Of a stretch of DNA of 64,000 nucleotides, positions 1 to 64,000 are shown in pieces. Source of the stretch: Deltaproteobacteria bacterium. Lineage in GTDB: Bacteria; Desulfobacterota; Syntrophia; Syntrophales; Smithellaceae. How positions within the stretch are numbered: the stretch's first letter is position 1; every line of letters starts with the position of its first letter. A program made the position numbers and the translations under genes. The notes under the pieces were generated by a model. The model made no database searches and was not told the origin of the DNA. It saw nothing but the letters and a program-made list of their open reading frames with translations. The stretch lies in assembly GCA_012729055.1 (NCBI GenBank), contig JAAYDW010000077.1, positions 31,127 through 95,126 of the forward strand, written 5' to 3'.

Positions 1-468
1 CAGGAAAACCATGACGACGGCGGCAATGATAAAGACCGCCAAAGCCCACTGGCTGATGATAAATCCCTTGATGGGTTCGTATGTGACCATGTAGGATATC
101 GGAAGAGAAAATTCCTGTTGTTCTGCGCCCCATTTCCAACTGGCAAAACCCATCAGCAGCATCTCCACGCCCAGCGTGATAACGATCAGACTCAGAAGCG
201 TCGGATTTTTAGCCGGCCTGAGGAAAAAGTACTGGACCAGAATGCCCAGCAAGGCAGCAAACACAATAGCCGCAAGCAGAGCCACCCAGAAGGGACAATG
301 ATAAAACGTCAGCAGGTGAAAAACAATAAAAGTGGAAAACATGGCCATTTCTCCTGCGGCAAAGTTCATGACCTCCGACGTTTTATAGATAATGACGACT
401 GCCAAGCCAAAAAGACCGTAGCAGGCTCCCATCGCCAATCCTTCAATCAACAGTTGTTCGAAAGGCAT
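1..468 (-). CDS. livH: Branched-chain amino acid ABC transporter permease LivH (3' part outside window)
   Basis: Inner-membrane permease of the high-affinity Leu/Ile/Val (LIV) ABC importer. The visible 156 residues read MPFEQLLIEGLAMGACYG at the start, then several hydrophobic segments, and contain the LivH-typical pattern VIIYKTSEVMNFAAGEMAMF near residues 25-45. The ORF track shows only opposite-strand shadows here; this reading is my own translation. The start ATG at 468 follows GGGGGAAG at close spacing. The frame is open to the window edge, so the C-terminal half is cut. It lies 113 bp downstream of livM in the same direction, which fits a liv operon continuing to the left with the ATPases. 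LivH versus another HAAT-family permease (urea or amide uptake) cannot be settled from half a gene. Confidence 0.85.
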   Translation of the reverse strand, partial: MPFEQLLIEGLAMGACYGLFGLAVVIIYKTSEVMNFAAGEMAMFSTFIVFHLLTFYHCPFWVALLAAIVFAALLGILVQYFFLRPAKNPTLLSLIVITLGVEMLLMGFASWKWGAEQQEFSLPISYMVTYEPIKGFIISQWALAVFIIAAVVMVFL

Positions 469-581
469 ATCTTCCCCCTATTTCATCCGGTTTTCCGTTT
501 TTGACCATTTAGAAGATTCCATCCGGTGTATCCCACTCCTAAAAGCAATCGTCGCTGAACGCTTCCGGTGTGCTAACGGAT

Positions 582-1652
582 TTAAAAAGGCCAGGTTTTC
601 CAGTATTTTTTTATTCGGATCCAGACGCCGAAGATTCCCATCGGTTCAAAAATCATGATGCCGATCATGACAAACCCCAGGGCGATGGCGCTTAAGTTAT
701 CCATTCCCGTGATGGACAGCCAGCGCTGCGAAATGGCCGTCAGGAAATCTCCGACGTAGGGAACGTCCTTGATGTTCTTGAAAAGGGCGTACATCAGGTA
801 GGTGATAAAGGCCGCTCCCGTAATGGAGCCCATGATCGAGCCCAGCCCCCCCACGACAATCATGACCAGAAAATAAATCGACAGAAACATGTTGAAGGTG
901 ATGGGATCGAAAAATCCGAGAACGAAGGCAAAAAGACCGCCGGCAATACCGGCATAAAAGGCGCTGACGGCAAAGGACAGGGTTTTGTAAATCGTAAGGT
1001 TGATGCCGATCACTTCGGCGGCGATGTCGCTGTCCCGGATGGCGACAAAAGCGCGCCCCACTTTTGTTTTTAAAATATTAACAGCTCCCAGGACCATGAG
1101 GATGGCGATGATGAGAACGAGATAATACTTGCTAAAGTCTGTGGTGAGGGTGAGATTCCAACCCAGTTGTGGAATTCCGATATTCAGATCAGGCGCCCTG
1201 AGGCCTGAGCGGCCGCCGAACACTTCCATATGGCCGATAATGTGCATGATGGCCAGACCGAAAGCCAGTGTGGCGATCGTCAGATACGGCCCTTCCAATC
1301 GCAGGGCCGGCAGGCCCAGAATGAATCCGAAAAAGGCCGCGATAAAGGCTGCAAGGATGAGCGCCGGGAAAAAGGGAATGCTCAGTTTTGTCATTAAAAG
1401 CACTGTTGCGTAAGCGCCGATGGCAAAAAAACCGGCATGGCCCAGGGATATCTGTCCGGTCGAGCCGACCAGAATATTGAGACCCACGGCAAGAATCACA
1501 TGAACCATGATGAGATTGAAAAGGTATAAGTAATAATTGGTTGCTATGAGGGGAAGGGTGAAGAGCGCGACCATCAGAACGATTGTCCAGAAAAGAATGG
1601 TCCCGCTTTTGAAAAGCTCGATATCCTCGTAATACGCACGCTTCATGTCCAT
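582..1652 (-). CDS. livM: Branched-chain amino acid ABC transporter permease LivM
   Basis: Second transmembrane subunit of the LIV-type importer, pairing with LivH. The 356-residue protein is almost entirely hydrophobic segments after a short N-terminal tail. It carries the family pattern STGQISLGHAGFFAIGAYA around residues 65-83 and the cytoplasmic coupling segment GRAFVAIRDSDIAAEVIGI around 200-220. Length is usual for LivM (300-420 residues). The ATG at 1652 lies 12 bases after AGGAG; a second ATG two codons on is possible. A sigma70-like promoter sits upstream at 1726-1754, so livM probably heads its own transcript toward livH. Substrate (Leu/Ile/Val versus other amides) is assigned by family only. 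Confidence 0.9.
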   Translation of the reverse strand: MDMKRAYYEDIELFKSGTILFWTIVLMVALFTLPLIATNYYLYLFNLIMVHVILAVGLNILVGSTGQISLGHAGFFAIGAYATVLLMTKLSIPFFPALILAAFIAAFFGFILGLPALRLEGPYLTIATLAFGLAIMHIIGHMEVFGGRSGLRAPDLNIGIPQLGWNLTLTTDFSKYYLVLIIAILMVLGAVNILKTKVGRAFVAIRDSDIAAEVIGINLTIYKTLSFAVSAFYAGIAGGLFAFVLGFFDPITFNMFLSIYFLVMIVVGGLGSIMGSITGAAFITYLMYALFKNIKDVPYVGDFLTAISQRWLSITGMDNLSAIALGFVMIGIMIFEPMGIFGVWIRIKKYWKTWPF

Positions 1653-1725
1653 GAGATCACACGCTCCTACGGTTGGAAATAGAAGGGTTGATTACATCTG
1701 GTACAGCTTCGCTTACGTTGCCATT

Positions 1726-1754
1726 TTTAAACGGGAATGACCTGGATATGTCAA
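1726..1754 (-). promoter_or_regulatory. Sigma70-like promoter for livM-livH
   Basis: On the minus strand TTGACA (1749-1754), a 17-base spacer, and TTTAAA (1726-1731), about 75 bases before the livM start. The -35 is a perfect consensus; the -10 matches 4 of 6. Confidence 0.5.
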
Positions 1755-1943
1755 GACGTTTGAATTTCTGAGGTTAAAATTGGTAAAGACCATATTTCTC
1801 CTTAAGAAAATCTCAACTCCTCATCATAACCAGTATGCATCGCCGTGATTCATTCGAGCAGGACATCACCTCAGCATTTATTTCATAGCGTGCACTTTTA
1901 TTACATCAAAACTTTTGTGTCAATGTGAAATAATCAATACCGT

Positions 1944-1966
1944 TTCCATACAAGATATGTATGGAA
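1944..1966. terminator. 9-bp perfect inverted repeat after the PAS-LuxR gene
   Basis: TTCCATACA, a 5-base loop, then TGTATGGAA. It begins 5 bases past the stop codon of the regulator gene. There is no T-run on either side, so it may be a weak terminator, an mRNA 3' end stabiliser, or a protein-binding dyad. Confidence 0.4.
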
Positions 1967-1970
1967 TTAC

Positions 1971-3242
1971 CTAGGGAAGGCTTAAAAGATAGGAGCGGAG
2001 ATTCACTTTCTGGTTGTTTATCCCCATTTTTTTACGGATGCGGTACCGGTAGACATCGACGGCACTGCTCGAAACACTTAAGACATCTGCGATCTCTTTG
2101 CTGTTCTTTCCGTCTTTGATCAGGTGTGCCACCTGGATTTCCGTTGTTGTCAGGCTTCTGAAACGATTGGATAGTTTTCGCGAAAAGGGCGAAAACATTT
2201 CTTCCAGGTTGGAGGCGATGAGATCATGATAGATTTGGCGACTTTGTTCAGAGCCCGCCTTGCGCAGTTTTCCCAGATTAGGCATAATTAACTCCTTAAT
2301 GCTGGACATGAGCGTCTGTTCCAGTTCTTCACGATCTTCCGCCCGTTGCTTCAGCATTACTCTCAAAGCGGTGTTCAGTTCCTCCAGTTTGTGGGTCTTG
2401 ACGAGCAGTTCGCTTCCTTTTTCCTCAAGTTCCGTAATGTCGATGACCGAGCAGACGTGCTTTCTTGTTCCGGGAATGAGGCAGTTTGCGCTCAGCATGT
2501 TTTTAATGTTCCCCTGGCTGTCCACCAGACGGAATTCATACGTCCGGGGGGCCAACTCGGGATCAATGCGCCTCAGGCGGTGATATTCTTCCAGCCTGCT
2601 GCGGTCTCTTTCATCAATCAGGTCTACCCAGGTCCTCTTTCCCTCCCAATCTTTTATCTTGTAACCGGTCACTTTTTCGAATTCCGAGTTGATCAGAGAC
2701 AGGGTTTTATCATCTTCAATGATGACGGTAGCCGTTCCCGTCGTTTCAAAAATCGTGCGGTAGAGGTTTTCCGACTCCATCAGCTTTTTTTCCGTCATCT
2801 TCTGCTGTGTGATGTCCATCGCGCTTCCCAGAACGGCCTGTTTTCCTTCAAACGTAATCGAGGCAACCACCTCCAGAACCCACCGGATTTCATTTTGCCT
2901 GGTGACGATGCGATATTCGTAGGGTATGACCAGCGATCCGGTTTTCATGGCGAAGGCATTTTTCTTAACACTCTCTTTATCTTCGGGATGAATCAGAAAA
3001 TCCGCCGGTTTTCCGATGATTTCTTCCTGCGCGTACCCCGTATAAGAGGCAATGATGGGATTGATCAGACGGAATTCTCTCTCCAGGAGGATGTAGTAAC
3101 CGCCCAGCGATTTTTCCAGGATGGTATTCTGAATGCCCTGTTTTTCCGAAAGGAGGCGGTTTTCCTTTGTCAGCTTTTCGATTTCAGACTCCAGAAGCTG
3201 GATCCTTTCCTCAAGGTAAGATATTTTATGCTCATTCTTCAT
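1971..3242 (-). CDS. PAS-PAS-LuxR transcriptional regulator
   Basis: Predicted cytoplasmic one-component regulator of 423 residues. A leading coiled coil (about 5-40, ISYLEERIQLLESEIEKL) is followed by two PAS/PAC modules (about 50-155, ending MDITQQK; and about 165-275, ending IDITELEE), a second coiled coil (275-330), and a LuxR-type helix-turn-helix at the C-terminus (TTTEIQVAHLIKDGKNSKEIADVL). No transmembrane segment or kinase domain is seen, so PAS sensing would feed DNA binding directly. I chose the ATG at 3242 (MKNEHK) because the 24 residues ahead of it in the track ORF look non-coding; neither start has a strong Shine-Dalgarno sequence. Neighbouring livM or tauE may be targets, which is inference only. 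Confidence 0.85.
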   Translation of the reverse strand: MKNEHKISYLEERIQLLESEIEKLTKENRLLSEKQGIQNTILEKSLGGYYILLEREFRLINPIIASYTGYAQEEIIGKPADFLIHPEDKESVKKNAFAMKTGSLVIPYEYRIVTRQNEIRWVLEVVASITFEGKQAVLGSAMDITQQKMTEKKLMESENLYRTIFETTGTATVIIEDDKTLSLINSEFEKVTGYKIKDWEGKRTWVDLIDERDRSRLEEYHRLRRIDPELAPRTYEFRLVDSQGNIKNMLSANCLIPGTRKHVCSVIDITELEEKGSELLVKTHKLEELNTALRVMLKQRAEDREELEQTLMSSIKELIMPNLGKLRKAGSEQSRQIYHDLIASNLEEMFSPFSRKLSNRFRSLTTTEIQVAHLIKDGKNSKEIADVLSVSSSAVDVYRYRIRKKMGINNQKVNLRSYLLSLP

Positions 3243-3370
3243 GGGAAAAACCAACCGTAGTGTATGGGGCCCCGGGCCTTCCTGCCGGTTTCCTGCCGTG
3301 TTTCTGTGTAGCATAGAACCCCGGGAGGGATAAACCGGTATTTTACGCCTTCGGACTCGTCCTCTGCCGA

Positions 3371-4135
3371 TCAGCAGGACGCAGGTTCGGCAGCCCGGGC
3401 ATAGCGCCAGCCCATGTAAATGGCCGCCAGAACGAACAGGCAGCGCAGCGGCGCCTCCGGAATGAACTGTGCCGTGATCCCGCCGAAAAAGGCGCCGAGA
3501 AGAATGCCCGGCACCATGCCGACAAGCAGCCGGCCGGCCACATTACCCAGGCGCCAGTGGGTAAAGGCGCCGGCCAGGCCGGTGGGAATCATGACGAGCA
3601 GGGAGGTGCCCTGTGCGGCGTGCTGCGTGAAGCCCGCCAGAAGAATCAGCGCGGGTACCATGATCGCTCCGCCGCCCACGCCGATCAAACCGGAAAGAAA
3701 TCCCGTCACGGCGCCCGTAACAAGGAGGATGAAAAACGAGGCGCAATCGGGCAGCCCGCCGAGCGGGCTTGCCAAAACGGGTTTGAGCAGAAGCAGCACG
3801 GCGCAAAAAATGAGAAAGGCGCCGAAAACTTTTTTCAGTTGCCACCCGGGAAGGCGGTCGGCAAGGCGCGCGCCGGCTGCGGCAGTGAGGACGGCCGGAA
3901 CCGCGAGGATCAAAGCGGCGTTCCAGTCGATTTGCCCGGCATAGCCGTACGTCAGCGCCCCGCTGACACCCGTAAAAACGAGCACCGCCAGGGACGTCCC
4001 CTGCGCGCGGCACTGATCGAGGGCGAACCATCCGACCAGCAGCGGGATCATGACAATGCCGCCGCCCATGCCGATGAGGCCGCCGAAAAGTCCGGCGGCG
4101 AGGCCGATTGCAAAACTGATCCCTGTCGTTTTCAT
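3371..4135 (-). CDS. TauE/SafE family membrane transporter
   Basis: Integral membrane protein of 254 residues with about eight hydrophobic segments in two similar halves. Each half opens with the family glycine-rich motif: GLFGGLIGMGGGIVMIPLL near the N-terminus and GFLSGLIGVGGGAIMVPAL near residue 140. The family exports sulfite, sulfoacetate or related organosulfur anions, but many members are uncharacterised. The ORF track start at 4486 reads through the upstream gene; the true start is the ATG at 4135, which overlaps the MFS stop codon (ATGA) and has GGAGC upstream, implying translational coupling. Substrate unknown. Confidence 0.85.
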   Translation of the reverse strand: MKTTGISFAIGLAAGLFGGLIGMGGGIVMIPLLVGWFALDQCRAQGTSLAVLVFTGVSGALTYGYAGQIDWNAALILAVPAVLTAAAGARLADRLPGWQLKKVFGAFLIFCAVLLLLKPVLASPLGGLPDCASFFILLVTGAVTGFLSGLIGVGGGAIMVPALILLAGFTQHAAQGTSLLVMIPTGLAGAFTHWRLGNVAGRLLVGMVPGILLGAFFGGITAQFIPEAPLRCLFVLAAIYMGWRYARAAEPASC

Positions 4136-5550
4136 CTTTGCCTTGCTCCGCAGCATCCCGGCTGGTCCTCCCGGGGATTGGAATGCAGGCGCCCGCGCGA
4201 CAGCGAAGCGAAAACGCCGAAAACACAGATAACGGCGAGCAGAGCGAAGATCAGCCGGGCGCTCGCGAGGAAAAGCCTGCTGTTTTCGTGCGAAATGGTA
4301 TGGTTGCCGATGATCCAGGAGAAGACCAGCATGGCGATGCCCATGCTGAAGCTCTGCCCCACCAGTCTCATTGTCGCCTGCGTCGCCGAAGCGATGCCGT
4401 AAAATTTCTGATCCACCGAACTCATGATTGCGTTGACGTTGGGTGAGGAGAACAGCGCAAAACCGATCCCCAGCAGGGCCAGGCACAGGAGAATGTAGGA
4501 CAGGGGCGTTCCGGCGCCGATGAAGATCAATCCGGTAAGGCCGATGACCGTCAGCGCCATGCCGGCAGAGGAGATGATCCGCGGCTCATAGCGGTCGGAG
4601 AAACGTCCGGCGGCGGGCGAAAAAACGGCCTGCAGGAGGGGTTCAACCACCAGCACCAGTCCCGTCTGAACGGGCGTCAGAAGTTTGACATGCTGCAAAT
4701 ACAGGCTCAAGAGAAAGGTGATCGCAAACGTGGCCGAGTAGTTGATGAGCGCCGCCAGATTGGAAAGGGCGAAGACCCGGTTGTCCCGAAACAGCGCGAT
4801 GTCAATGAGCGGAAACGGGTGGTGAAGCTGCCGGCGGAGAAAGAGAACGAAACAGACCAGTCCAACGGCAATGAGAAGGAAGCCGGACCAGGAGGGCAGA
4901 CGGGAAAACCCGAACATCAGGGCGAACAGGGAAAGCCCGTAGTGAAAGGAGCCGGTCAGATCGAATGCTTCGCCGTGGGCGGCGGGCTTTCCTTCGCGGG
5001 GTATCCGCGAGGCCAGGCCGGCCGCCGCCAGCCCCAGGACTGCGTTGAAAATGAAAAGAGTTTTCCAGCCCAGGTGTTCTGTCAAAAGGCCGCCGATGAA
5101 AGGTCCGACCGTAAGTCCGACGTAAACCGCAGCGATGTTGATGCCGAGAATCCTGCCGCGCCGGTCGGCCGGATAGGCAAAGATCAGCATGGCCGTGCCG
5201 GTGCTGAAGATCATCGCACCGCCCACGCCCTGCACGACACGCAGGGCGATAAAGAGGCCTTCGGTCTGCGCCCAGATGCACAGGAAGGAAGACAGGGCGA
5301 AGATCAGCGATCCCGCGAGAAAAAAAAGCCGGCGGCCATACAGGTCCGCCAGGCGTCCCAGCGGCACCAGCGTGATGGCCGCGGCCAGAAGAAAAGAGGA
5401 AGCCACCCAGCTTAAAGACAAGGCGGTCATGGAAAAGTCGCGGCCGATCATCGGCAGGGCGACGTTGACGGACGAGCCCATGAAAGGGGTCGTAAACGAG
5501 CTGATGGTGGTGGCCAGAAGGACGATGGGCAGCTTTGTTTTTGGAGTCAT
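4132..5550 (-). CDS. MFS transporter, DHA2-like (EmrB/QacA type)
   Basis: A 472-residue major facilitator superfamily protein, probably 14 membrane segments and proton driven. The N-terminal half has the MFS motif-A region GRLADLYGRRLFFLAG near residues 65-80 and the antiporter-type segment RVVQGVGGAMIF near 103-115. N-terminus MTPKTKLPIVLLATTISSF and the length match drug/solute exporters of the DHA2 group. It overlaps tauE by four bases and follows the thyX-like gene by 24 bases, so it is likely in the murI-thyX transcript. The exported compound cannot be read from sequence. Confidence 0.85.
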   Translation of the reverse strand: MTPKTKLPIVLLATTISSFTTPFMGSSVNVALPMIGRDFSMTALSLSWVASSFLLAAAITLVPLGRLADLYGRRLFFLAGSLIFALSSFLCIWAQTEGLFIALRVVQGVGGAMIFSTGTAMLIFAYPADRRGRILGINIAAVYVGLTVGPFIGGLLTEHLGWKTLFIFNAVLGLAAAGLASRIPREGKPAAHGEAFDLTGSFHYGLSLFALMFGFSRLPSWSGFLLIAVGLVCFVLFLRRQLHHPFPLIDIALFRDNRVFALSNLAALINYSATFAITFLLSLYLQHVKLLTPVQTGLVLVVEPLLQAVFSPAAGRFSDRYEPRIISSAGMALTVIGLTGLIFIGAGTPLSYILLCLALLGIGFALFSSPNVNAIMSSVDQKFYGIASATQATMRLVGQSFSMGIAMLVFSWIIGNHTISHENSRLFLASARLIFALLAVICVFGVFASLSRGRLHSNPREDQPGCCGARQR

Positions 5551-5574
5551 GAGATTCCGTCCGGGGCCCCGGGA

Positions 5575-7032
5575 TTATTTCCGGGCAAATGCTTTTTGAC
5601 GCCGCGCGGCAAAGCCGTCTTTTCCGCAAGCCATCGCGAGTGTCCGCGGCATGACCCGGCGGGCCAGCCCGAGCATTTTTTCGGACATCCGGCGGATGTC
5701 CCATTGGGCATGGGCGTCCGCCCGCAGGCGGGCGACGTGATACATTTCCCGGGCGTTGATCTTCAGAAGCACGCGCCGGCGGTGCGCGTTGGTGAGCACG
5801 TAAGCCGCCGCGGCGGGATTTTTGGCGCAAAGAAGGTTGTAGACGCGGTTGGTTTCCCGGATGACGGCCATGAAATCCCGGTAGCGACCCACGGCCTTGA
5901 CGGAGGGGGGGACCGTCACCCCCAGGTCCGGATCATAGTCCTGGCACAGCAGTGTAGCCATGCGGTGGCGCTTGAGCTGCGCGAAGCAACTGGCGCTCGG
6001 CGCCAGTTCAAAAAGCAGGTCGATGGCTTCGAGCTCCCGCAGCGCCGCGTCGTATGGCTGCATGCCGGCGAAGACGGTTTCAAAGAGCGCCCGCGCTTCG
6101 CGCGCGGTCAGGCGTTTGGCGCGCGCCAGGCAAGTGTCGTATGTCAGACCGGACGCAGCGAAGATGAGCGCGGCCGCACTGCGCGTATCGGCGTCGGGCG
6201 CAGCCTCCAGCAGGCGGACGGAGGCAGACGAACGATGGATGGGGGCGGGCGCAATGGGCGCGCAGAGCGTGCGCAGATTCCGCCGCGTCAGCCGGTCGTA
6301 ATCCGTGGCCCGGGTGTAGCGGATCAGCGACGGCGCGATGTCTTTCGTCGCCGCGTAAAGTTTCTCGCTGTAGAGGCGCGCCTCGGCCAGCGGCAGCGCC
6401 GCAAGCCGCCGAAGCATCAGCTCCAGGTTGCGGGCGTTCACAGTCATGCCCAGCTGCGTCTCGGTGGCAAGCGCAATGGCATAGCGCGCGTCTTCCTTGG
6501 CCCAGCCTTCCAGCAGGGACTTGTTGGCGGGATCGGCCGCGAGATCCTTGTTTTGCTCGTAAACGTAGGGTCGCAGGTCTTCGTAAAGACGGTGATAAAA
6601 ATCGTTTTGCCGGTCGACCGTTGCGCAGAAAACATCGGCCAGTCCCGCGTCGCGAATTTCGTCGGGCACGACAAAATCTTTATCGAACAGCACGTAGCGC
6701 TGGGATTTTTCCGTATAGGAGCACAGGCGGAATTTTTCGATCTCCTCGACCAGCAGGCGGGAGACGCCGATAACGTCGATGTTGAAGACAGCGTGTTCGG
6801 CCACCGAGGCGTGTCCCATTTCAAAAACGATGTTGCGGTTGGAGCGGCGGGCCTTTTCCACTTCGGCGCGCGCGTCGCGCCGAAGCTCGTCCACCGGCTT
6901 GGGGCTGCGGCTGATGCGCGCATAGGCAGCGGAGATCGTCTCCGGCGTCAGCTCCTGCTCCAGGGCTGAGCGGTCTGAGAGCTCGCGGATCAGGTCGTAA
7001 TCAATGTTGCAGCCGGCCAGAAGAATTTTCAT
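5575..7032 (-). CDS. Tandem ThyX-like (flavin-dependent thymidylate synthase family) protein
   Basis: ThyX makes dTMP from dUMP using FAD, NADPH and methylene-tetrahydrofolate. This protein is 485 residues, about twice the usual 220-250, and contains two ThyX-like halves. The first half (1-245) has GHASVAEHAVFNIDVIGVSR (73-92) and SYTEKSQRY (105-113), resembling the substrate-binding motif, but KFR replaces RHR. The second half (285-470) has RHRMA (355-359) but loses the SQRY part, and it keeps the C-terminal LRADAHAQWDIR segment (436-447). The two halves therefore keep complementary parts of the active site. ATG 7032 lies three bases after murI. Catalytic activity is unproven; a non-catalytic role is possible. 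Confidence 0.8.
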   Translation of the reverse strand: MKILLAGCNIDYDLIRELSDRSALEQELTPETISAAYARISRSPKPVDELRRDARAEVEKARRSNRNIVFEMGHASVAEHAVFNIDVIGVSRLLVEEIEKFRLCSYTEKSQRYVLFDKDFVVPDEIRDAGLADVFCATVDRQNDFYHRLYEDLRPYVYEQNKDLAADPANKSLLEGWAKEDARYAIALATETQLGMTVNARNLELMLRRLAALPLAEARLYSEKLYAATKDIAPSLIRYTRATDYDRLTRRNLRTLCAPIAPAPIHRSSASVRLLEAAPDADTRSAAALIFAASGLTYDTCLARAKRLTAREARALFETVFAGMQPYDAALRELEAIDLLFELAPSASCFAQLKRHRMATLLCQDYDPDLGVTVPPSVKAVGRYRDFMAVIRETNRVYNLLCAKNPAAAAYVLTNAHRRRVLLKINAREMYHVARLRADAHAQWDIRRMSEKMLGLARRVMPRTLAMACGKDGFAARRQKAFARK

Positions 7033-7035
7033 CGT

Positions 7036-7842
7036 TTACAGCCTCACCATTTCAACGCGCGCCAGCGTGCGTCCGAGAAAGCGTTCGCCGATTGTCTGAA
7101 AACGGTACGGCACGTCGCTCACGCAAAACAGGTAATCCGGCGAACGGCCGGAGGGATTGCCGAGCTGCCGGGCGTTGATGAGGCCGGCCGCTTCCTCGGC
7201 CATCGCTTCCGCCGAGTCGATGAGCCGGACCTGCGGTCCGACGATTTCGGCGATGAGCGGTTTGATAAGCGGGTAATGCGTGCAGCCCAGGACGAGCGTG
7301 TCGATGCCTTCGGCTTTCACCGGTTTCAGATACTCCAGGGCGGCCAGGCGCGTGGCTTCGTGTTCAAACCAGCCTTCTTCCACCAGCGGCACGAACAGCG
7401 GGCAGGCCTGCGAAAAAATCCGGACGTCATGATCCAGCAGAGAAATAGCGCGCGCATAGGCGTTCGAGTTGATCGTGGCGGGCGTGCCGATGACGCCGAT
7501 GATCTTGTTTTGCGTCGCGCCGACCGCGCTGGCCGCGCCGGCCCCGATGACCTCCAGCACGGGCACGGGAGACAGGTCGCGGATCGCCTGGCAGGCCACC
7601 GCCGCCATCGTGTTGCAGGCGACGATCAGCAGCTTGACGTCTTTTTTGAGCAGGAATTCGGCAATCTGGAGCGCGTAGCGGTTGATCGTTTCCACGGACT
7701 TGACGCCGTAGGGAACGCGCGCCGTATCGCCGAAGTAGACGATGTTTTCGAAGGGCAGACGCTCCATCAGCGCGCGCACGACGGTGAGGCCGCCGATGCC
7801 GGAATCGAAAACGCCTATGGCCTGCTCGGTTTTGTCGTTCAT
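7036..7842 (-). CDS. murI: Glutamate racemase
   Basis: Converts L- to D-glutamate for peptidoglycan, in the cytoplasm, without cofactor. The 268-residue reading starts IGVFDSGIGGLTVVRAL and has both catalytic cysteines in family context: VACNTMA near residue 75 and LGCTHYPL near 185. The phosphate/substrate pocket segment VYFGDTARVPYG is present. The track ORF extends upstream to 8055, but ATG 7842 (MNDKTEQ) is the sensible start, with GAGAAAG eight bases before it and family-typical length. It is divergent from the flavin-binding gene at 8030, and leads a minus-strand run with thyX-like, MFS and tauE. Confidence 0.93.
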   Translation of the reverse strand: MNDKTEQAIGVFDSGIGGLTVVRALMERLPFENIVYFGDTARVPYGVKSVETINRYALQIAEFLLKKDVKLLIVACNTMAAVACQAIRDLSPVPVLEVIGAGAASAVGATQNKIIGVIGTPATINSNAYARAISLLDHDVRIFSQACPLFVPLVEEGWFEHEATRLAALEYLKPVKAEGIDTLVLGCTHYPLIKPLIAEIVGPQVRLIDSAEAMAEEAAGLINARQLGNPSGRSPDYLFCVSDVPYRFQTIGERFLGRTLARVEMVRL

Positions 7843-8029
7843 GGTTTCGTCTTTCTCATATCCCCGCCAGAAAGTCATCGACTTTTTTCTCCCCATCGGA
7901 TAAGGGAAATTTCCGGCAGTCCGGGTATCCATTCGCTTAAGGCGCTGCTTTTTAGCATACCTTTCCCCGACTTGCCAAGCGTTCTTCGGAGATCCGGATT
8001 TTGCGCCGGCGGAGAAAGAGAGGGTGACG

Positions 8030-8488
8030 ATGCGCCGTTCGGAAAAGGAAATCACCGACCCGCGGGAAATCGACGCGATTCTACAGCGCGCGCCGGTATG
8101 CCGGATTGCGCTGGCCGCGGAAAATTCGCCTTACGTGGTGCCGGTCAATTTTGCGGCCACGTCCAAGCATCTTTACTTTCACTCGGCGAAATCCGGCCTG
8201 AAAGTAGACATGCTGCGGAAAAATCCTTTCATTTGTTTTGAAGTTGATCTGCCGGGCGGAGTCGTTAAGGGAAAGACTGCCTGCGCGTGGGGAATGGCTT
8301 ACCAAAGCGTCATCGGTTTCGGCCGGGCGTTTTTTGTGGAAGACCGCGCTGAAAAAGAAGAAGCGCTGATCCGGCTGATGAAGAAATACGCCCCCGGCGA
8401 ACCGCTTGATTTTCCGGCCGACGCACTCGACCGGGTTTGCGTTATCGGCGTAAGAATCGAAAAGGTGACGGGCAAACGGTCGGGATAG
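8030..8488 (+). CDS. Pyridoxamine 5'-phosphate oxidase-like flavin-binding protein
   Basis: A 152-residue split-barrel flavoprotein of the PNPOx/NimA-like group, which usually binds FMN or F420/heme and reduces small molecules. It begins MRRSEKEITDPREIDAIL, a signature opening of the NimA-like subgroup, followed by CRIALAAENSPYVVPVNF and LYFHSAKSGLKVDMLRKNP, which match the flavin-binding strands. ATG 8030 is preferred over the track GTG at 8024 because GAGAGGG lies just ahead. Divergent from murI with a 187-base gap that holds no clear consensus promoter. Physiological substrate unknown; nitroimidazole reduction is only one possibility. Confidence 0.8.
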   Translation: MRRSEKEITDPREIDAILQRAPVCRIALAAENSPYVVPVNFAATSKHLYFHSAKSGLKVDMLRKNPFICFEVDLPGGVVKGKTACAWGMAYQSVIGFGRAFFVEDRAEKEEALIRLMKKYAPGEPLDFPADALDRVCVIGVRIEKVTGKRSG

Positions 8489-8573
8489 GAAGGCTTGCCG
8501 TCCGTCAAAAGGATTTTGTCTGCGGACGCGGGCCGCCTCCGGTGAAGGAAAGATTTAAAAAAGGAAAAAGGAC

Positions 8574-8903
8574 GTGCCTGTATATTTACAGATTATTTTA
8601 CTGCTGGTCGGATTTGTCGTTTTTGTTTTTCTGGTTCTGTTCGCGGCCGGATGGGGCTTGCGCAGGGTCTGCTTCAAGATTCTTTCCGAACTGGAGGAGG
8701 CCGGCGCCGTGAAAGCCTCCAAAGCCGTGCGCCTGCAGGACGAGCGGAAGAATTTTTTCCGCGTCGGCACAGGCAACATGCGCCCCCGCGCCGTGGCGCT
8801 GCTGCTCAAGGACGGTCTGATCGTTAAAACCGGCGACAACAAGTATTACCTGGACCGGGAAAAGGTCGCCGCCATGCGCGACAAACTTTCCCGCCGGCCC
8901 TAA
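8574..8903 (+). CDS. Small membrane-anchored protein of unknown function
   Basis: A 109-residue protein with one N-terminal transmembrane segment (about 3-28, LQIILLLVGFVVFVFLVLFA) and a charged cytoplasmic part. The C-terminal half (about 45-105) contains KNFFRVGTGNMRPRAVALLL and GLIVKTGDNKYYLDRE, which looks like a small winged-helix fold, but I do not recognise a named family. GTG start with AAAAAGGA ahead. Its TAA stop shares bases with the TAG stop of the convergent gene (CTAA at 8900-8903). Coding is supported by good codon use and the ribosome site. Confidence 0.6.
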   Translation: MPVYLQIILLLVGFVVFVFLVLFAAGWGLRRVCFKILSELEEAGAVKASKAVRLQDERKNFFRVGTGNMRPRAVALLLKDGLIVKTGDNKYYLDREKVAAMRDKLSRRP

Positions 8904-9262
8904 CGGATGGTCAGAGCCGAAATCACGTCCAGAATGCCGTCGGCGGTGAAGAAATACAATTCGTGCGCGGTGACCTGCCGGCTCTTGTCTGCGCCTTCCG
9001 TGAGGACAGGGACGATTTCGATGGCCGTGACGGCGAGCCACTTAGCGTCCATATTGATTCGGACCACGGCCCCCTGATCGTTTGTTTCATGCGGGATCTT
9101 GTAGGAACGGAGCACGCGGACGACAAAATCGTTTTTCTGTTTGGTCACGTAAGCGGCCCGTTCGCGAAGCGCGCGGATTTTGCCGTATTCCTGGGCGTCG
9201 GCAAAAGGCAGCCAGGAAAACAATAAAAGGGCCGCAAGCAGTCCGATAGAGATTTTTTTCAT
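8900..9262 (-). CDS. Small secreted protein of unknown function
   Basis: A 120-residue protein with a clear Sec signal peptide (MKKISIGLLAALLLFSWLPFADA, cleavage after ADA around residue 23). The mature part is a mixed alpha/beta sequence with a basic helix (IRALRERAAYVTKQKNDFVV) and predicted strands, with no cysteines or known motif. Predicted periplasmic. The ATG follows AGGAGGAC. It converges on the 8574 gene with a four-base stop codon overlap and is divergent from acd. Unrecognised; no function is proposed. Confidence 0.65.
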   Translation of the reverse strand: MKKISIGLLAALLLFSWLPFADAQEYGKIRALRERAAYVTKQKNDFVVRVLRSYKIPHETNDQGAVVRINMDAKWLAVTAIEIVPVLTEGADKSRQVTAHELYFFTADGILDVISALTIR

Positions 9263-9368
9263 GTCGTCCTCCTTAATTAATCATGCGGCGGGCGCCCGGC
9301 ATTTTTGCCGTGGGGCGTCCGAAGGCGCGCCGTGTTCACCCCTCGTCCTTCCGCGCGCGATTCTTGTG

Positions 9369-9397
9369 TTGACTTTAACGCATCTTTTTTCTATATG
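9369..9397 (+). promoter_or_regulatory. Sigma70-like promoter for acd-etfBA
   Basis: TTGACT (9369-9374), 17-base spacer, TATATG (9392-9397), about 40 bases ahead of the acd start. Five of six and four of six consensus matches with ideal spacing. Confidence 0.6.
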
Positions 9398-9436
9398 CCA
9401 GTGAACTTTTTAGGAAACTTATCCGGGGGATAAAAT

Positions 9437-10588
9437 TTGCAGTTCAACCCGTGCATGAAACATAAACTGATCCGCGCCTCCGCGCGCCACTTTGCCGAAA
9501 CGGAACTGGCGCCGATTGCCGCCGAGATTGACCGGCAGAGGATTTTCCCGCGCGACGTCATCGCCAAAATGCGCGACCTCAACTATTTCGGTCTGCAGGT
9601 CCCGAAGGAATACGGCGGCGCGGCTCTCGATTCCATCAGCGCCGCGATTGTGGTGGAGGAGCTGTCCCGCGTGTGCGCGGCGGTGGGACTTTGCGTCACC
9701 GTCCACAACGGCGTGGCCGTCTATCCCCTCCTGCGGTTTGCCGGCAGAAGCCAGAAGGAAAAATATCTGCCGCCGCTCGCCGCGGGCGAGGTCATCGGCG
9801 CGTTCAGCCTGACCGAGGCCAACGCCGGCTCCGACGCGGGCAGCGTGGAAACGACGGCCGTCAAACGCGGGGCGGAATACATTTTAAACGGCACCAAGAT
9901 CTTCGTCACCAACGGCGGAGTTTGCGACGTCGCCCTGATTTTTGCGCTCACCTCTTCGCCCGAAAACAAACTGCAAAGCAGCGTCTTCATCGTCGAAAGC
10001 CGGTTTCCCGGATTTCTGCGGGGCGAGTTGGAGGACCTCTGCGGCATGCGCGCCAATCCCGTCTCGTCCCTGTTTTTGGAGGACTGCCGCGTGCCGGCGG
10101 AAAACCTGCTGGGCAAACTGGGCGACGGCATGAAAATCGGTCTGGCGACGCTCGACAACGGCCGCATCGGCGTGGCCGCGCAGGCTCTGGGCATCGCGCA
10201 GGGCGCTATGGAAGCGGCGGTGAAATACGCCAAGGAACGCCAGCAGTTCAAAAAGCCCATCGCCTCCCAGCAGACGATTCAAAACTATATCGCCGACATG
10301 GCGACCGAAATTCTGGCCGCGCGCCTGCTTCTGTACCGCGCCTGCGAACTCAAGGACGCGGGCGCGCCGTTCGGCTGCGAGGCGTCCATGGCCAAGCTCT
10401 ACTGCAGCAGCGTGGCCTCAAGGGTGACGTCGCTGGCCGTGCAGATTCACGGCGGCTACGGCTACAGCAAGGAGTACGACGTGGAGCGGTATTTCCGCGA
10501 CGCCAAAGTAACCGAAATATACGAAGGCACCAGCGAGATCCAGCGCGTGGTCATCGCCCGCGCCATTCTGACGACGCCGATATTGTGA
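9437..10588 (+). CDS. Acyl-CoA dehydrogenase
   Basis: FAD enzyme that forms the alpha-beta double bond in an acyl-CoA and passes electrons to Etf. It is 383 residues, the usual size. FAD/substrate motifs are visible: FSLTEANAGSDAGS near 125-138, IFVTNGGV near 155, and the C-terminal QIHGGYGYSKEYDVERYFRD followed by EIYEGTSEIQRVVIAR, whose YEGTSE glutamate is the catalytic base in most short- and medium-chain enzymes. A TTG start at 9437 is favoured by GGGGGA six bases upstream; ATG 9455 is the alternative. It is followed directly by etfB and etfA, so the three form one electron-transfer unit. Exact chain length (butyryl-, isovaleryl- or other) is not determined. Confidence 0.92.
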   Translation: MQFNPCMKHKLIRASARHFAETELAPIAAEIDRQRIFPRDVIAKMRDLNYFGLQVPKEYGGAALDSISAAIVVEELSRVCAAVGLCVTVHNGVAVYPLLRFAGRSQKEKYLPPLAAGEVIGAFSLTEANAGSDAGSVETTAVKRGAEYILNGTKIFVTNGGVCDVALIFALTSSPENKLQSSVFIVESRFPGFLRGELEDLCGMRANPVSSLFLEDCRVPAENLLGKLGDGMKIGLATLDNGRIGVAAQALGIAQGAMEAAVKYAKERQQFKKPIASQQTIQNYIADMATEILAARLLLYRACELKDAGAPFGCEASMAKLYCSSVASRVTSLAVQIHGGYGYSKEYDVERYFRDAKVTEIYEGTSEIQRVVIARAILTTPIL

Positions 10589-10601
10589 GAAACGAGAAAC
10601 G

Positions 10602-11429
10602 ATGTTGAATATTGTGGTATGCATCAAGCAGGTGCCGATGGTCACCGAACTGCCCTGGGATGAAAAAACCGGGACGCTCCGCCGCGATCTGGCCGCGGGA
10701 ATGATGAATCCGGCCTGCAAGCACGCCGTGGAGGCCGCACTTCGGATCAAGGCCGACGGCGGCGCTTCGATCACGGTCGTCACCATGGGACCGCCCGCGG
10801 CGGAGGAGGTTCTGCGCGAAGCGCTCGCCATGGGCGCGGACCGGGGACTTCTGGTGTGCGACCGGCTCTTGGCCGGCTCCGATACGTACGCCACGTCTTT
10901 CGTGCTGGGCCGCGCCATCGCAAAAGAAGTTCCGGGCTACGACCTCATCCTGTGCGGGGCGTATACCTCCGACAGTGAAACGGCGCAGGTCGGGCCGCAG
11001 CTGGCCGAGGAACTCGATCTGCCGGCGGTGGCCTACGCCGAGCGGCTGGAAATTTCCGGCCGGGTGCTCCGGGTGCGCCGCCTGGTGGACAAGTTCCGCG
11101 AAACGCTGGAAATGGAATTTCCCGCGCTCGTGACCGTCTCGATGGAGCAGTACAAGCCGCGCTACGCTTCCTTTGCCGGAATCAACCGGGCGTTTGCCGA
11201 AGCGGACATCCTTTCCGTCAATCTGAAGCGCCTCGACATTACGCCCGCGGAGCTTGCCGCCCACGGCTCGCGCACCAGGGTCCGCCGGGTCTTCATCCGG
11301 AAAACCCAGAAGGAAAATGTTCTCATCACGGGAGCGGCGGCCAACGCCGCGGCCGAGTTTCTCGATAAGTACCAGCGGAAAATCAGCGCGGTGATCGGGA
11401 AATCCATCGAGGCGAAAAAACAGACCTGA
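10602..11429 (+). CDS. etfB: Electron transfer flavoprotein beta subunit
   Basis: Small ETF subunit that binds AMP or a second FAD. The 275-residue protein begins with the family signature NIVVCIKQVPMVTELPWDEK and has the conserved loop ELDLPAVAYAERLEI mid-protein. Lies 13 bases after acd and 13 before etfA, so co-transcribed. In anaerobes such Etf pairs may bifurcate electrons between NADH, ferredoxin and the acyl-CoA dehydrogenase. I cannot assign the bifurcating class from motifs alone, though the N-terminus resembles the anaerobic group more than the mitochondrial one. Confidence 0.92.
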   Translation: MLNIVVCIKQVPMVTELPWDEKTGTLRRDLAAGMMNPACKHAVEAALRIKADGGASITVVTMGPPAAEEVLREALAMGADRGLLVCDRLLAGSDTYATSFVLGRAIAKEVPGYDLILCGAYTSDSETAQVGPQLAEELDLPAVAYAERLEISGRVLRVRRLVDKFRETLEMEFPALVTVSMEQYKPRYASFAGINRAFAEADILSVNLKRLDITPAELAAHGSRTRVRRVFIRKTQKENVLITGAAANAAAEFLDKYQRKISAVIGKSIEAKKQT

Positions 11430-11442
11430 CGAAAGAAAAACG

Positions 11443-12444
11443 ATGACCGGAAAACGAAAAAGCATCTGGGTGTTCGGCGACTACCGCAACTATTATCAAA
11501 ACCGCGTGACGCTGCAATTGCTCTCCAAGGCGGTGGACCTCTCCCGCCTTCTGGATGCGGAAGTCTGCGCGGTGGTGGTGGGCCACGATCTGGAGGAGTG
11601 GATCATGGAATACACCGCGCACGGAGCGGACCGCATTCTGGCCATCGATCATCCCTCGCTTACCAGCTACAGCACGGAACATTACCTCATTCTGATGGAA
11701 AAGCTCGTCCGCGAAAGGGATCCGGACATTCTGCTTGTCGGCGCGACCGACTTCGGCCGGGAGTTTGCGCCCCGGCTCGCCAAGCGCCTGCACACCGGGC
11801 TTTCCGCCGATTGCGTGGGGTTGGAGCTGACTTCCGACGGCCTGCTGGTGCAAATCGCGCCCTCGTTCGGCGGCAACATGCTGGCGGAGATCGTTACGGA
11901 AAAGCACCGGCCGCAGATGGCCACCGTGCGTCCCGGCACTTTCCGGGAGATTCCCCACAACAGCGAACGGACCGCTGCGGTCGAGCGTCTGCCGCTGCCC
12001 GCCCAGCTGCCGTCCGCGCGCGTGCGCCAGGTCGAGTACGAACGCGCGGTGCAGCGGGAGCACGCCATCGAAAATGCCAACGTGATCGTCTGCGGCGGCC
12101 GCGGCCTGGGCAATAAAAACAATTTCCGGAAGCTCGACGAACTGGCGAAACTCCTGGGCGGAGACGTCGGCGCGACCCGGCCGGTGGTGTACGCCGGATG
12201 GGCCGGCCACGACGTTCTGATCGGCCAGGCGGGAAAGCACATCAAACCGAAAATTCTTTTTTCCTTCGGCATCAGCGGCGCCATCCAGCACACGGCGGGT
12301 CTGGGCGAGGCGGATTTCATCGTCGCCGTCAACAAGAATCCTCAGGCCACCATGATGAAGATGGCCGACGTCGCCATCGTGGCCGACGCGGCGGACTGGC
12401 TCAATCATCTCATCAAGGAACTCCGCCGGCGCATCCGCGAATAG
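11443..12444 (+). CDS. etfA: Electron transfer flavoprotein alpha subunit
   Basis: Large ETF subunit holding the mobile FAD domain. It has 333 residues with an N-terminal Rossmann-like domain (GATDFGREFAPRLAKRLHTG near 100-120) and the FAD-binding C-terminal domain, where GQAGKHIKPKIL, FGISGAIQHTAGL and IVAVNKNPQA match the ETF-alpha signature. The usual aromatic YIACG before ISGA is SFG here, a modest variation. ATG at 11443 is 13 bases after etfB. It ends three bases from the convergent DUF2179 gene stop, with no visible terminator apart from a GGCCGGCCGGCC palindrome. Works with acd and etfB. Confidence 0.92.
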   Translation: MTGKRKSIWVFGDYRNYYQNRVTLQLLSKAVDLSRLLDAEVCAVVVGHDLEEWIMEYTAHGADRILAIDHPSLTSYSTEHYLILMEKLVRERDPDILLVGATDFGREFAPRLAKRLHTGLSADCVGLELTSDGLLVQIAPSFGGNMLAEIVTEKHRPQMATVRPGTFREIPHNSERTAAVERLPLPAQLPSARVRQVEYERAVQREHAIENANVIVCGGRGLGNKNNFRKLDELAKLLGGDVGATRPVVYAGWAGHDVLIGQAGKHIKPKILFSFGISGAIQHTAGLGEADFIVAVNKNPQATMMKMADVAIVADAADWLNHLIKELRRRIRE

Positions 12445-12447
12445 CCG

Positions 12448-13029
12448 TCACCGGCCGGCCGGCCGATGTTTCTCGGCGTCGGGCTTCACCAGCGGGAAAA
12501 CGCCCTTGCGCACCGAACGCACGTCTTCAATCGTGAAGAACGCGAGCGGGTTGCAGGTGCGGACCAGGGAAAGAACGCGATCGATGTCTTTTCTTTTCAC
12601 GATGGTGAAGATGATTTTCACCGGCCCCATGGCGCCCTGCGCGTCCACATGCGTGACGCCGAAGTTGCAGCTTTTGAGAACGTCGACGAGGGCATCGGCT
12701 TCCTTTTGCGTGATGATCCGGATGACCACCGTGCCGATGGCCATTTTATCTTCGATCAGAATGCCGATGAAGTTGCCCAGCGCGAAACCGCCCGCGTAGG
12801 CGATGTAATAAACGGGATTCGTCAGATTTTTGAAAATCTGCGTGATGGCGGTAAGCCAGATCAGCACTTCAAAAAAACCGATCACCGTCGCAAGAATTTT
12901 GAGTCCGCGCGAAACGTAGATGATGCGCAGCGTGTCGAGCGTCACGTCGCAGATGCGCGCGAGGAAAATAATCGCCGGCAAAACGGCCAGACGAAAGAGT
13001 TCCGAGTCGAATAAAGCGGCGAGGTCCAT
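12448..13029 (-). CDS. DUF2179/DUF5698 (UPF0316 type) membrane protein
   Basis: A 193-residue protein with three N-terminal hydrophobic segments (LAVLPAIIFLARI, ILATVIGFFEVLIWLTAI, PVYYIAYAGGFALGNFIGI) and a soluble C-terminal DUF2179 domain of about 80 residues (VVIRIITQKEADALVDVLK to FTIEDVRSV). The family is widespread and uncharacterised; its C-terminal domain resembles PII/ACT-like folds. The track ORF starts at 13155, but that extension translates the tandem repeats; ATG 13029 behind AAAGGATTGG is far better and sits about 20 bases after a perfect minus-strand promoter. Divergent from the trehalose operon. Confidence 0.85.
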   Translation of the reverse strand: MDLAALFDSELFRLAVLPAIIFLARICDVTLDTLRIIYVSRGLKILATVIGFFEVLIWLTAITQIFKNLTNPVYYIAYAGGFALGNFIGILIEDKMAIGTVVIRIITQKEADALVDVLKSCNFGVTHVDAQGAMGPVKIIFTIVKRKDIDRVLSLVRTCNPLAFFTIEDVRSVRKGVFPLVKPDAEKHRPAGR

Positions 13030-13053
13030 GGCATTCCAATCCTTTTTTTCGCC

Positions 13054-13082
13054 ATTATAGGCGCTTTGGCGAATCGTGTCAA
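13054..13082 (-). promoter_or_regulatory. Consensus sigma70 promoter for the DUF2179 gene
   Basis: On the minus strand TTGACA (13077-13082), 17-base spacer, TATAAT (13054-13059): a perfect consensus at ideal spacing. The -35 overlaps the first of three 12-bp repeats. Confidence 0.8.
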
Positions 13083-13114
13083 ATTGCGGGTCAAATTGTG
13101 GGTCAAATTGTGGG
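13079..13114. repeat. Three tandem 12-bp repeats between divergent promoters
   Basis: TCAAATTGCGGG, TCAAATTGTGGG, TCAAATTGTGGG run head to tail without spacers, filling the gap between the -35 boxes of two divergent promoters. This placement suggests binding sites for one regulator acting on both genes. Only one base differs among the copies. Confidence 0.85.
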
Positions 13115-13143
13115 TTGACACGAAGGGCTGCTTTTCCTATACT
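13115..13143 (+). promoter_or_regulatory. Consensus sigma70 promoter for the trehalose operon
   Basis: TTGACA (13115-13120), 17-base spacer, TATACT (13138-13143). The -35 directly abuts the third 12-bp repeat. The start codon of the ROK gene is about 200 bases downstream, so the transcript would have a long leader (about 13150-13345); I see a GC-rich dyad near 13300 there but no known riboswitch. Confidence 0.75.
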
Positions 13144-13345
13144 TTTGGCGAACACAACACATCCTGACCAAGAGCGCGGGATTAAAAAAAGTCCGTCCGA
13201 AGTTGACTGTCGATTTTGTCCGGCATCCGCTTTCCTTCACGTCATCAGAGAGACAAATCCCGAAAACACCCTCGGACGGTAAATTGTTTCCCCGGCCGCC
13301 GCCGGCAGGCCGGAGGGGCAAAGACCACTTGGGGAGGCTATCGGC

Positions 13346-14344
13346 ATGCGCGAGCAAGACCTTGTTCTGGGCATCGATATCGGCGGGACCGGCACCGCGC
13401 TGGGATTCGTGGAGCGTTCGGGGGCTCTCACCCAGTATTGCGCCATTCCCACCCGCCCGGCCGATTCTGCCGAGGCTTTTGTCGTGGCGCTCCACCGGCG
13501 GATTGAAGCGCTGCGGGCGGAGATCCCCTTTCCCCACCGTCTGGCCGGGATCGGGATCGGCGCGCCCAACGCGCATCCCGTCCGCGGGACGCTCGAAGAG
13601 CCGGTCAATCTCGACTGGGGCGCAACCGTCGATCTTACAGCGCTGGTCCGCAAATACTACGACCTGCCCGTCGAGCTTACCAACGACGCCAAAGCCGCCG
13701 CCGCAGGCGAGATGCTGTTCGGGGGCGCCCGCGGCATGAAGCATTTTATCGTCGTTACGCTGGGCACCGGCCTGGGCTGCGGCATTGTGGCGGATGGGCG
13801 GGTCTTGACCGGAGCCAGCGGTTTTGCCGGGGAACTCGGCCACATGACCGTCGATCCGAACGGCCGCGAATGCCGCTGCGGGAAACGGGGTTGTCTGGAA
13901 ACCTACGTTTCCGCGACCGGCCTGGTCCGGACCGTCCTCGCGCTCCTGGCCAAGCGCTGCGACCCGAGCCCGCTGCGCCGCTGCGCCGCCGACGCCCTGA
14001 CCGCGCATAAAGTCTTTGAGCTCGCCTCGGCCGGAGACGCCATTTCGCTTTGCGCCTTCGACCGGACGGCGAGAATTCTGGGGATGAAGCTGGCCGACGC
14101 CGTCGCCTGCCTGAGCCCGGAAGCCGTTTTTCTTTCGGGAGGTCTGGCCGCAGCCGGAGACCTGATTGTTGCGCCGGCCGGGCGCTACATGAACGACTAC
14201 CTCTTTCGCGCTTACCGGGGGACGGTGCGACTGCTGCCGTCCGCTCTGAAGCCCGGCGAGGGCGCCGTGCTGGGGGCGGCCGCGCTCGTTTGGCGCAGGC
14301 TGGCGGCGGAAGACGCGTTTGGACGCAAGGAAGGGGCGGCATGA
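13346..14344 (+). CDS. ROK family sugar kinase (glucokinase-like)
   Basis: Predicted cytoplasmic kinase phosphorylating glucose or a similar hexose with ATP. The 332-residue protein has the phosphate-binding LGIDIGGTGTALGFVE at residues 7-22, the catalytic-aspartate region ELTNDAKAAAAGE near 110-122, and the ROK zinc motif ELGHMTVDPNGRECRCGKRG near 160-180. No N-terminal HTH, so an enzyme and not a repressor. GGGGAGG precedes ATG 13346. Its stop overlaps the GH15 start (ATGA). Beside a GH15 hydrolase it would phosphorylate glucose released from trehalose or glucan; substrate choice is inferred from context. Confidence 0.88.
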   Translation: MREQDLVLGIDIGGTGTALGFVERSGALTQYCAIPTRPADSAEAFVVALHRRIEALRAEIPFPHRLAGIGIGAPNAHPVRGTLEEPVNLDWGATVDLTALVRKYYDLPVELTNDAKAAAAGEMLFGGARGMKHFIVVTLGTGLGCGIVADGRVLTGASGFAGELGHMTVDPNGRECRCGKRGCLETYVSATGLVRTVLALLAKRCDPSPLRRCAADALTAHKVFELASAGDAISLCAFDRTARILGMKLADAVACLSPEAVFLSGGLAAAGDLIVAPAGRYMNDYLFRAYRGTVRLLPSALKPGEGAVLGAAALVWRRLAAEDAFGRKEGAA

Positions 14345-16131
14345 AAAATTCACTGGATCTGGGACTCATCGGCAACTGCCGCATCGGCGCGCTGATTGAC
14401 GAGCGCGGCGAAATTGTCTGGAACTGTCTGCCCCGGTTTGACGGCGATCCGATGTTCTGTTCGCTTTTGCGCGAGCATCCGGACAGCGAGGGCGGAGGCT
14501 ACTGCGTCGTGGAACTGTTCGATCAGGCGGAAGCGCAGCAATTCTATCTGCCCAACACGGCGGTTCTGGTCACCCGTCTCAAGGACAGTCACGGCGCGGC
14601 CATTGAGATCACGGATTTCACCCCCCGCTTTCACCAGTACGGCCGTACGTTCATGCCCGTGATGATTATTCGACAGATCCGGCGGCTCGCCGGCAATCCG
14701 CGCATCTGCGTGCGCGTCCGGCCGCTTTGCGAATACGGGGCCCAGGCCTGCGCGGTGACGCACGGCAGCCACCACATCCGGTATGTCGCCCCGTCCTGGG
14801 TCCTGCGGCTGACCACCGACATCTCCGTGACTGCCGTGCTTCAGGAGCTGCCTTTCTTTCTCGAAAGCACCGCCACGCTGATTCTGGGGCCGGACGAAAC
14901 CATTCCGGACGCCATCGGCGAGATCGCCCGCCGCTTTCTCAACGAAACCGTGGACAGCTGGCGCGACTGGGTGCGGGATTTGTCCATCCCGTTCGAGTGG
15001 CAGGAAGAAGTCATCCGCGCCGCCATTACGCTGAAGCTCAACACTTTCCAGGACACGGGCGCCATCATCGCGGCCATGACCACGTCCATCCCCGAGGCGC
15101 CCGGGTCCGGCCGCAACTGGGACTACCGCTACTGCTGGCTTCGGGATTCCTACTTCGTCGTGAACGCGCTCAACCGCCTGAGCACGACCAACACGATGGA
15201 GCGGTATTTGAATTATCTCATCAACGTCGTCGCCGGCGCGCCCGACGGACGCGTCCAGCCCGTGTACGGCATCGACGGACGGGCGCGCCTCGAAGAGTGC
15301 GAACTGTCCGCCCTGCCCGGCTACCAGGGCATGGGGCCCGTACGGATCGGCAATCAGGCCTGCGAGCAGATTCAGCACGACGTCTACGGCTCGGCCATTC
15401 TTGCCGTAGCGCACGTGTTTTTCGACCGCCGGCTCGCGCATCGGGGAGGCCAGGCCCTTTTCACGCGGCTGGAGCCGCTGGGGGAGGCGGCCATCTTAGT
15501 TCACGATCAGCCGGATTCCGGACCGTGGGAGACGCGCAACACCCTGCGCGTTCATACCTTTTCCGGCATCATGTGCTGGGCCGCCTGCGACCGTCTGGCC
15601 CGGATCGCCGACTACATCGGCCTTTCCGACCGGGCCGCCTACTGGCAGGGCAAGGCCCGCATTATCCACGAAACCGTTTGTCGTCGGGCCTGGAACGAAA
15701 AGAAACAGACCTTTGTGGCTTCCTTCGAAGGCGACGCGCTCGACGCGAGCCTGCTTCTGATCCATGACATCGGATTTCTGGCGGCCGACGATCCGCGCTT
15801 CGCAAAAACCGTCGCCGCCGTCGAGCGGGAGCTGCGCCACGGCAACTACATTTACCGCTATGTCGAGAAGGATGATTTCGGCGTGCCGGAAAATGCGTTT
15901 GTGGTCTGCACCTTCTGGTACATTTACGCGCTGGCCGCTTTGGGCCGCGCCGATGAGGCGCGCGATCTTTTCGCCAATCTGCTGGCCCGGCGCAACCGTC
16001 ACGGCCTTTTGGCCGAACATCTCGATCCCCGCACGGGCGTCCCGTGGGGGAATTTCGTTCAGACGTACAGCATGGTGGGGCTGATCAACGCCGCCATCCG
16101 TCTGAGCAAGCGCTGGGACAGCGCCTTTTAA
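14341..16131 (+). CDS. Glycoside hydrolase family 15 protein (trehalase or glucoamylase type)
   Basis: Inverting alpha-glucosidase family. The real start is ATG 14341 (MKNSLDLGLIGNC), giving 596 residues; the longer track ORF enters the ROK gene. An N-terminal beta-domain (about 1-220, opening LIGNCRIGALIDERGEIVW) is followed by an alpha/alpha barrel with NWDYRYCWLRDSYFV (about 259-273) and the C-terminal segment LLAEHLDPRTGVPWGNF (about 558-574) containing the expected catalytic glutamate. No signal peptide, so cytoplasmic. Between a hexokinase and otsAB it may hydrolyse trehalose, as actinobacterial GH15 trehalases do, or a storage glucan. The motifs do not decide between these. Confidence 0.88.
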   Translation: MKNSLDLGLIGNCRIGALIDERGEIVWNCLPRFDGDPMFCSLLREHPDSEGGGYCVVELFDQAEAQQFYLPNTAVLVTRLKDSHGAAIEITDFTPRFHQYGRTFMPVMIIRQIRRLAGNPRICVRVRPLCEYGAQACAVTHGSHHIRYVAPSWVLRLTTDISVTAVLQELPFFLESTATLILGPDETIPDAIGEIARRFLNETVDSWRDWVRDLSIPFEWQEEVIRAAITLKLNTFQDTGAIIAAMTTSIPEAPGSGRNWDYRYCWLRDSYFVVNALNRLSTTNTMERYLNYLINVVAGAPDGRVQPVYGIDGRARLEECELSALPGYQGMGPVRIGNQACEQIQHDVYGSAILAVAHVFFDRRLAHRGGQALFTRLEPLGEAAILVHDQPDSGPWETRNTLRVHTFSGIMCWAACDRLARIADYIGLSDRAAYWQGKARIIHETVCRRAWNEKKQTFVASFEGDALDASLLLIHDIGFLAADDPRFAKTVAAVERELRHGNYIYRYVEKDDFGVPENAFVVCTFWYIYALAALGRADEARDLFANLLARRNRHGLLAEHLDPRTGVPWGNFVQTYSMVGLINAAIRLSKRWDSAF

Positions 16132-16150
16132 AACGGAAAGGAGGGGGGTC

Positions 16151-18409
16151 ATGCTTTTTCCGGCCGGAGCCAAGATACGATCCTCCCGCTCCCTGCGCCT
16201 GGCGCTCCGGTTCGTTCTGCCGCTCGTCGCGGCGCTGACGCTGCTCGCCTACCTGGTCGTTCCGCTGGTGGACAGGCTGAACCTGCGCTGGTCCGTGCGC
16301 GACATGGACATCCGTTCGCAGCTCATCGCCGACACCCTCCAGGAGCCGCTGGGCGAGCTGCTCGAACAGGGCCACAAGATGAAGATCAACACGCTTCTGG
16401 CCCGGGCGACGCGAGATGAACGGCTTTTTGCGCTGGGCTACTGCGACGGCCGCGGGAGGCTTCTTTATTCGTCGCCGGTGTTTCCCGCCCAGCTGGGCTG
16501 CTCTCCGCCCAGGTCGTCGGACAGCGAGTCGCCGCTGGTCCAGCTGTCCCAGGGGCTGGTGCATGTCGCCGTCCGTCCCGTGATCGTCGCCGACGTTCCG
16601 AGAGGATCGCTCATTCTGGTGCACGACATGAGCTTCGTCCAGCACCGCAGCGCCGATACGCGCAAGTACATCGTGCTTTTGTTTGCCGTGCTGGGGCTGG
16701 TGATCTCGTTCATCACGGTGCTGGTGGCGCATTTGAGCTGGCGCGGCTGGATGAACGGCGTGCGCGCGCTGCTGCGGGGCGAGGGGCTGGTGCGGCCGTT
16801 TGCCAAGCCCGTCGATTCCGAACTGCAGCCGCTCGTGGGCGACCTGCGTTCGCTTCTGCGCTCCATCGACGCGGAAAAGCGCATGGCTGACGACACCACC
16901 GTCGCCTGGACGCCGGATGCTCTGCGGACGCTCTTGTACGAACAACTGGCGGGCGAGCAAATCATGGTGGTGTCGAACCGGGAACCCTACATTCACATGC
17001 AGGGAACCGACGGCATCAAGATTCTGCAGCCGGCCAGCGGTTTGGTTACGGCGGTGGAACCCGTCATGCGTGCCTGTTCGGGCATCTGGATCGCCCATGG
17101 CGGCGGCACGGCGGACCGCGAGGTGGTGGACAGGAAAGACCATGTCCGCGTGCCGCCGGATGCGCCGGACTACACGCTGAGGCGGATCTGGCTCAGCCCC
17201 GAAGAGGAAAAGGGATACTATTACGGACTGGCCAATGAAGGGCTCTGGCCGCTTTGCCACATCGCCCACGTCCGCCCCGTTTTCCGGACGGAAGACTGGC
17301 GGCATTATGCGGCGGTCAATGCGCGTTTTGCCGACGCCGTGGTGAAGGAAGCCCAGCGGGATGATCCGGTGGTGCTGATCCAGGACTATCATTTCGCGCT
17401 GCTGCCGCTCATGCTGCGGAAGGTTCTGCCCCGGGCGACGATCATTACCTTCTGGCACATTCCCTGGCCCAATCCGGAATCCTTCGGCATCTGTCCCTGG
17501 CGCGATGAACTCTTGCGCGGCATGCTGGGCAGCACGATTCTCGGCTTCCACACGCCGTTTCACTGCAAGAATTTCCTGGAAACGGTGGACCGCTACCTGG
17601 AAACGCGCGTGGACCACGCTTCTTCCACCATTTTTCACGGCGGCACTCTGACGCTGGTGGAAGCTTATCCGATTTCCATTCAGTGGCCGCCGCCCTGGCA
17701 GGATTCCCAGCCGTCCATCGAAGAGTGCCGGGCCGACATCCGCCGGTCCCTCGACATCGCGCCGGACGGTTTCGTCGGTCTGGGCGTGGACCGGCTCGAT
17801 TATACCAAGGGCATTCTGGAGCGGCTTCGGGCGGTCGAACAGCTGCTCGTGAGCCATCCGGAGCTGATCGGACGATTTTCATTCATTCAGATCGCCGCGC
17901 CGTCGCGTTCGGTTCTGGAAGAGTATCATTCGTTCGAGTCGCGCGTGCGGGCGCTGGCCGCCGAGATCAACCTGCGCTTCGGCCGGGGGAATTACCAGCC
18001 CCTTCATCTGCGGGTGACGCACCACGAGCCCCGGGACGTCAACCGCTACTACCGGGCCGCGGACGTGTGCGTCGTCACGAGTCTGCACGACGGAATGAAT
18101 CTGGTGGCCAAGGAGTTCATCGCCGCCCGCGACGATGAACGGGGCGTGCTGGTCCTGAGCCGCTTCACCGGCGCGGCGCACGAACTCTACGAAGCCCTGA
18201 TCGTCAATCCCTATCACATCGAACAGACGGCAGACGCCCTGTACACGGCGCTCACCATGCCGGCGTTCGAGCAACGCGAACGGATGCGCAGCATGCGGAA
18301 CCTGGTGCGCAGTTTTAATGTTTACCGCTGGGCGGGGCGGATGCTGCTCGACGCCGCCCGGATCCGGCAGCGCGAAAAACTGACAGCGCGGATCGGGGTC
18401 CAGCCATGA
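16151..18409 (+). CDS. otsA: Membrane-anchored trehalose-6-phosphate synthase with sensor-like N-terminus
   Basis: GT20 enzyme joining UDP-glucose and glucose-6-phosphate to trehalose-6-phosphate. At 752 residues it is far longer than the usual 450-500. Residues 1-250 look like a signalling receptor: TM1 about 20-40, an extracytoplasmic stretch about 41-172 containing [17 protein letters not shown] as in CACHE/PAS-like sensors, TM2 about 173-195, then a HAMP-like linker. The GT20 domain (270-740) keeps [41 protein letters not shown] and [12 protein letters not shown], so activity is expected. The acceptor loop reads [10 protein letters not shown] where many OtsA have a W-rich motif. GGAGGGGGTC precedes the ATG. 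otsB overlaps by four bases. Confidence 0.88.
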
Positions 18410-19185
18410 CGCATTTTCGGTCCGCGGCTTTCCTTTTCGGAAAATCCGCGCAGGCCCGGTTGGCGGATTTTGTCGATCCGGTCACGCTGTTTGCCTTCGA
18501 CCTGGACGGGACGCTGGCGCCCATTGTCTCCGATCCCGCGCTCGTCCGCGTTCCGGATGCGGTGGAGCGCGCCCTGGCCGAGCTGGCCGGCCGGGCTCCC
18601 GTCGCGATCATCACCGGACGCTCCCGTTCGGACGCTCTGGCGCATCTCGAAAGCCCGCCGCGCTATGTGATCGGCAACCACGGCGCGGAGGGGCTGCCCG
18701 GCTGGGCCGAGCGCGAAAACGACTTTGTCCGGACGGCGCAGGGCTGGCAGCAGCAGCTCGACATCCTGCTTCCGCAGGAGGAACAAACGGGCATTGTGAT
18801 CGAAAACAAGGGCCCGACGCTCTCGATTCATTACCGGCGCGCCGTGAACATCCCGGCGGCCCAGGGACTGGTTCTGCATGCCGTCCGGCGGCTTTTGCCG
18901 CCGCCTCGGCGCGTCAGCGGAAAATTCGTGGAAAATCTGCTGCCGGACGGCGCTCCGGACAAGGGGGTCGCGCTTGAGCTGCTGATGCGGCGGGAAAACC
19001 TGGCGAAAGCGTTTTTTGTCGGCGACGATGAAACGGATGAAGATATTTTCCGCCTTGGCCGCAAAAACATTTTTACCGTCCGGGTGGGACAAAAGGAAAC
19101 GAGCGGCGCGGGCTTTTATCTGCGGGGCCAGTATGAAATGGCCGGACTCCTGCGCCTGCTCAACCGCCTGCTGAAACGTTTCTAA
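18406..19185 (+). CDS. otsB: Trehalose-6-phosphate phosphatase
   Basis: HAD-superfamily phosphatase releasing trehalose from trehalose-6-phosphate in the cytoplasm. The 259-residue protein has the catalytic DxD motif in FDLDGTLAPIV near residue 28, the second motif IITGRSR near 68, and the magnesium-binding GDDETDEDIF near 206-215. The N-terminal extension is short and unremarkable. The ATG overlaps the otsA stop codon (ATGA), so both enzymes of the pathway are made together. No terminator follows; the usp promoter starts within a few bases of the stop. Confidence 0.93.
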   Translation: MTHFRSAAFLFGKSAQARLADFVDPVTLFAFDLDGTLAPIVSDPALVRVPDAVERALAELAGRAPVAIITGRSRSDALAHLESPPRYVIGNHGAEGLPGWAERENDFVRTAQGWQQQLDILLPQEEQTGIVIENKGPTLSIHYRRAVNIPAAQGLVLHAVRRLLPPPRRVSGKFVENLLPDGAPDKGVALELLMRRENLAKAFFVGDDETDEDIFRLGRKNIFTVRVGQKETSGAGFYLRGQYEMAGLLRLLNRLLKRF

Positions 19186-19189
19186 AGGG

Positions 19190-19219
19190 TTGACAGCCTC
19201 TCGGATTGGTTGCTATATA
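19190..19219 (+). promoter_or_regulatory. Sigma70-like promoter for usp-mscS
   Basis: TTGACA (19190-19195), 18-base spacer, TATATA (19214-19219), beginning five bases after the otsB stop and about 28 bases before the usp start. Allows usp and mscS to be expressed apart from the trehalose genes. Confidence 0.65.
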
Positions 19220-19246
19220 ACCGGCGCATGAGAAAGGAAGGTCCGG

Positions 19247-19657
19247 ATGAAAGAATTTCGAAATCTGCTCTACGCGATCAATCTGGACGACGAACGCCCG
19301 TCGTCGATGATATTTGCCCTGGAATGTGCGCGTCTGTTTAAGAGCCGGCTGCACGTGGTCTATGTGAACGATCCGCAGGCAGGATACCGCCATCCGACCG
19401 ACCGGGAAGACGCCATCGCTCTCAAGGTCCGCCAGGCCGTCCCCGCGGCGCTGTTGGAGGATGTGGAGATCGTTTACGCCGCCGCCCGGGGAAACGCGGC
19501 GGAGGAAATCGTCAAGTATGCGGAGGCGCAGGACATCGATTTGCTGATCGTCGGGCATAAACACCGCAGCAAACTCTATTCCTCCATGTTTGACAGCACC
19601 GACGTCAATATCATCGACACGGCGCTGAGGCCGGTTCTGGTCATTCCGGAAAAGTAG
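19247..19657 (+). CDS. Universal stress protein (UspA family)
   Basis: Small cytoplasmic alpha/beta protein of 136 residues. It begins EFRNLLYAINLDDERPSS and ends with the family strand RPVLVIPEK. The nucleotide-binding GxxGx(9)G(S/T) motif is replaced by GHKHRSKLYSSMFDSTD, so it is probably the non-ATP-binding UspA subtype. GGAAGGT lies before the ATG. The position between otsB and mscS supports a role in osmotic or general stress. A second, different Usp is at 36461-36907. Confidence 0.85.
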   Translation: MKEFRNLLYAINLDDERPSSMIFALECARLFKSRLHVVYVNDPQAGYRHPTDREDAIALKVRQAVPAALLEDVEIVYAAARGNAAEEIVKYAEAQDIDLLIVGHKHRSKLYSSMFDSTDVNIIDTALRPVLVIPEK

Positions 19658-19718
19658 GCTATCCTTCGCGAATAACGCGGCGCGCCGTCCGGACGACGGG
19701 CAAGCCGCAGGGGGCATT

Positions 19719-20774
19719 ATGGACATTTTGAACACCATCTATCTGGGAAACACGCTGCAAAGCTGGCTCGCGGCGGTTTTGATTCTGGCCGCCGTGTTTG
19801 CCGTTTTGAAAATCGTCCAGCGCGCCGCCATCTCCCGGCTGACGAAGCTGTCCGCCGCCACCGACAATCAAATCGACGATCTTCTGGTCACGATGCTGAG
19901 GCAGACGAAATTTTTCATCCTGCTTATCGCCTCCGCGTATGTGGCGTCTTACGCGGTTGTGCTGAGGCCGTCCGTCGCGGCGCTGTGGCAGAAGGCGGTG
20001 ATTCTGGTCCTGATTGTTCAGGGCGGCCTCTGGGCCAGCGCCGGCGTCCGGTTCTGGCTTGGCCGGACGATCGCCAGGCGGATGGATCAGGACGCCTCCA
20101 GCGCCACCACGCTGTCGCTTTTGGGATTCGTGGCGCGCATGGTTCTCTGGATCATCGTGTTCCTGCTGATTCTGGACAATCTGGGCGTCAACATCACGGG
20201 GCTCGTGGCGGGGCTGGGCATCGGCGGCATCGCCGTGGCGCTGGCCGTGCAGAATATTCTGGGCGATCTGCTGGCGTCTTTGTCGATCGTGCTGGACAAA
20301 CCTTTCGTCATCGGCGATTTTATCGTGGTGGATGCGCTTTCCGGGACGGTCGAGCACATCGGACTCAAGACCACGCGCATTCGCAGCCTGAGCGGCGAGC
20401 AGCTCATTTTTTCCAACAACGATCTTTTGAAAAGCCGCATCCGCAACTACAAGCGCATGGAAGAGCGGCGCATCATCTTCAGCTTCCGCGTCGTGTATTC
20501 GACGCCCCCGGAGAAGCTGGAGCGCATCAAGGCAATCGTGTGGGACATCATCGAAAAAACGCCGAAAGCGCGCCCCGACCGTGTCCATTTCAAGGAATTC
20601 GCCGATTCGTCTCTGAACTATGAAGTGGTTTATTTTGTAGCCCTGCCGGATTACAATGTCTATATGGATGTTCAGGAAGCGATCAATCTGGCCATCTACC
20701 GCCGCTTCCAGGAAGAAGGCATCGCGTTCGCGTATCCGACGCAGACGATTTTTCTTGAACGCACGACCGGTTAA
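19719..20774 (+). CDS. Mechanosensitive ion channel MscS family
   Basis: Small-conductance mechanosensitive channel relieving hypo-osmotic pressure, inner membrane. The 351-residue protein has about four or five transmembrane helices in the first 190 residues, the last being the pore helix with VAGLGIGGIAVALAVQNILG (about 163-182), followed by the beta domain (KPFVIGDFIVVDALSGTVEHI near 195-215) and the C-terminal alpha/beta domain. The extra N-terminal helices are common in long MscS (YnaI/MscM-like). Sixty bases follow usp; a shared transcript is likely. An AT-rich hairpin with a T-run (20837-20861) may end it. Confidence 0.9.
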   Translation: MDILNTIYLGNTLQSWLAAVLILAAVFAVLKIVQRAAISRLTKLSAATDNQIDDLLVTMLRQTKFFILLIASAYVASYAVVLRPSVAALWQKAVILVLIVQGGLWASAGVRFWLGRTIARRMDQDASSATTLSLLGFVARMVLWIIVFLLILDNLGVNITGLVAGLGIGGIAVALAVQNILGDLLASLSIVLDKPFVIGDFIVVDALSGTVEHIGLKTTRIRSLSGEQLIFSNNDLLKSRIRNYKRMEERRIIFSFRVVYSTPPEKLERIKAIVWDIIEKTPKARPDRVHFKEFADSSLNYEVVYFVALPDYNVYMDVQEAINLAIYRRFQEEGIAFAYPTQTIFLERTTG

Positions 20775-20836
20775 TTTGCGGGCCGCCGCAGCGGGCAAGG
20801 CCCTTTTCCCCCCTTATTGAGTATGCTGCCTGTCGG

Positions 20837-20861
20837 AAAAGACGACGCAAGGTCTTTTTTT
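20837..20861 (+). terminator. Probable intrinsic terminator of usp-mscS
   Basis: AAAAGAC, 8-base loop, GTCTTTT, with the T-run extending to seven T. The stem is AT-rich and only seven pairs, so modest strength. Confidence 0.45.
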
Positions 20862-20963
20862 CGTCTGGATGGTTGTTGCACAAAGGATAGAGATGCTCCC
20901 GGCAGCAGACGCGGCAAGGGTACAAATTTTGCACTCCAGTGACTTTACGGCTCTGATCGGTTG

Positions 20964-21050
20964 ATGCAGCGGCGGACGCCGATCGAGATCGACGGCAGAG
21001 AAATTGCGCTGAATTTTGATCCCCGCGCCGCCACAGCGCCAAAAGGGTGA
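20964..21050 (+). CDS. Possible 28-residue small ORF
   Basis: ATG to TGA reading MQRRTPIEIDGREIALNFDP and eight more residues. The stretch looks like natural protein sequence, yet there is no Shine-Dalgarno sequence and an in-frame stop lies a few codons upstream. It could be a gene remnant or chance. Confidence 0.15.
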   Translation: MQRRTPIEIDGREIALNFDPRAATAPKG

Positions 21051-21105
21051 AACCGCGGGTGTGCAGCATATGGTTCATTATCATTCGAAGGAGTGCAGCA
21101 TTTCA

Positions 21106-22530
21106 ATGATGAAAAAATTTTTCGGCATCTTTTTTTCGGCGGTTCTTCTTGTGCCGGGTGTTTCCGGCTTTTGTCCGGCGTCCGCGACGGTCGATATCGG
21201 AGTCGTCCTGCCCTTGTGGTCGGCTCTGCCCTTTGCGGGCATTTTGCTTTCCATTGCGCTGATGCCGCTTATTGTGCCGCGTTTCTGGCACCACCATTTT
21301 CCCAAGGTTTCCGCTTTCTGGGCCCTGGTCTTCGCCCTCCCGTTTTTGTATTTTTTCCGGGAAGTCGCCGTCCATGAAATTCTGCATATCGTGATCATCG
21401 ACTACATTCCCTTTATTCTGCTCCTCTGGGCTTTGTTTACGGTTTCAGGCGGCATTTACGTCCGCGGTTCTCTGAAAGGAACGCCCGCCGTCAATTCCGT
21501 CATTTTGCTCATCGGCACACTTTTGGCCTCCGTCATCGGGACCACCGGCGCCTCCATGCTGCTCATCCGCCCGATCCTGCGCTCCAACGCCTGGCGCGTT
21601 CATAAGGTACACACCATCATTTTTTTTATTTTTCTGGTGAGCAACATCGGCGGGGCGCTCACGCCGCTGGGCGATCCGCCCCTGTTTCTCGGCTTTCTGC
21701 ACGGCGTTCCGTTTTTCTGGACGCTGCACATTCTGCCGGAAATGGCCTTTGCGAGCGTTATTCTCCTGGCGCTTTATTTTGTACTCGATACTTACTATTA
21801 CAGAAAGGAAAGCAAAACCGCCATGCCGGACGATGCGCCGGAGCCGCTGCGCGTTGAAGGCAAGCGCAATTTCATTTTCCTGGCCGGCATCATCGGCGCG
21901 GTGCTGATGAGCGGAACTATGAAAATGGGCGAAGTTTCCGTTTTCGGCATCCACCAGACGGTGGAAAATCTCGCCAAGGACGCGATTCTGATCGGTATGG
22001 GCATACTGTCGCTCGCGGCGACGAAACGCGAAGTCCGAGCGGGAAACGAGTTCACGTGGGCGCCGATTCTGGAAGTCGCTTATCTCTTTGCCGGCATCTT
22101 CATCACCATCATTCCCGCGCTCGCGATTCTCAAGGCGGGCGACAAAGGGGCGCTGGCCTGGCTGGTTCAATCCGTCAATACGCCGTCCCATTATTTTTGG
22201 GCGACGGGGGTGCTGTCGAGTTTTCTGGACAACGCGCCCACCTATCTCACCTTCTTCAACAGCGCGCTGGGCAAGTTTTATCCCGGGCTTCCCGAAGCCC
22301 AGGCGGTTGCCGGCCTCATCGTGGACAAAATTCCGTATCTCGCGGCCATATCCGCCGGAGCTGTTTTCATGGGCGCCAATACGTATATCGGCAACGCGCC
22401 CAATTTCATGGTGAAGTCGATCGCTGAGGAAGCGGGAGTGAAAATGCCGAGCTTTTTCGGCTACATGTTCAAATATTCGATCCCCGTTCTGGTGGTTCTG
22501 TTCCTTGTGATCACCCTCGTTTTCTTCTGA
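21106..22530 (+). CDS. NhaD-like sodium/proton antiporter (ion transporter superfamily)
   Basis: Inner-membrane antiporter of 474 residues with about 12 hydrophobic segments. An N-terminal signal-like helix (KKFFGIFFSAVLLVPGVSG) precedes the ion-transporter core. Diagnostic stretches are GTTGASMLLIRPILRSN (about 150-166), NIGGALTPLGDPPLFLGFLHG (180-200), and SFLDNAPTYLTFF near 378, the unwound-helix regions of this superfamily. ATG 21106 or 21109 follows GAAGGAG; the track start at 21016 is unlikely. It may extrude sodium or act as another Na-coupled carrier; citrate transport cannot be excluded. Context with MscS and trehalose genes favours ion homeostasis. Confidence 0.8.
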   Translation: MMKKFFGIFFSAVLLVPGVSGFCPASATVDIGVVLPLWSALPFAGILLSIALMPLIVPRFWHHHFPKVSAFWALVFALPFLYFFREVAVHEILHIVIIDYIPFILLLWALFTVSGGIYVRGSLKGTPAVNSVILLIGTLLASVIGTTGASMLLIRPILRSNAWRVHKVHTIIFFIFLVSNIGGALTPLGDPPLFLGFLHGVPFFWTLHILPEMAFASVILLALYFVLDTYYYRKESKTAMPDDAPEPLRVEGKRNFIFLAGIIGAVLMSGTMKMGEVSVFGIHQTVENLAKDAILIGMGILSLAATKREVRAGNEFTWAPILEVAYLFAGIFITIIPALAILKAGDKGALAWLVQSVNTPSHYFWATGVLSSFLDNAPTYLTFFNSALGKFYPGLPEAQAVAGLIVDKIPYLAAISAGAVFMGANTYIGNAPNFMVKSIAEEAGVKMPSFFGYMFKYSIPVLVVLFLVITLVFF

Positions 22531-22658
22531 GCAAATATCGCTTGAAGATCGGGGGGAAAGCGGATAAGGTGAAACCGATTTTGCAGCCGGAGGCCGTCGC
22601 GATACTTACCGCGTCGCCCGCCTGAGCTGCGGAAGAAGAATATGGAGGAAAATCATTC

Positions 22659-23516
22659 ATGGCAGCCACACTGCGCAAATCTTTAAAAACCATCGAGGAT
22701 TACAAGGTTTCCAATCCTCACTACACCGACCTGCTGGATATTCTCGCTGAAATCCTGATTCTCCGGGAAGCGTACCGCAAGCAGATGGAGCAGCCGATCT
22801 TTTCCGTGGAAGAAAAACTGATTCCGGGAAAAATGGAAGGAGGACTGCCTCTCATCGATTTGACCGGGCGCACCTACGATCTGACACGGTCGCGGGAATA
22901 TTTTTATTCACTGGTTTCCATTGCCGAAAAGAAAATGCCCCAAGACGCGCACAAGTTTCTGGAAATCATTAAAGACGAACAGTTCGACTGGGAAAAGATC
23001 GTCCGGGCGTCGTTCAATCCCGGCCCGGCTGAAGAGGAGGCTCCGGAGGAAGACCTCAAGGCATCCGGAGACAATGACGAACAGATCGATCTGATTGATT
23101 TGTTTCTCGAAGAGAGTCTTCGTCCGGAACTCGAAGCGGTCGCCGAGAAATACGGCGTTTTGGTGGCTAAATCGGGCTGGTCGGAAGGCTACTGCCCGAT
23201 CTGCGGCAAGGAGCCGAAAATCGGTGAAATCCGCGAAAAGGAAGACGGCAAGCGTTATCTGTTCTGCCACCAGTGCGGCTACAAATGGCCCTTCCGCCGG
23301 ATCAAATGCCCGTTCTGCGGCAACGAGGAGCAGCATTCGCTGGCGTATTTCGCCGTCGAAGGCGAGGAAAGCCGCCGCGTCGATGTCTGCAACAAGTGCC
23401 GCCGCTACATCAAGATCGTCGAACTTCCCAAATCATCCGAGGACGTCAATCTGGATGTCGAGGATATCGCCACGCTGCATCTGGACATGCTGGCCTACGA
23501 TGAAGGATACAATTAA
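22659..23516 (+). CDS. fdhE: Formate dehydrogenase accessory protein FdhE
   Basis: Cytoplasmic maturation factor for formate dehydrogenases, with rubredoxin-like iron sites. The 285-residue protein carries four paired cysteine motifs in the C-terminal half: CPICGKEP, CHQCGYKW, CPFCGNEE and CNKCRRY (about 180-250), exactly the FdhE arrangement. GGAGG precedes the ATG. No formate dehydrogenase genes adjoin it, so its client is encoded elsewhere; mobB at 41759 points to the same Mo/W enzymes. A strong bidirectional terminator follows at 23538-23576. Confidence 0.9.
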   Translation: MAATLRKSLKTIEDYKVSNPHYTDLLDILAEILILREAYRKQMEQPIFSVEEKLIPGKMEGGLPLIDLTGRTYDLTRSREYFYSLVSIAEKKMPQDAHKFLEIIKDEQFDWEKIVRASFNPGPAEEEAPEEDLKASGDNDEQIDLIDLFLEESLRPELEAVAEKYGVLVAKSGWSEGYCPICGKEPKIGEIREKEDGKRYLFCHQCGYKWPFRRIKCPFCGNEEQHSLAYFAVEGEESRRVDVCNKCRRYIKIVELPKSSEDVNLDVEDIATLHLDMLAYDEGYN

Positions 23517-23537
23517 AGAAGACCGTCCGTCCGGTGT

Positions 23538-23576
23538 AAAAAAGCCCTGCGGGGGAATCTCCCGCAGGGCTTTTTT
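23538..23576. terminator. Strong bidirectional intrinsic terminator
   Basis: Six A, GCCCTGCGGG, 7-base loop, CCCGCAGGGC, six T. Ten perfect GC-rich pairs with A/T tracts on both sides, placed between the convergent fdhE and dapB-like genes; it serves both strands. Confidence 0.95.
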
Positions 23577-23612
23577 ATGCGCGGTTGAAACCGTTTCCGA
23601 AAACGGCCGTGA

Positions 23613-24401
23613 TTAATAAACGGGGATGTTTCTCTTGAACATGTCGACGATGATATTTTCCATCGAATACATTCCCGCGGGGGCGGTGTTCAGCCACTTG
23701 GCGGCGAAAATCGCCCCCTGTCCGAAGGCCGCCTTGCTGATGCTTTCATGAACCAGGCGGATGGTCTGATTGGGCAGGCCGAAAATGATTTCATGCTTGC
23801 CGACAATGCCGCCCACGCGAATGGAGTTGACGTGCCTGGCTTTGTCCAGGCCGAGAATGTCGGCGATTTTCAACGCCGTGCCCGATTCTTCCTTTTTGCC
23901 CCGGAAGTGTTCTTCCACGATTTCAATATCCGCGTGCGGGGCGATGCCCTGCAGGATTTGCGAGGCCACCAGAAGAAAATTGATGCCGAGCGTGATGTTG
24001 GGCGAATACAGGACGGCTGTTTTCGCCGACAGGCTTTTCAGATCAGCAACGTCCGGCTCCCTGTATTTGGAAATGGCGGAAATGATTCGAATGCCGTAGT
24101 TTGCGGCGGGTGCGTACCGGGAATGCGCTCTGGCGCTGGAAAAATCGATCAGGATGTCGACCGGATGGTCCCGGAAAAAGTCGGGGGAAACTTCATCCAC
24201 CGAAAAAATCGGGGCTTCGTTGACTTCGTAGCCCAACAGACGGGTGGCGTATTTGTGGTTGTCCTTGTGCGTGCGCCGGACGACCCATTCCAGATCGAAC
24301 TGGCCGTCCTTGTAAAATTCATCGGCCACCAGGCGGCCTGTTTTTCCGAAGCCGAAAAGACCGATCTTGATTTTGGCAATTTTCCGATCTTTTTTCTTCA
24401 T
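23613..24401 (-). CDS. Divergent 4-hydroxy-tetrahydrodipicolinate reductase (DapB-like)
   Basis: NAD(P)H-dependent reductase fold of 262 residues. The N-terminal nucleotide-binding loop is IGLFGFGKTGRLVADEF (about 13-29). The catalytic segment reads EIVEEHFRGKKEESGTALKI (about 160-180), where DapB normally has EAHHRxKxDAPSGTA: one His is Phe, and the D-A-P stretch is altered, while SGTA and a Lys four residues after the His remain. The C-terminal VGKHEIIFG matches DapB. Only 31 bases after korC, it may be co-transcribed with the kor operon. Lysine biosynthesis is the family role, but the substitutions leave room for a different substrate. Confidence 0.75.
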   Translation of the reverse strand: MKKKDRKIAKIKIGLFGFGKTGRLVADEFYKDGQFDLEWVVRRTHKDNHKYATRLLGYEVNEAPIFSVDEVSPDFFRDHPVDILIDFSSARAHSRYAPAANYGIRIISAISKYREPDVADLKSLSAKTAVLYSPNITLGINFLLVASQILQGIAPHADIEIVEEHFRGKKEESGTALKIADILGLDKARHVNSIRVGGIVGKHEIIFGLPNQTIRLVHESISKAAFGQGAIFAAKWLNTAPAGMYSMENIIVDMFKRNIPVY

Positions 24402-24432
24402 GGAGAATCTGTACAGGGGATTCTTTTACCTG

Positions 24433-25023
24433 TCAATCCTGAAGTTTGGCCTGCTCCTGTTCCACCGTTCCCTTGATGATGGACTGGCCGTACTCCCGGC
24501 CGTTGGTGAAGGCGCGCAGGTTGTTGTCCCTTGTCGCGGGCGGCACGGATTCGAGCACCGCTTTTTTGAGCGCGTCGGCATGCACCAGCGGTTCCACCGC
24601 GGAGAGAAACCCCAGCATGACGATGTTGGCCATCATCTTCGTGCCGAGCTGTTCGGCAAAGCGGGTGGCGGGAATATGAAAGGTTTTGAAGCTCATGTCG
24701 CTTTTGCGCGTGCGGACCAGATCCGTGTCCCAGATCAGCGTCCCCTCGGGGCGCAGGGATTTTACGTTTTTCGTGTAGGCCTCCTGGCTCATGCAGACCA
24801 GAATTTCCGGCTCCTCCACGCAGGGGAAGAGAATTTCCTCGCTGCTGATGATCACCTGGCTGGAGCACGCGCCGCCGCGCGCTTCCGGGCCGTAGTTTTG
24901 CGTCATGGTGGCGTGCTTGTGGTCGTAAAGCGTCGCCGCCCGGCCCAGGATGTCGCCGGCCATGACGATGCCCTGGCCGCCGAAGCCGGTAATAAGAATA
25001 TGTCTTTCCCGCTTGTCGGTCAT
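24433..25023 (-). CDS. korC: 2-oxoacid:ferredoxin oxidoreductase gamma subunit
   Basis: Gamma subunit of a CoA-forming 2-oxoacid oxidoreductase. The 196-residue protein starts ILITGFGGQGIVMAGDILGR, the nucleotide/CoA-contact signature of POR/KOR gamma, followed by NYGPEARGGACSSQVIIS (about 42-59). It lies six bases after korB, with AAGGTGA before its ATG. Last core gene of the set korD-korA-korB-korC on the minus strand. 2-Oxoglutarate is the most likely substrate from the gene arrangement; a branched-chain 2-oxoacid enzyme (Vor) is possible, and would match the liv transporter. Confidence 0.88.
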   Translation of the reverse strand: MTDKRERHILITGFGGQGIVMAGDILGRAATLYDHKHATMTQNYGPEARGGACSSQVIISSEEILFPCVEEPEILVCMSQEAYTKNVKSLRPEGTLIWDTDLVRTRKSDMSFKTFHIPATRFAEQLGTKMMANIVMLGFLSAVEPLVHADALKKAVLESVPPATRDNNLRAFTNGREYGQSIIKGTVEQEQAKLQD

Positions 25024-25029
25024 GGCGCG

Positions 25030-25911
25030 TCACCTTGCTTTCTGATCCGGATGCATCGCCCGCCACTGGGGGGAATTCAGCCGGTTGACTTTTTCATAAT
25101 GGTCCATAAACGTGGGCCGCTCGATATCGACAAACTTGCCCACGACGATTTCCCGGTCGATATCCATGGACGCGTCCCGGGGATCGATGTCGCTGCGGAT
25201 GACGGACCGGCCATGGTAGAATTTGAGCATCTCCAGCGCCGTGCCCATGCGGTTGCGCCGTCCGAAAGACGACGGACAGGGCGTGATCACTTCCACGAAG
25301 CTGAAGCCCCGTTTGTCGAGCGCTTCGCTGATCGAGCTCCGCAGAGACCGCACCTGCATGGCCGTCCAGCGCGCCACGTAGGTCGCGCCGCAGGCGGCGG
25401 CCAGATAGCAGAAGTTGAACGGCTCCTCGGGCGAGCCGTTGACGGTCGTGGTGGTCTTGGCGCCGAGCGGCGTGCTGGGGCCCTGCTGTCCGCCCGTCAT
25501 GCCGTAGTTCAGATTGTTGACGCAGATGACGGTCAGATCCATATTTCGGCGCGCGGCGTGGATGAAATGGTTGCCGCCGATGGCGAGGAGGTCGCCGTCG
25601 CCCGACACGACGATGATCTTCGTATCCGGCTTGGCCAGCTTGAGCCCCGTGGCGAACGGCAGCGCCCGGCCGTGCGTGGTGTGGAAGGAATCCAGGCGGA
25701 TGTAGCCGGCCATGCGGCCGGTGCAGCCGATGCCGGACACCATGGCGATATTGTTGGGGTCCAAGCCGGAATTCTTCACGGAGTGAATGACGGCGGAAAA
25801 CACCGTCCCGATGCCGCAGCCGGGGCACCAGATGTGGGGAATCCGTTCCGTCCGGAGGAGGGAATCCATCGGATGAGGCGGCAGGTTTTTTGCGGTTTTT
25901 GCTGTAATCAT
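25030..25911 (-). CDS. korB: 2-oxoacid:ferredoxin oxidoreductase beta subunit (TPP binding)
   Basis: Beta subunit holding thiamine diphosphate and a proximal 4Fe-4S cluster. In its 293 residues, IWCPGCGIGTVFSAV (about 27-41) supplies cluster cysteines, and VVSGDGDLLAIGGNHFIHAA with VNNLNYGMTGGQQGPSTP form the TPP/Mg motif (GDGD..NN). The start codon overlaps the korA stop (ATGA). Converts 2-oxoacid plus CoA to acyl-CoA, CO2 and reduced ferredoxin together with KorA, KorC and KorD. Confidence 0.92.
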   Translation of the reverse strand: MITAKTAKNLPPHPMDSLLRTERIPHIWCPGCGIGTVFSAVIHSVKNSGLDPNNIAMVSGIGCTGRMAGYIRLDSFHTTHGRALPFATGLKLAKPDTKIIVVSGDGDLLAIGGNHFIHAARRNMDLTVICVNNLNYGMTGGQQGPSTPLGAKTTTTVNGSPEEPFNFCYLAAACGATYVARWTAMQVRSLRSSISEALDKRGFSFVEVITPCPSSFGRRNRMGTALEMLKFYHGRSVIRSDIDPRDASMDIDREIVVGKFVDIERPTFMDHYEKVNRLNSPQWRAMHPDQKAR

Positions 25912-27068
25912 AATTTACCCTTTGCTGCTTTGGATATGGAGCCGAGAATCAGGGCCGGATGCAGAATGGCGCCGCCGTAATTGGACACCAGGCGGACCGG
26001 ACAGGCGCCGCAGGCCGCGCGTTCGAGCTCCAGGACCATCTGGCCGCCGTTGATTTCGGCCATGATCATGGCTTTGGACTGGGCGGCGACGCCGCGCATC
26101 AGATCCTCCGGAAAAGGCCAGACCGTGTCCAGTTTGATGAGCCCCGCCTTAATCCCTTCCCGGCGGGCGTCCTGAACGGCCTGCATGGACGAGCGGGCGC
26201 TGATGCCGTAAGACACGACCACAACTTCCGCGTCGTCGAGAAAGAGATTTTTCGTGGTAATGATCTTGTCGCGGTTGTTACGGATTTTATCCACCAAGCG
26301 GGTGACCATCTTTTCCTGGGCTTTCGCGTCCATCGCCGGGTAGCCGCGTTCGTCGTGCGTCAGACCGGTGACGTGGATCCGGTATCCGTCGCCGCAGTTG
26401 GCCATCGGCGCGATTCCGTCTGCGTCCGCTTCATACGGCAGATACTCTTCCCGGGACACGGCCGGCTTGCGGCGGTTGACGATTTCGATTTCCTCTTCGG
26501 GGGGAATCACCACGCGTTCGGTCATGTGCCCGATGGTTTCGTCGGCCAGAATGATGACGGGCAGGCGGTAGTACTCGCTTAAGTTAAAGGCCCGGACGGT
26601 AAAGTCGAACATTTCCTGCGGGCTTGACGGGCAGAGGGCGATGATTTCATAGTGCCCATGCGATCCCCAGCGCGCCTGCATCATGTCGCCCTGGGCCACC
26701 AGCGTGGGCAGACCCGTGCTGGGGCCGGCGCGCTGAACGTTGCAGACGACGCAGGGCGTTTCCGTGCAGATGCCGAGGCCGATGTTTTCCATCATCAGCG
26801 AAAATCCCGGGCCCGAGGTGCTGGTCATGGATTTGACGCCGCCCCAGCTCGCGCCCAGAATGGCCGCCATCGAGGCGATTTCGTCTTCCATCTGAATATA
26901 GATGCCGCCGATTTCGGGCAGGCGGCGCGACATGGATTCGGCCACTTCCGTGGCGGGCGTGATCGGGTAACCGGCGAAAAAGCGGCAGCCGGCGGCCAGG
27001 GCCCCTTCACAGCAGGCCTCGTCGCCGTTGATGAAATGGATTCCTGTTTTTACTTCTTTGGCAGACAA
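25908..27068 (-). CDS. korA: 2-oxoacid:ferredoxin oxidoreductase alpha subunit
   Basis: Alpha subunit with pyrimidine-binding fold of the 2-oxoacid oxidoreductase. I place the start at TTG 27068 (LSAKEVKTGIHFINGDEA): AAGGAG sits seven bases upstream and the track extension to 27170 runs into the ferredoxin gene. This gives 386 residues. Family features are FFAGYPITPATEVAESMSRR (about 30-49), QMEDEIASMAAILGASWGG, and TSTSGPGFSLMMENIG. It follows the ferredoxin by 14 bases and overlaps korB by four. The two-domain length fits KorA/VorB type enzymes. Confidence 0.92.
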   Translation of the reverse strand: MSAKEVKTGIHFINGDEACCEGALAAGCRFFAGYPITPATEVAESMSRRLPEIGGIYIQMEDEIASMAAILGASWGGVKSMTSTSGPGFSLMMENIGLGICTETPCVVCNVQRAGPSTGLPTLVAQGDMMQARWGSHGHYEIIALCPSSPQEMFDFTVRAFNLSEYYRLPVIILADETIGHMTERVVIPPEEEIEIVNRRKPAVSREEYLPYEADADGIAPMANCGDGYRIHVTGLTHDERGYPAMDAKAQEKMVTRLVDKIRNNRDKIITTKNLFLDDAEVVVVSYGISARSSMQAVQDARREGIKAGLIKLDTVWPFPEDLMRGVAAQSKAMIMAEINGGQMVLELERAACGACPVRLVSNYGGAILHPALILGSISKAAKGKL

Positions 27069-27082
27069 AATTACGCTCCTTT

Positions 27083-27373
27083 TTAATCTTGCTCTTCGAG
27101 GTCGTCGTATTCCACGCTGTAAATCGCAAATTCGGGACAGAGAATTTCGCAGAAGTGGCAGTTCACGCACCGGGTGGTGTCGATCACTTCCGGGGGATGA
27201 TACCCTTTTTTATTGAAGACGGAGGAAACCCGAAGGACCTGCCGCGGACAATTGGCGATGCAAAAACCGCAGCCTTTGCAGCGGTCTTCAATCACCACCA
27301 CCTGTCCCATTTTCTTTTTTCGCCGGCCTATTTCATCGGACGGGTTGATGGGATATTTTTTTGTTTTTTGCAT
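27083..27373 (-). CDS. korD: Ferredoxin-type delta subunit of the 2-oxoacid oxidoreductase
   Basis: Small 2x[4Fe-4S] protein of 96 residues that takes electrons from the KorAB core. Clusters are bound by CKGCGFCIANCP (about 31-42) and CVNCHFCEILCP (about 71-82). The start at ATG 27373 (MQKTKKYPINPSDEIG) leaves a basic N-terminal tail; ATG 27310 (MGQVVVIED) is an alternative without a ribosome site. It is the first gene of the operon, with a minus-strand promoter 150 bases upstream. Confidence 0.85.
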   Translation of the reverse strand: MQKTKKYPINPSDEIGRRKKKMGQVVVIEDRCKGCGFCIANCPRQVLRVSSVFNKKGYHPPEVIDTTRCVNCHFCEILCPEFAIYSVEYDDLEEQD

Positions 27374-27694
27374 GAAATTTCTACATCTCCCTGCATGATC
27401 CGGTCCATGCGAGGCGACCTGCCGGATGGATTGAATTTGCTTGTTTATCGGGGATTTTCGTTGGAGCTCCAGTCCCTGAAGTGCCAAACTCCATCATGCT
27501 CGCGCATAGGTGCAAAGTGGGCATTATAAGAATAGAATGGCCCTGTCAAGAAAAAAGGAAGCGGGGAAAGCCGTCGTTTTTCCGGGCATTCGCCGCTTTG
27601 CGAGATGCCGGCGAGGTTTAGGGGCTTGCTTTTCGTTTCCGCGCGGACTATGAAGACACGAAGTTTACAACCCGGGAGGCGGTGGACGGCGGCC
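27374..27694. other. Divergent control region between korD and nth
   Basis: 321 bases between the chosen start codons. The only clear signal is the minus-strand promoter at 27523-27549. The nth side has a GGGAGG near 27676 but no convincing promoter. Part of this region may be nth coding sequence if an upstream start (27605 or 27650) is used. Confidence 0.4.
27523..27549 (-). promoter_or_regulatory. Promoter for korDABC
   Basis: Minus strand TTGACA (27544-27549) and a perfect TATAAT (27523-27528), separated by 15 bases, shorter than the ideal 17. Both hexamers are exact, so it is probably real but weaker or activator-dependent. Confidence 0.6.
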
Positions 27695-28351
27695 ATGCAG
27701 GATAGAGACATCACGACCATTGTGCGCATTTTGAAAAAGGAACTGGAACTGGGCGAGATGCCCGTCGTTTCGCACCTGGCGGAGCATCAGCGCGACCCCT
27801 TCGTCATTTTCATTTCCACGCTTTTGAGTTTGCGCACCAAGGACGAAGTGACGGCCGAGGCCACCGAGCGGCTCTTTGCGCTCGCAGCCACGCCGGAAGA
27901 GATGCTGAAAATTTCCCGCGAAAAGATCGCCCGGACGATTTTTCCGGTAGGCTTTTACCGCAACAAGGCCAGGACCATCCAGAGCGCCTGCCGGGAGCTG
28001 ATCGACCGCTTCGGTTCGCGGGTGCCGGATCATCTGGAAGACCTGCTCAGCATCAAGGGCGTCGGCCGCAAGACGGCCAATCTGGTCGTCACGCTGGCGT
28101 ACGGCAAGGACGGCATCTGCGTGGACACCCATGTCCACCGTATTTCCAACCGCCTGGGTTACGTGGCCACGAAGACGCCTGACGAAACGGAAATGGCGCT
28201 GCGGGCCAAGCTGCCGCGGCGGCACTGGATCATTTACAACACGCTTTTAGTGGCTTTCGGCCGGAAAACCTGCAAGCCTATTTCGCCGCTTTGCAGTGCG
28301 TGCCCGGTCCGGCGCTCTTGCGACCGCGTCGGCGTGACGAAAAGCCGGTAA
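27695..28351 (+). CDS. nth: Endonuclease III (DNA glycosylase/AP lyase)
   Basis: Base-excision repair enzyme removing oxidised pyrimidines. Starting at ATG 27695 gives 218 residues. It contains the helix-hairpin-helix LLSIKGVGRKTANLV with the catalytic Lys, the catalytic Asp in CVDTHVHRISNRLG, and a C-terminal 4Fe-4S motif CKPISPLCSACPVRRSC (C-x6-C-x2-C-x5-C). The track start at 27605 adds 30 residues that do not look conserved. Divergent from korDABC. Expected to act constitutively; no control signal is seen. Confidence 0.9.
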   Translation: MQDRDITTIVRILKKELELGEMPVVSHLAEHQRDPFVIFISTLLSLRTKDEVTAEATERLFALAATPEEMLKISREKIARTIFPVGFYRNKARTIQSACRELIDRFGSRVPDHLEDLLSIKGVGRKTANLVVTLAYGKDGICVDTHVHRISNRLGYVATKTPDETEMALRAKLPRRHWIIYNTLLVAFGRKTCKPISPLCSACPVRRSCDRVGVTKSR

Positions 28352-28401
28352 GACGCAGGCGGGAGCAAAACGCCGGCAGCAAAAGAGGCGTCAAGATTTT
28401 C

Positions 28402-28431
28402 TTGACAGAATCCCCCGGCGTTTTCTATAGT
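28402..28431 (+). promoter_or_regulatory. Sigma70-like promoter for the DUF4388/cNMP gene
   Basis: TTGACA (28402-28407), 18-base spacer, TATAGT (28426-28431), about 40 bases before the ATG. Confidence 0.65.
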
Positions 28432-28469
28432 GGCAAAAAGAAAAAAATGTAAAGATAACGGAATGATCT

Positions 28470-29702
28470 ATGGGTAATAATATCGTCTTTTCCGGAAGCC
28501 TCCTTTTCCTGTCTGTGGCCGATGTGTTTCAGCTGCTGGGCGGCAATAACTGCACCGGTCTTTTGACGCTGCGCTCCCCTTACTCGCCGGAGAAGGGCGT
28601 TGTGTACTTTGTCGACGGAAACCCCGTCAACGGTTTCTGGGGCAGCCTGCGGGGGATCGACGCCGTGTATGCCCTTTTCGGATTAACGGACGGACGCTAC
28701 GATTTTTCCGAGGAGCGCCCGGCGGGCATGGAAAAGGTCATCAGGCAAAGCATGATGGAGATTGTCCTTGACGCCCTGAGGCTGATCGACGACGGCAAGA
28801 TCGCCCGGCTGGGCCCTCCCCCGCTGCCTGACGCCGGCGACGAGGATGAGGAAGGCGAAGCGCGCGAAAACATGGCCATCGATTCCGAGCAGCCCATTAA
28901 AGGCCCGCCGATGGATTATCGCTATGCCACGATGGAGCGAAGCTATGCCGATGGGGCGACCATCGTGCGCGAAGGAGAGCACGGCAAGTGGCTGTGGGGA
29001 ATTTCCGAGGGCACCGTGAAAATCGTCAAGAATACGCCCAAGGGGGCGCTCACCCTGGCGCGTCTCGGCGAAGGATGCTTTCTCGGAACTGTGCGCTCGT
29101 TTTTGTACGGCGAATATGCGCGAAACGCCACGGCGATCGCCGAAGGCAACGTCCAGTTGTTTTTGCTCGACGCGGAAGCCCTGCACCGGGAATATTCCGC
29201 CCTGTCGGAGCCGTTTAGAAAAATTCTTATCAGCCTGGACAATCGGCTCCGCATGATCAATCAAAACGCCATCGAGGCTTACATCGGCGAATATTCCCGG
29301 ACGCTGCCGCAGGACAAGGTCCTCGAGCACGGCTATCAGAGCCATACGGACCTTTATCTCATCGGCGAGGGAACGGCCGACGTCATCGGCAAGGGGCCGC
29401 GCGGCGAGGTCAACCTGCTTCAGCTGGGCTCAGACGATGTCTTCGGGCGTCTGCCGTTCATGGCTTTCGGCCATGAGCCCTTATACGCCTCGGTCATGAC
29501 CTCGGACCCCTGCGACGCCGAACTTCTCGACAGCAACGCGCTGCAGAAGGAGTACGACGCGCTTTCTCCCACGTTCCGGAATTTTGTCTTTGGTCTGGCC
29601 ACAAATATTTCGATGACCACGAAACTTTTCTATCAGCTCCTGGGCAGCATCACGCAGCATCCGCAAGTTTCTGAAGACGCAGATGCGCCGGAAGCTTCTT
29701 GA
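28470..29702 (+). CDS. DUF4388 protein with two cyclic-nucleotide-binding-like domains
   Basis: A 410-residue cytoplasmic protein. Residues 1-105 form a DUF4388 domain (FSGSLLFLSVADVFQLLGG, then VVYFVDGNPVNGFWGS), found in deltaproteobacterial signalling proteins. An acidic linker (about 115-145) leads to two CRP-like beta rolls: about 150-265 (GATIVREGEHGKWLWGISEG) and about 275-395 (EHGYQSHTDLYLIGEGTADV). Neither shows a full phosphate-binding cassette with the usual Arg, and there is no HTH, kinase or GGDEF output. It may be a scaffold or a sensor with lost nucleotide binding. Own promoter upstream. Confidence 0.75.
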   Translation: MGNNIVFSGSLLFLSVADVFQLLGGNNCTGLLTLRSPYSPEKGVVYFVDGNPVNGFWGSLRGIDAVYALFGLTDGRYDFSEERPAGMEKVIRQSMMEIVLDALRLIDDGKIARLGPPPLPDAGDEDEEGEARENMAIDSEQPIKGPPMDYRYATMERSYADGATIVREGEHGKWLWGISEGTVKIVKNTPKGALTLARLGEGCFLGTVRSFLYGEYARNATAIAEGNVQLFLLDAEALHREYSALSEPFRKILISLDNRLRMINQNAIEAYIGEYSRTLPQDKVLEHGYQSHTDLYLIGEGTADVIGKGPRGEVNLLQLGSDDVFGRLPFMAFGHEPLYASVMTSDPCDAELLDSNALQKEYDALSPTFRNFVFGLATNISMTTKLFYQLLGSITQHPQVSEDADAPEAS

Positions 29703-29817
29703 CGGCGGCCTCCCCGGCCTAAAAAATGCGTCGGTTTTCCATCTTGACAAAACAAAAAAGTTTTGCGCTTTTATGCGCGGCAAAATTCTAAAAATCCGAT
29801 GCTCAGGCAGGTGACTC

Positions 29818-31227
29818 ATGGAACTCTTCTTCGATCCGAAATCCGTCGTCGTCGTCGGCGCCTCCAACGCTCCCTTCAATCTGGGCGCCACAATCTGCAC
29901 CATGCTCAAGGATTATCTTCAGTATCCCCACCCGGTTTATGCGGTCAACTCCAAGGGCGAACCGGTGCAGGGCTACCCGGGCTTTGCATCCGTCCTCGAT
30001 CTTCCCCAAACGCCGGATCTGGCCGTCATCATCGTGGCGGCGCGCCACGTGCCGGGCCTGGTCCGGGATTGTGCAGAGAAAGGGATCAAGCATCTCGTGA
30101 TTGAAAGCGCCGGCTTTTCCGAAGGCGGAGACCTGGGCGAAGCGATGCAGCGCGACATCGACGCCGTCGCCCGGAAGCACGGCATCCGCATTCTGGGGCC
30201 CAACTGTCTGGGGACGCTCAGCACGCGCAACAAGTTCTGCTGCTTTTACGGCGTCAATCCCTCCCTGGTGGAGATGAAGCAGATCTTCGAGTCGCCCGGC
30301 GTCATGTCCTACGTCATTCAGAGCGGCGGCGTGGCCGTCCTGGTGATGGAATCGCTGTACTACGATCTGGTGGGCATCAACAAGGTGGTGAGCATCGGCA
30401 ACAAGTGCGACGTGGATGAAGCGGACCTGATCGACTACTTCCAGAACGACGAGACGGAAATCATCGGCATGTACCTGGAAAACATTTCCGCCGGCCGCAA
30501 GCTGATGGAGGCGGCCCGGCGCTCCCGCAAGCCGGTGCTGATTTACAAGGTCGGCAAAACCGAGGAGGGCGCCCGCGCCGCCATGTCGCATACGGCGGGC
30601 ATGGCCAACAACGACGCGATTTTCGACAATGCCTGCAAACAGTCGGGCATCATCCGCCTGGAGTCCATCGACGAACTGCACTCGCTGCCCAAGATGTTCA
30701 CCGAAATGCCGCTTCTGAAGGGCGGGCGGATCGCGGCCTTCACCAACTCCGGCGCCTTCGGCAGCATCGCCGCGGACCTGCTGGTGGAGGCCGGCCTGCA
30801 AATGACGAGGCTTGCGCCGCGGACGCAGGAGCGCCTCAAAAAGGCGGGGCAGGTCTTCAATATCGCCAATCCCGTGGATATCGGCCCCGCGCCGCCGCAG
30901 ACGTATCTGGACATCTTCGACATTCTGCTTTCCGCCGATGAAGTGGACGGCCTCCTGCCGCTGCTCAGCGTCTGGCAGCCGTTTGTCATCGACTGCCTTC
31001 ACGAACTTTTGAAGATGTGCAAGCATTACGCAAAGCCGGCGGCCATCTATACGCCCAACGCCATCGCCAAATCCATCGCCATTCGCGCCAAGCATCGCAT
31101 TCCCATCTTCGAGACGGCCCGGCAGGCCGTGCGGGCCTTGTCCGTTTCCCGGACGTACCGCCAGTCCCTGCTGAAACGGAAGTTGCTTGCGGAAGAGCCG
31201 CGCGTCAAACACCGCGGCCCGCAATGA
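29818..31227 (+). CDS. NDP-forming acyl-CoA synthetase, CoA-binding alpha-type subunit
   Basis: Resembles the alpha subunit of acetate-CoA ligase (ADP-forming), which makes ATP from an acyl-CoA. It has 469 residues: a CoA-binding Rossmann domain (FFDPKSVVVVGASNAPFNLG near the N-terminus), a succinyl-CoA ligase-like domain (ILGPNCLGTLS near 125), and the phosphohistidine loop AAMSHTAGMANNDAIFD near 257. The ATP-grasp beta part is missing and no beta gene adjoins it, so a partner must lie elsewhere. A TTGACA at 29744 lacks a good -10 partner. Acyl substrate unknown. Confidence 0.82.
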   Translation: MELFFDPKSVVVVGASNAPFNLGATICTMLKDYLQYPHPVYAVNSKGEPVQGYPGFASVLDLPQTPDLAVIIVAARHVPGLVRDCAEKGIKHLVIESAGFSEGGDLGEAMQRDIDAVARKHGIRILGPNCLGTLSTRNKFCCFYGVNPSLVEMKQIFESPGVMSYVIQSGGVAVLVMESLYYDLVGINKVVSIGNKCDVDEADLIDYFQNDETEIIGMYLENISAGRKLMEAARRSRKPVLIYKVGKTEEGARAAMSHTAGMANNDAIFDNACKQSGIIRLESIDELHSLPKMFTEMPLLKGGRIAAFTNSGAFGSIAADLLVEAGLQMTRLAPRTQERLKKAGQVFNIANPVDIGPAPPQTYLDIFDILLSADEVDGLLPLLSVWQPFVIDCLHELLKMCKHYAKPAAIYTPNAIAKSIAIRAKHRIPIFETARQAVRALSVSRTYRQSLLKRKLLAEEPRVKHRGPQ

Positions 31228-31278
31228 AATTCCGGCCCGCCCCGGCGGCCCGCACAAAAGAAAGGGTCATCTTTGATC

Positions 31279-32247
31279 ATGCCCCGTCGGCGCATCATCC
31301 GTTCGCGCGTCCCGCCGCAGCCGCAAACCGTGGCGCTCGTCGATTATCTGGCCTCCCGGTTCACCTATCTGTCGCCGGACCGGTGGCGCGATGAAATTGC
31401 CGCCGGCCGGATTTTACTCGATGACGCCAGAGTGACCGACCCCGGTCGGCTGCTTTACGGCGGCGAACTGCTGGCGTGGCACGCCGGGCCGATCGCGGAA
31501 CCGGCCGTCGATGAGGGCGTTGCCGTTCTTTACGAGGATGAAGACTGGATCGCCGTCAACAAGACGGGCAACCTGCCCGTCCATCCCTCCGGACGGTATT
31601 TCCATCATACGCTCACGGCTCTTCTGGAAGAGCGGTGCGGCCGCCGGGTTTATCCCGCGCACCGCCTCGACCGGGAGACTTCGGGCGTGGTGCTGCTGGC
31701 CTTCGACGGCAAGACGGCCGGAAAGCTTGCCGGTGCGCTTATCGCCGGAACCAAGGAATACCTGGCGCTGGTGCATGGTCATTGTCCCGCAGGTGAATGG
31801 ACGGTGGACCTGCCCCTGGGCCGCGCCGCCGGTTCGGCAATCGCCAAGAAGCGCCTGGCCTGGCCGGGCGGAGAGGAAAAAGCGGTCACGCGGTTTTACC
31901 GGATACTTTCCGTGGCCGATATTTCTCTTGTACGGTGTTTCCCGGAAACAGGCCGGCTGCATCAGATCCGCGCGCATTTGTCGGCCGCCGGCTATCCGAT
32001 TGTCGGGGACAAGCTTTATGGCCGTGACGAAAAGGCTTTTCTGGAATTTCTGCGGGACGGCTCCCGCGCCGAACTGGAAAAAAGTCTGCTTTTGCCGCGT
32101 CAGGCGCTGCACGCCGTCCGTGTGACGCTTGCGCATCCGCGGACCGGCCTTGCCATGACCCTTCGCGCGCCGCTGCCGAAAATGTTTGCGGATTTTATTC
32201 GGGTCCGGAAAACGACTTTACCTGCGACACAACTTTTCCCGGCTTAG
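31279..32247 (+). CDS. RluA-family pseudouridine synthase
   Basis: Isomerises uridine to pseudouridine in rRNA or tRNA. About 322 residues, with an S4-like N-terminal region (LVDYLASRFTYLSPDRWRDE), the catalytic motif HRLDRETSGVVLLAF holding the nucleophilic Asp (about 128-142), and GRLHQIRAHLSAAGYPIVGD near 230. ATG 31279 or TTG 31273 are both possible; AAAGGG suits the TTG slightly better. Target site cannot be assigned. Its last 53 bases overlap the convergent SET-domain gene. Confidence 0.88.
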   Translation: MPRRRIIRSRVPPQPQTVALVDYLASRFTYLSPDRWRDEIAAGRILLDDARVTDPGRLLYGGELLAWHAGPIAEPAVDEGVAVLYEDEDWIAVNKTGNLPVHPSGRYFHHTLTALLEERCGRRVYPAHRLDRETSGVVLLAFDGKTAGKLAGALIAGTKEYLALVHGHCPAGEWTVDLPLGRAAGSAIAKKRLAWPGGEEKAVTRFYRILSVADISLVRCFPETGRLHQIRAHLSAAGYPIVGDKLYGRDEKAFLEFLRDGSRAELEKSLLLPRQALHAVRVTLAHPRTGLAMTLRAPLPKMFADFIRVRKTTLPATQLFPA

Positions 32248-32755
32248 GAAAAACGGCGCGCGCCGGCTGCTTCTTTTGGGGGATGTCCAGCATGGTGCCG
32301 CGGCAGCAAGGCGAGCCGCACAGGCAGGTGTGTTCCTTTTTATCCCGGGCAGTGATCCGGCCTTCGATCATCAAACAGTAGTCGTAAAAAAGTTCTTCGC
32401 CGGGCAAAATATCGCGCAGTGCCTTGAGGAAAACACGGTTGCCGGTTTGACAAGCTTCCAGGTTGGGAGCGCAGGAATGGTTGATCCACTTGGCGGGGGC
32501 GGCGCTGTGTGTGGCGTCGATGACATGGCCGTGGTCGAGATGGAAGAAAAAAGTATGGTGGGGCTGATCGGGATCATGCGGATGGCGCTTTTGCGCCTTC
32601 TGCCAGGTGATGATTTCGCCCTTGTATTCCAGAACCGTCTCGCCCGCTTTCAGCCGACGGGCGGCGTAAACGCCCCTGCCGTGGACGCCCGATGTTTTGA
32701 CCTCGATCCGGCGGGAGCGGGTTTTGGCCTTTTGCTGTTTTTTTCTGTCCGCCAT
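32195..32755 (-). CDS. SET-domain protein lysine methyltransferase
   Basis: A 186-residue bacterial SET protein using S-adenosylmethionine. Visible motifs are SGVHGRGVYAARRLKAGETV (N-SET), WINHSCAPN (about 90-98, the pseudoknot NHSC), ELFYDYCL (catalytic Tyr region) and a post-SET zinc motif CLCGSPCCRGTM, all in proper order. It has no other domain beyond a basic N-terminal tail. Bacterial SET proteins are sporadic; some methylate ribosomal or chromatin-like proteins, and the target here is unknown. The gene overlaps the rluA-like gene tail to tail by 53 bases and is divergent from the acyl-CoA ligase. Confidence 0.88.
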   Translation of the reverse strand: MADRKKQQKAKTRSRRIEVKTSGVHGRGVYAARRLKAGETVLEYKGEIITWQKAQKRHPHDPDQPHHTFFFHLDHGHVIDATHSAAPAKWINHSCAPNLEACQTGNRVFLKALRDILPGEELFYDYCLMIEGRITARDKKEHTCLCGSPCCRGTMLDIPQKKQPARAVFPKPGKVVSQVKSFSGPE

Positions 32756-33075
32756 GCGCTTTGCCCTTTTTTCTTACAGTTGGCGGCGTTTATACAAAGA
32801 TCGGCTGAGCGGGTCAAGATTAAATCACCGCGCAAGAGAAAGTCTTTTGCCGGATGTAGTTTTGTGTTATTATTTTTACCATACGTATTGCTGCCCGGAC
32901 GATCGCACGTTTTTTGTTAATCCGATCAACCTGCGGCGGCGCATGCGCAAAACTCTCAATTGCATTTTTATTCCGAAATAGGGCTTATCTCTCAAGACAA
33001 CGGATTGTCACGTTTTTTAGCATAGTTCATAACAACCGGCGTTTGTCATTTTTTTCAGTGAAAAAAGGAGGGGCC
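32756..33075. other. Divergent control region between SET gene and acyl-CoA ligase
   Basis: 320 bases, AT-rich in its middle (32810-33060), with no ORF and no exact sigma70 promoter. TTGTCA near 33006 lacks a good -10 partner. A perfect AAGGAGG site for the ligase lies at 33065-33071. Confidence 0.4.
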
Positions 33076-34578
33076 ATGAATATTGCAAAACTCAACGAAG
33101 ACAGAGCACTGGAGTATCCGGAATTAACCAAGCTGATTTACGCAGAGCAAGAAATCACCAACCGGGAAATCGTCGCCGAGGGAAGAAAGCTGGCCGCGAC
33201 GCTGAAAAACCTCGGCGTGCGGCGCGGCGACCGGGTGATCGTTCAGACGCCCAACTGCCCGGAGGTGCTCTACGCTTTTTCAGCCGCGTGGCGTCTGGGC
33301 GCGGTGATCGTTCCCATCAATTATCTGATCGGCGAAGAAGAAACGGCGTATATTTACCAGGATTCGGGGGCCCGCGTCGTGATCAGCAGCAAACTCTTCT
33401 GGGCGAAAATCCAGGCCTGCCGGAAAAAAGCGCCCGATGTCGCGGCGGTGATCCTCATCGAAGACGACGCGCCGGAAGGGACCTTCTCCTACCGGGCGCT
33501 CACCGGGGCCGCCGGAGAAGAAACGCAGATCGTCGACACGAACGACGACGACATCGCCGCCCTGATTTACACTGCCGGAACCACCGGCAAGCCCAAGGGC
33601 GTTGTCCACACGCACGGGTCGCTTTACGCCAACGCCTACATGCAGCACCACTCCTATCCGCCCACCGACGGAATGACCTATATAGGCATTTTGCCGCTTT
33701 GCCACTCCTACGGCATCGCCTCTTCCAATCTGAGCCTGTTTCGCAACAACCGCACCGTTTTAATGAACACCTTCGATGTCAACGCCATTTTCGCCGCCAT
33801 CGAAAAATACGCCGGCAACATTCTGGGCGCCGTTCCGACCATGTACGTTTACATGCTGCTTTTCCCGGAGCCGAAGAAATACAACCTGAGTTCCATGAAA
33901 TACTGGGCCTGCGGGTCCGCGCCGCTGGCGGTGGAAACGTGGAACAGGTTCAAGGAAGTCTACGGCTTTGAAATCATCGAGGGCTGGGGGCTCACGGAAG
34001 CGGGGGCCAACAATTCCTGCAATCCCTGGGAGGGCAAGAAGAAAATCGGTTCCATCGGCCTGCCGATGACCGGCACGGATATGAAAATTATGGACGATAC
34101 GGGGAAAATTCTGCCGGCCGGCGAAAAAGGCGAAATCGTGATCCGCGGTCCGCAGGTGATGAAAGGCTACTGGAACAAGCCCGAAGAAACGGCGCAGTCG
34201 CTCGTGGACGGCTGGCTGCATACCGGCGACGTGGGCTATGTGGATGAAGACGGCTATTTCTGGATCACCGACCGGAAAAAAGATCTGATCATCAAAGGCG
34301 GAGAAAACATTTCGCCCCGGACGATTGAGGAAGTCCTGTACAGTCATCCCCAGGTGTCCGAAGCGGCGGTGATCGGCGTCAAGGACGAAAAATACGGCGA
34401 GGAGATCAAAGCCTTTGTCGTTTTGCATCCGGGCGAAAAGGCCGCCGCCGAAGATATCGTCGCGTTTTGCCAGACGAAGCTGACCAATTTTCTTCTGCCG
34501 AAATATGTGGTCTTCCTGGAGGCCATGCCCAAGAGCCTGGTGGGAAAGATTCTCAAGACGGAGCTGCGGAAAATGTAG
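33076..34578 (+). CDS. Acyl-CoA synthetase (AMP-forming), long-chain/aromatic acid type
   Basis: Adenylate-forming ligase activating a carboxylic acid with ATP and CoA. ATG 33076 behind AAAGGAGGGG gives 500 residues; the longer track ORF has no ribosome site. The AMP loop YTAGTTGKPKGVVHTHG is near 173-189, the adenine motif GWGLTEAGANN near 308, the hinge DGYFWITDRKKDLIIKGGEN near 395, and the catalytic Lys in GKILKTELRK at the C-terminus. Fits fatty acid or benzoate-like activation feeding the acyl-CoA dehydrogenase. Chain length not decidable. Followed by a GC-rich hairpin. Confidence 0.9.
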   Translation: MNIAKLNEDRALEYPELTKLIYAEQEITNREIVAEGRKLAATLKNLGVRRGDRVIVQTPNCPEVLYAFSAAWRLGAVIVPINYLIGEEETAYIYQDSGARVVISSKLFWAKIQACRKKAPDVAAVILIEDDAPEGTFSYRALTGAAGEETQIVDTNDDDIAALIYTAGTTGKPKGVVHTHGSLYANAYMQHHSYPPTDGMTYIGILPLCHSYGIASSNLSLFRNNRTVLMNTFDVNAIFAAIEKYAGNILGAVPTMYVYMLLFPEPKKYNLSSMKYWACGSAPLAVETWNRFKEVYGFEIIEGWGLTEAGANNSCNPWEGKKKIGSIGLPMTGTDMKIMDDTGKILPAGEKGEIVIRGPQVMKGYWNKPEETAQSLVDGWLHTGDVGYVDEDGYFWITDRKKDLIIKGGENISPRTIEEVLYSHPQVSEAAVIGVKDEKYGEEIKAFVVLHPGEKAAAEDIVAFCQTKLTNFLLPKYVVFLEAMPKSLVGKILKTELRKM

Positions 34579-34608
34579 TTTGCATCCCCTGAACGCGCCG
34601 CCGTCCCC

Positions 34609-34632
34609 GGTCGGCCGGGAGAGCGGCCGGCC
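34609..34632 (+). terminator. Probable GC-rich hairpin terminator of the acyl-CoA ligase gene
   Basis: GGTCGGCCG, 6-base loop, CGGCCGGCC: nine pairs with one G-U, but followed by only TT. Placed 31 bases after the stop codon and before the next promoter. Confidence 0.5.
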
Positions 34633-34668
34633 TTGCGCCGCGGATGAGCTTTCCGTCCGGTCCGCGAG

Positions 34669-34710
34669 GACAGAAACTGTCTTGACAGGAAGCATCCGCA
34701 GCGGGATAAT
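34669..34710 (+). promoter_or_regulatory. Promoter with adjoining dyad for the CrtI-like flavoprotein
   Basis: TTGACA (34682-34687), 17-base spacer, GATAAT (34705-34710). The dyad GACAG-AAA-CTGTC (34669-34681) ends exactly where the -35 begins, a classic place for a regulator to bind. Confidence 0.65.
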
Positions 34711-34739
34711 CCGCGCAACATTCTTTCGGGAGGTGTCTC

Positions 34740-36371
34740 ATGCATCGCAAACTCACAGTCGTAAAATACATTTCGATTCTCCTGCTCCTCTTTTCCCTGA
34801 TCATTGGCGTGGGCGGGTGCGCAACGAAAAACCTGCCGGCGCAAAAGACGGACTATGACGTCATTGTGATCGGCGCCGGCATGGGCGGTCTGTCCGCGGC
34901 CGCGCACCTGGCCGTCAAGGGGCAAAAGGTGCTCGTACTGGAAAAGCACTTTGTGGTGGGCGGCAGCACGTCCAAATTCACGCGCGGCGAATTCACCTTT
35001 GACACGGCGCTGCATGAAATGGCCGGCGGCGGGCCGGGCAAGCTCGATCGCGGCCTGTATCAACTGCTCAAAGTGACGGGCGTTGACCGGAAAGTGCAAC
35101 TTTACGAAGTTCCGCATTTTTACCGGTCCGTTTTCCCCGGCGTGGACATCACCCTTCCCCCCAACTGGGAGGGATTCAAAAGCGAACTCAAGAAAAAATG
35201 GCCCGGAGAAGCCGCGGGCATCGACAAGTTTCACGTTCTCTGCGCGTCCCTGTACGGCGACATGATGGAGCTTAAGGACATCTTCCGCTACGGCGCCGCG
35301 CGCGCGGCGCTCGCGCAGGCAATGGTGCCGCTGCGGCAGGGGACGTTTTTCACATGGAAGGACCGTACGGTCAAAGACCTGATGGATCACTGCTTCAAAG
35401 ATGAGAAGCTCAAAGCGGTGGTTTCGCAGCTCTGGGTCTTTTACGGCGCGCCGGTGGATGCGGAATCCGCGCTGATTTTCATGGCGGCCACCGAAAGCTA
35501 CCTGAGCGACGGCGCCTGGCACATCAAGGGAACGTCCCAGGCGCTGGCCGACGGCTATGCGGCCCGCATCCGTGAACTGGGAGGCGAAATTAAAACCGGC
35601 ACGCTGGTGACGGAAATCCTGCTCCAAAACGGCATGGCGACCGGCGTGCGGACGGCGGACGGCAAAACCTATACCGCGCGCTATGTGGTAGCGAACACGG
35701 ATCCCTATCAACTGGCCTACAAGCTTATCGGCAAGGAAAACCTCCCCGCGGCCTACATCAAAAAACTGGAGGCGATGAAGCCCGCCAACTCCCTGTTCGG
35801 AGTCAATCTGGTGCTGAATCTTGATCTCAAGGCGCGTGGCTTTTCGGATACGGAAATATTCAACAATACGCATCTGGACAGCAGAAAAAATTATGACGCG
35901 ATGATGAAAGGCGACTACGCCAACGGCGCCGTGGCCATCACCGTCTACACCAATCTGGGCGATCCCGTTTATGCGCCTGTGGGAAAGTCGGTCGTCAGGC
36001 TCGATTCTTACTCCAATGTCGCCATCTGGCCCAAAGACCGGGCGGCTTACGCTCGGGCGAAGGCGGAAAAGATTGAGGAACTGATTACGCTTGCGGCGAA
36101 AGTCATTCCCGAGCTCAAAGACCCGAAAAACATTATTTTCAAAGAAGGCTACACCCCCCGGACGATTGAACGGTACACGCTTAACAAAGGCGGCGTCGTT
36201 TACGGGTTCGAGTTGACCCCCGGACAGTGGCAGAAAATGCCCAACACCACACCGATTCCGAATGTATTTGTGGCGAGCAACTGGACGCAGGCATGGCACG
36301 GCGTAGGCGCTTGCCAGGTGAACGGCTGGCGCGCCGCACGCTTGATCCTCGACCGGGAAGAGATTGAATAA
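34740..36371 (+). CDS. Lipoprotein-type CrtI/phytoene desaturase-like FAD oxidoreductase
   Basis: A 543-residue flavoprotein related to phytoene desaturases, carotenoid isomerases and retinol saturases. After a signal sequence (KYISILLLLFSLIIGVGGC) with a candidate lipobox Cys at residue 27, the FAD-binding motif VIVIGAGMGGLSAAAHLAVK starts near 43 and the C-terminal FAD contact NVFVASNWTQAWHGVGACQV lies near 505-525. GGGAGGTG precedes ATG 34740. No carotenoid genes are nearby. No twin-arginine motif is seen, which is odd for an exported FAD protein; the segment could be an uncleaved anchor. Substrate unknown, perhaps a polyunsaturated or polyprenyl lipid. Confidence 0.8.
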   Translation: MHRKLTVVKYISILLLLFSLIIGVGGCATKNLPAQKTDYDVIVIGAGMGGLSAAAHLAVKGQKVLVLEKHFVVGGSTSKFTRGEFTFDTALHEMAGGGPGKLDRGLYQLLKVTGVDRKVQLYEVPHFYRSVFPGVDITLPPNWEGFKSELKKKWPGEAAGIDKFHVLCASLYGDMMELKDIFRYGAARAALAQAMVPLRQGTFFTWKDRTVKDLMDHCFKDEKLKAVVSQLWVFYGAPVDAESALIFMAATESYLSDGAWHIKGTSQALADGYAARIRELGGEIKTGTLVTEILLQNGMATGVRTADGKTYTARYVVANTDPYQLAYKLIGKENLPAAYIKKLEAMKPANSLFGVNLVLNLDLKARGFSDTEIFNNTHLDSRKNYDAMMKGDYANGAVAITVYTNLGDPVYAPVGKSVVRLDSYSNVAIWPKDRAAYARAKAEKIEELITLAAKVIPELKDPKNIIFKEGYTPRTIERYTLNKGGVVYGFELTPGQWQKMPNTTPIPNVFVASNWTQAWHGVGACQVNGWRAARLILDREEIE

Positions 36372-36400
36372 GGCGATACCGGGCGGCTGTTGCGTTCGAA

Positions 36401-36440
36401 AAAGAAGAGAAGGCGGCGTTATTACGACGCCGCCTTCTCT
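36401..36440 (-). terminator. Strong intrinsic terminator of the Usp gene
   Basis: AGAGAAGGCGGCGT, 7-base loop, ACGCCGCCTTCTCT: 14 perfect pairs. On the minus strand it is followed by TCTTTTTCG, so it ends the usp transcript; it also lies after the flavoprotein gene and may stop that transcript. Confidence 0.9.
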
Positions 36441-36460
36441 CTGGTTGGCTGTGAGGTTGA

Positions 36461-36907
36461 TCAGTGCCGGACGAGGAGTACGGGGCTTTTCGCCTCTTCC
36501 ATTACCTTTTCGGATACCTGGCCCATGAGCTTTTTCAACAGGCCGGCTTTGCGATGGGACGGCATGACGATCAGATCAACGCCCTTTTCATCCTGTTCCC
36601 TGAGGATTTCCCGAACCGGATCGCCTTCCCGGATGTCGCTTTCCACCTCGATTTCCCGAACTTCAGGAAATTTGGAAAGTTCCTCCTGCATCATTTCCCT
36701 GACCCGAAGGATTTCGGAATCCTCCGCTTCTCTCATGGTCGACGCATCCAGACAAAAATCTCCGGCGCATTGTGTGATCGGTTCCGCGACGTGCAGCAAA
36801 TACACCTTGGCATGATACTGTTTGGCAAGTTCCAGCGCTTGCTTCAACGCTTCGTCGGAGTCTTCAGAAAAGTCCGTCGGGACGAGAATTCTTTTTGGTG
36901 CAAACAT
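36461..36907 (-). CDS. Universal stress protein (UspA family)
   Basis: A 148-residue cytoplasmic Usp, starting FAPKRILVPTDFSEDSDEAL, the typical first strand and loop. The C-terminal SHRKAGLLKKLMGQVSEKV replaces the first glycine of the ATP motif with Ser but keeps the later pattern, so nucleotide binding is possible. GGGGGGAAGAG precedes the ATG. It ends at a strong terminator and stands alone as a monocistronic gene. It differs clearly from the Usp at 19247. Confidence 0.9.
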   Translation of the reverse strand: MFAPKRILVPTDFSEDSDEALKQALELAKQYHAKVYLLHVAEPITQCAGDFCLDASTMREAEDSEILRVREMMQEELSKFPEVREIEVESDIREGDPVREILREQDEKGVDLIVMPSHRKAGLLKKLMGQVSEKVMEEAKSPVLLVRH

Positions 36908-37283
36908 GACTCTTCCCCCCTTTCATGAATGAACACCTTTTAAACTCGTTGACGCTTGCAACTTTTCCGCGAGACGTCCCCCGTCTCAGAGCGACGGAAG
37001 GATAAGGTCACCCCCTCCCTTTAGTATTTTCTTACATATAATTTGAACACGGAATATAAAAAAACAAGAGGAAGTTTGTTTTGCCGGGAAAGCGCCCCTG
37101 CCGGAAGCCGTTTAAAACCACGGGGCGGGTGCGGCTGGTCGCAGAAGTGGGATGCAATGCAAAATCAGACACATGCGGTTCATGAACCATGAAAATGGAT
37201 GTCCGGGAGGATCGTCGGCGCCCCTTCCCATGCCTCGGACAGTAGAAAGGGAATCAGCATCTTCGGGCGGGCTGCGGAAGCGG
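36908..37283. other. Intergenic region upstream of the second usp gene
   Basis: 376 bases with no credible ORF. It includes a 6-bp hairpin GAGACG-TCCCC-CGTCTC (36971-36987) in the presumed usp leader, and an AT-rich stretch (37020-37080) where the usp promoter would lie, though no exact -35/-10 pair stands out on the minus strand. Confidence 0.4.
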
Positions 37284-37796
37284 CTACGCTTCTTTCGCGA
37301 TCAGGGCGGAGAGGACGTCGGACACGGCATCCTTGTGCTCGACCAGAATCACTTTCACCGCGGCGTTTTTGCCGAAAACGGCTTCCCCCAGCTTTTTGCC
37401 GTCCATATCCAGCCGGCAGCCGAGAACGCGCGGTGCGTGTTCGGCAAGGATCTGTTCGATGTGCCGGTAAAGCCGCTCTGCGCCATCGCTGGAAAACAAC
37501 AACAGGCGGGAAATGCGGTCTTGCTGAAGCTCCGGCGTTTTCTGCCGGAGGGCGGCGAATCCTTTTTCTTCGGCGGCAAGCTTTTGCGCGATTTCTTCAA
37601 ATCCGAGGCGGACGCGCCCCTGCAATCTGGCTTTGGCAATCGCCCGGGCGAGCGCTTCGGTCCAGGCGAGCATCGGCACTTCCAGGCGACCCTGCGGCGA
37701 CAGTTTTATTTGGCGCGCAGCCAGCACTTCGCGGATTTTCTCCGCGCTGTCGTCCGCCTCCAACCGGCGCGGAAAGTTTGTTTCGGACAGGTTCAT
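37284..37796 (-). CDS. Conserved-looking hypothetical protein
   Basis: A 170-residue soluble, charged protein, mostly helical, with no signal peptide, cysteine cluster or named motif I recognise. It opens MNLSETNFPRRLEADDSAEKI and has a middle helix pair (LAWTEALARAIAKARLQGR) and a C-terminal alpha/beta region (LGCRLDMDGKKLGEAVFGK). Good codon bias and high GC in codon position three support coding over the antisense ORFs. It follows uup by 139 bases on the same strand. Function unknown. Confidence 0.6.
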   Translation of the reverse strand: MNLSETNFPRRLEADDSAEKIREVLAARQIKLSPQGRLEVPMLAWTEALARAIAKARLQGRVRLGFEEIAQKLAAEEKGFAALRQKTPELQQDRISRLLLFSSDGAERLYRHIEQILAEHAPRVLGCRLDMDGKKLGEAVFGKNAAVKVILVEHKDAVSDVLSALIAKEA

Positions 37797-37935
37797 AGAT
37801 TCCTTGCACCTCGATCATGGATGTTCTGAACACCCGGGTGATGGGGACCGTAAAAGGGAAAAACCTTCATGTTCCGGTCCCGGGTCTGCACGTTACCGCA
37901 ACGGAAGAGGCTCGGGCCATGACGAGCCTGCCCCT

Positions 37936-39846
37936 TCAGGAGGAGGCGGGGGAATTTGCCCCCGCGAACTTCGCCGCCATGTTCTCCAGTTCGTCCCAGC
38001 GCCGGTACCCCTCCTCCAGTTCCGCTTCCAGCTCTTCGAGGCGGATTTGGACTTGGGCTGCGCGTTTGTGGTCGGGAATTTGATAAAACTCCGGGGACGT
38101 CAGGAGGGCGACAAGCCCCGCTTTTTCCTTTTCCAGCGCTTCAACTTTTTGCGGCAGCTCTTCGAGCTCGCGCGTTTCCCGGAAAGACAGCTTATTTTTT
38201 TCCTTCGGCAGTTTCCCCTTTTTTATTTTTCCCGCCGCCGGTTCCGCGGCCGGTGTTCCGCGCTGGCGAAGCCAGTCGTCATAGCCGCCGACATACTCCT
38301 CCAGCCTGCCTCCGCCTTCCAGTACAATCGTGGAGGTCACAACATTGTTGAGAAACGTCCGGTCGTGGCTGACCAGCAGGATCGTGCCTGAATAGTCCAG
38401 CAGACGATCTTCGAGAAGTTCGAGGGTTTCCGTATCCAGATCGTTGGTCGGTTCATCGAGCACCAGGACGTTGGACGGCCGGCAAAAGAGCCTGGCCAGG
38501 AGAAGGCGATTACGCTCACCGCCCGAAAGAGAGGAAGCCGGCGCGGATATTTGATCCGGCGGGAAAAGGAACTCCTGCAGGTAGCCGACAACATGCCGTG
38601 CCGCGCCGTTGATGAAAACCGTGTCGTTGCCATCCGCAATATTGTTTCGGATCGACTGCGCGTCATCCAACTGCGCGCGGAGCTGATCGAAGTAGGCCGC
38701 GGCAATGTTTGCGCCCAGGCGGACCTTTCCTTCCGAGGCGGGAAGCTCTCCCAGCAGGACTTTCAAGAGCGTGGTCTTGCCCGAACCGTTGGGGCCGATG
38801 ATGCCGACGCGGTCGCCGCGCAAAATCCGCGTCGAGAAAGGGCCGATGATCGTTTTGTCCCCGTAGGCAAAACGGATCTCCTGGGCTTCCACCACCAGTT
38901 TGCCGCTTCGTTCGGACTCGGATACCACGAATGCCGCCCGGCCTTCGCGTTCGCGACGCCGCGCGCGCTCTTCGCGCATGGCCAAGAGCGCGCGGACGCG
39001 GCCTTCATTGCGGGTGCGACGGGCTTTGATTCCCTGGCGGACCCAGACTTCTTCCTTGGCCAGCTTTTTGTCGAAGGTCTGCCACCGGCTTTCCTCCGCC
39101 TCCTGCATGGCCTGGCGACGCGTCAGATAAGTCGAATAATTACAGGAAAAGGAAAACAGCTTTCCCCTGTCGATCTCCACAATGCGCGTGGCAATTTTTT
39201 GCAGAAACATCCGGTCGTGCGTGACGAACAGGAGCGTCTTGGGAAAGTTTTGCAGAAACGTTTCCAGCCAGAGGATGGCGTCGATGTCCAGGTGGTTGGT
39301 GGGTTCGTCCAGAAGCAGGATATCGGGATCCGAGACCAGCGCCCGGGCCAGGAGCACACGGCGTTTCAGTCCGGCCGACAAGGTTTGAAAATCAGCGGCT
39401 CCGTCAAGCGACGCGCGGTCGAGGACCCTTTGCACCTGCCCGGAAAAGTGCCAGGCGCCGGCGGCTTCCAATTGATGCTGGATCTGCTCGATTTTTTTCA
39501 AAAGCCGCCCGTCGCCGCCGGAAGGCAGACGGGAGGAAAGTTCGGAGTATTCATGGAGCAAATCCAGGTGCTCTCTGCCGCCGCCGGCGACGACGTCGTA
39601 AACAGAGCCGGGCAGATCTTCAATGTGCTGCGGCATGAGGCCGATGCGGATATTTCTGTCCAGAACGATTTCGCCCGCATCCGGGGGGATGGCGCCCGAG
39701 AGCAATCCGAGCAGCGTGGATTTGCCCGCGCCGTTTCGCCCCAAAAGGCCGATGCGCTCGCCCGGTTCGATCTGCAGCGATGCCGAGTCGAAGAGCAGCG
39801 GTCCGCCGAAGCTCAGTGAAACATTCTTGATCCAAAGGAGTGCCAT
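37936..39846 (-). CDS. uup: ABC-F family ATPase (Uup-like)
   Basis: Soluble tandem-ATPase of 636 residues acting on the ribosome or on DNA intermediates; no membrane segments. ABC1 has Walker A GLLGRNGAGKSTLLG (about 34-48), signature LSAGLKRR and Walker B ILLLDEPTNHLD. ABC2 has GIIGPNGSGKTTLLK, LSGGERNR and VLVLDEPTNDLD. A basic coiled linker (KARRTRNEGRVRALLAMREE) joins them, and a C-terminal coiled coil (about 560-630) resembles the Uup DNA-binding tail. The first signature has A where G is usual. Between nitronate monooxygenase and the hypothetical gene, all minus. Confidence 0.88.
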   Translation of the reverse strand: MALLWIKNVSLSFGGPLLFDSASLQIEPGERIGLLGRNGAGKSTLLGLLSGAIPPDAGEIVLDRNIRIGLMPQHIEDLPGSVYDVVAGGGREHLDLLHEYSELSSRLPSGGDGRLLKKIEQIQHQLEAAGAWHFSGQVQRVLDRASLDGAADFQTLSAGLKRRVLLARALVSDPDILLLDEPTNHLDIDAILWLETFLQNFPKTLLFVTHDRMFLQKIATRIVEIDRGKLFSFSCNYSTYLTRRQAMQEAEESRWQTFDKKLAKEEVWVRQGIKARRTRNEGRVRALLAMREERARRREREGRAAFVVSESERSGKLVVEAQEIRFAYGDKTIIGPFSTRILRGDRVGIIGPNGSGKTTLLKVLLGELPASEGKVRLGANIAAAYFDQLRAQLDDAQSIRNNIADGNDTVFINGAARHVVGYLQEFLFPPDQISAPASSLSGGERNRLLLARLFCRPSNVLVLDEPTNDLDTETLELLEDRLLDYSGTILLVSHDRTFLNNVVTSTIVLEGGGRLEEYVGGYDDWLRQRGTPAAEPAAGKIKKGKLPKEKNKLSFRETRELEELPQKVEALEKEKAGLVALLTSPEFYQIPDHKRAAQVQIRLEELEAELEEGYRRWDELENMAAKFAGANSPASS

Positions 39847-39973
39847 GCCGCCTTACCGTTCCCGGACTTCCCTCCGGCGCTGCGCTTGCTGTCGGAGAAG
39901 GGGTCTTTTTTTCAGGGTCTTTAACATACTTTCCGCCGGTGCGTACGGCGCGCCTTGCGGCAGGGCCGATCGC

Positions 39974-40864
39974 TCAAGAAACCATTTCACGGATAATCTC
40001 CGCAATCGGTTTGATGTCCCGGATGAGCGCGCCCACCTGGCCCGCTCCCAGCGCGGCGCGTTCGTCGCTGCCGATCTTTGCCGGATTGCGTTCCAGTTCG
40101 GCGCAGACCGTTTCCATGCCGGCTTCAGACAAACGCTTTTGAATCCACGGCGTGAGAATGAGCCGCTGGGCCAGTTTCATATTCGGCAGCGGGATCAGGC
40201 CTGTGCCTCCGTCCGGGCAGTCCAGGATCGCCTGCTTCCACGGTTCGGCCGCCGGGCTTTCGGCGGAAGCCAGAAAACGCGTGCCGATCTGCACGCCCTG
40301 GGCGCCCAGCGCCAGCGCCGCCCGGTAGCCTCGGGAATCGGCGATGCCGCCGGCTGCGACAATCGGAACCTTGACGAAATCGGCGACGAGCGGCACCAGG
40401 ACCATGGTGGAGGATTCGGAATTCAGGGAGCGCAGGCCGCCCGCTTCCGAACCGACCACCACCAGGCCATCCACGCCGGCTTTGACGGCGCTGACGGCAT
40501 GCGCGAGCGCCAGCACCACGTGGATGCCATGCATGCCCAGATCGTGGATGATCGGGTAGATATCGCGGGGAGATCCTACGGATGTCGTGACGGTTTTGAC
40601 GCCCGCGTCCGCCAGAATCTTGAGATATTCTCGGCTGTTGGGATTCATCAGCACGATGTTTGCGCCAAAAGGCTTGTCCGTCAGGCTCCGGACGTCGTCA
40701 AGAAGTTTTCTGACCGTATCCGCTTCGTTGATGAAACCGACGGCCAGAAGCCCGTAACCGCCGGCCTCGGAAACGGCGGCAACCATCCGCGGGCTGTTGA
40801 ACATGCCGACAGGCCCCTGGATAATGGGGTAGCGGCAGCCCAGCATTTTCAGCAATTCCGACAT
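39974..40864 (-). CDS. Nitronate monooxygenase / 2-nitropropane dioxygenase family FMN protein
   Basis: FMN TIM-barrel protein of 296 residues. N-terminal MLGCRYPIIQGPVGMFNSPR is the FMN-contact opening of the family, DGLVVVGSEAGGLRS lies mid-barrel, and VPIVAAGGIADSRGYRAALA with GVQIGTRFLASAES forms the phosphate site. The position of the catalytic His region differs from characterised NMO (here VVGSEAGG where others have EGxEAGGH), so it may be a related FMN reductase such as FabK-like. AAGGAGG precedes the ATG. Function assigned at family level only. Confidence 0.82.
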   Translation of the reverse strand: MSELLKMLGCRYPIIQGPVGMFNSPRMVAAVSEAGGYGLLAVGFINEADTVRKLLDDVRSLTDKPFGANIVLMNPNSREYLKILADAGVKTVTTSVGSPRDIYPIIHDLGMHGIHVVLALAHAVSAVKAGVDGLVVVGSEAGGLRSLNSESSTMVLVPLVADFVKVPIVAAGGIADSRGYRAALALGAQGVQIGTRFLASAESPAAEPWKQAILDCPDGGTGLIPLPNMKLAQRLILTPWIQKRLSEAGMETVCAELERNPAKIGSDERAALGAGQVGALIRDIKPIAEIIREMVS

Positions 40865-41138
40865 AAATCATGCCTCCTTGTTGGGAATGTTTTTTAAAGC
40901 GGCCCAAGCACGTTCATCCGTATCGTCGGGCCCGCGAAAAGTCAAGGTTGCCGTCGGGCTATTTGCTGCGGCGGCCCGGCGAAGGTATATTTTTTCCCTG
41001 AATCGTGGTAAATTGTCATCCAATTCATCGGACGAAGCGCGGCATCACCCCGGATGGATGATGACGGTGCGCGGCGGTTACCAGGACGCGCGTTGCCAGG
41101 AAGGACTTCTTCATTCATGGTCACGGGGGAGATGCCTC

Positions 41139-41711
41139 ATGATTCCTGAACTTCAGCTCAAAGGCGAAATCCAGCTTCGTTTTGCCGCAGAGGACGTCCG
41201 TCGCTCGCAGGTGATTGCCTTTCTGGATAAAAGCCGGCTCCTGGTGGAGCAGACCCGGCCTGCCATCGGCAAGACCGAGCTTCGGTCATTGATCTTTCTT
41301 ACCTATCTCAGAAAAAGGACCGGCCATCAGCGCTTTGGTTTTCAGGCCAGAATTGAAAACGTCATGCCCGAGAGGCAGGTGAACGTCCGGCAGCTCAGCC
41401 AGCCGTTTTTGTGCGATTTGCGCCTGTGGCCGAGAATCGGTTCTGAAACGGTTTTTGTCCGCGCTTTTTGTGAAGACCGTGAAATCCGGGTTTCCGATGT
41501 TTCCGGCGGCGGAACCCATCTCGTGCTTAAGGAAGGCGACTGCGCGTCTCTCGACGTCGGTGCGCTGGTCCAGGTCCGGTTTGTTTTTGAAAAAGGCGAA
41601 ACGACCACCGACGGGAAAATCCTGCAGCGCTGGATGGACAGAGACGGTCTGCGGCATGTGCGCATGAAATTCTTCGGCGAGCCGGAGATCCGGGACTTTC
41701 TCTACCGGTGA
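41139..41711 (+). CDS. PilZ-like domain protein
   Basis: A 190-residue cytoplasmic protein. The C-terminal half carries the PilZ-like motif DVSGGGTHLVLKEGDCASL (about 116-134), matching DxSxxG; an Arg-containing loop that should contact c-di-GMP is seen less clearly (REIRVSD just before it). The N-terminal part (1-95) may be a YcgR-like flagellar-brake domain (PFLCDLRLWPR at its end). ATG 41139 after GGGGGAG is used; the track start 40878 is an open-frame artefact. Convergent with mobB. Likely c-di-GMP effector, but binding is unproven. Confidence 0.75.
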   Translation: MIPELQLKGEIQLRFAAEDVRRSQVIAFLDKSRLLVEQTRPAIGKTELRSLIFLTYLRKRTGHQRFGFQARIENVMPERQVNVRQLSQPFLCDLRLWPRIGSETVFVRAFCEDREIRVSDVSGGGTHLVLKEGDCASLDVGALVQVRFVFEKGETTTDGKILQRWMDRDGLRHVRMKFFGEPEIRDFLYR

Positions 41712-41758
41712 ATTCCGTCCGCGCCGGAATGGAATACTTCAGCGCGGTCGCCGCTGCA

Positions 41759-42271
41759 TCAGAATTCATTGTCGCCGCTGCGTAAAAATTTCTCCACAAT
41801 AAAATCTGCGACTTCCTTGGGATTGTTCAGATTCAGGCAGGGGACGTCGATGTCGAGGGGCGTGTCGGAAGCCACGGCGATCAGGCCGTCTTCCTTTTTG
41901 CTGATCAGGTCCCGCTTGAGTTCCGCGCGGAAGACTTCAATCTTCCGGTAATCGTTGACCTTGAAACCCTCCGTAAGAACGATATCCGCGTCCTTGATGA
42001 ATTTGCCGCGGATTTCCTCGAAGGAGTGGTCGTGATCGACATCCTGGACCAGCGCGAGCTGATGCGGCGACGACACGACGGTCAGGTAAGCTCCCGCTTT
42101 TTTATGCCGGTAGCTGTCCTTGCCTTCGTGGTCGATGTCGAAGCCGTGCTTGTTGTGTTTGATGGTGGCAACCCGATAGCCGCGGCCGGCCAGATCGGAA
42201 ATCAGTTTTTCCAGAAGCGTTGTCTTACCGGAATTGGATTTTCCGACAATGGATACGATGGGTATTCTCAT
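41759..42271 (-). CDS. mobB: Molybdopterin-guanine dinucleotide biosynthesis protein MobB
   Basis: GTP-binding helper of molybdenum cofactor maturation. The 170-residue protein opens with the P-loop SIVGKSNSGKTTLLEKLI (about 7-24), then YRVATIKHNKHGFDIDHEGK, and the switch-like VLTEGFKVNDYRKIEVFR near 99-116, all MobB hallmarks. AAGGAAT precedes the ATG. No moa/mob genes adjoin it. It fits FdhE at 22659 in suggesting Mo/W formate dehydrogenases. Divergent from the pgpA-recA operon. Confidence 0.9.
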   Translation of the reverse strand: MRIPIVSIVGKSNSGKTTLLEKLISDLAGRGYRVATIKHNKHGFDIDHEGKDSYRHKKAGAYLTVVSSPHQLALVQDVDHDHSFEEIRGKFIKDADIVLTEGFKVNDYRKIEVFRAELKRDLISKKEDGLIAVASDTPLDIDVPCLNLNNPKEVADFIVEKFLRSGDNEF

Positions 42272-42359
42272 TTATTCCTTATGATGATTCTGCTGTTTGT
42301 CGTCTTCTAGCATACAATCCGGCAAATGCCAATTTTTGATTTTTCATCGATCAGACGGC

Positions 42360-42387
42360 TTGACATTGCCGCCGGATATGATATAGA
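42360..42387 (+). promoter_or_regulatory. Promoter of the pgpA-cinA-thpR-recA operon
   Basis: TTGACA (42360-42365), 16-base spacer, TATAGA (42382-42387). The -10 lies inside the 18-bp palindrome, so a bound repressor would block it. About 145 bases precede pgpA. Confidence 0.65.
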
Positions 42388-42400
42388 ACGTACGTTCTAT
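42383..42400. promoter_or_regulatory. 18-bp perfect palindrome resembling a LexA (SOS) box
   Basis: ATAGAACGTACGTTCTAT is its own reverse complement. Its core GAAC-GTAC-GTTC fits the GAAC-RNRY-GTTC pattern of the Gram-positive (DinR-type) SOS box. It covers the -10 of the promoter of a transcript that includes recA. Confidence 0.7.
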
Positions 42401-42531
42401 TCCGGAAAGAATCCGGCGGCAGGCGGACAACGGGGCGAACCGGTTGAAATAATTTGACACCCGTTTAAAAAGAAGCTAGGTTTTTTCCAACCTATCTTCC
42501 CGACAATAAACAACAAGACAAAAGGGACATT

Positions 42532-42999
42532 GTGGCGGCCGACTTCAAGGGCAATATCATCAAGATTCTGGCGACTGGCTTCGGGGCAGGTCTGTCTCCC
42601 GTCGCGCCGGGAACGGCCGGGACGCTGGTCGGAATGCTGGTTTGCCTGGCAAGCGCGCCTTTGCCCGGCCTCTGGCGTTTTTTCTTTGTGGTTGCAATCT
42701 CGGCTGCCTCTATTTATGTTGCCCAGCGGGCGGAAGCGCTTTACGGAAAAACGGACGACCAGCGGATCGTGATCGATGAAATTGCCGGCTTCCAGGTCGC
42801 CATGCTGCCGGTATCGATTACGGGACTTCACTTGTGCGTCGCTTTCGTTTTGTTTCGGATATTCGACATCTGGAAACCTTTTCCGCTGGATCGGTTTCAG
42901 AAATTCAAAGGCGGTTGGGGTGTTGTGGCCGATGACCTGGGCGCGGGCGTCTATGCCGGTCTGCTGCTGTTTTTATTTTCGCTTACGGGGATCTTATGA
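42532..42999 (+). CDS. pgpA: Phosphatidylglycerophosphatase A
   Basis: Membrane phosphatase converting phosphatidylglycerol-phosphate to phosphatidylglycerol. The 155-residue protein has GFGAGLSPVAPGTAGTLVGM near residues 14-33 and IVIDEIAGFQVAMLPV near 79-94 with the conserved DE pair, plus RIFDIWKPFPLDRFQ and DDLGAGVYAGL toward the C-terminus. GTG start at 42532 behind AAAAGGGAC. Overlaps cinA by four bases (ATGA). Grouping with cinA and recA is common. Confidence 0.92.
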   Translation: MAADFKGNIIKILATGFGAGLSPVAPGTAGTLVGMLVCLASAPLPGLWRFFFVVAISAASIYVAQRAEALYGKTDDQRIVIDEIAGFQVAMLPVSITGLHLCVAFVLFRIFDIWKPFPLDRFQKFKGGWGVVADDLGAGVYAGLLLFLFSLTGIL

Positions 43000-44243
43000 A
43001 AATTGGCATTCTGACCATCGGCAACGAACTGATGAACGGGCGCATCGCCGATACGAATTCGGCGTTTATTGCGCGGGAAATGAACTTGCAGGGCTGGCCG
43101 GTTGAAATTCTGATGTCGGTGGGCGACGATGCCTCCGTCATCAAAAGCCGTCTCCACTATCTCCTGAGTTTCACCGACGCCGTGATCTGCACCGGCGGCC
43201 TGGGGCCGACGGCCGACGATATTACCACCGCCGCGGTGGCTGAGGCGTTCGGTCTGCCGCTGGTTTTAAACGGGGACGTTCTGGCTTTTCTCAAGGAAAT
43301 CTTCGCGCGCTACAACCTGCACTGGACGGACAACAACGCCAAGCAGGCCCAGTTTCCCGAAGGCGCAAAAGTCATTCCCAATCCGGTCGGCACGGCCGCA
43401 GGATTTGCGCTGCCGGTCCAGAACAAGCTGGTTTTGGTCATTCCCGGCGTGCCGGCGGAGACGTCCCGGATGGTGCCCGAAGGCGTCATTCCCGTTTTGC
43501 GCCGCTTTTTCCCGCAAGCCGTCCAGCAGACGGTCAAACAGACCATCAAAACCTTCGGTCTTTCCGAAGCGATGGTGGACCAGCGGCTGGCCGACGTCAA
43601 TTTTAACGCCTTCGGCGTGAGCGTCGGTTTTTATCCGGTCTTTCCGGAAAATCATCTGGTGCTGATCGCGCGGTCCGAAACGATGGAGGCGGCCCGGGAA
43701 AACTTAAGCCGGGCGGTCGCGGAAGTGACGTCGCGCCTCGCCGACTGCATCTTTTCCTACGGCGAACAGACCCTGGAGGAAATTATCGCGGCGGCGCTTG
43801 CGGAAAAGAAGCTGACGATCGCCGTGGCGGAGTCCTGCACGGGCGGCCTCATTGCCAATCGCCTGACCGACGTCTCCGGCAGCTCCGTTTATTTCGACCG
43901 CGGTTTTGTCACCTACAGCAACGAGGCCAAAATCTGCGAACTGGGTGTGCCGTCCGAAATCATTGAAAAGCACGGCGCGGTCAGCGAGGAAACCGCGCGG
44001 CGGATGGCCGAAGGCGTCCGCCGGGTTGCCGGAACCGACCTGGGTCTTTCGTCCACCGGCATTGCGGGGCCGACCGGCGGCACGAAAGAAAAGCCGGTCG
44101 GGACGGTGTACATCGCGCTGGCCGACGCCGGCCGGACGATCTGCCGCCATTACGCGTTTCGGTGGGACCGCAAAAGAAACAAACTCCTGTCTTCCGAGGC
44201 GGCGCTCATGATGCTGAGAACCTATCTGCAGGAGAAAAAATAA
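42996..44243 (+). CDS. cinA: CinA: nicotinamide mononucleotide deamidase / damage-inducible protein
   Basis: Two-domain protein of 415 residues. N-terminal molybdopterin-binding-like domain (ILTIGNELMNGRIADTNSAF; CTGGLGPTADDITTAAVAEA) acts on ADP-ribose in characterised homologues, and the C-terminal domain (TIAVAESCTGGLIANRLTDV; STGIAGPTGGTKEKPVGTV) is the NMN amidohydrolase. It supports NAD recycling, and in some bacteria is co-induced with recA by DNA damage or competence. Start overlaps pgpA; stop is immediately followed by thpR. Cytoplasmic. Confidence 0.93.
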   Translation: MKIGILTIGNELMNGRIADTNSAFIAREMNLQGWPVEILMSVGDDASVIKSRLHYLLSFTDAVICTGGLGPTADDITTAAVAEAFGLPLVLNGDVLAFLKEIFARYNLHWTDNNAKQAQFPEGAKVIPNPVGTAAGFALPVQNKLVLVIPGVPAETSRMVPEGVIPVLRRFFPQAVQQTVKQTIKTFGLSEAMVDQRLADVNFNAFGVSVGFYPVFPENHLVLIARSETMEAARENLSRAVAEVTSRLADCIFSYGEQTLEEIIAAALAEKKLTIAVAESCTGGLIANRLTDVSGSSVYFDRGFVTYSNEAKICELGVPSEIIEKHGAVSEETARRMAEGVRRVAGTDLGLSSTGIAGPTGGTKEKPVGTVYIALADAGRTICRHYAFRWDRKRNKLLSSEAALMMLRTYLQEKK

Positions 44244-44828
44244 GTGGCGTCCACGGAAAAAAATATTCGCGCCTTCCTGGCCATTGAACCGCCGGAAGAG
44301 ATTTTACAGACGGTGATCCGCCTGCAGGAAAAACTCAAACGCGGCGTCGGCGGCAGGATCAGTTGGACGAAAGCGGGCGGGCAGCATCTCACGCTGAAAT
44401 TCTTCGGCGATATTTCAATGGAAGAGGTCGATTCAATCAGCCGGACCGTGCAGAACCGTCTGCTATCCGGCTGGACTCTGGAGCTGAAAATCGAAAAGCT
44501 GGGCGTCTTTCCGGATGCCAAAAAGCCGCGCGTGCTCTGGTGCGGCACGTCGGGCGATATCGATAAGCTTGCCGTCCTGCAAAAGCAGCTGGAGGAGGAT
44601 TTTGCCGGGATCGGCTTTCCCGGGGAAGACCGGCCCTTTCGCGCCCATCTGACGCTCGCCCGCATTAAAGACCCGCGCGACGTGTCGGGATTGGGAAACG
44701 CCCTGACCAAATACGCAACCTTTTTCGCCGGAGCATTTTCCGTCCGCGAATTGATTTTATTTCAAAGCAGGCTCACGCCGCAGGGCGCGGTTTACACCAG
44801 GCTGGCCGCGTTTCCGCTGGCGGGCTGA
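44244..44828 (+). CDS. thpR: RNA 2',3'-cyclic phosphodiesterase (2H family)
   Basis: Hydrolyses 2',3'-cyclic phosphate RNA ends and once was known as 2'-5' RNA ligase (LigT). The 194-residue protein has the two HxTx motifs needed for catalysis: QHLTLKFFGD near 50 and AHLTLARIKD near 134, symmetrically placed as in 2H phosphoesterases. GTG start directly follows the cinA stop codon, so coupled. It is followed by a strikingly folded 141-base leader before recA. Physiological role in the operon is unclear, possibly tRNA end processing. Confidence 0.9.
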   Translation: MASTEKNIRAFLAIEPPEEILQTVIRLQEKLKRGVGGRISWTKAGGQHLTLKFFGDISMEEVDSISRTVQNRLLSGWTLELKIEKLGVFPDAKKPRVLWCGTSGDIDKLAVLQKQLEEDFAGIGFPGEDRPFRAHLTLARIKDPRDVSGLGNALTKYATFFAGAFSVRELILFQSRLTPQGAVYTRLAAFPLAG

Positions 44829-44831
44829 TTC

Positions 44832-44919
44832 TGCAGGAACAGTCGCGACTGTTTTCTGCAAACCACAGGGAAGGCCCTGAGAGTTAAGGAACTCGCTTTG
44901 CGCAGACAATGAAAGCGAG
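44832..44919 (+). promoter_or_regulatory. Structured leader upstream of recA
   Basis: Successive inverted repeats: AACAGTCGCGACTGTT (44838-44853, perfect 16-bp palindrome, flanked by TGCAG and CTGCA); CAGGG-AAGG-CCCTG (44866-44879); GAGTT-AAGG-AACTC (44881-44894); CTCGCTTT, 12-base loop, AAAGCGAG (44892-44919). The last two share bases 44892-44894, so they exclude each other. It may be an attenuator, an RNA-binding site or an operator. Confidence 0.6.
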
Positions 44920-44969
44920 ATGAAGCGAAACAGAAGAGACATTAACCATCAGAGAAGGAGGATAGAAAT

Positions 44970-45989
44970 ATGTGCGCAGATATGGACAGGTCAAAAGCGG
45001 TGGATTTAGCCATCACGCAGATTGAGAGGCAGTTCGGCAAGGGATCGATCATGAAGCTGGGCAGCCACGATCGCGTTGCGGACGTGCCGGCCATTTCGAC
45101 CGGCTCTTTGAGCCTTGACATCGCGCTGGGGACGTTCGGCGTTCCGCGCGGGCGCGTCGTGGAAATCTACGGGCCGGAATCCGGCGGAAAGACTACGCTG
45201 GCGCTGCACATTGTGGCCGAAGCGCAGAAGAAAGGCGGCATCGCGGCTTACATAGATGCGGAGCATGCGCTCGATGTGACCTATGCGCAGAAAATCGGCG
45301 TCAACACGGACGAACTCCTCATCTCCCAGCCGGACACCGGCGAGCAGGCGCTCGAAATCGCCGAAACGCTGGTGCGCAGCGGCGCGCTGGATGTGCTGGT
45401 GGTCGATTCGGTGGCCGCGCTGGTTCCCAAGGCGGAACTCGAAGGCGAAATGGGCGATGCCCAGATGGGTTTGCAGGCGCGCTTGATGTCGCAGGCGCTG
45501 CGTAAACTCACCGGCGCAATCAGCAAATCCAAAACGACGGTGATTTTCATCAACCAGCTGCGCATGAAAATCGGCGTGTTTTTCGGCAACCCGGAAACCA
45601 CCACCGGCGGCAACGCGCTGAAGTTTTACTCCTCGCAGCGCCTGGATATCCGCAAGATGACCTCGATTAAAAACGGCCAGGAGGTGATCGGCTTCCGGAC
45701 AAAAGTGAAGGTCGTGAAAAACAAGATGGCTCCTCCCTTCCGGGAGGCAGAATTCGACATCATCTTCGGCGAAGGCATCTCGCGCGAAGGCGACGTGCTC
45801 GATCTGGCGGCGGAAAACGGCATCATTGAAAAAAGCGGGGCGTGGTATTCCTACAAGGGGGACCGGTTGGGCCAGGGCCGCGACAACTCCCGCGTTTTCC
45901 TCAAGGAAAACCCCGATATCATGGCGACGGTTGAAAACGACGTTCGCGCCAAGCTGGGCATCGTGTCGCGGGAACAGGAAGAAGAATAG
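44970..45989 (+). CDS. recA: Recombinase RecA
   Basis: ATP-dependent strand-exchange protein and coprotease for LexA. The 339-residue protein has Walker [10 protein letters not shown] (about 66-74; most RecA have GPESSGKTT), the [20 protein letters not shown] region, the L1/L2 DNA loops ([35 protein letters not shown]) and an acidic C-terminal tail (REQEEE). AAGGAGG lies before ATG 44970. Co-directional with thpR and overlapped by recX (TAGTG). It would be damage-induced if the palindrome at 42383 is a LexA site. Confidence 0.97.
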
Positions 45990-46474
45990 TGAAAGTGCTG
46001 GATTCGGCGGCCGCAAGGCAAAAGGCTTACCGCCTTTTGTCGCTGCGGCCGCATTCGCAACGGGAGCTGGAAAAAAAGCTGCGGGACAGGGGTTTTCCCG
46101 AGGCCGCAATAAAAGAAGCACTGGAAAAACTTCTCGATTTGAAGTATCTCAATGACGCGTCTTTTGCCAGACAATGGGCGCGCAATCTGGCGGTCAACAA
46201 ACTCTGGGGCAATCGGAAAATATCAGCCAGTCTGCAGGAAAAAGGCATATCGCCGCAGTTGATTGACGAGGCGATCGCCGCCGCGCGGCAGGAATTGCCG
46301 GAAGAAAAAGCTGTCGCCATTCTGGTGAAGAAGAAAACGGCCGGAAAAGCGATAGCCGCGCCGGATATCAAAACAAAACATAAAATTTTTCAAAGCCTGG
46401 CGGGACGCGGTTTCCCGCCGGGCCTGATTTTAAATAAACTGGGAAAGGCAGCGGAGGAAGAGTGTGATGGCTAA
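45989..46474 (+). CDS. recX: Regulatory protein RecX
   Basis: Inhibitor of RecA filament extension, 161 residues, built from three-helix repeats. Family patterns: AYRLLSLRPHSQRELEKKLR (about 10-29), YLNDASFARQWARNLAVNK (about 52-70), and a C-terminal repeat ending LAGRGFPPGLILNKLGK. GTG start shares its first G with the recA TAG stop, and it overlaps alaS by eight bases. Expression coupled to recA, as in many bacteria. Confidence 0.92.
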   Translation: MKVLDSAAARQKAYRLLSLRPHSQRELEKKLRDRGFPEAAIKEALEKLLDLKYLNDASFARQWARNLAVNKLWGNRKISASLQEKGISPQLIDEAIAAARQELPEEKAVAILVKKKTAGKAIAAPDIKTKHKIFQSLAGRGFPPGLILNKLGKAAEEECDG

Positions 46475-49109
46475 GACGGGCGACGCGATACGGGAAAGTT
46501 TTCTGAGATTTTTTGAGAGCAAGGGGCACACACGGGTGGCGAGTTCGGCGCTCATCCCCAAAGACGATCCCACGCTGCTTTTCACCAATGCCGGCATGGT
46601 GCAGTTTAAAAACGCTTTCCTGGGGCTGGAAAACCGCGGCTATACGCGGGCCGTCTCCTGCCAGAAGTGCGCCCGCGCCGGCGGCAAGCACAACGATCTG
46701 GAAAACGTCGGCGTCACCGCGCGCCACCACACCTTTTTTGAAATGCTGGGCAATTTTTCCTTCGGCGACTATTTCAAGGAGGAAGCCATTGCCTGGGCGT
46801 GGGAATATCTCACCGACGTCGTGAAGCTCCCCAAGGAAAAACTCTGGGTGACGATTTTTGAAAACGACGACGAAGCCTTTAACATCTGGCATGAAAAGAT
46901 GAAGGTGCCGGCGGACCGCATCGTCCGCATGGGCGAAAAGAGCAATTTCTGGATGATGGGCGAAACCGGTCCCTGCGGCCCCTGCTCCGAAATCATCTAC
47001 GACCAGGGCGAAGGCACGGGGTGCGGGCGGCCCGAATGCGACATCTACTGCGAGTGCGACCGCCATCTGGAAATCTGGAACAACGTCTTCACGCAGTTCG
47101 ACCGCGATGCGTCAGGCAAACTCTCGCCGCTGCCCAAGCCCAACATCGACACCGGCATGGGGCTTGAGCGCCTCACTGCGGTGATTCAGGGCGTCACAAG
47201 CAACTACGATACGGATTTGTTTGCGCCGATCATCCGCTTTGTCGAAAAAACCTCCGGGAAAACCTACGGCAAAAACGCCGAAAACGACATTTCCATCCGC
47301 GTGATTGCCGACCACAGCCGCGCCGTGACCTTTCTCATCGGCGACGGCATTCTGCCGGCGAACGATGGACGCGGCTACGTGCTCCGCCGGATTCTGCGCC
47401 GCGCCGCGCGCCACGGCAAGATGCTGGGCATCGACAAGCCGTTTTTAAACGAAGCGGCAATGGTGGTCATCGACATGATGAAATACACCTATCCGGATCT
47501 GGCCGACAAGGCGCCTTACATCACGAAAGTGATTTTAAACGAAGAGCAGCGCTTCATGGAAACGCTCGACGCGGGTCTGCGCATATTGCAGGAGGAAACG
47601 GAAACGCTCAAGAAGGCCGGCGCGTCCGTGCTGCCCGGCGAGATTATTTTCAAACTTTACGATACCTTCGGATTTCCCACCGACCTCACGGCGGACATCG
47701 TCAGACAAGACGGAATTTCGCTCGATACGGCAGGCTTTGAAGCCGAGATGGAGCGCCAGCGCGAACGCGCCCGCGGCGCCTGGAAGGGGAGCGGCGAGGA
47801 AGCCGTGGCGGAGTGCTACCTCAAGGCGTCGAGCTCCGGCGTGGCCAGCGTTTTCTGCGGCTACGAAACCGCGACGCGGGACGAAGCGAAAATCACGGCC
47901 ATTTTTGTGGACGGGAAGTCCGTCGAAACGGCGCCGGCCGGACAGGCGGCGGAGATCGTTCTGGACACGACGCCGTTTTACGGAGAGTCGGGCGGCCAGA
48001 CCGGCGATACGGGATACCTTGAAGGAGAGGATTTCAGCTTTACGGTCGAAGACACGAAAAAGCCCGTCGAAAACTTCATCGTCCATAAAGGCGTCGTGCA
48101 GAAAGGCACGGCGAAGATCGGCGCAGCGGCCCGCCTGGTCATCGATCTGGAAAGACGCAGAGCCATCGCGGCCAACCATTCCGGCACGCATCTTCTGCAG
48201 GCGGCGCTCAAAGCCGTCCTGGGCGATCACATCAAGCAGTCCGGATCGCTTGTCAACGCCGAGCGTCTGCGCTTTGACTTTACGCATTTTTCCAAAATCA
48301 GCGAAGAAGAACTGCGGCGCGTCGAAACCATCGTCAACGACATGATCCGCCGGAACGTTTCCGTGCACACGGACGTCTGCGCGCTCGACGAAGCGCTTAA
48401 AACCGGCGCGACGGCCGTGTTTGATGAAAAATACGGCGCGACCGTACGCATCGTCAAAATGGGCGAGATGAGCATGGAACTGTGCGGCGGCACGCATGTG
48501 GAGAGGACCGGCGACATCGGCTTTTTGAAAATTCTGCATGAATCGGCCATTGCCGCGGGCGTGCGCCGGATCGAGGCCGTGACCGGGAAGGAAGCCGTCG
48601 CTCACGTCCAGAAATCCGAAGACGAGCTCAAACGCGCGGCGGGGCTGTTCAAGGCCGGCCTTTTCGAAGTTTACGACCGAACCGACAAACTGCAGAAGCA
48701 GGCCCGCGAACTGGAAAAGGAAATCGAAGCCCTCAAAGGCAAGCTCGCCGCCAGGGATTCCGGCGACCTGATGAGCCGGGTGAAGGAAATCGCCGGCGTC
48801 AAGGTGCTTGCCGCGGAAGTCAGCATCGCCGACGCGAAAACGCTGCGCGATTTCGGCGACAAACTGCGCGACAAGCTGGGCTCCGGCGTCATTCTCCTGG
48901 GCAGCAAGGCCGACGACAAAGCCTTGCTCTTGTGCATGGTCACCAAAGACCTGACCGGGAAATTCTCCGCCGGAAACATCGTCAAGGAACTGGCCCCGCT
49001 TGTCGGAGGCAAAGGCGGCGGCCGCCCCGACATGGCCCAGGCCGGCGGAACCGAGCCGGAAAATCTGAGCAAGATATTTTTCGAACTGGAAAAGCTGCTG
49101 GCGAAGTAG
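46467..49109 (+). CDS. alaS: Alanine--tRNA ligase
   Basis: Class II synthetase charging tRNA-Ala, 880 residues from ATG 46467 (GTG 46464 is the alternative). The catalytic domain opens IRESFLRFFESKGHTRVASS and has the LLFTNAGMVQFKNAFLG stretch. The editing domain keeps NHSGTHLLQAAL and CGGTHVERTGD, the zinc-binding residues that clear Ser/Gly-tRNA. C-Ala domain ends with GGKGGGRPDMAQAGG. GGAGGAAGAG precedes the start. A recA-recX-alaS arrangement is common. No terminator was found before yhcG. Confidence 0.97.
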   Translation: MAKTGDAIRESFLRFFESKGHTRVASSALIPKDDPTLLFTNAGMVQFKNAFLGLENRGYTRAVSCQKCARAGGKHNDLENVGVTARHHTFFEMLGNFSFGDYFKEEAIAWAWEYLTDVVKLPKEKLWVTIFENDDEAFNIWHEKMKVPADRIVRMGEKSNFWMMGETGPCGPCSEIIYDQGEGTGCGRPECDIYCECDRHLEIWNNVFTQFDRDASGKLSPLPKPNIDTGMGLERLTAVIQGVTSNYDTDLFAPIIRFVEKTSGKTYGKNAENDISIRVIADHSRAVTFLIGDGILPANDGRGYVLRRILRRAARHGKMLGIDKPFLNEAAMVVIDMMKYTYPDLADKAPYITKVILNEEQRFMETLDAGLRILQEETETLKKAGASVLPGEIIFKLYDTFGFPTDLTADIVRQDGISLDTAGFEAEMERQRERARGAWKGSGEEAVAECYLKASSSGVASVFCGYETATRDEAKITAIFVDGKSVETAPAGQAAEIVLDTTPFYGESGGQTGDTGYLEGEDFSFTVEDTKKPVENFIVHKGVVQKGTAKIGAAARLVIDLERRRAIAANHSGTHLLQAALKAVLGDHIKQSGSLVNAERLRFDFTHFSKISEEELRRVETIVNDMIRRNVSVHTDVCALDEALKTGATAVFDEKYGATVRIVKMGEMSMELCGGTHVERTGDIGFLKILHESAIAAGVRRIEAVTGKEAVAHVQKSEDELKRAAGLFKAGLFEVYDRTDKLQKQARELEKEIEALKGKLAARDSGDLMSRVKEIAGVKVLAAEVSIADAKTLRDFGDKLRDKLGSGVILLGSKADDKALLLCMVTKDLTGKFSAGNIVKELAPLVGGKGGGRPDMAQAGGTEPENLSKIFFELEKLLAK

Positions 49110-49202
49110 CCGAGTCCAAAACCTTCTTGGTTACGTCGAAAGAAGAATGAACGATTTAAGTTTTTGAATTGAAGACTATAAACGACCGCGGGTGGCTGGA
49201 GA

Positions 49203-50309
49203 ATGAAAAATCTCTTGAAAAACATCCGGGAATTGATTCTCACAGCCCGCAAAGCGGCGGTTCATTCCGTAGATCTGATACAGGTCTTGACCAACTTCGA
49301 GATCGGACGGCGCATTGTCGAGCATGAACAGGGAGGCGCAAAACGCGCGCAGTATGGGGAAGCAACGTTAACGCAACTGGCCGCGGCGTTAACTGATGAA
49401 TTCGGCAAAGGATTTTCGCTCACCAACCTCAAAATGATGCGCAAGTTCTACATGACGTACCGGACGGAGATTGGTCAGGCAGTGTCCGGCTTTTTGCCGC
49501 TTCTGGAAAAAGGTCAGACGCTGTCTGACCTTTTATTGAAATCCCAAACACCATCTGGGATCTCCGGTCTTCCGCCAAAACCTCAACCCGCGTCCGCACC
49601 ATTTATTTTGAGCTGGTCGCATTATGTTTTCCTACTGGGGATTACGGACGCCGGGGAGCGGAGTTTTTACGAAATCGAAGCCGCCGGTCAGGGCTGGTCA
49701 CTGCGCGAGCTTAAACGACAGTTCAATTCCGGCTTGTATGAGCGTTTGGCCGCAAGCCGCGATCAGGACGGAGTTCGTGAGCTGGCAGCCCAAGGGCAAC
49801 TCATCTCAAAACCCGAAGATCTGCTCAAAGAGCCTTATGTACTGGAATTCCTCGGCCTTGATGAAAAGGCGGCCTATTCCGAATCGGACCTGGAATTCGC
49901 CATTATCAATAAACTGGAAAACTTTCTTTTAGAGATGGGCAAGGGCTTTCTCTTCGAGGCCAGACAAAAACGATTTACCTTCGACGAGGAACATTTCTTT
50001 GTCGATCTGGTCTTTTACAACCGGCTGCTGCGCTGCTATGTGCTCATCGACCTCAAAATCGGTAAACTGACACATCAGCACCTGGGACAGATGCAGATGT
50101 ACGTCAACTACTTCGACCGTTTCGTGAAGCACAGCGATGAACGCCCGACCATCGGCATCATCCTCTGCAAAAAGAAGCATGACGCACTGGTCGAGATTAC
50201 CCTGCCCCAAGAGGCGAACATCCATGCACGGGAATACCAGCTCTACCTGCCGGACAAGGAATTGCTGCGGCAGAAACTTGTAGAGTGGAGCGAAGAAGCG
50301 GAGAGATAA
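49203..50309 (+). CDS. YhcG/DUF1016-type PD-(D/E)XK nuclease
   Basis: A 368-residue protein of the YhcG family: N-terminal DUF1016 helical domain (LIQVLTNFEIGRRIVEHEQG near 25-44) and C-terminal nuclease fold, FDEEHFFVDLVFYNRLL with YVLIDLKIGKLTHQHLG (about 260-295), giving the D...DxK motif. The family is often found with restriction-modification loci, as here, but its role is poorly known. Between the domains a variable insert (SDLLLKSQTPSGISGLPPK) is encoded by DNA holding a perfect 12-bp hairpin. GGAG precedes the ATG. Confidence 0.88.
   Translation: MKNLLKNIRELILTARKAAVHSVDLIQVLTNFEIGRRIVEHEQGGAKRAQYGEATLTQLAAALTDEFGKGFSLTNLKMMRKFYMTYRTEIGQAVSGFLPLLEKGQTLSDLLLKSQTPSGISGLPPKPQPASAPFILSWSHYVFLLGITDAGERSFYEIEAAGQGWSLRELKRQFNSGLYERLAASRDQDGVRELAAQGQLISKPEDLLKEPYVLEFLGLDEKAAYSESDLEFAIINKLENFLLEMGKGFLFEARQKRFTFDEEHFFVDLVFYNRLLRCYVLIDLKIGKLTHQHLGQMQMYVNYFDRFVKHSDERPTIGIILCKKKHDALVEITLPQEANIHAREYQLYLPDKELLRQKLVEWSEEAER
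49508..49534. terminator. Terminator-like hairpin inside the yhcG-type gene
   Basis: AAAAGGTCAGAC, loop GCT, GTCTGACCTTTT: twelve perfect pairs followed by TTTTATT. It lies within the coding sequence, about 300 bases from the start. A weaker 6-bp pair ATCCCA/TGGGAT follows at 49541-49561. Confidence 0.6.
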
Positions 50310-50389
50310 GAGGAAGAAATAGTAATGTCTGAGAATTTTCATAATAATCTTTTTCCAAAATAAATGTTCCAGAGAAAGAGAAAGTCGTT

Positions 50390-51913
50390 ATGGCGCTTGA
50401 GTCTCTAAATTCTTTTGATCATGCTCGTCTGTCATTTAATGCTGCGACTAGCAGAGAAGAACGGTCACAGATCGGTCAGTTTCTTACACCTGTGTCTATC
50501 GCTGATTTTATGGCTTCGCTGTTTAAGTCTGCTAAGAAAGACGTTAGAATTTTAGATCCCGGCGCGGGCGCCGGTGTTTTGTTTTATGCATTGATTAGCA
50601 AGTTGGTGGCGCAAATAAAACGGCCCTCTTCCATAGAAGTTGTCGCCTACGAAACAGATAGAACTATTTTACCTTTACTTAGAGACGCGATAGTCAGATG
50701 TTCGGTGTTATGCGAACAAAACAAAGTGCCATTTACAGGCACTATCAAAGAAGAGGATTTTATTGCTGCGGCAATATCCGCGACGGAAGATTCTCTTTTT
50801 GCCACACCGGCCAAGCCTTTCACGCACGCCATTCTTAACCCGCCTTACAAAAAAATCAATGGGGATACCCATACTCGGGCCATGCTTTATTCCGCAGGCT
50901 TGGAAGTGGCAAATCTGTATGCCGCTTTTGTCTGGTTGTCCATTCGCATGCTGGAACCGGGCGGACAGATCGTTGCCATCACGCCCCGCAGTTTTTGTAA
51001 CGGACCCTATTTTAAAAAATTTCGTGAAGATTTTCTAAGAATGTTGAGTCTCAGGCGTATTCACGTATTTGGGGCACGCAATAAAGCTTTCGGCGATGAC
51101 AATGTGCTTCAGGAAAATATAATTTATCATGCCGTTCGCGAAGACAAGAAACCTCAAAAAGTCTTGATTTCAGTGTCCGATAATGACGACTTCGCTCGGT
51201 CCAAACAAATGAGAATAGCTTATGACCAGATTGTTCAACCGGGCGATCGTGATGCCTTTATCTATCTTGGCTTTGAAGAGAAGGCGTCTTCAGCATTGAA
51301 ACAAATTCAATTTTTCAAAACGTCTCTGGACGAACTCAATTTAAACGTTTCTACGGGACGCACAGTGGATTTCCGCGCAAAAGAATATTTATTTCCGTCA
51401 ATCCGTGAAGGCTGTGTCCCGCTCATCTATCCTTGTCATTTTCAAGACGGCTTCATCCATTGGCCCTCCAAATCCGGAAAGAAACCCAATGCGATTATGT
51501 CTCATCCGGAAACGGCGGACCTTTTGTTGAAGCAAGGGTATTATGTTCTGGTTAAGAGATTTTCTACCAAAGAGCAAAAGCGGCGCGTGATGGCTGCTGT
51601 TTATGACCCATCAAAAATAGATACACCGTTTGTCAGTTTTGAAAATCATGTAAATTATTACCATCGGCAGGGGCAAGGATTTCCAGAAAAGTTGGCAAAA
51701 GGACTTGCCCTGTATCTGAATTCATCCGTTGTTGACGAGTATTTTAGACTCTTCAGTGGACACACACAGGTTAACGCCACCGATCTGCGTAAACTACCAT
51801 ATCCTACACAAGAGCAGCTATTATCGTTGGGGAATTATTTAACCGATCAAATGCCTCTGCAACAGGCGATTGATAATATTCTTCAGGAGGAGTGCTTGAA
51901 AGGTGGCCAATAA
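50390..51913 (+). CDS. PstI/BsuBI-type adenine-N6 DNA methyltransferase
   Basis: Protects host DNA by methylating adenine in the site cut by the partner nuclease. The 507-residue protein has SAM motif I RILDPGAGAGVLFYALI (about 53-69), catalytic motif IV ILNPPYKKING (about 148-158, NPPY), and a target-recognition C-terminal half. The length is like M.PstI. AGAAAGAG precedes ATG 50390. Coding DNA is AT-richer than its surroundings, suggesting transfer. It overlaps the endonuclease gene by 11 bases. Specificity CTGCAG is inferred from the partner. Confidence 0.88.
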   Translation: MALESLNSFDHARLSFNAATSREERSQIGQFLTPVSIADFMASLFKSAKKDVRILDPGAGAGVLFYALISKLVAQIKRPSSIEVVAYETDRTILPLLRDAIVRCSVLCEQNKVPFTGTIKEEDFIAAAISATEDSLFATPAKPFTHAILNPPYKKINGDTHTRAMLYSAGLEVANLYAAFVWLSIRMLEPGGQIVAITPRSFCNGPYFKKFREDFLRMLSLRRIHVFGARNKAFGDDNVLQENIIYHAVREDKKPQKVLISVSDNDDFARSKQMRIAYDQIVQPGDRDAFIYLGFEEKASSALKQIQFFKTSLDELNLNVSTGRTVDFRAKEYLFPSIREGCVPLIYPCHFQDGFIHWPSKSGKKPNAIMSHPETADLLLKQGYYVLVKRFSTKEQKRRVMAAVYDPSKIDTPFVSFENHVNYYHRQGQGFPEKLAKGLALYLNSSVVDEYFRLFSGHTQVNATDLRKLPYPTQEQLLSLGNYLTDQMPLQQAIDNILQEECLKGGQ

Positions 51914-52871
51914 AATAAATAAAAAAGACGCACAGCTTAAGATTCAAGACGCCTTAAATATTCTGATTATACTTGGTTTGCCCCGGCAGCAACTCAACGA
52001 ACGATCCGCATTAACCCTTCTGGCACTTTTGGCCCTTAAACCGGGGCAGCGATGGAAAGAAGCAGACAATCCCTTAATGGGGATTACACCCATGATGGAT
52101 TTCTTTTTTGAGCATTACGGAAAAAAATATGCCCCAAATACCCGTGAAACGGTTCGCTGGCAAACAGTGCATCAGTTTCTCCAGGCGTCGCTCATTGTAG
52201 CGAACCCTGATAAACCGGAGAGACCAACAAACAGTCCGAAAGCCGTCTATCAGATAGAACAGGCGGCCCTGAAACTGCTAAAAAGTTTCGGGAGTCCGGA
52301 CTGGAACGTCAATCTTCAAAAATATCAGCGGAAAGTTATATCTCTCAAAAAGAAATACGCGCGGGAAAGGGTCATGCAAAGATTGCCCGTTTGCACGATC
52401 AATGGTCAGGAAATCAAGTTATCTCCCGGAGGGCAAAATGTTCTTGTGAAGAAAATCGTGGAGGATTTCTGCCCTCTTTACACCCCCGGCGGCCGGATGA
52501 TTTACGTGGGCGACACGCAATTAAAATGGGCTTACTATGACGCGGAATTGCTGGTGTCGCTCGGCGTGAAAATTGAAGAACACGGCAAAATGCCGGACGT
52601 GGTGGTTTATCATACGAAGAAAAACTGGCTGCTTCTGATTGAAGCGGTAACGAGCCATGGGCCGGTCGATCCGAAAAGACGGGCGGAGTTGAAAGATTTG
52701 TTTGCGGCATCAAGCGCCGGTCTGGTGTTTGTGACGGCGTTTATGGATCGCCGTGCCATGCTGAAATATCTCAATGACATTTCCTGGGAAACCGAAGTCT
52801 GGGTTGCCGCGTCTCCCACCCATCTGATCCATTTCAACGGGCAAAGATTTTTAGGGCCGTATGAGAATTGA
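51903..52871 (+). CDS. BsuBI/PstI-family type II restriction endonuclease
   Basis: Type II restriction enzyme of 322 residues, close to R.PstI in length. C-terminal catalytic part: GKMPDVVVYHTKKNWLLLIE (about 229-248) and AVTSHGPVDPKRRAELKDLF, matching the family D...E-x-(V/K) core; the N-terminal helical domain begins AQLKIQDALNILIILGLP. GTG start lies within the methyltransferase gene end; GGAGGAG is 12 bases upstream. BsuBI and PstI cut CTGCA/G, so the same site is predicted. CTGCAG occurs in the window (e.g. 9593, 17024, 44831), so host methylation should be needed. Confidence 0.88.
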   Translation: MANKINKKDAQLKIQDALNILIILGLPRQQLNERSALTLLALLALKPGQRWKEADNPLMGITPMMDFFFEHYGKKYAPNTRETVRWQTVHQFLQASLIVANPDKPERPTNSPKAVYQIEQAALKLLKSFGSPDWNVNLQKYQRKVISLKKKYARERVMQRLPVCTINGQEIKLSPGGQNVLVKKIVEDFCPLYTPGGRMIYVGDTQLKWAYYDAELLVSLGVKIEEHGKMPDVVVYHTKKNWLLLIEAVTSHGPVDPKRRAELKDLFAASSAGLVFVTAFMDRRAMLKYLNDISWETEVWVAASPTHLIHFNGQRFLGPYEN

Positions 52872-52898
52872 CGGAATCTGCGGTTGAAAAAGGTTTTT

Positions 52899-53000
52899 AT
52901 GAAATCCATCCGAATCGTTCTGGGGCTGTTTGTCGGACTCTTTTGGCTCCTGGGGGGCTTCAGGATTTCATCGTCTGGCTTTCCGGAGGAGATCAATTAA
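52899..53000 (+). CDS. Possible 33-residue membrane peptide
   Basis: ATG to TAA reading MKSIRIVLGLFVGLFWLLGG and 13 more residues, with one hydrophobic helix. AAAAAGG precedes the ATG, and its end is next to the DUF1848 gene start, with a GGAGGAG inside its 3' end. Too short for homology by eye; it might be real or simply a leader. Confidence 0.35.
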   Translation: MKSIRIVLGLFVGLFWLLGGFRISSSGFPEEIN

Positions 53001-53006
53001 ATTGCC

Positions 53007-53909
53007 ATGATCCTCAGTTGCAGCAGGCGCACGGACATTCCCGCGTTTTACAGCGACTGGTTTTTTAACCGGCTTCGCGAGGGCTTTGTCCTGGTGCGCA
53101 ATCCGATGAACGCGGGGCAGGTGCGCCGCGTTTCTCTTTTGCCGGCGGATGTGGACGGCATTGTTTTCTGGACGAAAGATCCGGCGCCGATGCTGGACAA
53201 GCTGCCACGTCTGGGCGATTATACCTATTACTTTCAGCTTACCTTGACGCCTTACGGTTGGGATATCGAGCCGCATCTGCCGCTGAAGGACGGCCTTGCC
53301 GATACTTTCCTTCGGCTTGCCGATCGCATCGGAGCGCAAAGAGTCATCTGGCGCTATGATCCCATTTTCCTTTCGGATTTCATGGCGCACGCTTACCATG
53401 CCGAGCAGTTCGACCGGCTGGCCCGGCGTCTGGCCGGCTATACTGAAAAATGCGTGATCAGTTTTCTCGATCTGTACCGGCACATCCGCAGCCGGACGGC
53501 GGACCTGTCCGTGAGACCGCCCGATGAACCGGAAATGCTGTCGCTGGCGCAAAACCTGGCGGCCACTGCGCGCCGCTGCAACATGACCGTTGAAACCTGC
53601 GCGGAGAAAATCGATCTTGCCTGCCGGGGCATCGGCCACGGCCGGTGTGTCGACGACCGGCTGCTTTCCGCGTTGTCCGGCCGACAGATTGCGGTCGGCA
53701 AAGATAAGTTCCAGCGCGATCTTTGCGGCTGCGCCGCGAGCGTCGATATCGGCGACTACAACACCTGCGGGCACTTGTGCGCCTACTGCTACGCCAATCG
53801 CAGCCGGGACAGAGTCGCCGAAAACCGGCGCCGGCACGACGACCAGTCGCCGCTCTTGATCGGCCGCTCGGACGAAAGCCCGGAACTTCCGAATGAAACG
53901 CCATCCTGA
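53007..53909 (+). CDS. DUF1848 protein with C-terminal cysteine cluster
   Basis: A 300-residue protein of a family with unknown function but radical-SAM-like cysteine patterns. N-terminal ILSCSRRTDIPAFYSDWFFN (about 2-21) and VDGIVFWTKDPAPML near 48 are family hallmarks, and the C-terminal CGCAASVDIGDY and CGHLCAYCYAN (about 244-267) hold cysteines probably binding an Fe-S cluster. The CxYCYAN end resembles spore-photoproduct-lyase-type proteins. The last 30 residues are polar tail. Predicted cytoplasmic. Start is ATG 53007; an ATT two codons earlier is better spaced from GGAGGAG but rare. Confidence 0.85.
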   Translation: MILSCSRRTDIPAFYSDWFFNRLREGFVLVRNPMNAGQVRRVSLLPADVDGIVFWTKDPAPMLDKLPRLGDYTYYFQLTLTPYGWDIEPHLPLKDGLADTFLRLADRIGAQRVIWRYDPIFLSDFMAHAYHAEQFDRLARRLAGYTEKCVISFLDLYRHIRSRTADLSVRPPDEPEMLSLAQNLAATARRCNMTVETCAEKIDLACRGIGHGRCVDDRLLSALSGRQIAVGKDKFQRDLCGCAASVDIGDYNTCGHLCAYCYANRSRDRVAENRRRHDDQSPLLIGRSDESPELPNETPS

Positions 53910-53996
53910 TTCCGGCGCGTCCCGTCCCCGCCGGCCGTCGGCCGATCCCGGCCGACCAGCAGCGGCCAGCGGCAAAGTGCCGCGCGAAAAATGATC

Positions 53997-54025
53997 TTGA
54001 CTGAGCCGGAAAAGGGACGGATAAA
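53997..54025 (+). promoter_or_regulatory. Probable promoter of the GNAT gene
   Basis: TTGACT (53997-54002), 17-base spacer, GATAAA (54020-54025), about 45 bases before the GNAT start. Confidence 0.45.
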
Positions 54026-54071
54026 ATATTCTCCAAGATAACATCCAATGCAAGCTTGGGAGGCCCGGATC

Positions 54072-54560
54072 ATGGCATATCAAATCCGCAAAGGCGGTAA
54101 AGATGACGTTGACATGCTCGTCGATATGATCCGCGACGCTTTTCAGGACGTGGCGGACCGCTTCGGACTCACACCGGAAAACAGTCCGACGCATCCCTCC
54201 AACTGCCGCCCCGAATGGGTGTTGCGGGAAATGAATCGCGGCGTCGTCTATTTCATTCTGGAAACCGAGGGACGGACGGCAGGCGCGGTCGCTCTGGAAA
54301 AAATCAACGATGACGTCTGTTACCTGGAGCGTCTGGCCGTCCTTCCGCAATACCGCCGGCGCGGATTCGGCGAGGCGCTGGTCCGGCACGTTTTAGCGCA
54401 GGCCCGGCGGATGAAGGCTTACCGCGTGCAGATCGGCATCATCGCCGACCACCGGGAATTGCACGACTGGTATGAAAAACTGGGCTTTGAAGACGTGGAG
54501 AGCAAAACGTTTCCGCAACTGATGTTTCGCGTGGCTTTTCTCGCTTACTATTTCAATTGA
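54072..54560 (+). CDS. GNAT family N-acetyltransferase
   Basis: Acetyl-CoA-dependent transferase of 162 residues. Motif A around 96-112, LAVLPQYRRRGFGEALV, contains the Q/RxxGxG/A pyrophosphate loop. Preceding strand VCYLERLAV and following HELHDWYEKLGF-like segment (HRELHDWYEKLGFEDVE) complete the fold. ATG 54072 has GGGAGG eight bases upstream, and is preferred over the track ATG at 54048. Its substrate cannot be deduced. It converges on abfD with a 9-bp hairpin between them. Confidence 0.88.
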   Translation: MAYQIRKGGKDDVDMLVDMIRDAFQDVADRFGLTPENSPTHPSNCRPEWVLREMNRGVVYFILETEGRTAGAVALEKINDDVCYLERLAVLPQYRRRGFGEALVRHVLAQARRMKAYRVQIGIIADHRELHDWYEKLGFEDVESKTFPQLMFRVAFLAYYFN

Positions 54561-54561
54561 A

Positions 54562-54587
54562 GGTGCGGCGGCCGGAGTCGCCGCACC
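54562..54587. terminator. Bidirectional hairpin between GNAT gene and abfD
   Basis: GGTGCGGCG, 8-base loop, CGCCGCACC: nine perfect GC-rich pairs lying between convergent stop codons. No strong T-run on either strand. Confidence 0.65.
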
Positions 54588-54601
54588 CGGATTCGACAGC
54601 G

Positions 54602-56104
54602 TTATTTCTTTACAACGGTATTGGCGAGCGCTTCGCGGTCGCCGCCGCTCATGCCGGCGATGTATTTCACCAGCTTTTTGCGGGATTCGATGTCATACTG
54701 CGTCGTGATGGCGATCTGTTCCATGATCGGCGATCCGCCGCCGTGGAAGGCCCCGATGTTGCGGACGCCGCCGGTGGCCGAGCAGAGCTTGTCGCCCAGA
54801 TAACGCCAGAACTGGGCCTGGTCTTCAGCGGAGATCTTGGGATTGCGCTTGGTGTATTTCAGGAGCAGGTCGCCCGTTTCCGGATTCAGGAAATCTTTCT
54901 CGTGCGGGAAGGTGGCCGTGACGCCGCCGGAAATGTCGCAGAGGATTTCGGATTCGCGCCAGACCGCCTCGCCGGAGAGACACCGGCCGACGTTGCAGTA
55001 GATCGAATGCGGAATGTAAGAGCCGGGGCCGTAGGGAATGAAGCCTTTGCCCGGCATGAAAACCTTCGGCCCGCCCAGGTCGGAGGCGGTGTAGCCCGCG
55101 GCATAGCCCAGTTCCGTGACCATGATGATTTCTGCCAGCTTTTCGCGCACGTGTTCGGCCTTGTGGATGTTGTTGCATTCGGCGGCGAGCGCCGCCATGC
55201 CGAGAATGATGTCGCCGATGGCCGGCTTACAGCCCGAATAGGAATGGCGGTGGAAGAGGGCAAAGAGCAAAGCGTTGACGCCGCCGTGCTGCCACTCCCC
55301 GGCCAGGAAGACGCGCTCCCAGGGGATGAAGCAGTTTTCGAAAATCATGTAGGAGTCGGTCGATCCCTCCATAAAGCCGCGTTTGAAATGCTCCCTCTCG
55401 CGCAGCGCATGAATCGTGACGACCTGTTTGAGGCCGTCCCAGTCGCCGGGAACGGCGAACGCCACGGCGTAGTCCTTATCCTGCTCGCGCAGCGCGCGGG
55501 TCGGCACGACCAGCACTTCGTCCGCCACGGAGGCTTCGGAAATGTGCAGCTTGCACCCGTCCACGACGATGCCGTCTTTCAGACGTTCCTTGATGTAAAC
55601 GTAGGAACCGGGAGTGGGCTGGTCGGCGGGTCTCAGCATGCGGTCGCCCTTCACGTCGGTCTGCGCACAGCAGGCGACCAGGTCTTCCTTCTGAAAGCGC
55701 AGCAGCCATTTCTTGAAGTTTTCGTGATAGCTGGTTTCTCCCGGTTTGACCTTGTCGGCTTCGTAAGACACGTTATAGATGGCATTGGCGGCGTCGATTC
55801 CCATGCAGCGCTGGATGCAGCCGCCGACTTTCTGGCAGAGCATCCGGGTCATGTCCTGCTTGCGGTGCAGGTCTTCGGTGTTCTGGTGGATGTGGGTGAA
55901 GCGGTTGATGCGCTCCCCGGTCAAGTGGGAAACGGCCGTCATCAGATCCTGGTTTTCCGGCTTTTCCGCTTCATCGTACGTGGTGCCGATCGTGTTGAGG
56001 CACCGCATCTGCAGTTCATCGGTGCGGTCGATCATCTGGCCGTCGAAATAAAGGTTGCGCTTCATTTTGGATAAACCGTTGATGTAGTCTTGCTTTGTTC
56101 TCAT
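54602..56104 (-). CDS. abfD: 4-hydroxybutyryl-CoA dehydratase / vinylacetyl-CoA delta-isomerase
   Basis: FAD and 4Fe-4S enzyme dehydrating 4-hydroxybutyryl-CoA to crotonyl-CoA by a radical mechanism. The 500-residue protein keeps the cluster ligands of the Clostridium aminobutyricum enzyme: Cys96 and Cys100 in CIQRC, then His285 and Cys292 in HRHSYSGC (Cys99, Cys103, His292, Cys299 there), which separates it from 4-hydroxyphenylacetate hydroxylases. AAGGAGAG precedes the ATG. It stands alone, so 4-hydroxybutyrate-CoA formation genes must be elsewhere. It may feed crotonyl-CoA to the butyrate or acyl-CoA dehydrogenase route. Confidence 0.9.
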   Translation of the reverse strand: MRTKQDYINGLSKMKRNLYFDGQMIDRTDELQMRCLNTIGTTYDEAEKPENQDLMTAVSHLTGERINRFTHIHQNTEDLHRKQDMTRMLCQKVGGCIQRCMGIDAANAIYNVSYEADKVKPGETSYHENFKKWLLRFQKEDLVACCAQTDVKGDRMLRPADQPTPGSYVYIKERLKDGIVVDGCKLHISEASVADEVLVVPTRALREQDKDYAVAFAVPGDWDGLKQVVTIHALREREHFKRGFMEGSTDSYMIFENCFIPWERVFLAGEWQHGGVNALLFALFHRHSYSGCKPAIGDIILGMAALAAECNNIHKAEHVREKLAEIIMVTELGYAAGYTASDLGGPKVFMPGKGFIPYGPGSYIPHSIYCNVGRCLSGEAVWRESEILCDISGGVTATFPHEKDFLNPETGDLLLKYTKRNPKISAEDQAQFWRYLGDKLCSATGGVRNIGAFHGGGSPIMEQIAITTQYDIESRKKLVKYIAGMSGGDREALANTVVKK

Positions 56105-56207
56105 GCTTTACTCTCCTTATATTTATTTTTGTTTTGTCGAAACGGGGAGGGGGATAGACGACGGCTGGCCGAGCCGGGGGTGATTTTTTAGTTGGGCCTT
56201 TTTCATG

Positions 56208-56235
56208 TTGACACTGTCCCTGTTTACCCTATATA
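56208..56235 (+). promoter_or_regulatory. Sigma70-like promoter for dedA
   Basis: TTGACA (56208-56213), 16-base spacer, TATATA (56230-56235), about 50 bases before the dedA ATG. Confidence 0.65.
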
Positions 56236-56287
56236 GGATGCCACGCAACGGGTATGCCTTTGCCTCTTTTTAGAGTATAGCATAAAT

Positions 56288-56956
56288 ATGGATATAATCC
56301 TCTACTTTATAGATTTCTTCATTCATCTCGACAAGTATCTTCCGGGAATTATCCAGAGCTTTGGCGTCTGGATTTATGTTCTTGTATTTATAGTTATATT
56401 CTGCGAAACCGGCCTTGTCGTCACGCCCATTCTTCCCGGCGACTCCCTGTTGTTTGCCCTGGGCGCCCTGGCGGCGCTGGGGGCGCTGCACATTGAAGTC
56501 CTGCTGGTTTTGCTCTGCATTGCCGGCATCGCCGGAGACAGCGTCAATTACGCCATCGGGCATTCCATCGGTCCGAAGGTATTTTCCTACGAGGACAGCC
56601 GCTTTTTCAAAAAGAAATACCTGGAAAAGACCCACGCGTTTTATGAAAAACACGGCGGCAAGACCATCATCATTGCCCGGTTCATGCCCATTATCCGTAC
56701 GTTTGCTCCCTTCGTGGCCGGCATCGGCGCCATGACGTACGGGAAGTTCCTTTTGTATAATATCGCCGGCGGCACGGCCTGGGTTTTTGCCTTTTTGCTG
56801 GGCGGATATTTTTTCGGCAACATTCCTTCGGTCAAAAGTAACTTTACGCTGGTGATTTTCGCGATTATCATGATATCCGTCATGCCGGGGTTTATCGCTT
56901 ATGTGCGCCATAAATTTTTTAACCGGTCCTGCGCCGCACAAGAAATTAAAGGTTGA
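56288..56956 (+). CDS. DedA family membrane protein
   Basis: A 222-residue inner-membrane protein of the DedA/VTT (SNARE-associated) superfamily, whose members flip undecaprenyl phosphate or phosphatidylethanolamine in characterised cases. Hallmarks: ILPGDSLLFALGALAALGAL (about 48-67), the acidic GIAGDSVNYAIGHSIGP, and the KTIIIARFMPIIRTFAPFVAG stretch with conserved basic residues (about 127-147). Weak ribosome site, about 50 bases after a good promoter. The next gene starts three bases after its stop, so they are co-transcribed. Confidence 0.9.
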   Translation: MDIILYFIDFFIHLDKYLPGIIQSFGVWIYVLVFIVIFCETGLVVTPILPGDSLLFALGALAALGALHIEVLLVLLCIAGIAGDSVNYAIGHSIGPKVFSYEDSRFFKKKYLEKTHAFYEKHGGKTIIIARFMPIIRTFAPFVAGIGAMTYGKFLLYNIAGGTAWVFAFLLGGYFFGNIPSVKSNFTLVIFAIIMISVMPGFIAYVRHKFFNRSCAAQEIKG

Positions 56957-56959
56957 TGG

Positions 56960-57802
56960 ATGAAACATTTTCCGACCGCCGTCATTGTCTTTCTGCTGCT
57001 CCTCCTGCTGTCGGCGCCCGCCGCAGCGAAAAACATTGTCCGGGTCGATCGCGATGCCACGGTTGAAGAAGGACAGCAGGTGGACAACGTGGTCGTCCTG
57101 GGCGGGCAGATCACGGTGAACGGTCTGGTGGAGCAAAATGTGCTGGCCGTCGCCGGTTCCGTCGTGCTGACCAACAAGGCCGTAGTCCGGGGCAAGGTGA
57201 TCGTCATCGGCGGCGTGATCGCCCGGGGCGCCGGTTCACTGGTTTACGGCGACATCACGGAAGTGAATTCCTCCACCCTGTCCGAAGCGTTTCATTCGGC
57301 GATGCGCGGCGAGCTGGAAGGCTGGTCGCTGATTTTAAATATTATCTCGCTGTGCTTCTTTGCCATTCTCCTCATCATTGCGCTTTTGATGACGCTCCTG
57401 GTCCCCCGGTCGCTCGCCGTTGTGGCCAACGCCATCGCGACGAGCAAGGTCAAGTCTCTCCTGTGGGGAGTTCTCGTCACACTGCTGATCGTGCCTTTCT
57501 TCATGCTGCTCGCGGTTTCCGTCATCGGCATTTTTCTCATTCCGCTGGCCTTTACCGCTCTTTTGCTCGCGGCCATCGTGGGTTTCATCGCCGTGGGGTC
57601 GCTTCTGGGCAACGCTGTTATCTCGCGGATTTTCCGCGGATATAAAAAGTCGCTTGTGAAAGAAACCCTCGTGGGCTTGTGCCTGCTGTGGCTTTTGGGC
57701 TGGCTTCCCTTTTACATCGGAACCGTGATCAAGGCGCTCACCATCACCTTCGGCCTGGGCGGCGTGGTGATGACCCTGACGCGCAGGAAAACCCCCCGGT
57801 AG
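56960..57802 (+). CDS. Exported bactofilin-like repeat protein with membrane domain
   Basis: A 280-residue protein with a signal peptide (FPTAVIVFLLLLLLSAPAAA, cleavage about 23), a bactofilin-like beta-repeat (about 30-100, with turns such as DNVVVLGGQITVNGLVEQN and GKVIVIGGVIARGAG), then about four transmembrane helices (about 130-270). Bactofilin-like repeats normally occur in cytoplasmic polymers, so here they are predicted outside. Three bases after dedA suggests a linked envelope role. Similar proteins are usually annotated as polymer-forming cytoskeletal-like, function unknown. Confidence 0.75.
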   Translation: MKHFPTAVIVFLLLLLLSAPAAAKNIVRVDRDATVEEGQQVDNVVVLGGQITVNGLVEQNVLAVAGSVVLTNKAVVRGKVIVIGGVIARGAGSLVYGDITEVNSSTLSEAFHSAMRGELEGWSLILNIISLCFFAILLIIALLMTLLVPRSLAVVANAIATSKVKSLLWGVLVTLLIVPFFMLLAVSVIGIFLIPLAFTALLLAAIVGFIAVGSLLGNAVISRIFRGYKKSLVKETLVGLCLLWLLGWLPFYIGTVIKALTITFGLGGVVMTLTRRKTPR

Positions 57803-57907
57803 AAAAAAATTGAACGGATGCCCGCCGCCGGAGTCTGCGCTTCGCCGCTTTTCCCGGCGATCACAAGGGCGTTTTTTGCTGCGGCCTTTTTTCAGCGCGG
57901 GAGTGTC

Positions 57908-58669
57908 TTACTGGACCCATTCTTCCGTGAGCACGTCTCCCTTGAGACCGACGACCACTGCCTTCAGCGGCACTCTCCGGGATGCCTTTTGCAGACCCGC
58001 CTGGGCGACCTGCATCAGGCCGCGGCAGCAGGGAACCTGCATCATGATGACGGTCAGCGTATTGATTTTCGCTTCATCCGCCAGGCGGCTTATTTTCTCG
58101 ACGTATTCGTCCAGGCCGGAATCCAGCTTGGGGCAGGCAATGGCCAGGCTCTTTCCCTTTAAGAAACGGGCATGGAAATCGCCCGCGGCAAAGGCGGCGC
58201 AGTCCGCCGCGAGAACAACGTCTTTGCCCCGGAAGAAATCGGCCGCCGGATTGACCAGATGCAGCTGCACCGGCCAGTGCGTCAGTTCGGACGGCTGGGG
58301 AGAGGACCCGGCCGCGGACGGAACGCTTCTTTCCAGCGTCGTGTGCGCCGAGCCGGGACAGCCGGCGGGGGCCGCCGGCGCGATGCCCTGCAAAGGCGCT
58401 GCGCTTTGCGTTTTCAGGGCTTCCTGCCTACGTTTGGCCATGGCTTCGTGAACCTTTTCCTCATCGAAGGCATCCGCTTCCCGCTCTTCGATGGAAAGGG
58501 CGCCCTCCGGGCACTCGCCGATGCAGGCGCCCAGGCCGTCGCAGAAAACATCGCCCACCAGTTTGGCCTTGCCGTTGATGATTTTAATGGCTTCTTCGGC
58601 GCAGCCCGGCACGCACAAACCGCAGCCGGTGCATTTTTCCTCATCGATTTTGATGATCTTGCGTTTCAT
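57908..58669 (-). CDS. 4Fe-4S dicluster ferredoxin-like protein with extra domain
   Basis: A 253-residue cytoplasmic protein. Residues 1-60 form a ferredoxin domain: CTGCGLCVPGC (about 13-23) and CDGLGACIGECPEGAL (about 43-58). A Pro/Ala-rich linker (about 85-120) leads to a C-terminal domain with VVLAADCAAFAAGDFH, KSLAIACPKLDSGLDEYVEKI and TVIMMQVPCCRGLMQVAQAG, whose CPK and PCC cysteines may bind another cofactor. This architecture is frequent in anaerobes without a known role. GGGAG precedes the ATG. It lies upstream of nothing obvious on its strand and follows mdh. Confidence 0.8.
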   Translation of the reverse strand: MKRKIIKIDEEKCTGCGLCVPGCAEEAIKIINGKAKLVGDVFCDGLGACIGECPEGALSIEEREADAFDEEKVHEAMAKRRQEALKTQSAAPLQGIAPAAPAGCPGSAHTTLERSVPSAAGSSPQPSELTHWPVQLHLVNPAADFFRGKDVVLAADCAAFAAGDFHARFLKGKSLAIACPKLDSGLDEYVEKISRLADEAKINTLTVIMMQVPCCRGLMQVAQAGLQKASRRVPLKAVVVGLKGDVLTEEWVQ

Positions 58670-58804
58670 ACCCTGGACTCCCGTTCGTTGAATATAATTT
58701 CCTGCTCAGAAGAACCTAATCATCGGAATCCGAGATGGCAAGGATAAGCGGGAAAAAGTAAAGCCTGTCCGACAGGATGCCCAAACGATCCCGCCCCGCG
58801 GATT

Positions 58805-59737
58805 TTATTTCATTTTCTTCATGGCTTCCACGAGTTCGCGGACGGCGGCGGCGGATTTCTCCAGGGCCTTTTGTTCGTCGGGCGCCAGGCTGAGCGATAT
58901 AATCTGCTCGATGCCGTTTTTCCCCAATTTGACCGGCACGCCGACGAAGAGGCCGGTAAGGCCGTATTCGCCTTCGAGGTATGCGGCGCAGGGCAGAATT
59001 TTCTTTTTGTCCTTGAGAATGGATTCCGCCATTTCCACCGCCGCCGAGGCGGGCGCATAGTAGGCGCTGCCGGTTTTCAACAGTCCGACGATTTCCGCGC
59101 CCCCGTTGCGCGTACGCGCGGCCAGGGCTTCGATCCGTTCGGGCGCCATTAACTCTGTAATCGGCACGCCCGCTACGGTGGAAAACCGGGGCAGCGGCAC
59201 CATCGTATCGCCATGGCCGCCCAGCACCAGCGCCTGAACGTTTTCCACGGAGACGTTAAGCTCCGCGGCGATGAACGCCCGGAAGCGCGCGGAATCCAGA
59301 ACACCGGCCATGCCGATGACGCGGTTTTTGGGAAAGCCGCTTTCCTCCAGGGCCACATGGCACATGGCGTCGAGCGGATTGCTGACGATAATGAGGATGG
59401 CGTCGGGGGAGTAGCGGACGACCTCGCTTACGACATTTTTCATGATCCCCCGGTTGATTGCGAGCAAATCGTCGCGGCTCATGCCCGGCTTGCGGGGAAT
59501 ACCCGCCGTGATGATCACGAGATCGGAACCGGCGGACGCTTCGTAGCGGTTGGCGCCCGCAAGGTGCGCGTCGTGCTTTTCAATCGGCGCGGCTTCGGCC
59601 AGGTCCAGGGATTTGCCCTGCGGCACGCCTTCGATGATGTCAACGAGCACCACGTCGGCCAGTTCCTTTTCCGCCAGTCTTTGCGCGGCCGTGGCGCCGA
59701 CGTTTCCCGCTCCCACAACTGTAACTTTTTGTTTCAT
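58805..59737 (-). CDS. mdh: Malate dehydrogenase
   Basis: NAD-dependent malate/oxaloacetate enzyme of the LDH-like type, 310 residues. The NAD loop [19 protein letters not shown] is at the N-terminus; the active-site loop [17 protein letters not shown] holds the Arg residues specifying malate; the catalytic His lies in [21 protein letters not shown] precedes the ATG. It fits the oxidative or reductive TCA segment together with the 2-oxoacid:ferredoxin oxidoreductase. Monocistronic, between the ferredoxin gene and the cob operon. Confidence 0.95.
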
Positions 59738-59851
59738 CGTATCAATTTCCTTTGTCGGTTTGTTGAATTTGTAACGATTTTTCCCCTACACCCAAAAGGC
59801 AAATAAATCAATTGCTCCGGGGGGAGGGATCGATTTTGCAGGTTCCAGGCG

Positions 59852-60403
59852 CTACTTCACCGTGAACGGCAGTCCCGCGACCATGAAGAGCACCCGCGCG
59901 GCGGCAGCGGCGAGGATCTGGTTTGCGCGGCCGAGCGCGTCGCGGTAGAGGCGACCCAGCGGATAGGGCGGAACGAGGCCCAGGCCCACTTCGTTCGACA
60001 CGACAAGCCACCGCCCGCCCAGGCGGGCCTGCGCGGCAATGAGCTCGTCCATTTCGGCGCGAACCTTTTCCATGATGGTGTCTTCGGGCGCGTTTTCAGG
60101 CAGGGAAAGCAGAATGTTGTTGATGAGGAGCGTGATGCAGTCGACGATGACCACGCCGGCCCCGGCCGTTTTGAGGCTGCGGCCGACGTCCAGCGGCGCT
60201 TCGAGCGTCTGCCAACCGGCGGGGCGCGAGGCCCGGTGGCGGCGGATGCGCAGGGCCATTTCTTCGTCGCCGGCCGTGGCGGTGGCGACGAAGAGAACGG
60301 ATGTATCCGAATCGCGCGCGATCTTTTCGGCAAGCGCGCTCTTGCCGCTGCGCGCGCCGCCCAGAATCAGCGTCATGCCGTTTGTCGGGATATCCGGAAT
60401 CAT
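59852..60403 (-). CDS. cobU: Adenosylcobinamide kinase / cobinamide-phosphate guanylyltransferase
   Basis: Bifunctional enzyme activating adenosylcobinamide for nucleotide-loop assembly. The 183-residue protein has the Walker [19 protein letters not shown] (about 12-29), the catalytic His region [19 protein letters not shown] (about 52-70), and [17 protein letters not shown] near 136. The start overlaps the cbiR stop (ATGA). GGAGAG precedes it. Last gene of btuF-cobT-cobS-cbiR-cobU on the minus strand. Provides the GDP-activated lower-loop precursor for CobS. Confidence 0.93.
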
Positions 60404-61227
60404 AGAGGTCTCTCCTTTCGGGGCGAAGGGGAAAAAATTTCGTTTTGCATGTCCGCCGCCCGGGCGATGGCGTCAAGCGAGGTGAGAAAATCGCTCTGGC
60501 CAAACACTTCCACGGTCACCACGCCGCGGTAGTCGGAGCGGACGAGCTCGCAAAGCACTGCGCACAGCTCGGCGGGAGGGACGTGCGCGAGCGACTGGTG
60601 GTCGCGGGCGTCGATGCCGTGGAGGTGCACCACGCGCGTGCGCGGCAGGGCTTTTTGCAGATAGACGACCGGGTCGCGGCCGTCGAGCCAGAGGTGGCCG
60701 ACATCGACCGTCCGGCTCGCGGCGCTGCGCGCGAGCACCGGCTCGTAGAAATCAGGCGGATAGCCCTCCAGATTTTCCACGGCCAGAAGCTCCCGGCCGC
60801 CCGCCCATTGGCCGACGAGCTCAAGCGCGCGGACGGCCTGGTCGAGCCAGCGTGCCGGCGTTTGGGACTGCGCCGCGCCGCGGACGGACTTCCCGTCCAG
60901 GTGCAGGACATACGCCCAGGGATCGAGCGGGCGCGTGCGGTCGATTACGCGGCGCGCCTTGTCCAGCGAAGCGTGACGCGGCAAGCCGTCGTCGGCCAGG
61001 CGCAAATCCAGCGGCAGGTGAACGGTGTACGTAAGGTCGTGCTCGCGCGCGATTTCGGCCAGTTCGGCAATTTCCGTTTGAGTCGGCAGGTTGTTGGGGC
61101 CGTCGTCAACCTCGAAGAGAACCAGTTCCACGTCCTGCACGTTCGGGGCGAGGAAACGGACATTGGGGAGAATACCGGCCGGTAGGATGTAGGACGTTGT
61201 GCCCAGGCGAAAAGGAAAAGTTTTCAT
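60400..61227 (-). CDS. cbiR: Cobamide remodelling phosphodiesterase CbiR (AP endonuclease-2-like TIM barrel)
   Basis: A 275-residue TIM-barrel protein of the xylose-isomerase/AP-endonuclease-2 superfamily. Barrel-strand metal-ligand candidates are [51 protein letters not shown] and VTVEVFG. CbiR of Akkermansia cleaves the cobamide nucleotide loop to allow its rebuilding with another base. The name rests on fold plus position between cobS and cobU. The start at ATG 61227 has GGAGG six bases upstream and overlaps the cobS stop (ATGA); the long track ORF (to 61749) is antisense-like. Activity is inferred. Confidence 0.75.
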
Positions 61228-61952
61228 CGGCATCCTCCGATCAAAGAAAGCAAAACGACCGTTTCCGTTACTTCGACGAGCAGTCCGAAAACGTCGCCCG
61301 TGACGCCCTTGAGGCGGGCGCAGGCAAGCCACGCCAGGGCGCCCGCCGCCGCGAGGGCGGCCAGAAGGGCGATCCAGCCGCGTCCGCCGAGCAGGAAAGC
61401 CAGGCCGAGCGGCAAAACCGCCGACAGAATCAAGGCCCTTCGTTTGAGGCCCAGGGCAAAATCGGCGCCCATGCCGCCGGGGCGGGCCCGGGGCAGCAGG
61501 CCGGCGGGCAGAATCAGCCAGCGGCTCGCGGCGGCCGCAAGGACAATGCCCATGCCCTGCGCCGGCGCGAGGACGGCCAGAGCCGCGGCTTTGGCGAAAA
61601 GCACCAGGACCAGACCGGCGCCGCCAAAGGTTCCCAGATGCGGGTCCTTGAGAATTTCGAGGCGTCTTTCCACGGGAACGGAAGCGGGCAGACCGTCGCA
61701 GCAGTCGGCCAGACCGTCGAGGTGCAGGCCGCCGGTAAGTCCCACCCAAACCGCCAGCGCGAGGACGGCGGCGACAAGCGAAGGAAAGATCAGGTTCAGT
61801 CCGAGCCAGGCCAGCCAGACCAGGCCGCCCACCACCAGCCCGACCACCGGATACCAGAAGGCGGCGCGGCCGCTGTCGCCGGGCTGCCAGTCTTCGGGCA
61901 GTCCCACGGGCAGCGTCGTCAGCAAGCCGAAGGCGATGCGCAAAGAACGCAT
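61224..61952 (-). CDS. cobS: Adenosylcobinamide-GDP ribazoletransferase (cobalamin synthase)
   Basis: Membrane enzyme joining adenosylcobinamide-GDP and alpha-ribazole (phosphate) to cobalamin. The 242-residue, multi-helix protein starts with LRIAFGLLTTLPVG and has the diagnostic GGLHLDGLADCCDGLPA (about 94-110) followed by LEILKDPHLGTFGGAGLVL. Overlaps cbiR by four bases, 52 bases after cobT. The acidic DGLADCCDG motif, the metal site of this CDP-alcohol-transferase-like family, is intact. Confidence 0.93.
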   Translation of the reverse strand: MRSLRIAFGLLTTLPVGLPEDWQPGDSGRAAFWYPVVGLVVGGLVWLAWLGLNLIFPSLVAAVLALAVWVGLTGGLHLDGLADCCDGLPASVPVERRLEILKDPHLGTFGGAGLVLVLFAKAAALAVLAPAQGMGIVLAAAASRWLILPAGLLPRARPGGMGADFALGLKRRALILSAVLPLGLAFLLGGRGWIALLAALAAAGALAWLACARLKGVTGDVFGLLVEVTETVVLLSLIGGCR

Positions 61953-62004
61953 GACATTTCCTCTCTTCTTCCCGCCGGTAACCGGCGCGGTGTTTTTAAA
62001 AAAG

Positions 62005-63057
62005 TCAGTTTCCGTCCCGACCGCTTACGCCTGCTTCGTCAAACGTGGCCATTTCCCGAAGAATGCGGCAGGCGGCCTCCAAAAGGGAAAAGGCCAGCGC
62101 CGCTCCCGTTCCCTCGCCCAGGCGCATTTCCAGATCCAGCAGGGGAGTAAGCCCCAGGTGTTTGTGCATGGCGCGATGCCCGATCTCCACCGACTGATGC
62201 GATGCGATGAGGTAGGAGCGGACGTCCGGAAGCAAGCCCACCGCGATGAGAGCGGCGGCCGTCGAAATGAAACCGTCAACGACCACCGGAATCCGGCGCG
62301 ACGCAGCGGCGATCATGACGCCGGCGAGCCCCGCGATTTCGAGACCGCCGACTTTGGCAAGTACGTCGAGGGCGTCCGCGGGATCGGGCCGGTTGACGGC
62401 AAGAGCCTGCTCGATAATCCGGACTTTGTGCACCAGAGCTTCGTCGTCAATGCCGGTGCCGCGTCCGGTGACGGCGGCGACGGGCAGACCGGTCAAGACG
62501 GCGGCGATGGCCGAAGAGGGAGTGGTGTTGCCGATGCCCATGTCGCCCGTGCCGATCACATCCACGCCTTGCGCCGCAACATCGGCGAGCACTTCCATGC
62601 CGCAGGCAATCGCCGCCTGCGCCTGGGCGCGCGTCATGGCGGGGCCGCAGGCCATGCTGCGCGTTCCGCCGGCCACCTTCCGGCGCAGCAGTCCCGGAAG
62701 GGTCGCGTCGAAGTCGGCGGCGACGCCGATATCGACGACGCAGACGTCCGCGCCTGCCTGGCGCGCCAGGACATTGATCGCCGCGCCGCCGGACAGAAAA
62801 TTCAGCACCATCTGCCTGGTGACTTCCGCGGGATAGGCGCTCACGCCCTCGAGCGCGATGCCGTGGTCGGCGGCCATCACAATCACGGCTTTGCGCGAGA
62901 TGCGGGGAAACGGATCGGCCTTCATGCCGGCCAGCGCGGCGGCAAGCTCCTCCAGGCGGCCGAGGCTTTGCGCCGGTTTGGTCAGAGCGTTTTGTCGGGC
63001 TTCGGCCGCGCGCCTTGCAGCGGCGTCGATCGGGGGAATGGCGGGAAATTCAATCAT
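62005..63057 (-). CDS. cobT: Nicotinate-nucleotide:dimethylbenzimidazole phosphoribosyltransferase
   Basis: Activates the lower-ligand base of cobamides to alpha-ribazole phosphate. The 350-residue protein has [19 protein letters not shown] (about 58-76), [16 protein letters not shown] (about 169-184), and the catalytic Glu in [13 protein letters not shown] near 313. GGAGG lies ahead of the ATG. It comes 12 bases after btuF and 52 before cobS. The base specificity (dimethylbenzimidazole, adenine, phenolic) cannot be read out, and decides which cobamide results after CbiR cleavage. Confidence 0.95.
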
Positions 63058-63069
63058 AAAAAAACCTCC

Positions 63070-63999
63070 TCAGCGGCGCGCCCCGGTTTGTCTGCCGGCC
63101 GGCTCCGGATGGAACAGGCGCGCCAGGATTTCCACGGCGTCAAAAATGCGCGGCGACGCCCGGTTGATTAGATTGGCGTCGATCGGGTAAATCCGGTTGT
63201 TCTGCACCGCCGGGACGTTGGGAAAATTGCGCCAGAACGCCCGGACGGCTTTAAAATTTTTATCGTTCACCATCGGCGCGAAAACGATGATGTCCGGCGC
63301 CGCGCCGATGATGCCTTCCGCGCTGTAGCGGGGATAGTGAGCCAGATCACCGCCGGCGACATTGATGCCGCCCGCGGCGATGATGACTTCGTGAATCAGC
63401 GTTCCCCGGCCCGCCGAAATCATCGGTTCAAGACCGAGCTGGAAAAAAACGCGCGGCTTTTCAAATCCGCCGGTCCGCGCGGCAATCGCGTCCAGGCGCT
63501 CCCGCAGGCCGGAAACCAGCTTGCCGGCTTGTGTCGCGCGGCCGGTGATTCGGCCGATGCCGGCAATACTCGTCAAGACGCCCCGGGGGCTTGACGGATT
63601 GATGACGTAAACGGGCAGGCCGAGCCTTTCGAGCTGCCGGACTGTTTCCCGGCGGTTGCCGTCGGCGGTCGCCAGGATGAGATCCGGCTTGAGCGAGACG
63701 ATTTTTTCAATCGAGGGATTCGTAAAGCCGCCGATTTTTGTCTTTTGGCGCGCCGCCGCCGGCCAGTCGCAAAAAGTGGTTACGCCGGTAATCCGATCGT
63801 CGAGTTCCAGGGCGTACAGGATTTCCGTGATGCCCGGCGCCAGGGAAATGATCCGCTGCGGCGCCGGAGAAAGGCCGACCGTACGGCCCGTTTCATCGGT
63901 AAACGAGGCGGCAAGGGATCCTCCGGCACAAGCGAGCGCTGCCAGCAGAGCCGCCGCGGCGATCGGAAAAAATTTTTTGCCGGCTGTCTTAAAATTCAA
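63070..63999 (-). CDS. btuF: Cobalamin/iron-siderophore-type periplasmic binding protein (BtuF-like)
   Basis: Substrate-binding protein of a BtuCDF-type ABC importer, 309 residues. Signal peptide (FFPIAAAALLAALACAGGSLAA) then RIISLAPGITEILYALELDD and the family pattern KIGGFTNPSIEKIVSLKPDLI. Long central helix as expected. The track start at 63999 is a TTG one base from the window end, so the true start may be outside; treat the 5' end as uncertain. The gene precedes cobTS-cbiR-cobU, so the cargo is probably corrinoid. BtuCD and any cobalamin riboswitch would lie beyond the edge. Confidence 0.87.
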   Translation of the reverse strand: MNFKTAGKKFFPIAAAALLAALACAGGSLAASFTDETGRTVGLSPAPQRIISLAPGITEILYALELDDRITGVTTFCDWPAAARQKTKIGGFTNPSIEKIVSLKPDLILATADGNRRETVRQLERLGLPVYVINPSSPRGVLTSIAGIGRITGRATQAGKLVSGLRERLDAIAARTGGFEKPRVFFQLGLEPMISAGRGTLIHEVIIAAGGINVAGGDLAHYPRYSAEGIIGAAPDIIVFAPMVNDKNFKAVRAFWRNFPNVPAVQNNRIYPIDANLINRASPRIFDAVEILARLFHPEPAGRQTGARR

Positions 64000-64000
64000 A

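Follow-up and report, generated by a model that had tools for sequence, protein, structure and literature searches.

CACHE domains usually have kinases, chemoreceptors or cyclic-nucleotide enzymes as their outputs. In the sensor histidine kinases WalK/YycG, CitA and KinD, a first transmembrane helix (TM1), a single CACHE-type domain, a second transmembrane helix (TM2) and a two-helix linker lead to a DHp/CA kinase output. Reference trehalose-6-phosphate (T6P) synthases of the OtsA/TPS type, such as those of E. coli (1gz5/1uqt) and Mycobacterium thermoresistibile (5jio), begin at the SNR motif, are about 470-490 residues long and have no transmembrane helix. In Thermoproteus tenax, trehalose synthase is linked to a mechanosensitive channel in the TPSP-GT-MSC operon and TPS is regulated by a protein partner: the TPS-TPP fusion is activated by a separate glycosyltransferase, with no receptor domain described (PMC3634074). 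The OtsA of Arthrobacter A3 has been described as an osmotic stress sensor, a self-assembling morphogenetic protein that acts with T6P (PMC5685639).

Here we analyzed a 64,000-nucleotide window of a Deltaproteobacteria bacterium genome (Smithellaceae; contig JAAYDW010000077.1, positions 31,127 to 95,126), which encodes a receptor-like T6P synthase, an enzyme of the pathway to the stress protectant trehalose. The protein has the TM1-CACHE-TM2-linker arrangement in common with WalK/YycG, CitA and KinD, whereas its output is a biosynthetic glycosyltransferase without DHp/CA. With OtsA/TPS it shares the GT-B domain, the UDP-glucose and most glucose-6-phosphate residues and an OtsB partner gene, but a 265-residue membrane receptor precedes the enzyme and a histidine, H316, stands in place of a conserved tryptophan. 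The receptor is fused, unlike the separate activator of T. tenax. The Arthrobacter A3 protein would resemble it in coupling OtsA to osmotic sensing, but the word “transmembrane” is absent from the text of that paper (PMC5685639). A search for literature on membrane-bound, CACHE- or HAMP-fused T6P synthases returned nothing on such a fusion in open papers, most subscription journals lying outside its scope. Each part is known, and the combination appears to be undescribed in the open literature. The features of the gene are as follows.

16137-16144, + strand: Shine-Dalgarno sequence AAAGGAGG, read from the sequence; strong, 6 nt before the ATG
16151-18409, + strand: receptor-like trehalose-6-phosphate synthase, 752 aa
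16214-16270, + strand: TM1, aa 22-40, N-terminus inside (hydropathy peak 2.52, positive N-tail; within model helix 12-73)
16277-16663, + strand: predicted extracytoplasmic single-CACHE-type domain, aa 43-171 (AlphaFold2, Foldseek, conservation)
16670-16726, + strand: TM2, aa 174-192 (hydropathy 3.11)
16736-16900, + strand: HAMP-like signal linker, aa 196-250 (model helix, connector, helix; hhalign alignment to the clade B HAMP)
16961-18352, + strand: GT20 trehalose-6-phosphate synthase domain, aa 271-734 (Pfam, Foldseek, active-site residues)

The first-pass annotation had proposed that a membrane sensor layout is fused to a GT20 enzyme at this locus, and the fusion is confirmed: the ORF is intact, hydropathy gives exactly two transmembrane helices behind a basic N-tail, and the GT20 domain scores 383 bits against a Pfam cut-off of 32.5. 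Fusion orthologues begin at about the same start site. Outside the protein's own genome, 58 relatives were searched and 20 of them have near-full-length orthologues with 69-79% identity; purifying selection also acts on the sensor loop (see below). The fusion is therefore neither a chance product nor an assembly artefact. GT20 is the only output found after the linker, with no kinase (DHp/CA) or MCP signalling domain, and the protein resembles histidine kinases and chemoreceptors at its input end only. A long antisense ORF (16085-17857, - strand) was interpreted as a shadow ORF opposite a GC-rich gene.

An AlphaFold2 model of the sensor, built on a 54-sequence alignment, has a mean pLDDT of 87. 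Its extracytoplasmic region of ~130 residues forms a block with pLDDT values of 87-98, except for a loop at about aa 121-130. The modelled elements are helices at aa 12-73 and 76-89, five strands and a helix at aa 161-208, which contains TM2 and leads into the cell, followed by a connector and a last helix at aa 226-250; the long N-terminal helix and the antiparallel PAS-like sheet between two transmembrane helices give the CACHE sensor layout. When the model was compared with the PDB by Foldseek, the first match was the full-length WalK model 9a5d (E 3.8e-7), followed by WalK/YycG extracellular domains (TMt 0.58-0.62), CitA, KinD and many double-CACHE chemoreceptors. The predicted fold is thus of the single-CACHE class, in line with the folded extracytoplasmic domain that the initial proposal had assumed.

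Profile searches were also performed on the N-terminal region. Pfam gave no match to aa 1-263, or to aa 1-190 alone, even at E 10, and no Pfam CACHE profile matched the window protein, while a homologue from a second clade (L130 of clade B) scored 26.0 bits with dCache_3 (cut-off 25.7; sCache_3_2 best E 1.8e-5). A weak NCBIfam match of aa 12-196 to a heavy-metal sensor kinase (E 2.4e-4) hints at a sensor-kinase layout. Against PDB sequences, the profile of the clade A N-terminus found nothing meaningful and that of clade B weakly found KinD/WalK. Pfam Adeno_E3B matches in 25 of the 54 aligned sensor sequences were judged to be noise from transmembrane composition. The near-invariant residues of the sensor are R91, D159, R166, C98 and C117. 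The two cysteines (aa 98-117, 16442-16501) occur in every one of the 30 sampled clade A rows, are missing from clade B and may form a periplasmic disulfide.

The linker is predicted as helix-connector-helix, with aa 203-222 at low confidence in the full-length model. Pfam HAMP does not match the window protein and, of the marks of a HAMP domain (a conserved proline in AS1 and a glutamate at AS2), the AS1 proline is absent. In clade B (L024, L129-L143), a distant clade of the fusion with a more canonical HAMP, the AS1 proline is present (TGPIAQIA); the N-termini of the two clades are homologous (hhalign probability 99.8), and the clade A linker aligns to the clade B HAMP. Among the 54 aligned sensor sequences, one matches Pfam HAMP (E 3.4e-6), presumably L024, whose sequence reads as a canonical HAMP. 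On this homology and this match, the reading of the linker as a degenerate HAMP is partly supported, and the HAMP call is weaker than the CACHE call. Of the sensor layout first suggested, the TM/CACHE/TM part therefore stands on hydropathy, AlphaFold2 and Foldseek, whereas the HAMP-like linker holds in part: the helix layout is predicted, and Pfam HAMP gives no match.

We then compared the evolutionary constraints on the two halves of the protein. The dN/dS is 0.16 for the sensor loop (median), 0.13 for TM2 and the linker and 0.08 for the enzyme, which indicates that both the sensor loop and the linker are under purifying selection. The sensor sequence diverges faster than that of the enzyme, as would be expected if it were a neutral, functionless relic left over from fusion to the input part of a histidine kinase. 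However, the dN/dS of the sensor, the retention of the fusion across phyla, the invariant residues and the lack of stops or frameshifts in most copies all speak against a relic; purifying selection largely refutes this explanation, and we regard it as very improbable.

The fusion gene lies in a run of genes that are all on the + strand, in the order ROK, GH15, receptor-OtsA, OtsB, Usp, MscS and CitMHS_2.

13115-13143, + strand: sigma-70-like promoter TTGACA-17-TATACT upstream of the cluster, a consensus match only
13346-14344, + strand: ROK-family glucokinase-like protein, at the head of the cluster (domain matches)
14359-16131, + strand: GH15 trehalase/glucoamylase-like hydrolase with TREH_N (domain matches)
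18406-19185, + strand: OtsB trehalose-6-phosphate phosphatase (PF02358; NCBIfam T6PP 91 bits, cut-off 68)
19247-19657, + strand: universal stress protein, Usp (domain match; syntenic in 3 of 19 relatives)
19719-20774, + strand: MscS-type mechanosensitive channel (domain match; syntenic in 4 of 19 relatives)

The otsB start overlaps the receptor-OtsA stop by 4 nt (ATGA). Among the 19 relatives, GH15 and OtsB each adjoin the fusion in 18. In the fetched flanks of the 80 best of at least 577 loci (tblastn), OtsB is encoded at 69 and GH15 at 51, mostly adjacent, and no other common gene family was found around these 80. As these two recur and no other family is common, the comparison indicates that what is conserved is a unit for making and turning over trehalose. 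Usp and MscS were rejected as the core of the system on their synteny counts (3-4 of 19 relatives, some with incomplete flanks); by the same comparison the MscS linkage is local, and it echoes the TPSP-GT-MSC operon of T. tenax (PMC3634074). In a Geobacter locus (L037), a gene for a GGDEF diguanylate cyclase (11072-11926) lies just downstream of otsB.

The closest fold to the catalytic domain in Foldseek is the M. thermoresistibile T6P synthase 5jio (TMt 0.91). In E. coli OtsA, the substrate-binding residues are R9, G22, W40, Y76, W85, D130, H154, R262, R300, D361 and E369 (PMC1769515). With E. coli OtsA (L113) as the reference, and UDP-glucose and glucose-6-phosphate roles taken from the same paper, the residues R277, G297, Y357, W366, D412, H436, R548, R586, D647 and E655 are kept. 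The enzyme had been called apparently intact in the first pass, and the substrate-binding residues tested are indeed retained with one exception: H316 (17096-17098) replaces the second tryptophan of E. coli LWFGW (Trp 42 counted with Met). This tryptophan is probably the acceptor-site Trp40 of the literature, the numbering being offset. The position is a histidine in the 88 family members aligned and a tyrosine in one protein of an anchor-only branch described below. A further histidine, H646 (18086-18088), stands in place of the arginine before DGMNL. Together, H316 and H646 could reflect a possible acceptor-site change across the whole subfamily.

The protein reaches 397.8 bits with the OtsA equivalog NCBIfam TIGR02400 (cut-off 564.9) and 272 bits with glucosylglycerol-P synthase (cut-off 569), and thus lies below every NCBIfam equivalog cut-off. 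The sequence points to a GT20 member of a divergent subfamily and, because of these scores, we infer T6P synthesis as its reaction from fold, residues and neighbours. One alternative is that the receptor controls the formation of another sugar phosphate, the GT20 domain using a different acceptor from that of a classical T6P synthase. This would fit the sub-threshold scores and the histidine in place of the probable acceptor-site Trp40. However, the remaining glucose-6-phosphate and UDP-glucose residues tested are kept, the closest fold is that of a T6P synthase, a T6P phosphatase adjoins, and a trehalase-like GH15 is often nearby, so that we consider a different acceptor improbable.

To analyze the distribution of the fusion, we scanned 84,980 genomes and confirmed at least 577 relatives, which bears out the earlier suspicion that databases may hold similar long OtsA proteins: several phyla carry the fusion widely. 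The best 80 of these align in full length over sensor and enzyme and come from Desulfobacterota (Smithella, Geobacter and others), Burkholderiales and other Betaproteobacteria, Nitrospira/Nitrospirota, Bdellovibrionota, Acidobacteriota, Gemmatimonadota and Arenimonas. A profile of the N-terminal region matched 36 of 395 genomes in the protein's own phylum, 9 of 349 in the phylum of Janthinobacterium (4 of these nearly full-length), 20 of 118 in that of Nitrospira and 22 of 114 in that of Bdellovibrionales. In all 27 comparable genomes of its own phylum, ~20 nt at most separate the end of the sensor match from the GT20 match, and both lie in one ORF and frame. As the sensor runs straight into GT20 in every case, it is, on these matches, dedicated to GT20; no second copy of the sensor was found in the protein's own genome. 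The fusion is the only GT20 protein in 14 of 17 named genomes. No full-length fusion was found in plasmid records, and related plasmid proteins are annotated plainly as trehalose-6-phosphate synthase. Three GT20 proteins of ~730-760 aa (L028, L030 and L032, from the same order) carry their extra sequence after the synthase domain, not before it, and are presumably OtsA-OtsB fusions; ORF length alone therefore does not identify the receptor fusion.

Sensor and enzyme distances are strongly correlated (Mantel r 0.92, a value that none of 999 permutations reached; within clade A r is 0.79), which suggests that the two diverged together and would also be expected from shared vertical inheritance alone. 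In the GT20 tree the fused proteins form one group with moderate support (92/65), beside the unfused L025-L027; L147 is fused, by its sequence. Inside clade A, a branch without CACHE (support 100/99), comprising a protein of an Aminobacter plasmid (L144, 5842-7659) and L152-L154, has kept one transmembrane anchor and the WTP-LR linker. On this tree, it is simplest to suppose that the receptor was gained once and that the sensor was later lost once, while the membrane anchor stayed.

This branch bears directly on the main rival explanation, in which the N-terminus is a membrane anchor or scaffold without sensing that brings trehalose synthesis to the membrane, close to OtsB, transporters or MscS, or that forces the protein to dimerise. 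Membrane attachment outlives sensing in the Aminobacter-type proteins, which indicates that sensing is not indispensable to the enzyme, and the HAMP of clade A is degenerate. Membrane association itself is predicted by an anchor and by a receptor alike. However, a folded 130-aa domain with near-invariant residues, kept under purifying selection in six phyla, goes beyond what anchoring requires, and we think a pure anchor rather unlikely, though less so than a change of acceptor.

We propose, with slightly better than even confidence, that the protein is a one-component, membrane-embedded receptor-enzyme that directly gates T6P synthesis. This agrees with the first-pass suggestion that an osmotic or ligand signal could gate trehalose synthesis. 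The CACHE domain would sense an envelope cue outside the cytoplasmic membrane, such as a small molecule or the osmotic or ionic conditions; given the trehalose pathway, the cue could be osmotic or ionic. TM2 and the HAMP-like coil would relay the resulting conformational change to the OtsA domain, which is covalently attached and whose rate of T6P synthesis the sensor would set. OtsB, translated from the next, overlapping gene, would dephosphorylate T6P, and the GH15 enzyme and the ROK kinase would recycle trehalose to glucose-6-phosphate. In this model the gene structure, the topology (by hydropathy), the predicted CACHE fold, the conserved catalytic site and the conservation of fusion and gene cluster come from the data, whereas the effect of the sensor on enzyme activity and the nature of the cue are inferred.

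Our results show that at least six phyla conserve a CACHE receptor layout joined to a glycosyltransferase of biosynthesis, and the sensor domain, unrecognised by Pfam, would merit a family of its own. The proteins without CACHE (L144, L152-L154) provide a natural comparison set for sensing versus anchoring. It is an evenly balanced question, in our view, whether these proteins represent a widespread class of one-component receptor-enzymes whose extracytoplasmic CACHE domain exerts direct allosteric control over how fast a compatible solute is made, so that osmotic or envelope stress would control trehalose within seconds and without phosphorelay or transcription. If the gating is true, rapid switch-on of trehalose synthesis becomes testable in culturable hosts with the fusion as their only GT20, such as Janthinobacterium sp. 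LM6, Roseateles and Rubrivivax gelatinosus, and the fusion would link the cell envelope to osmolyte production directly, at the post-translational level.
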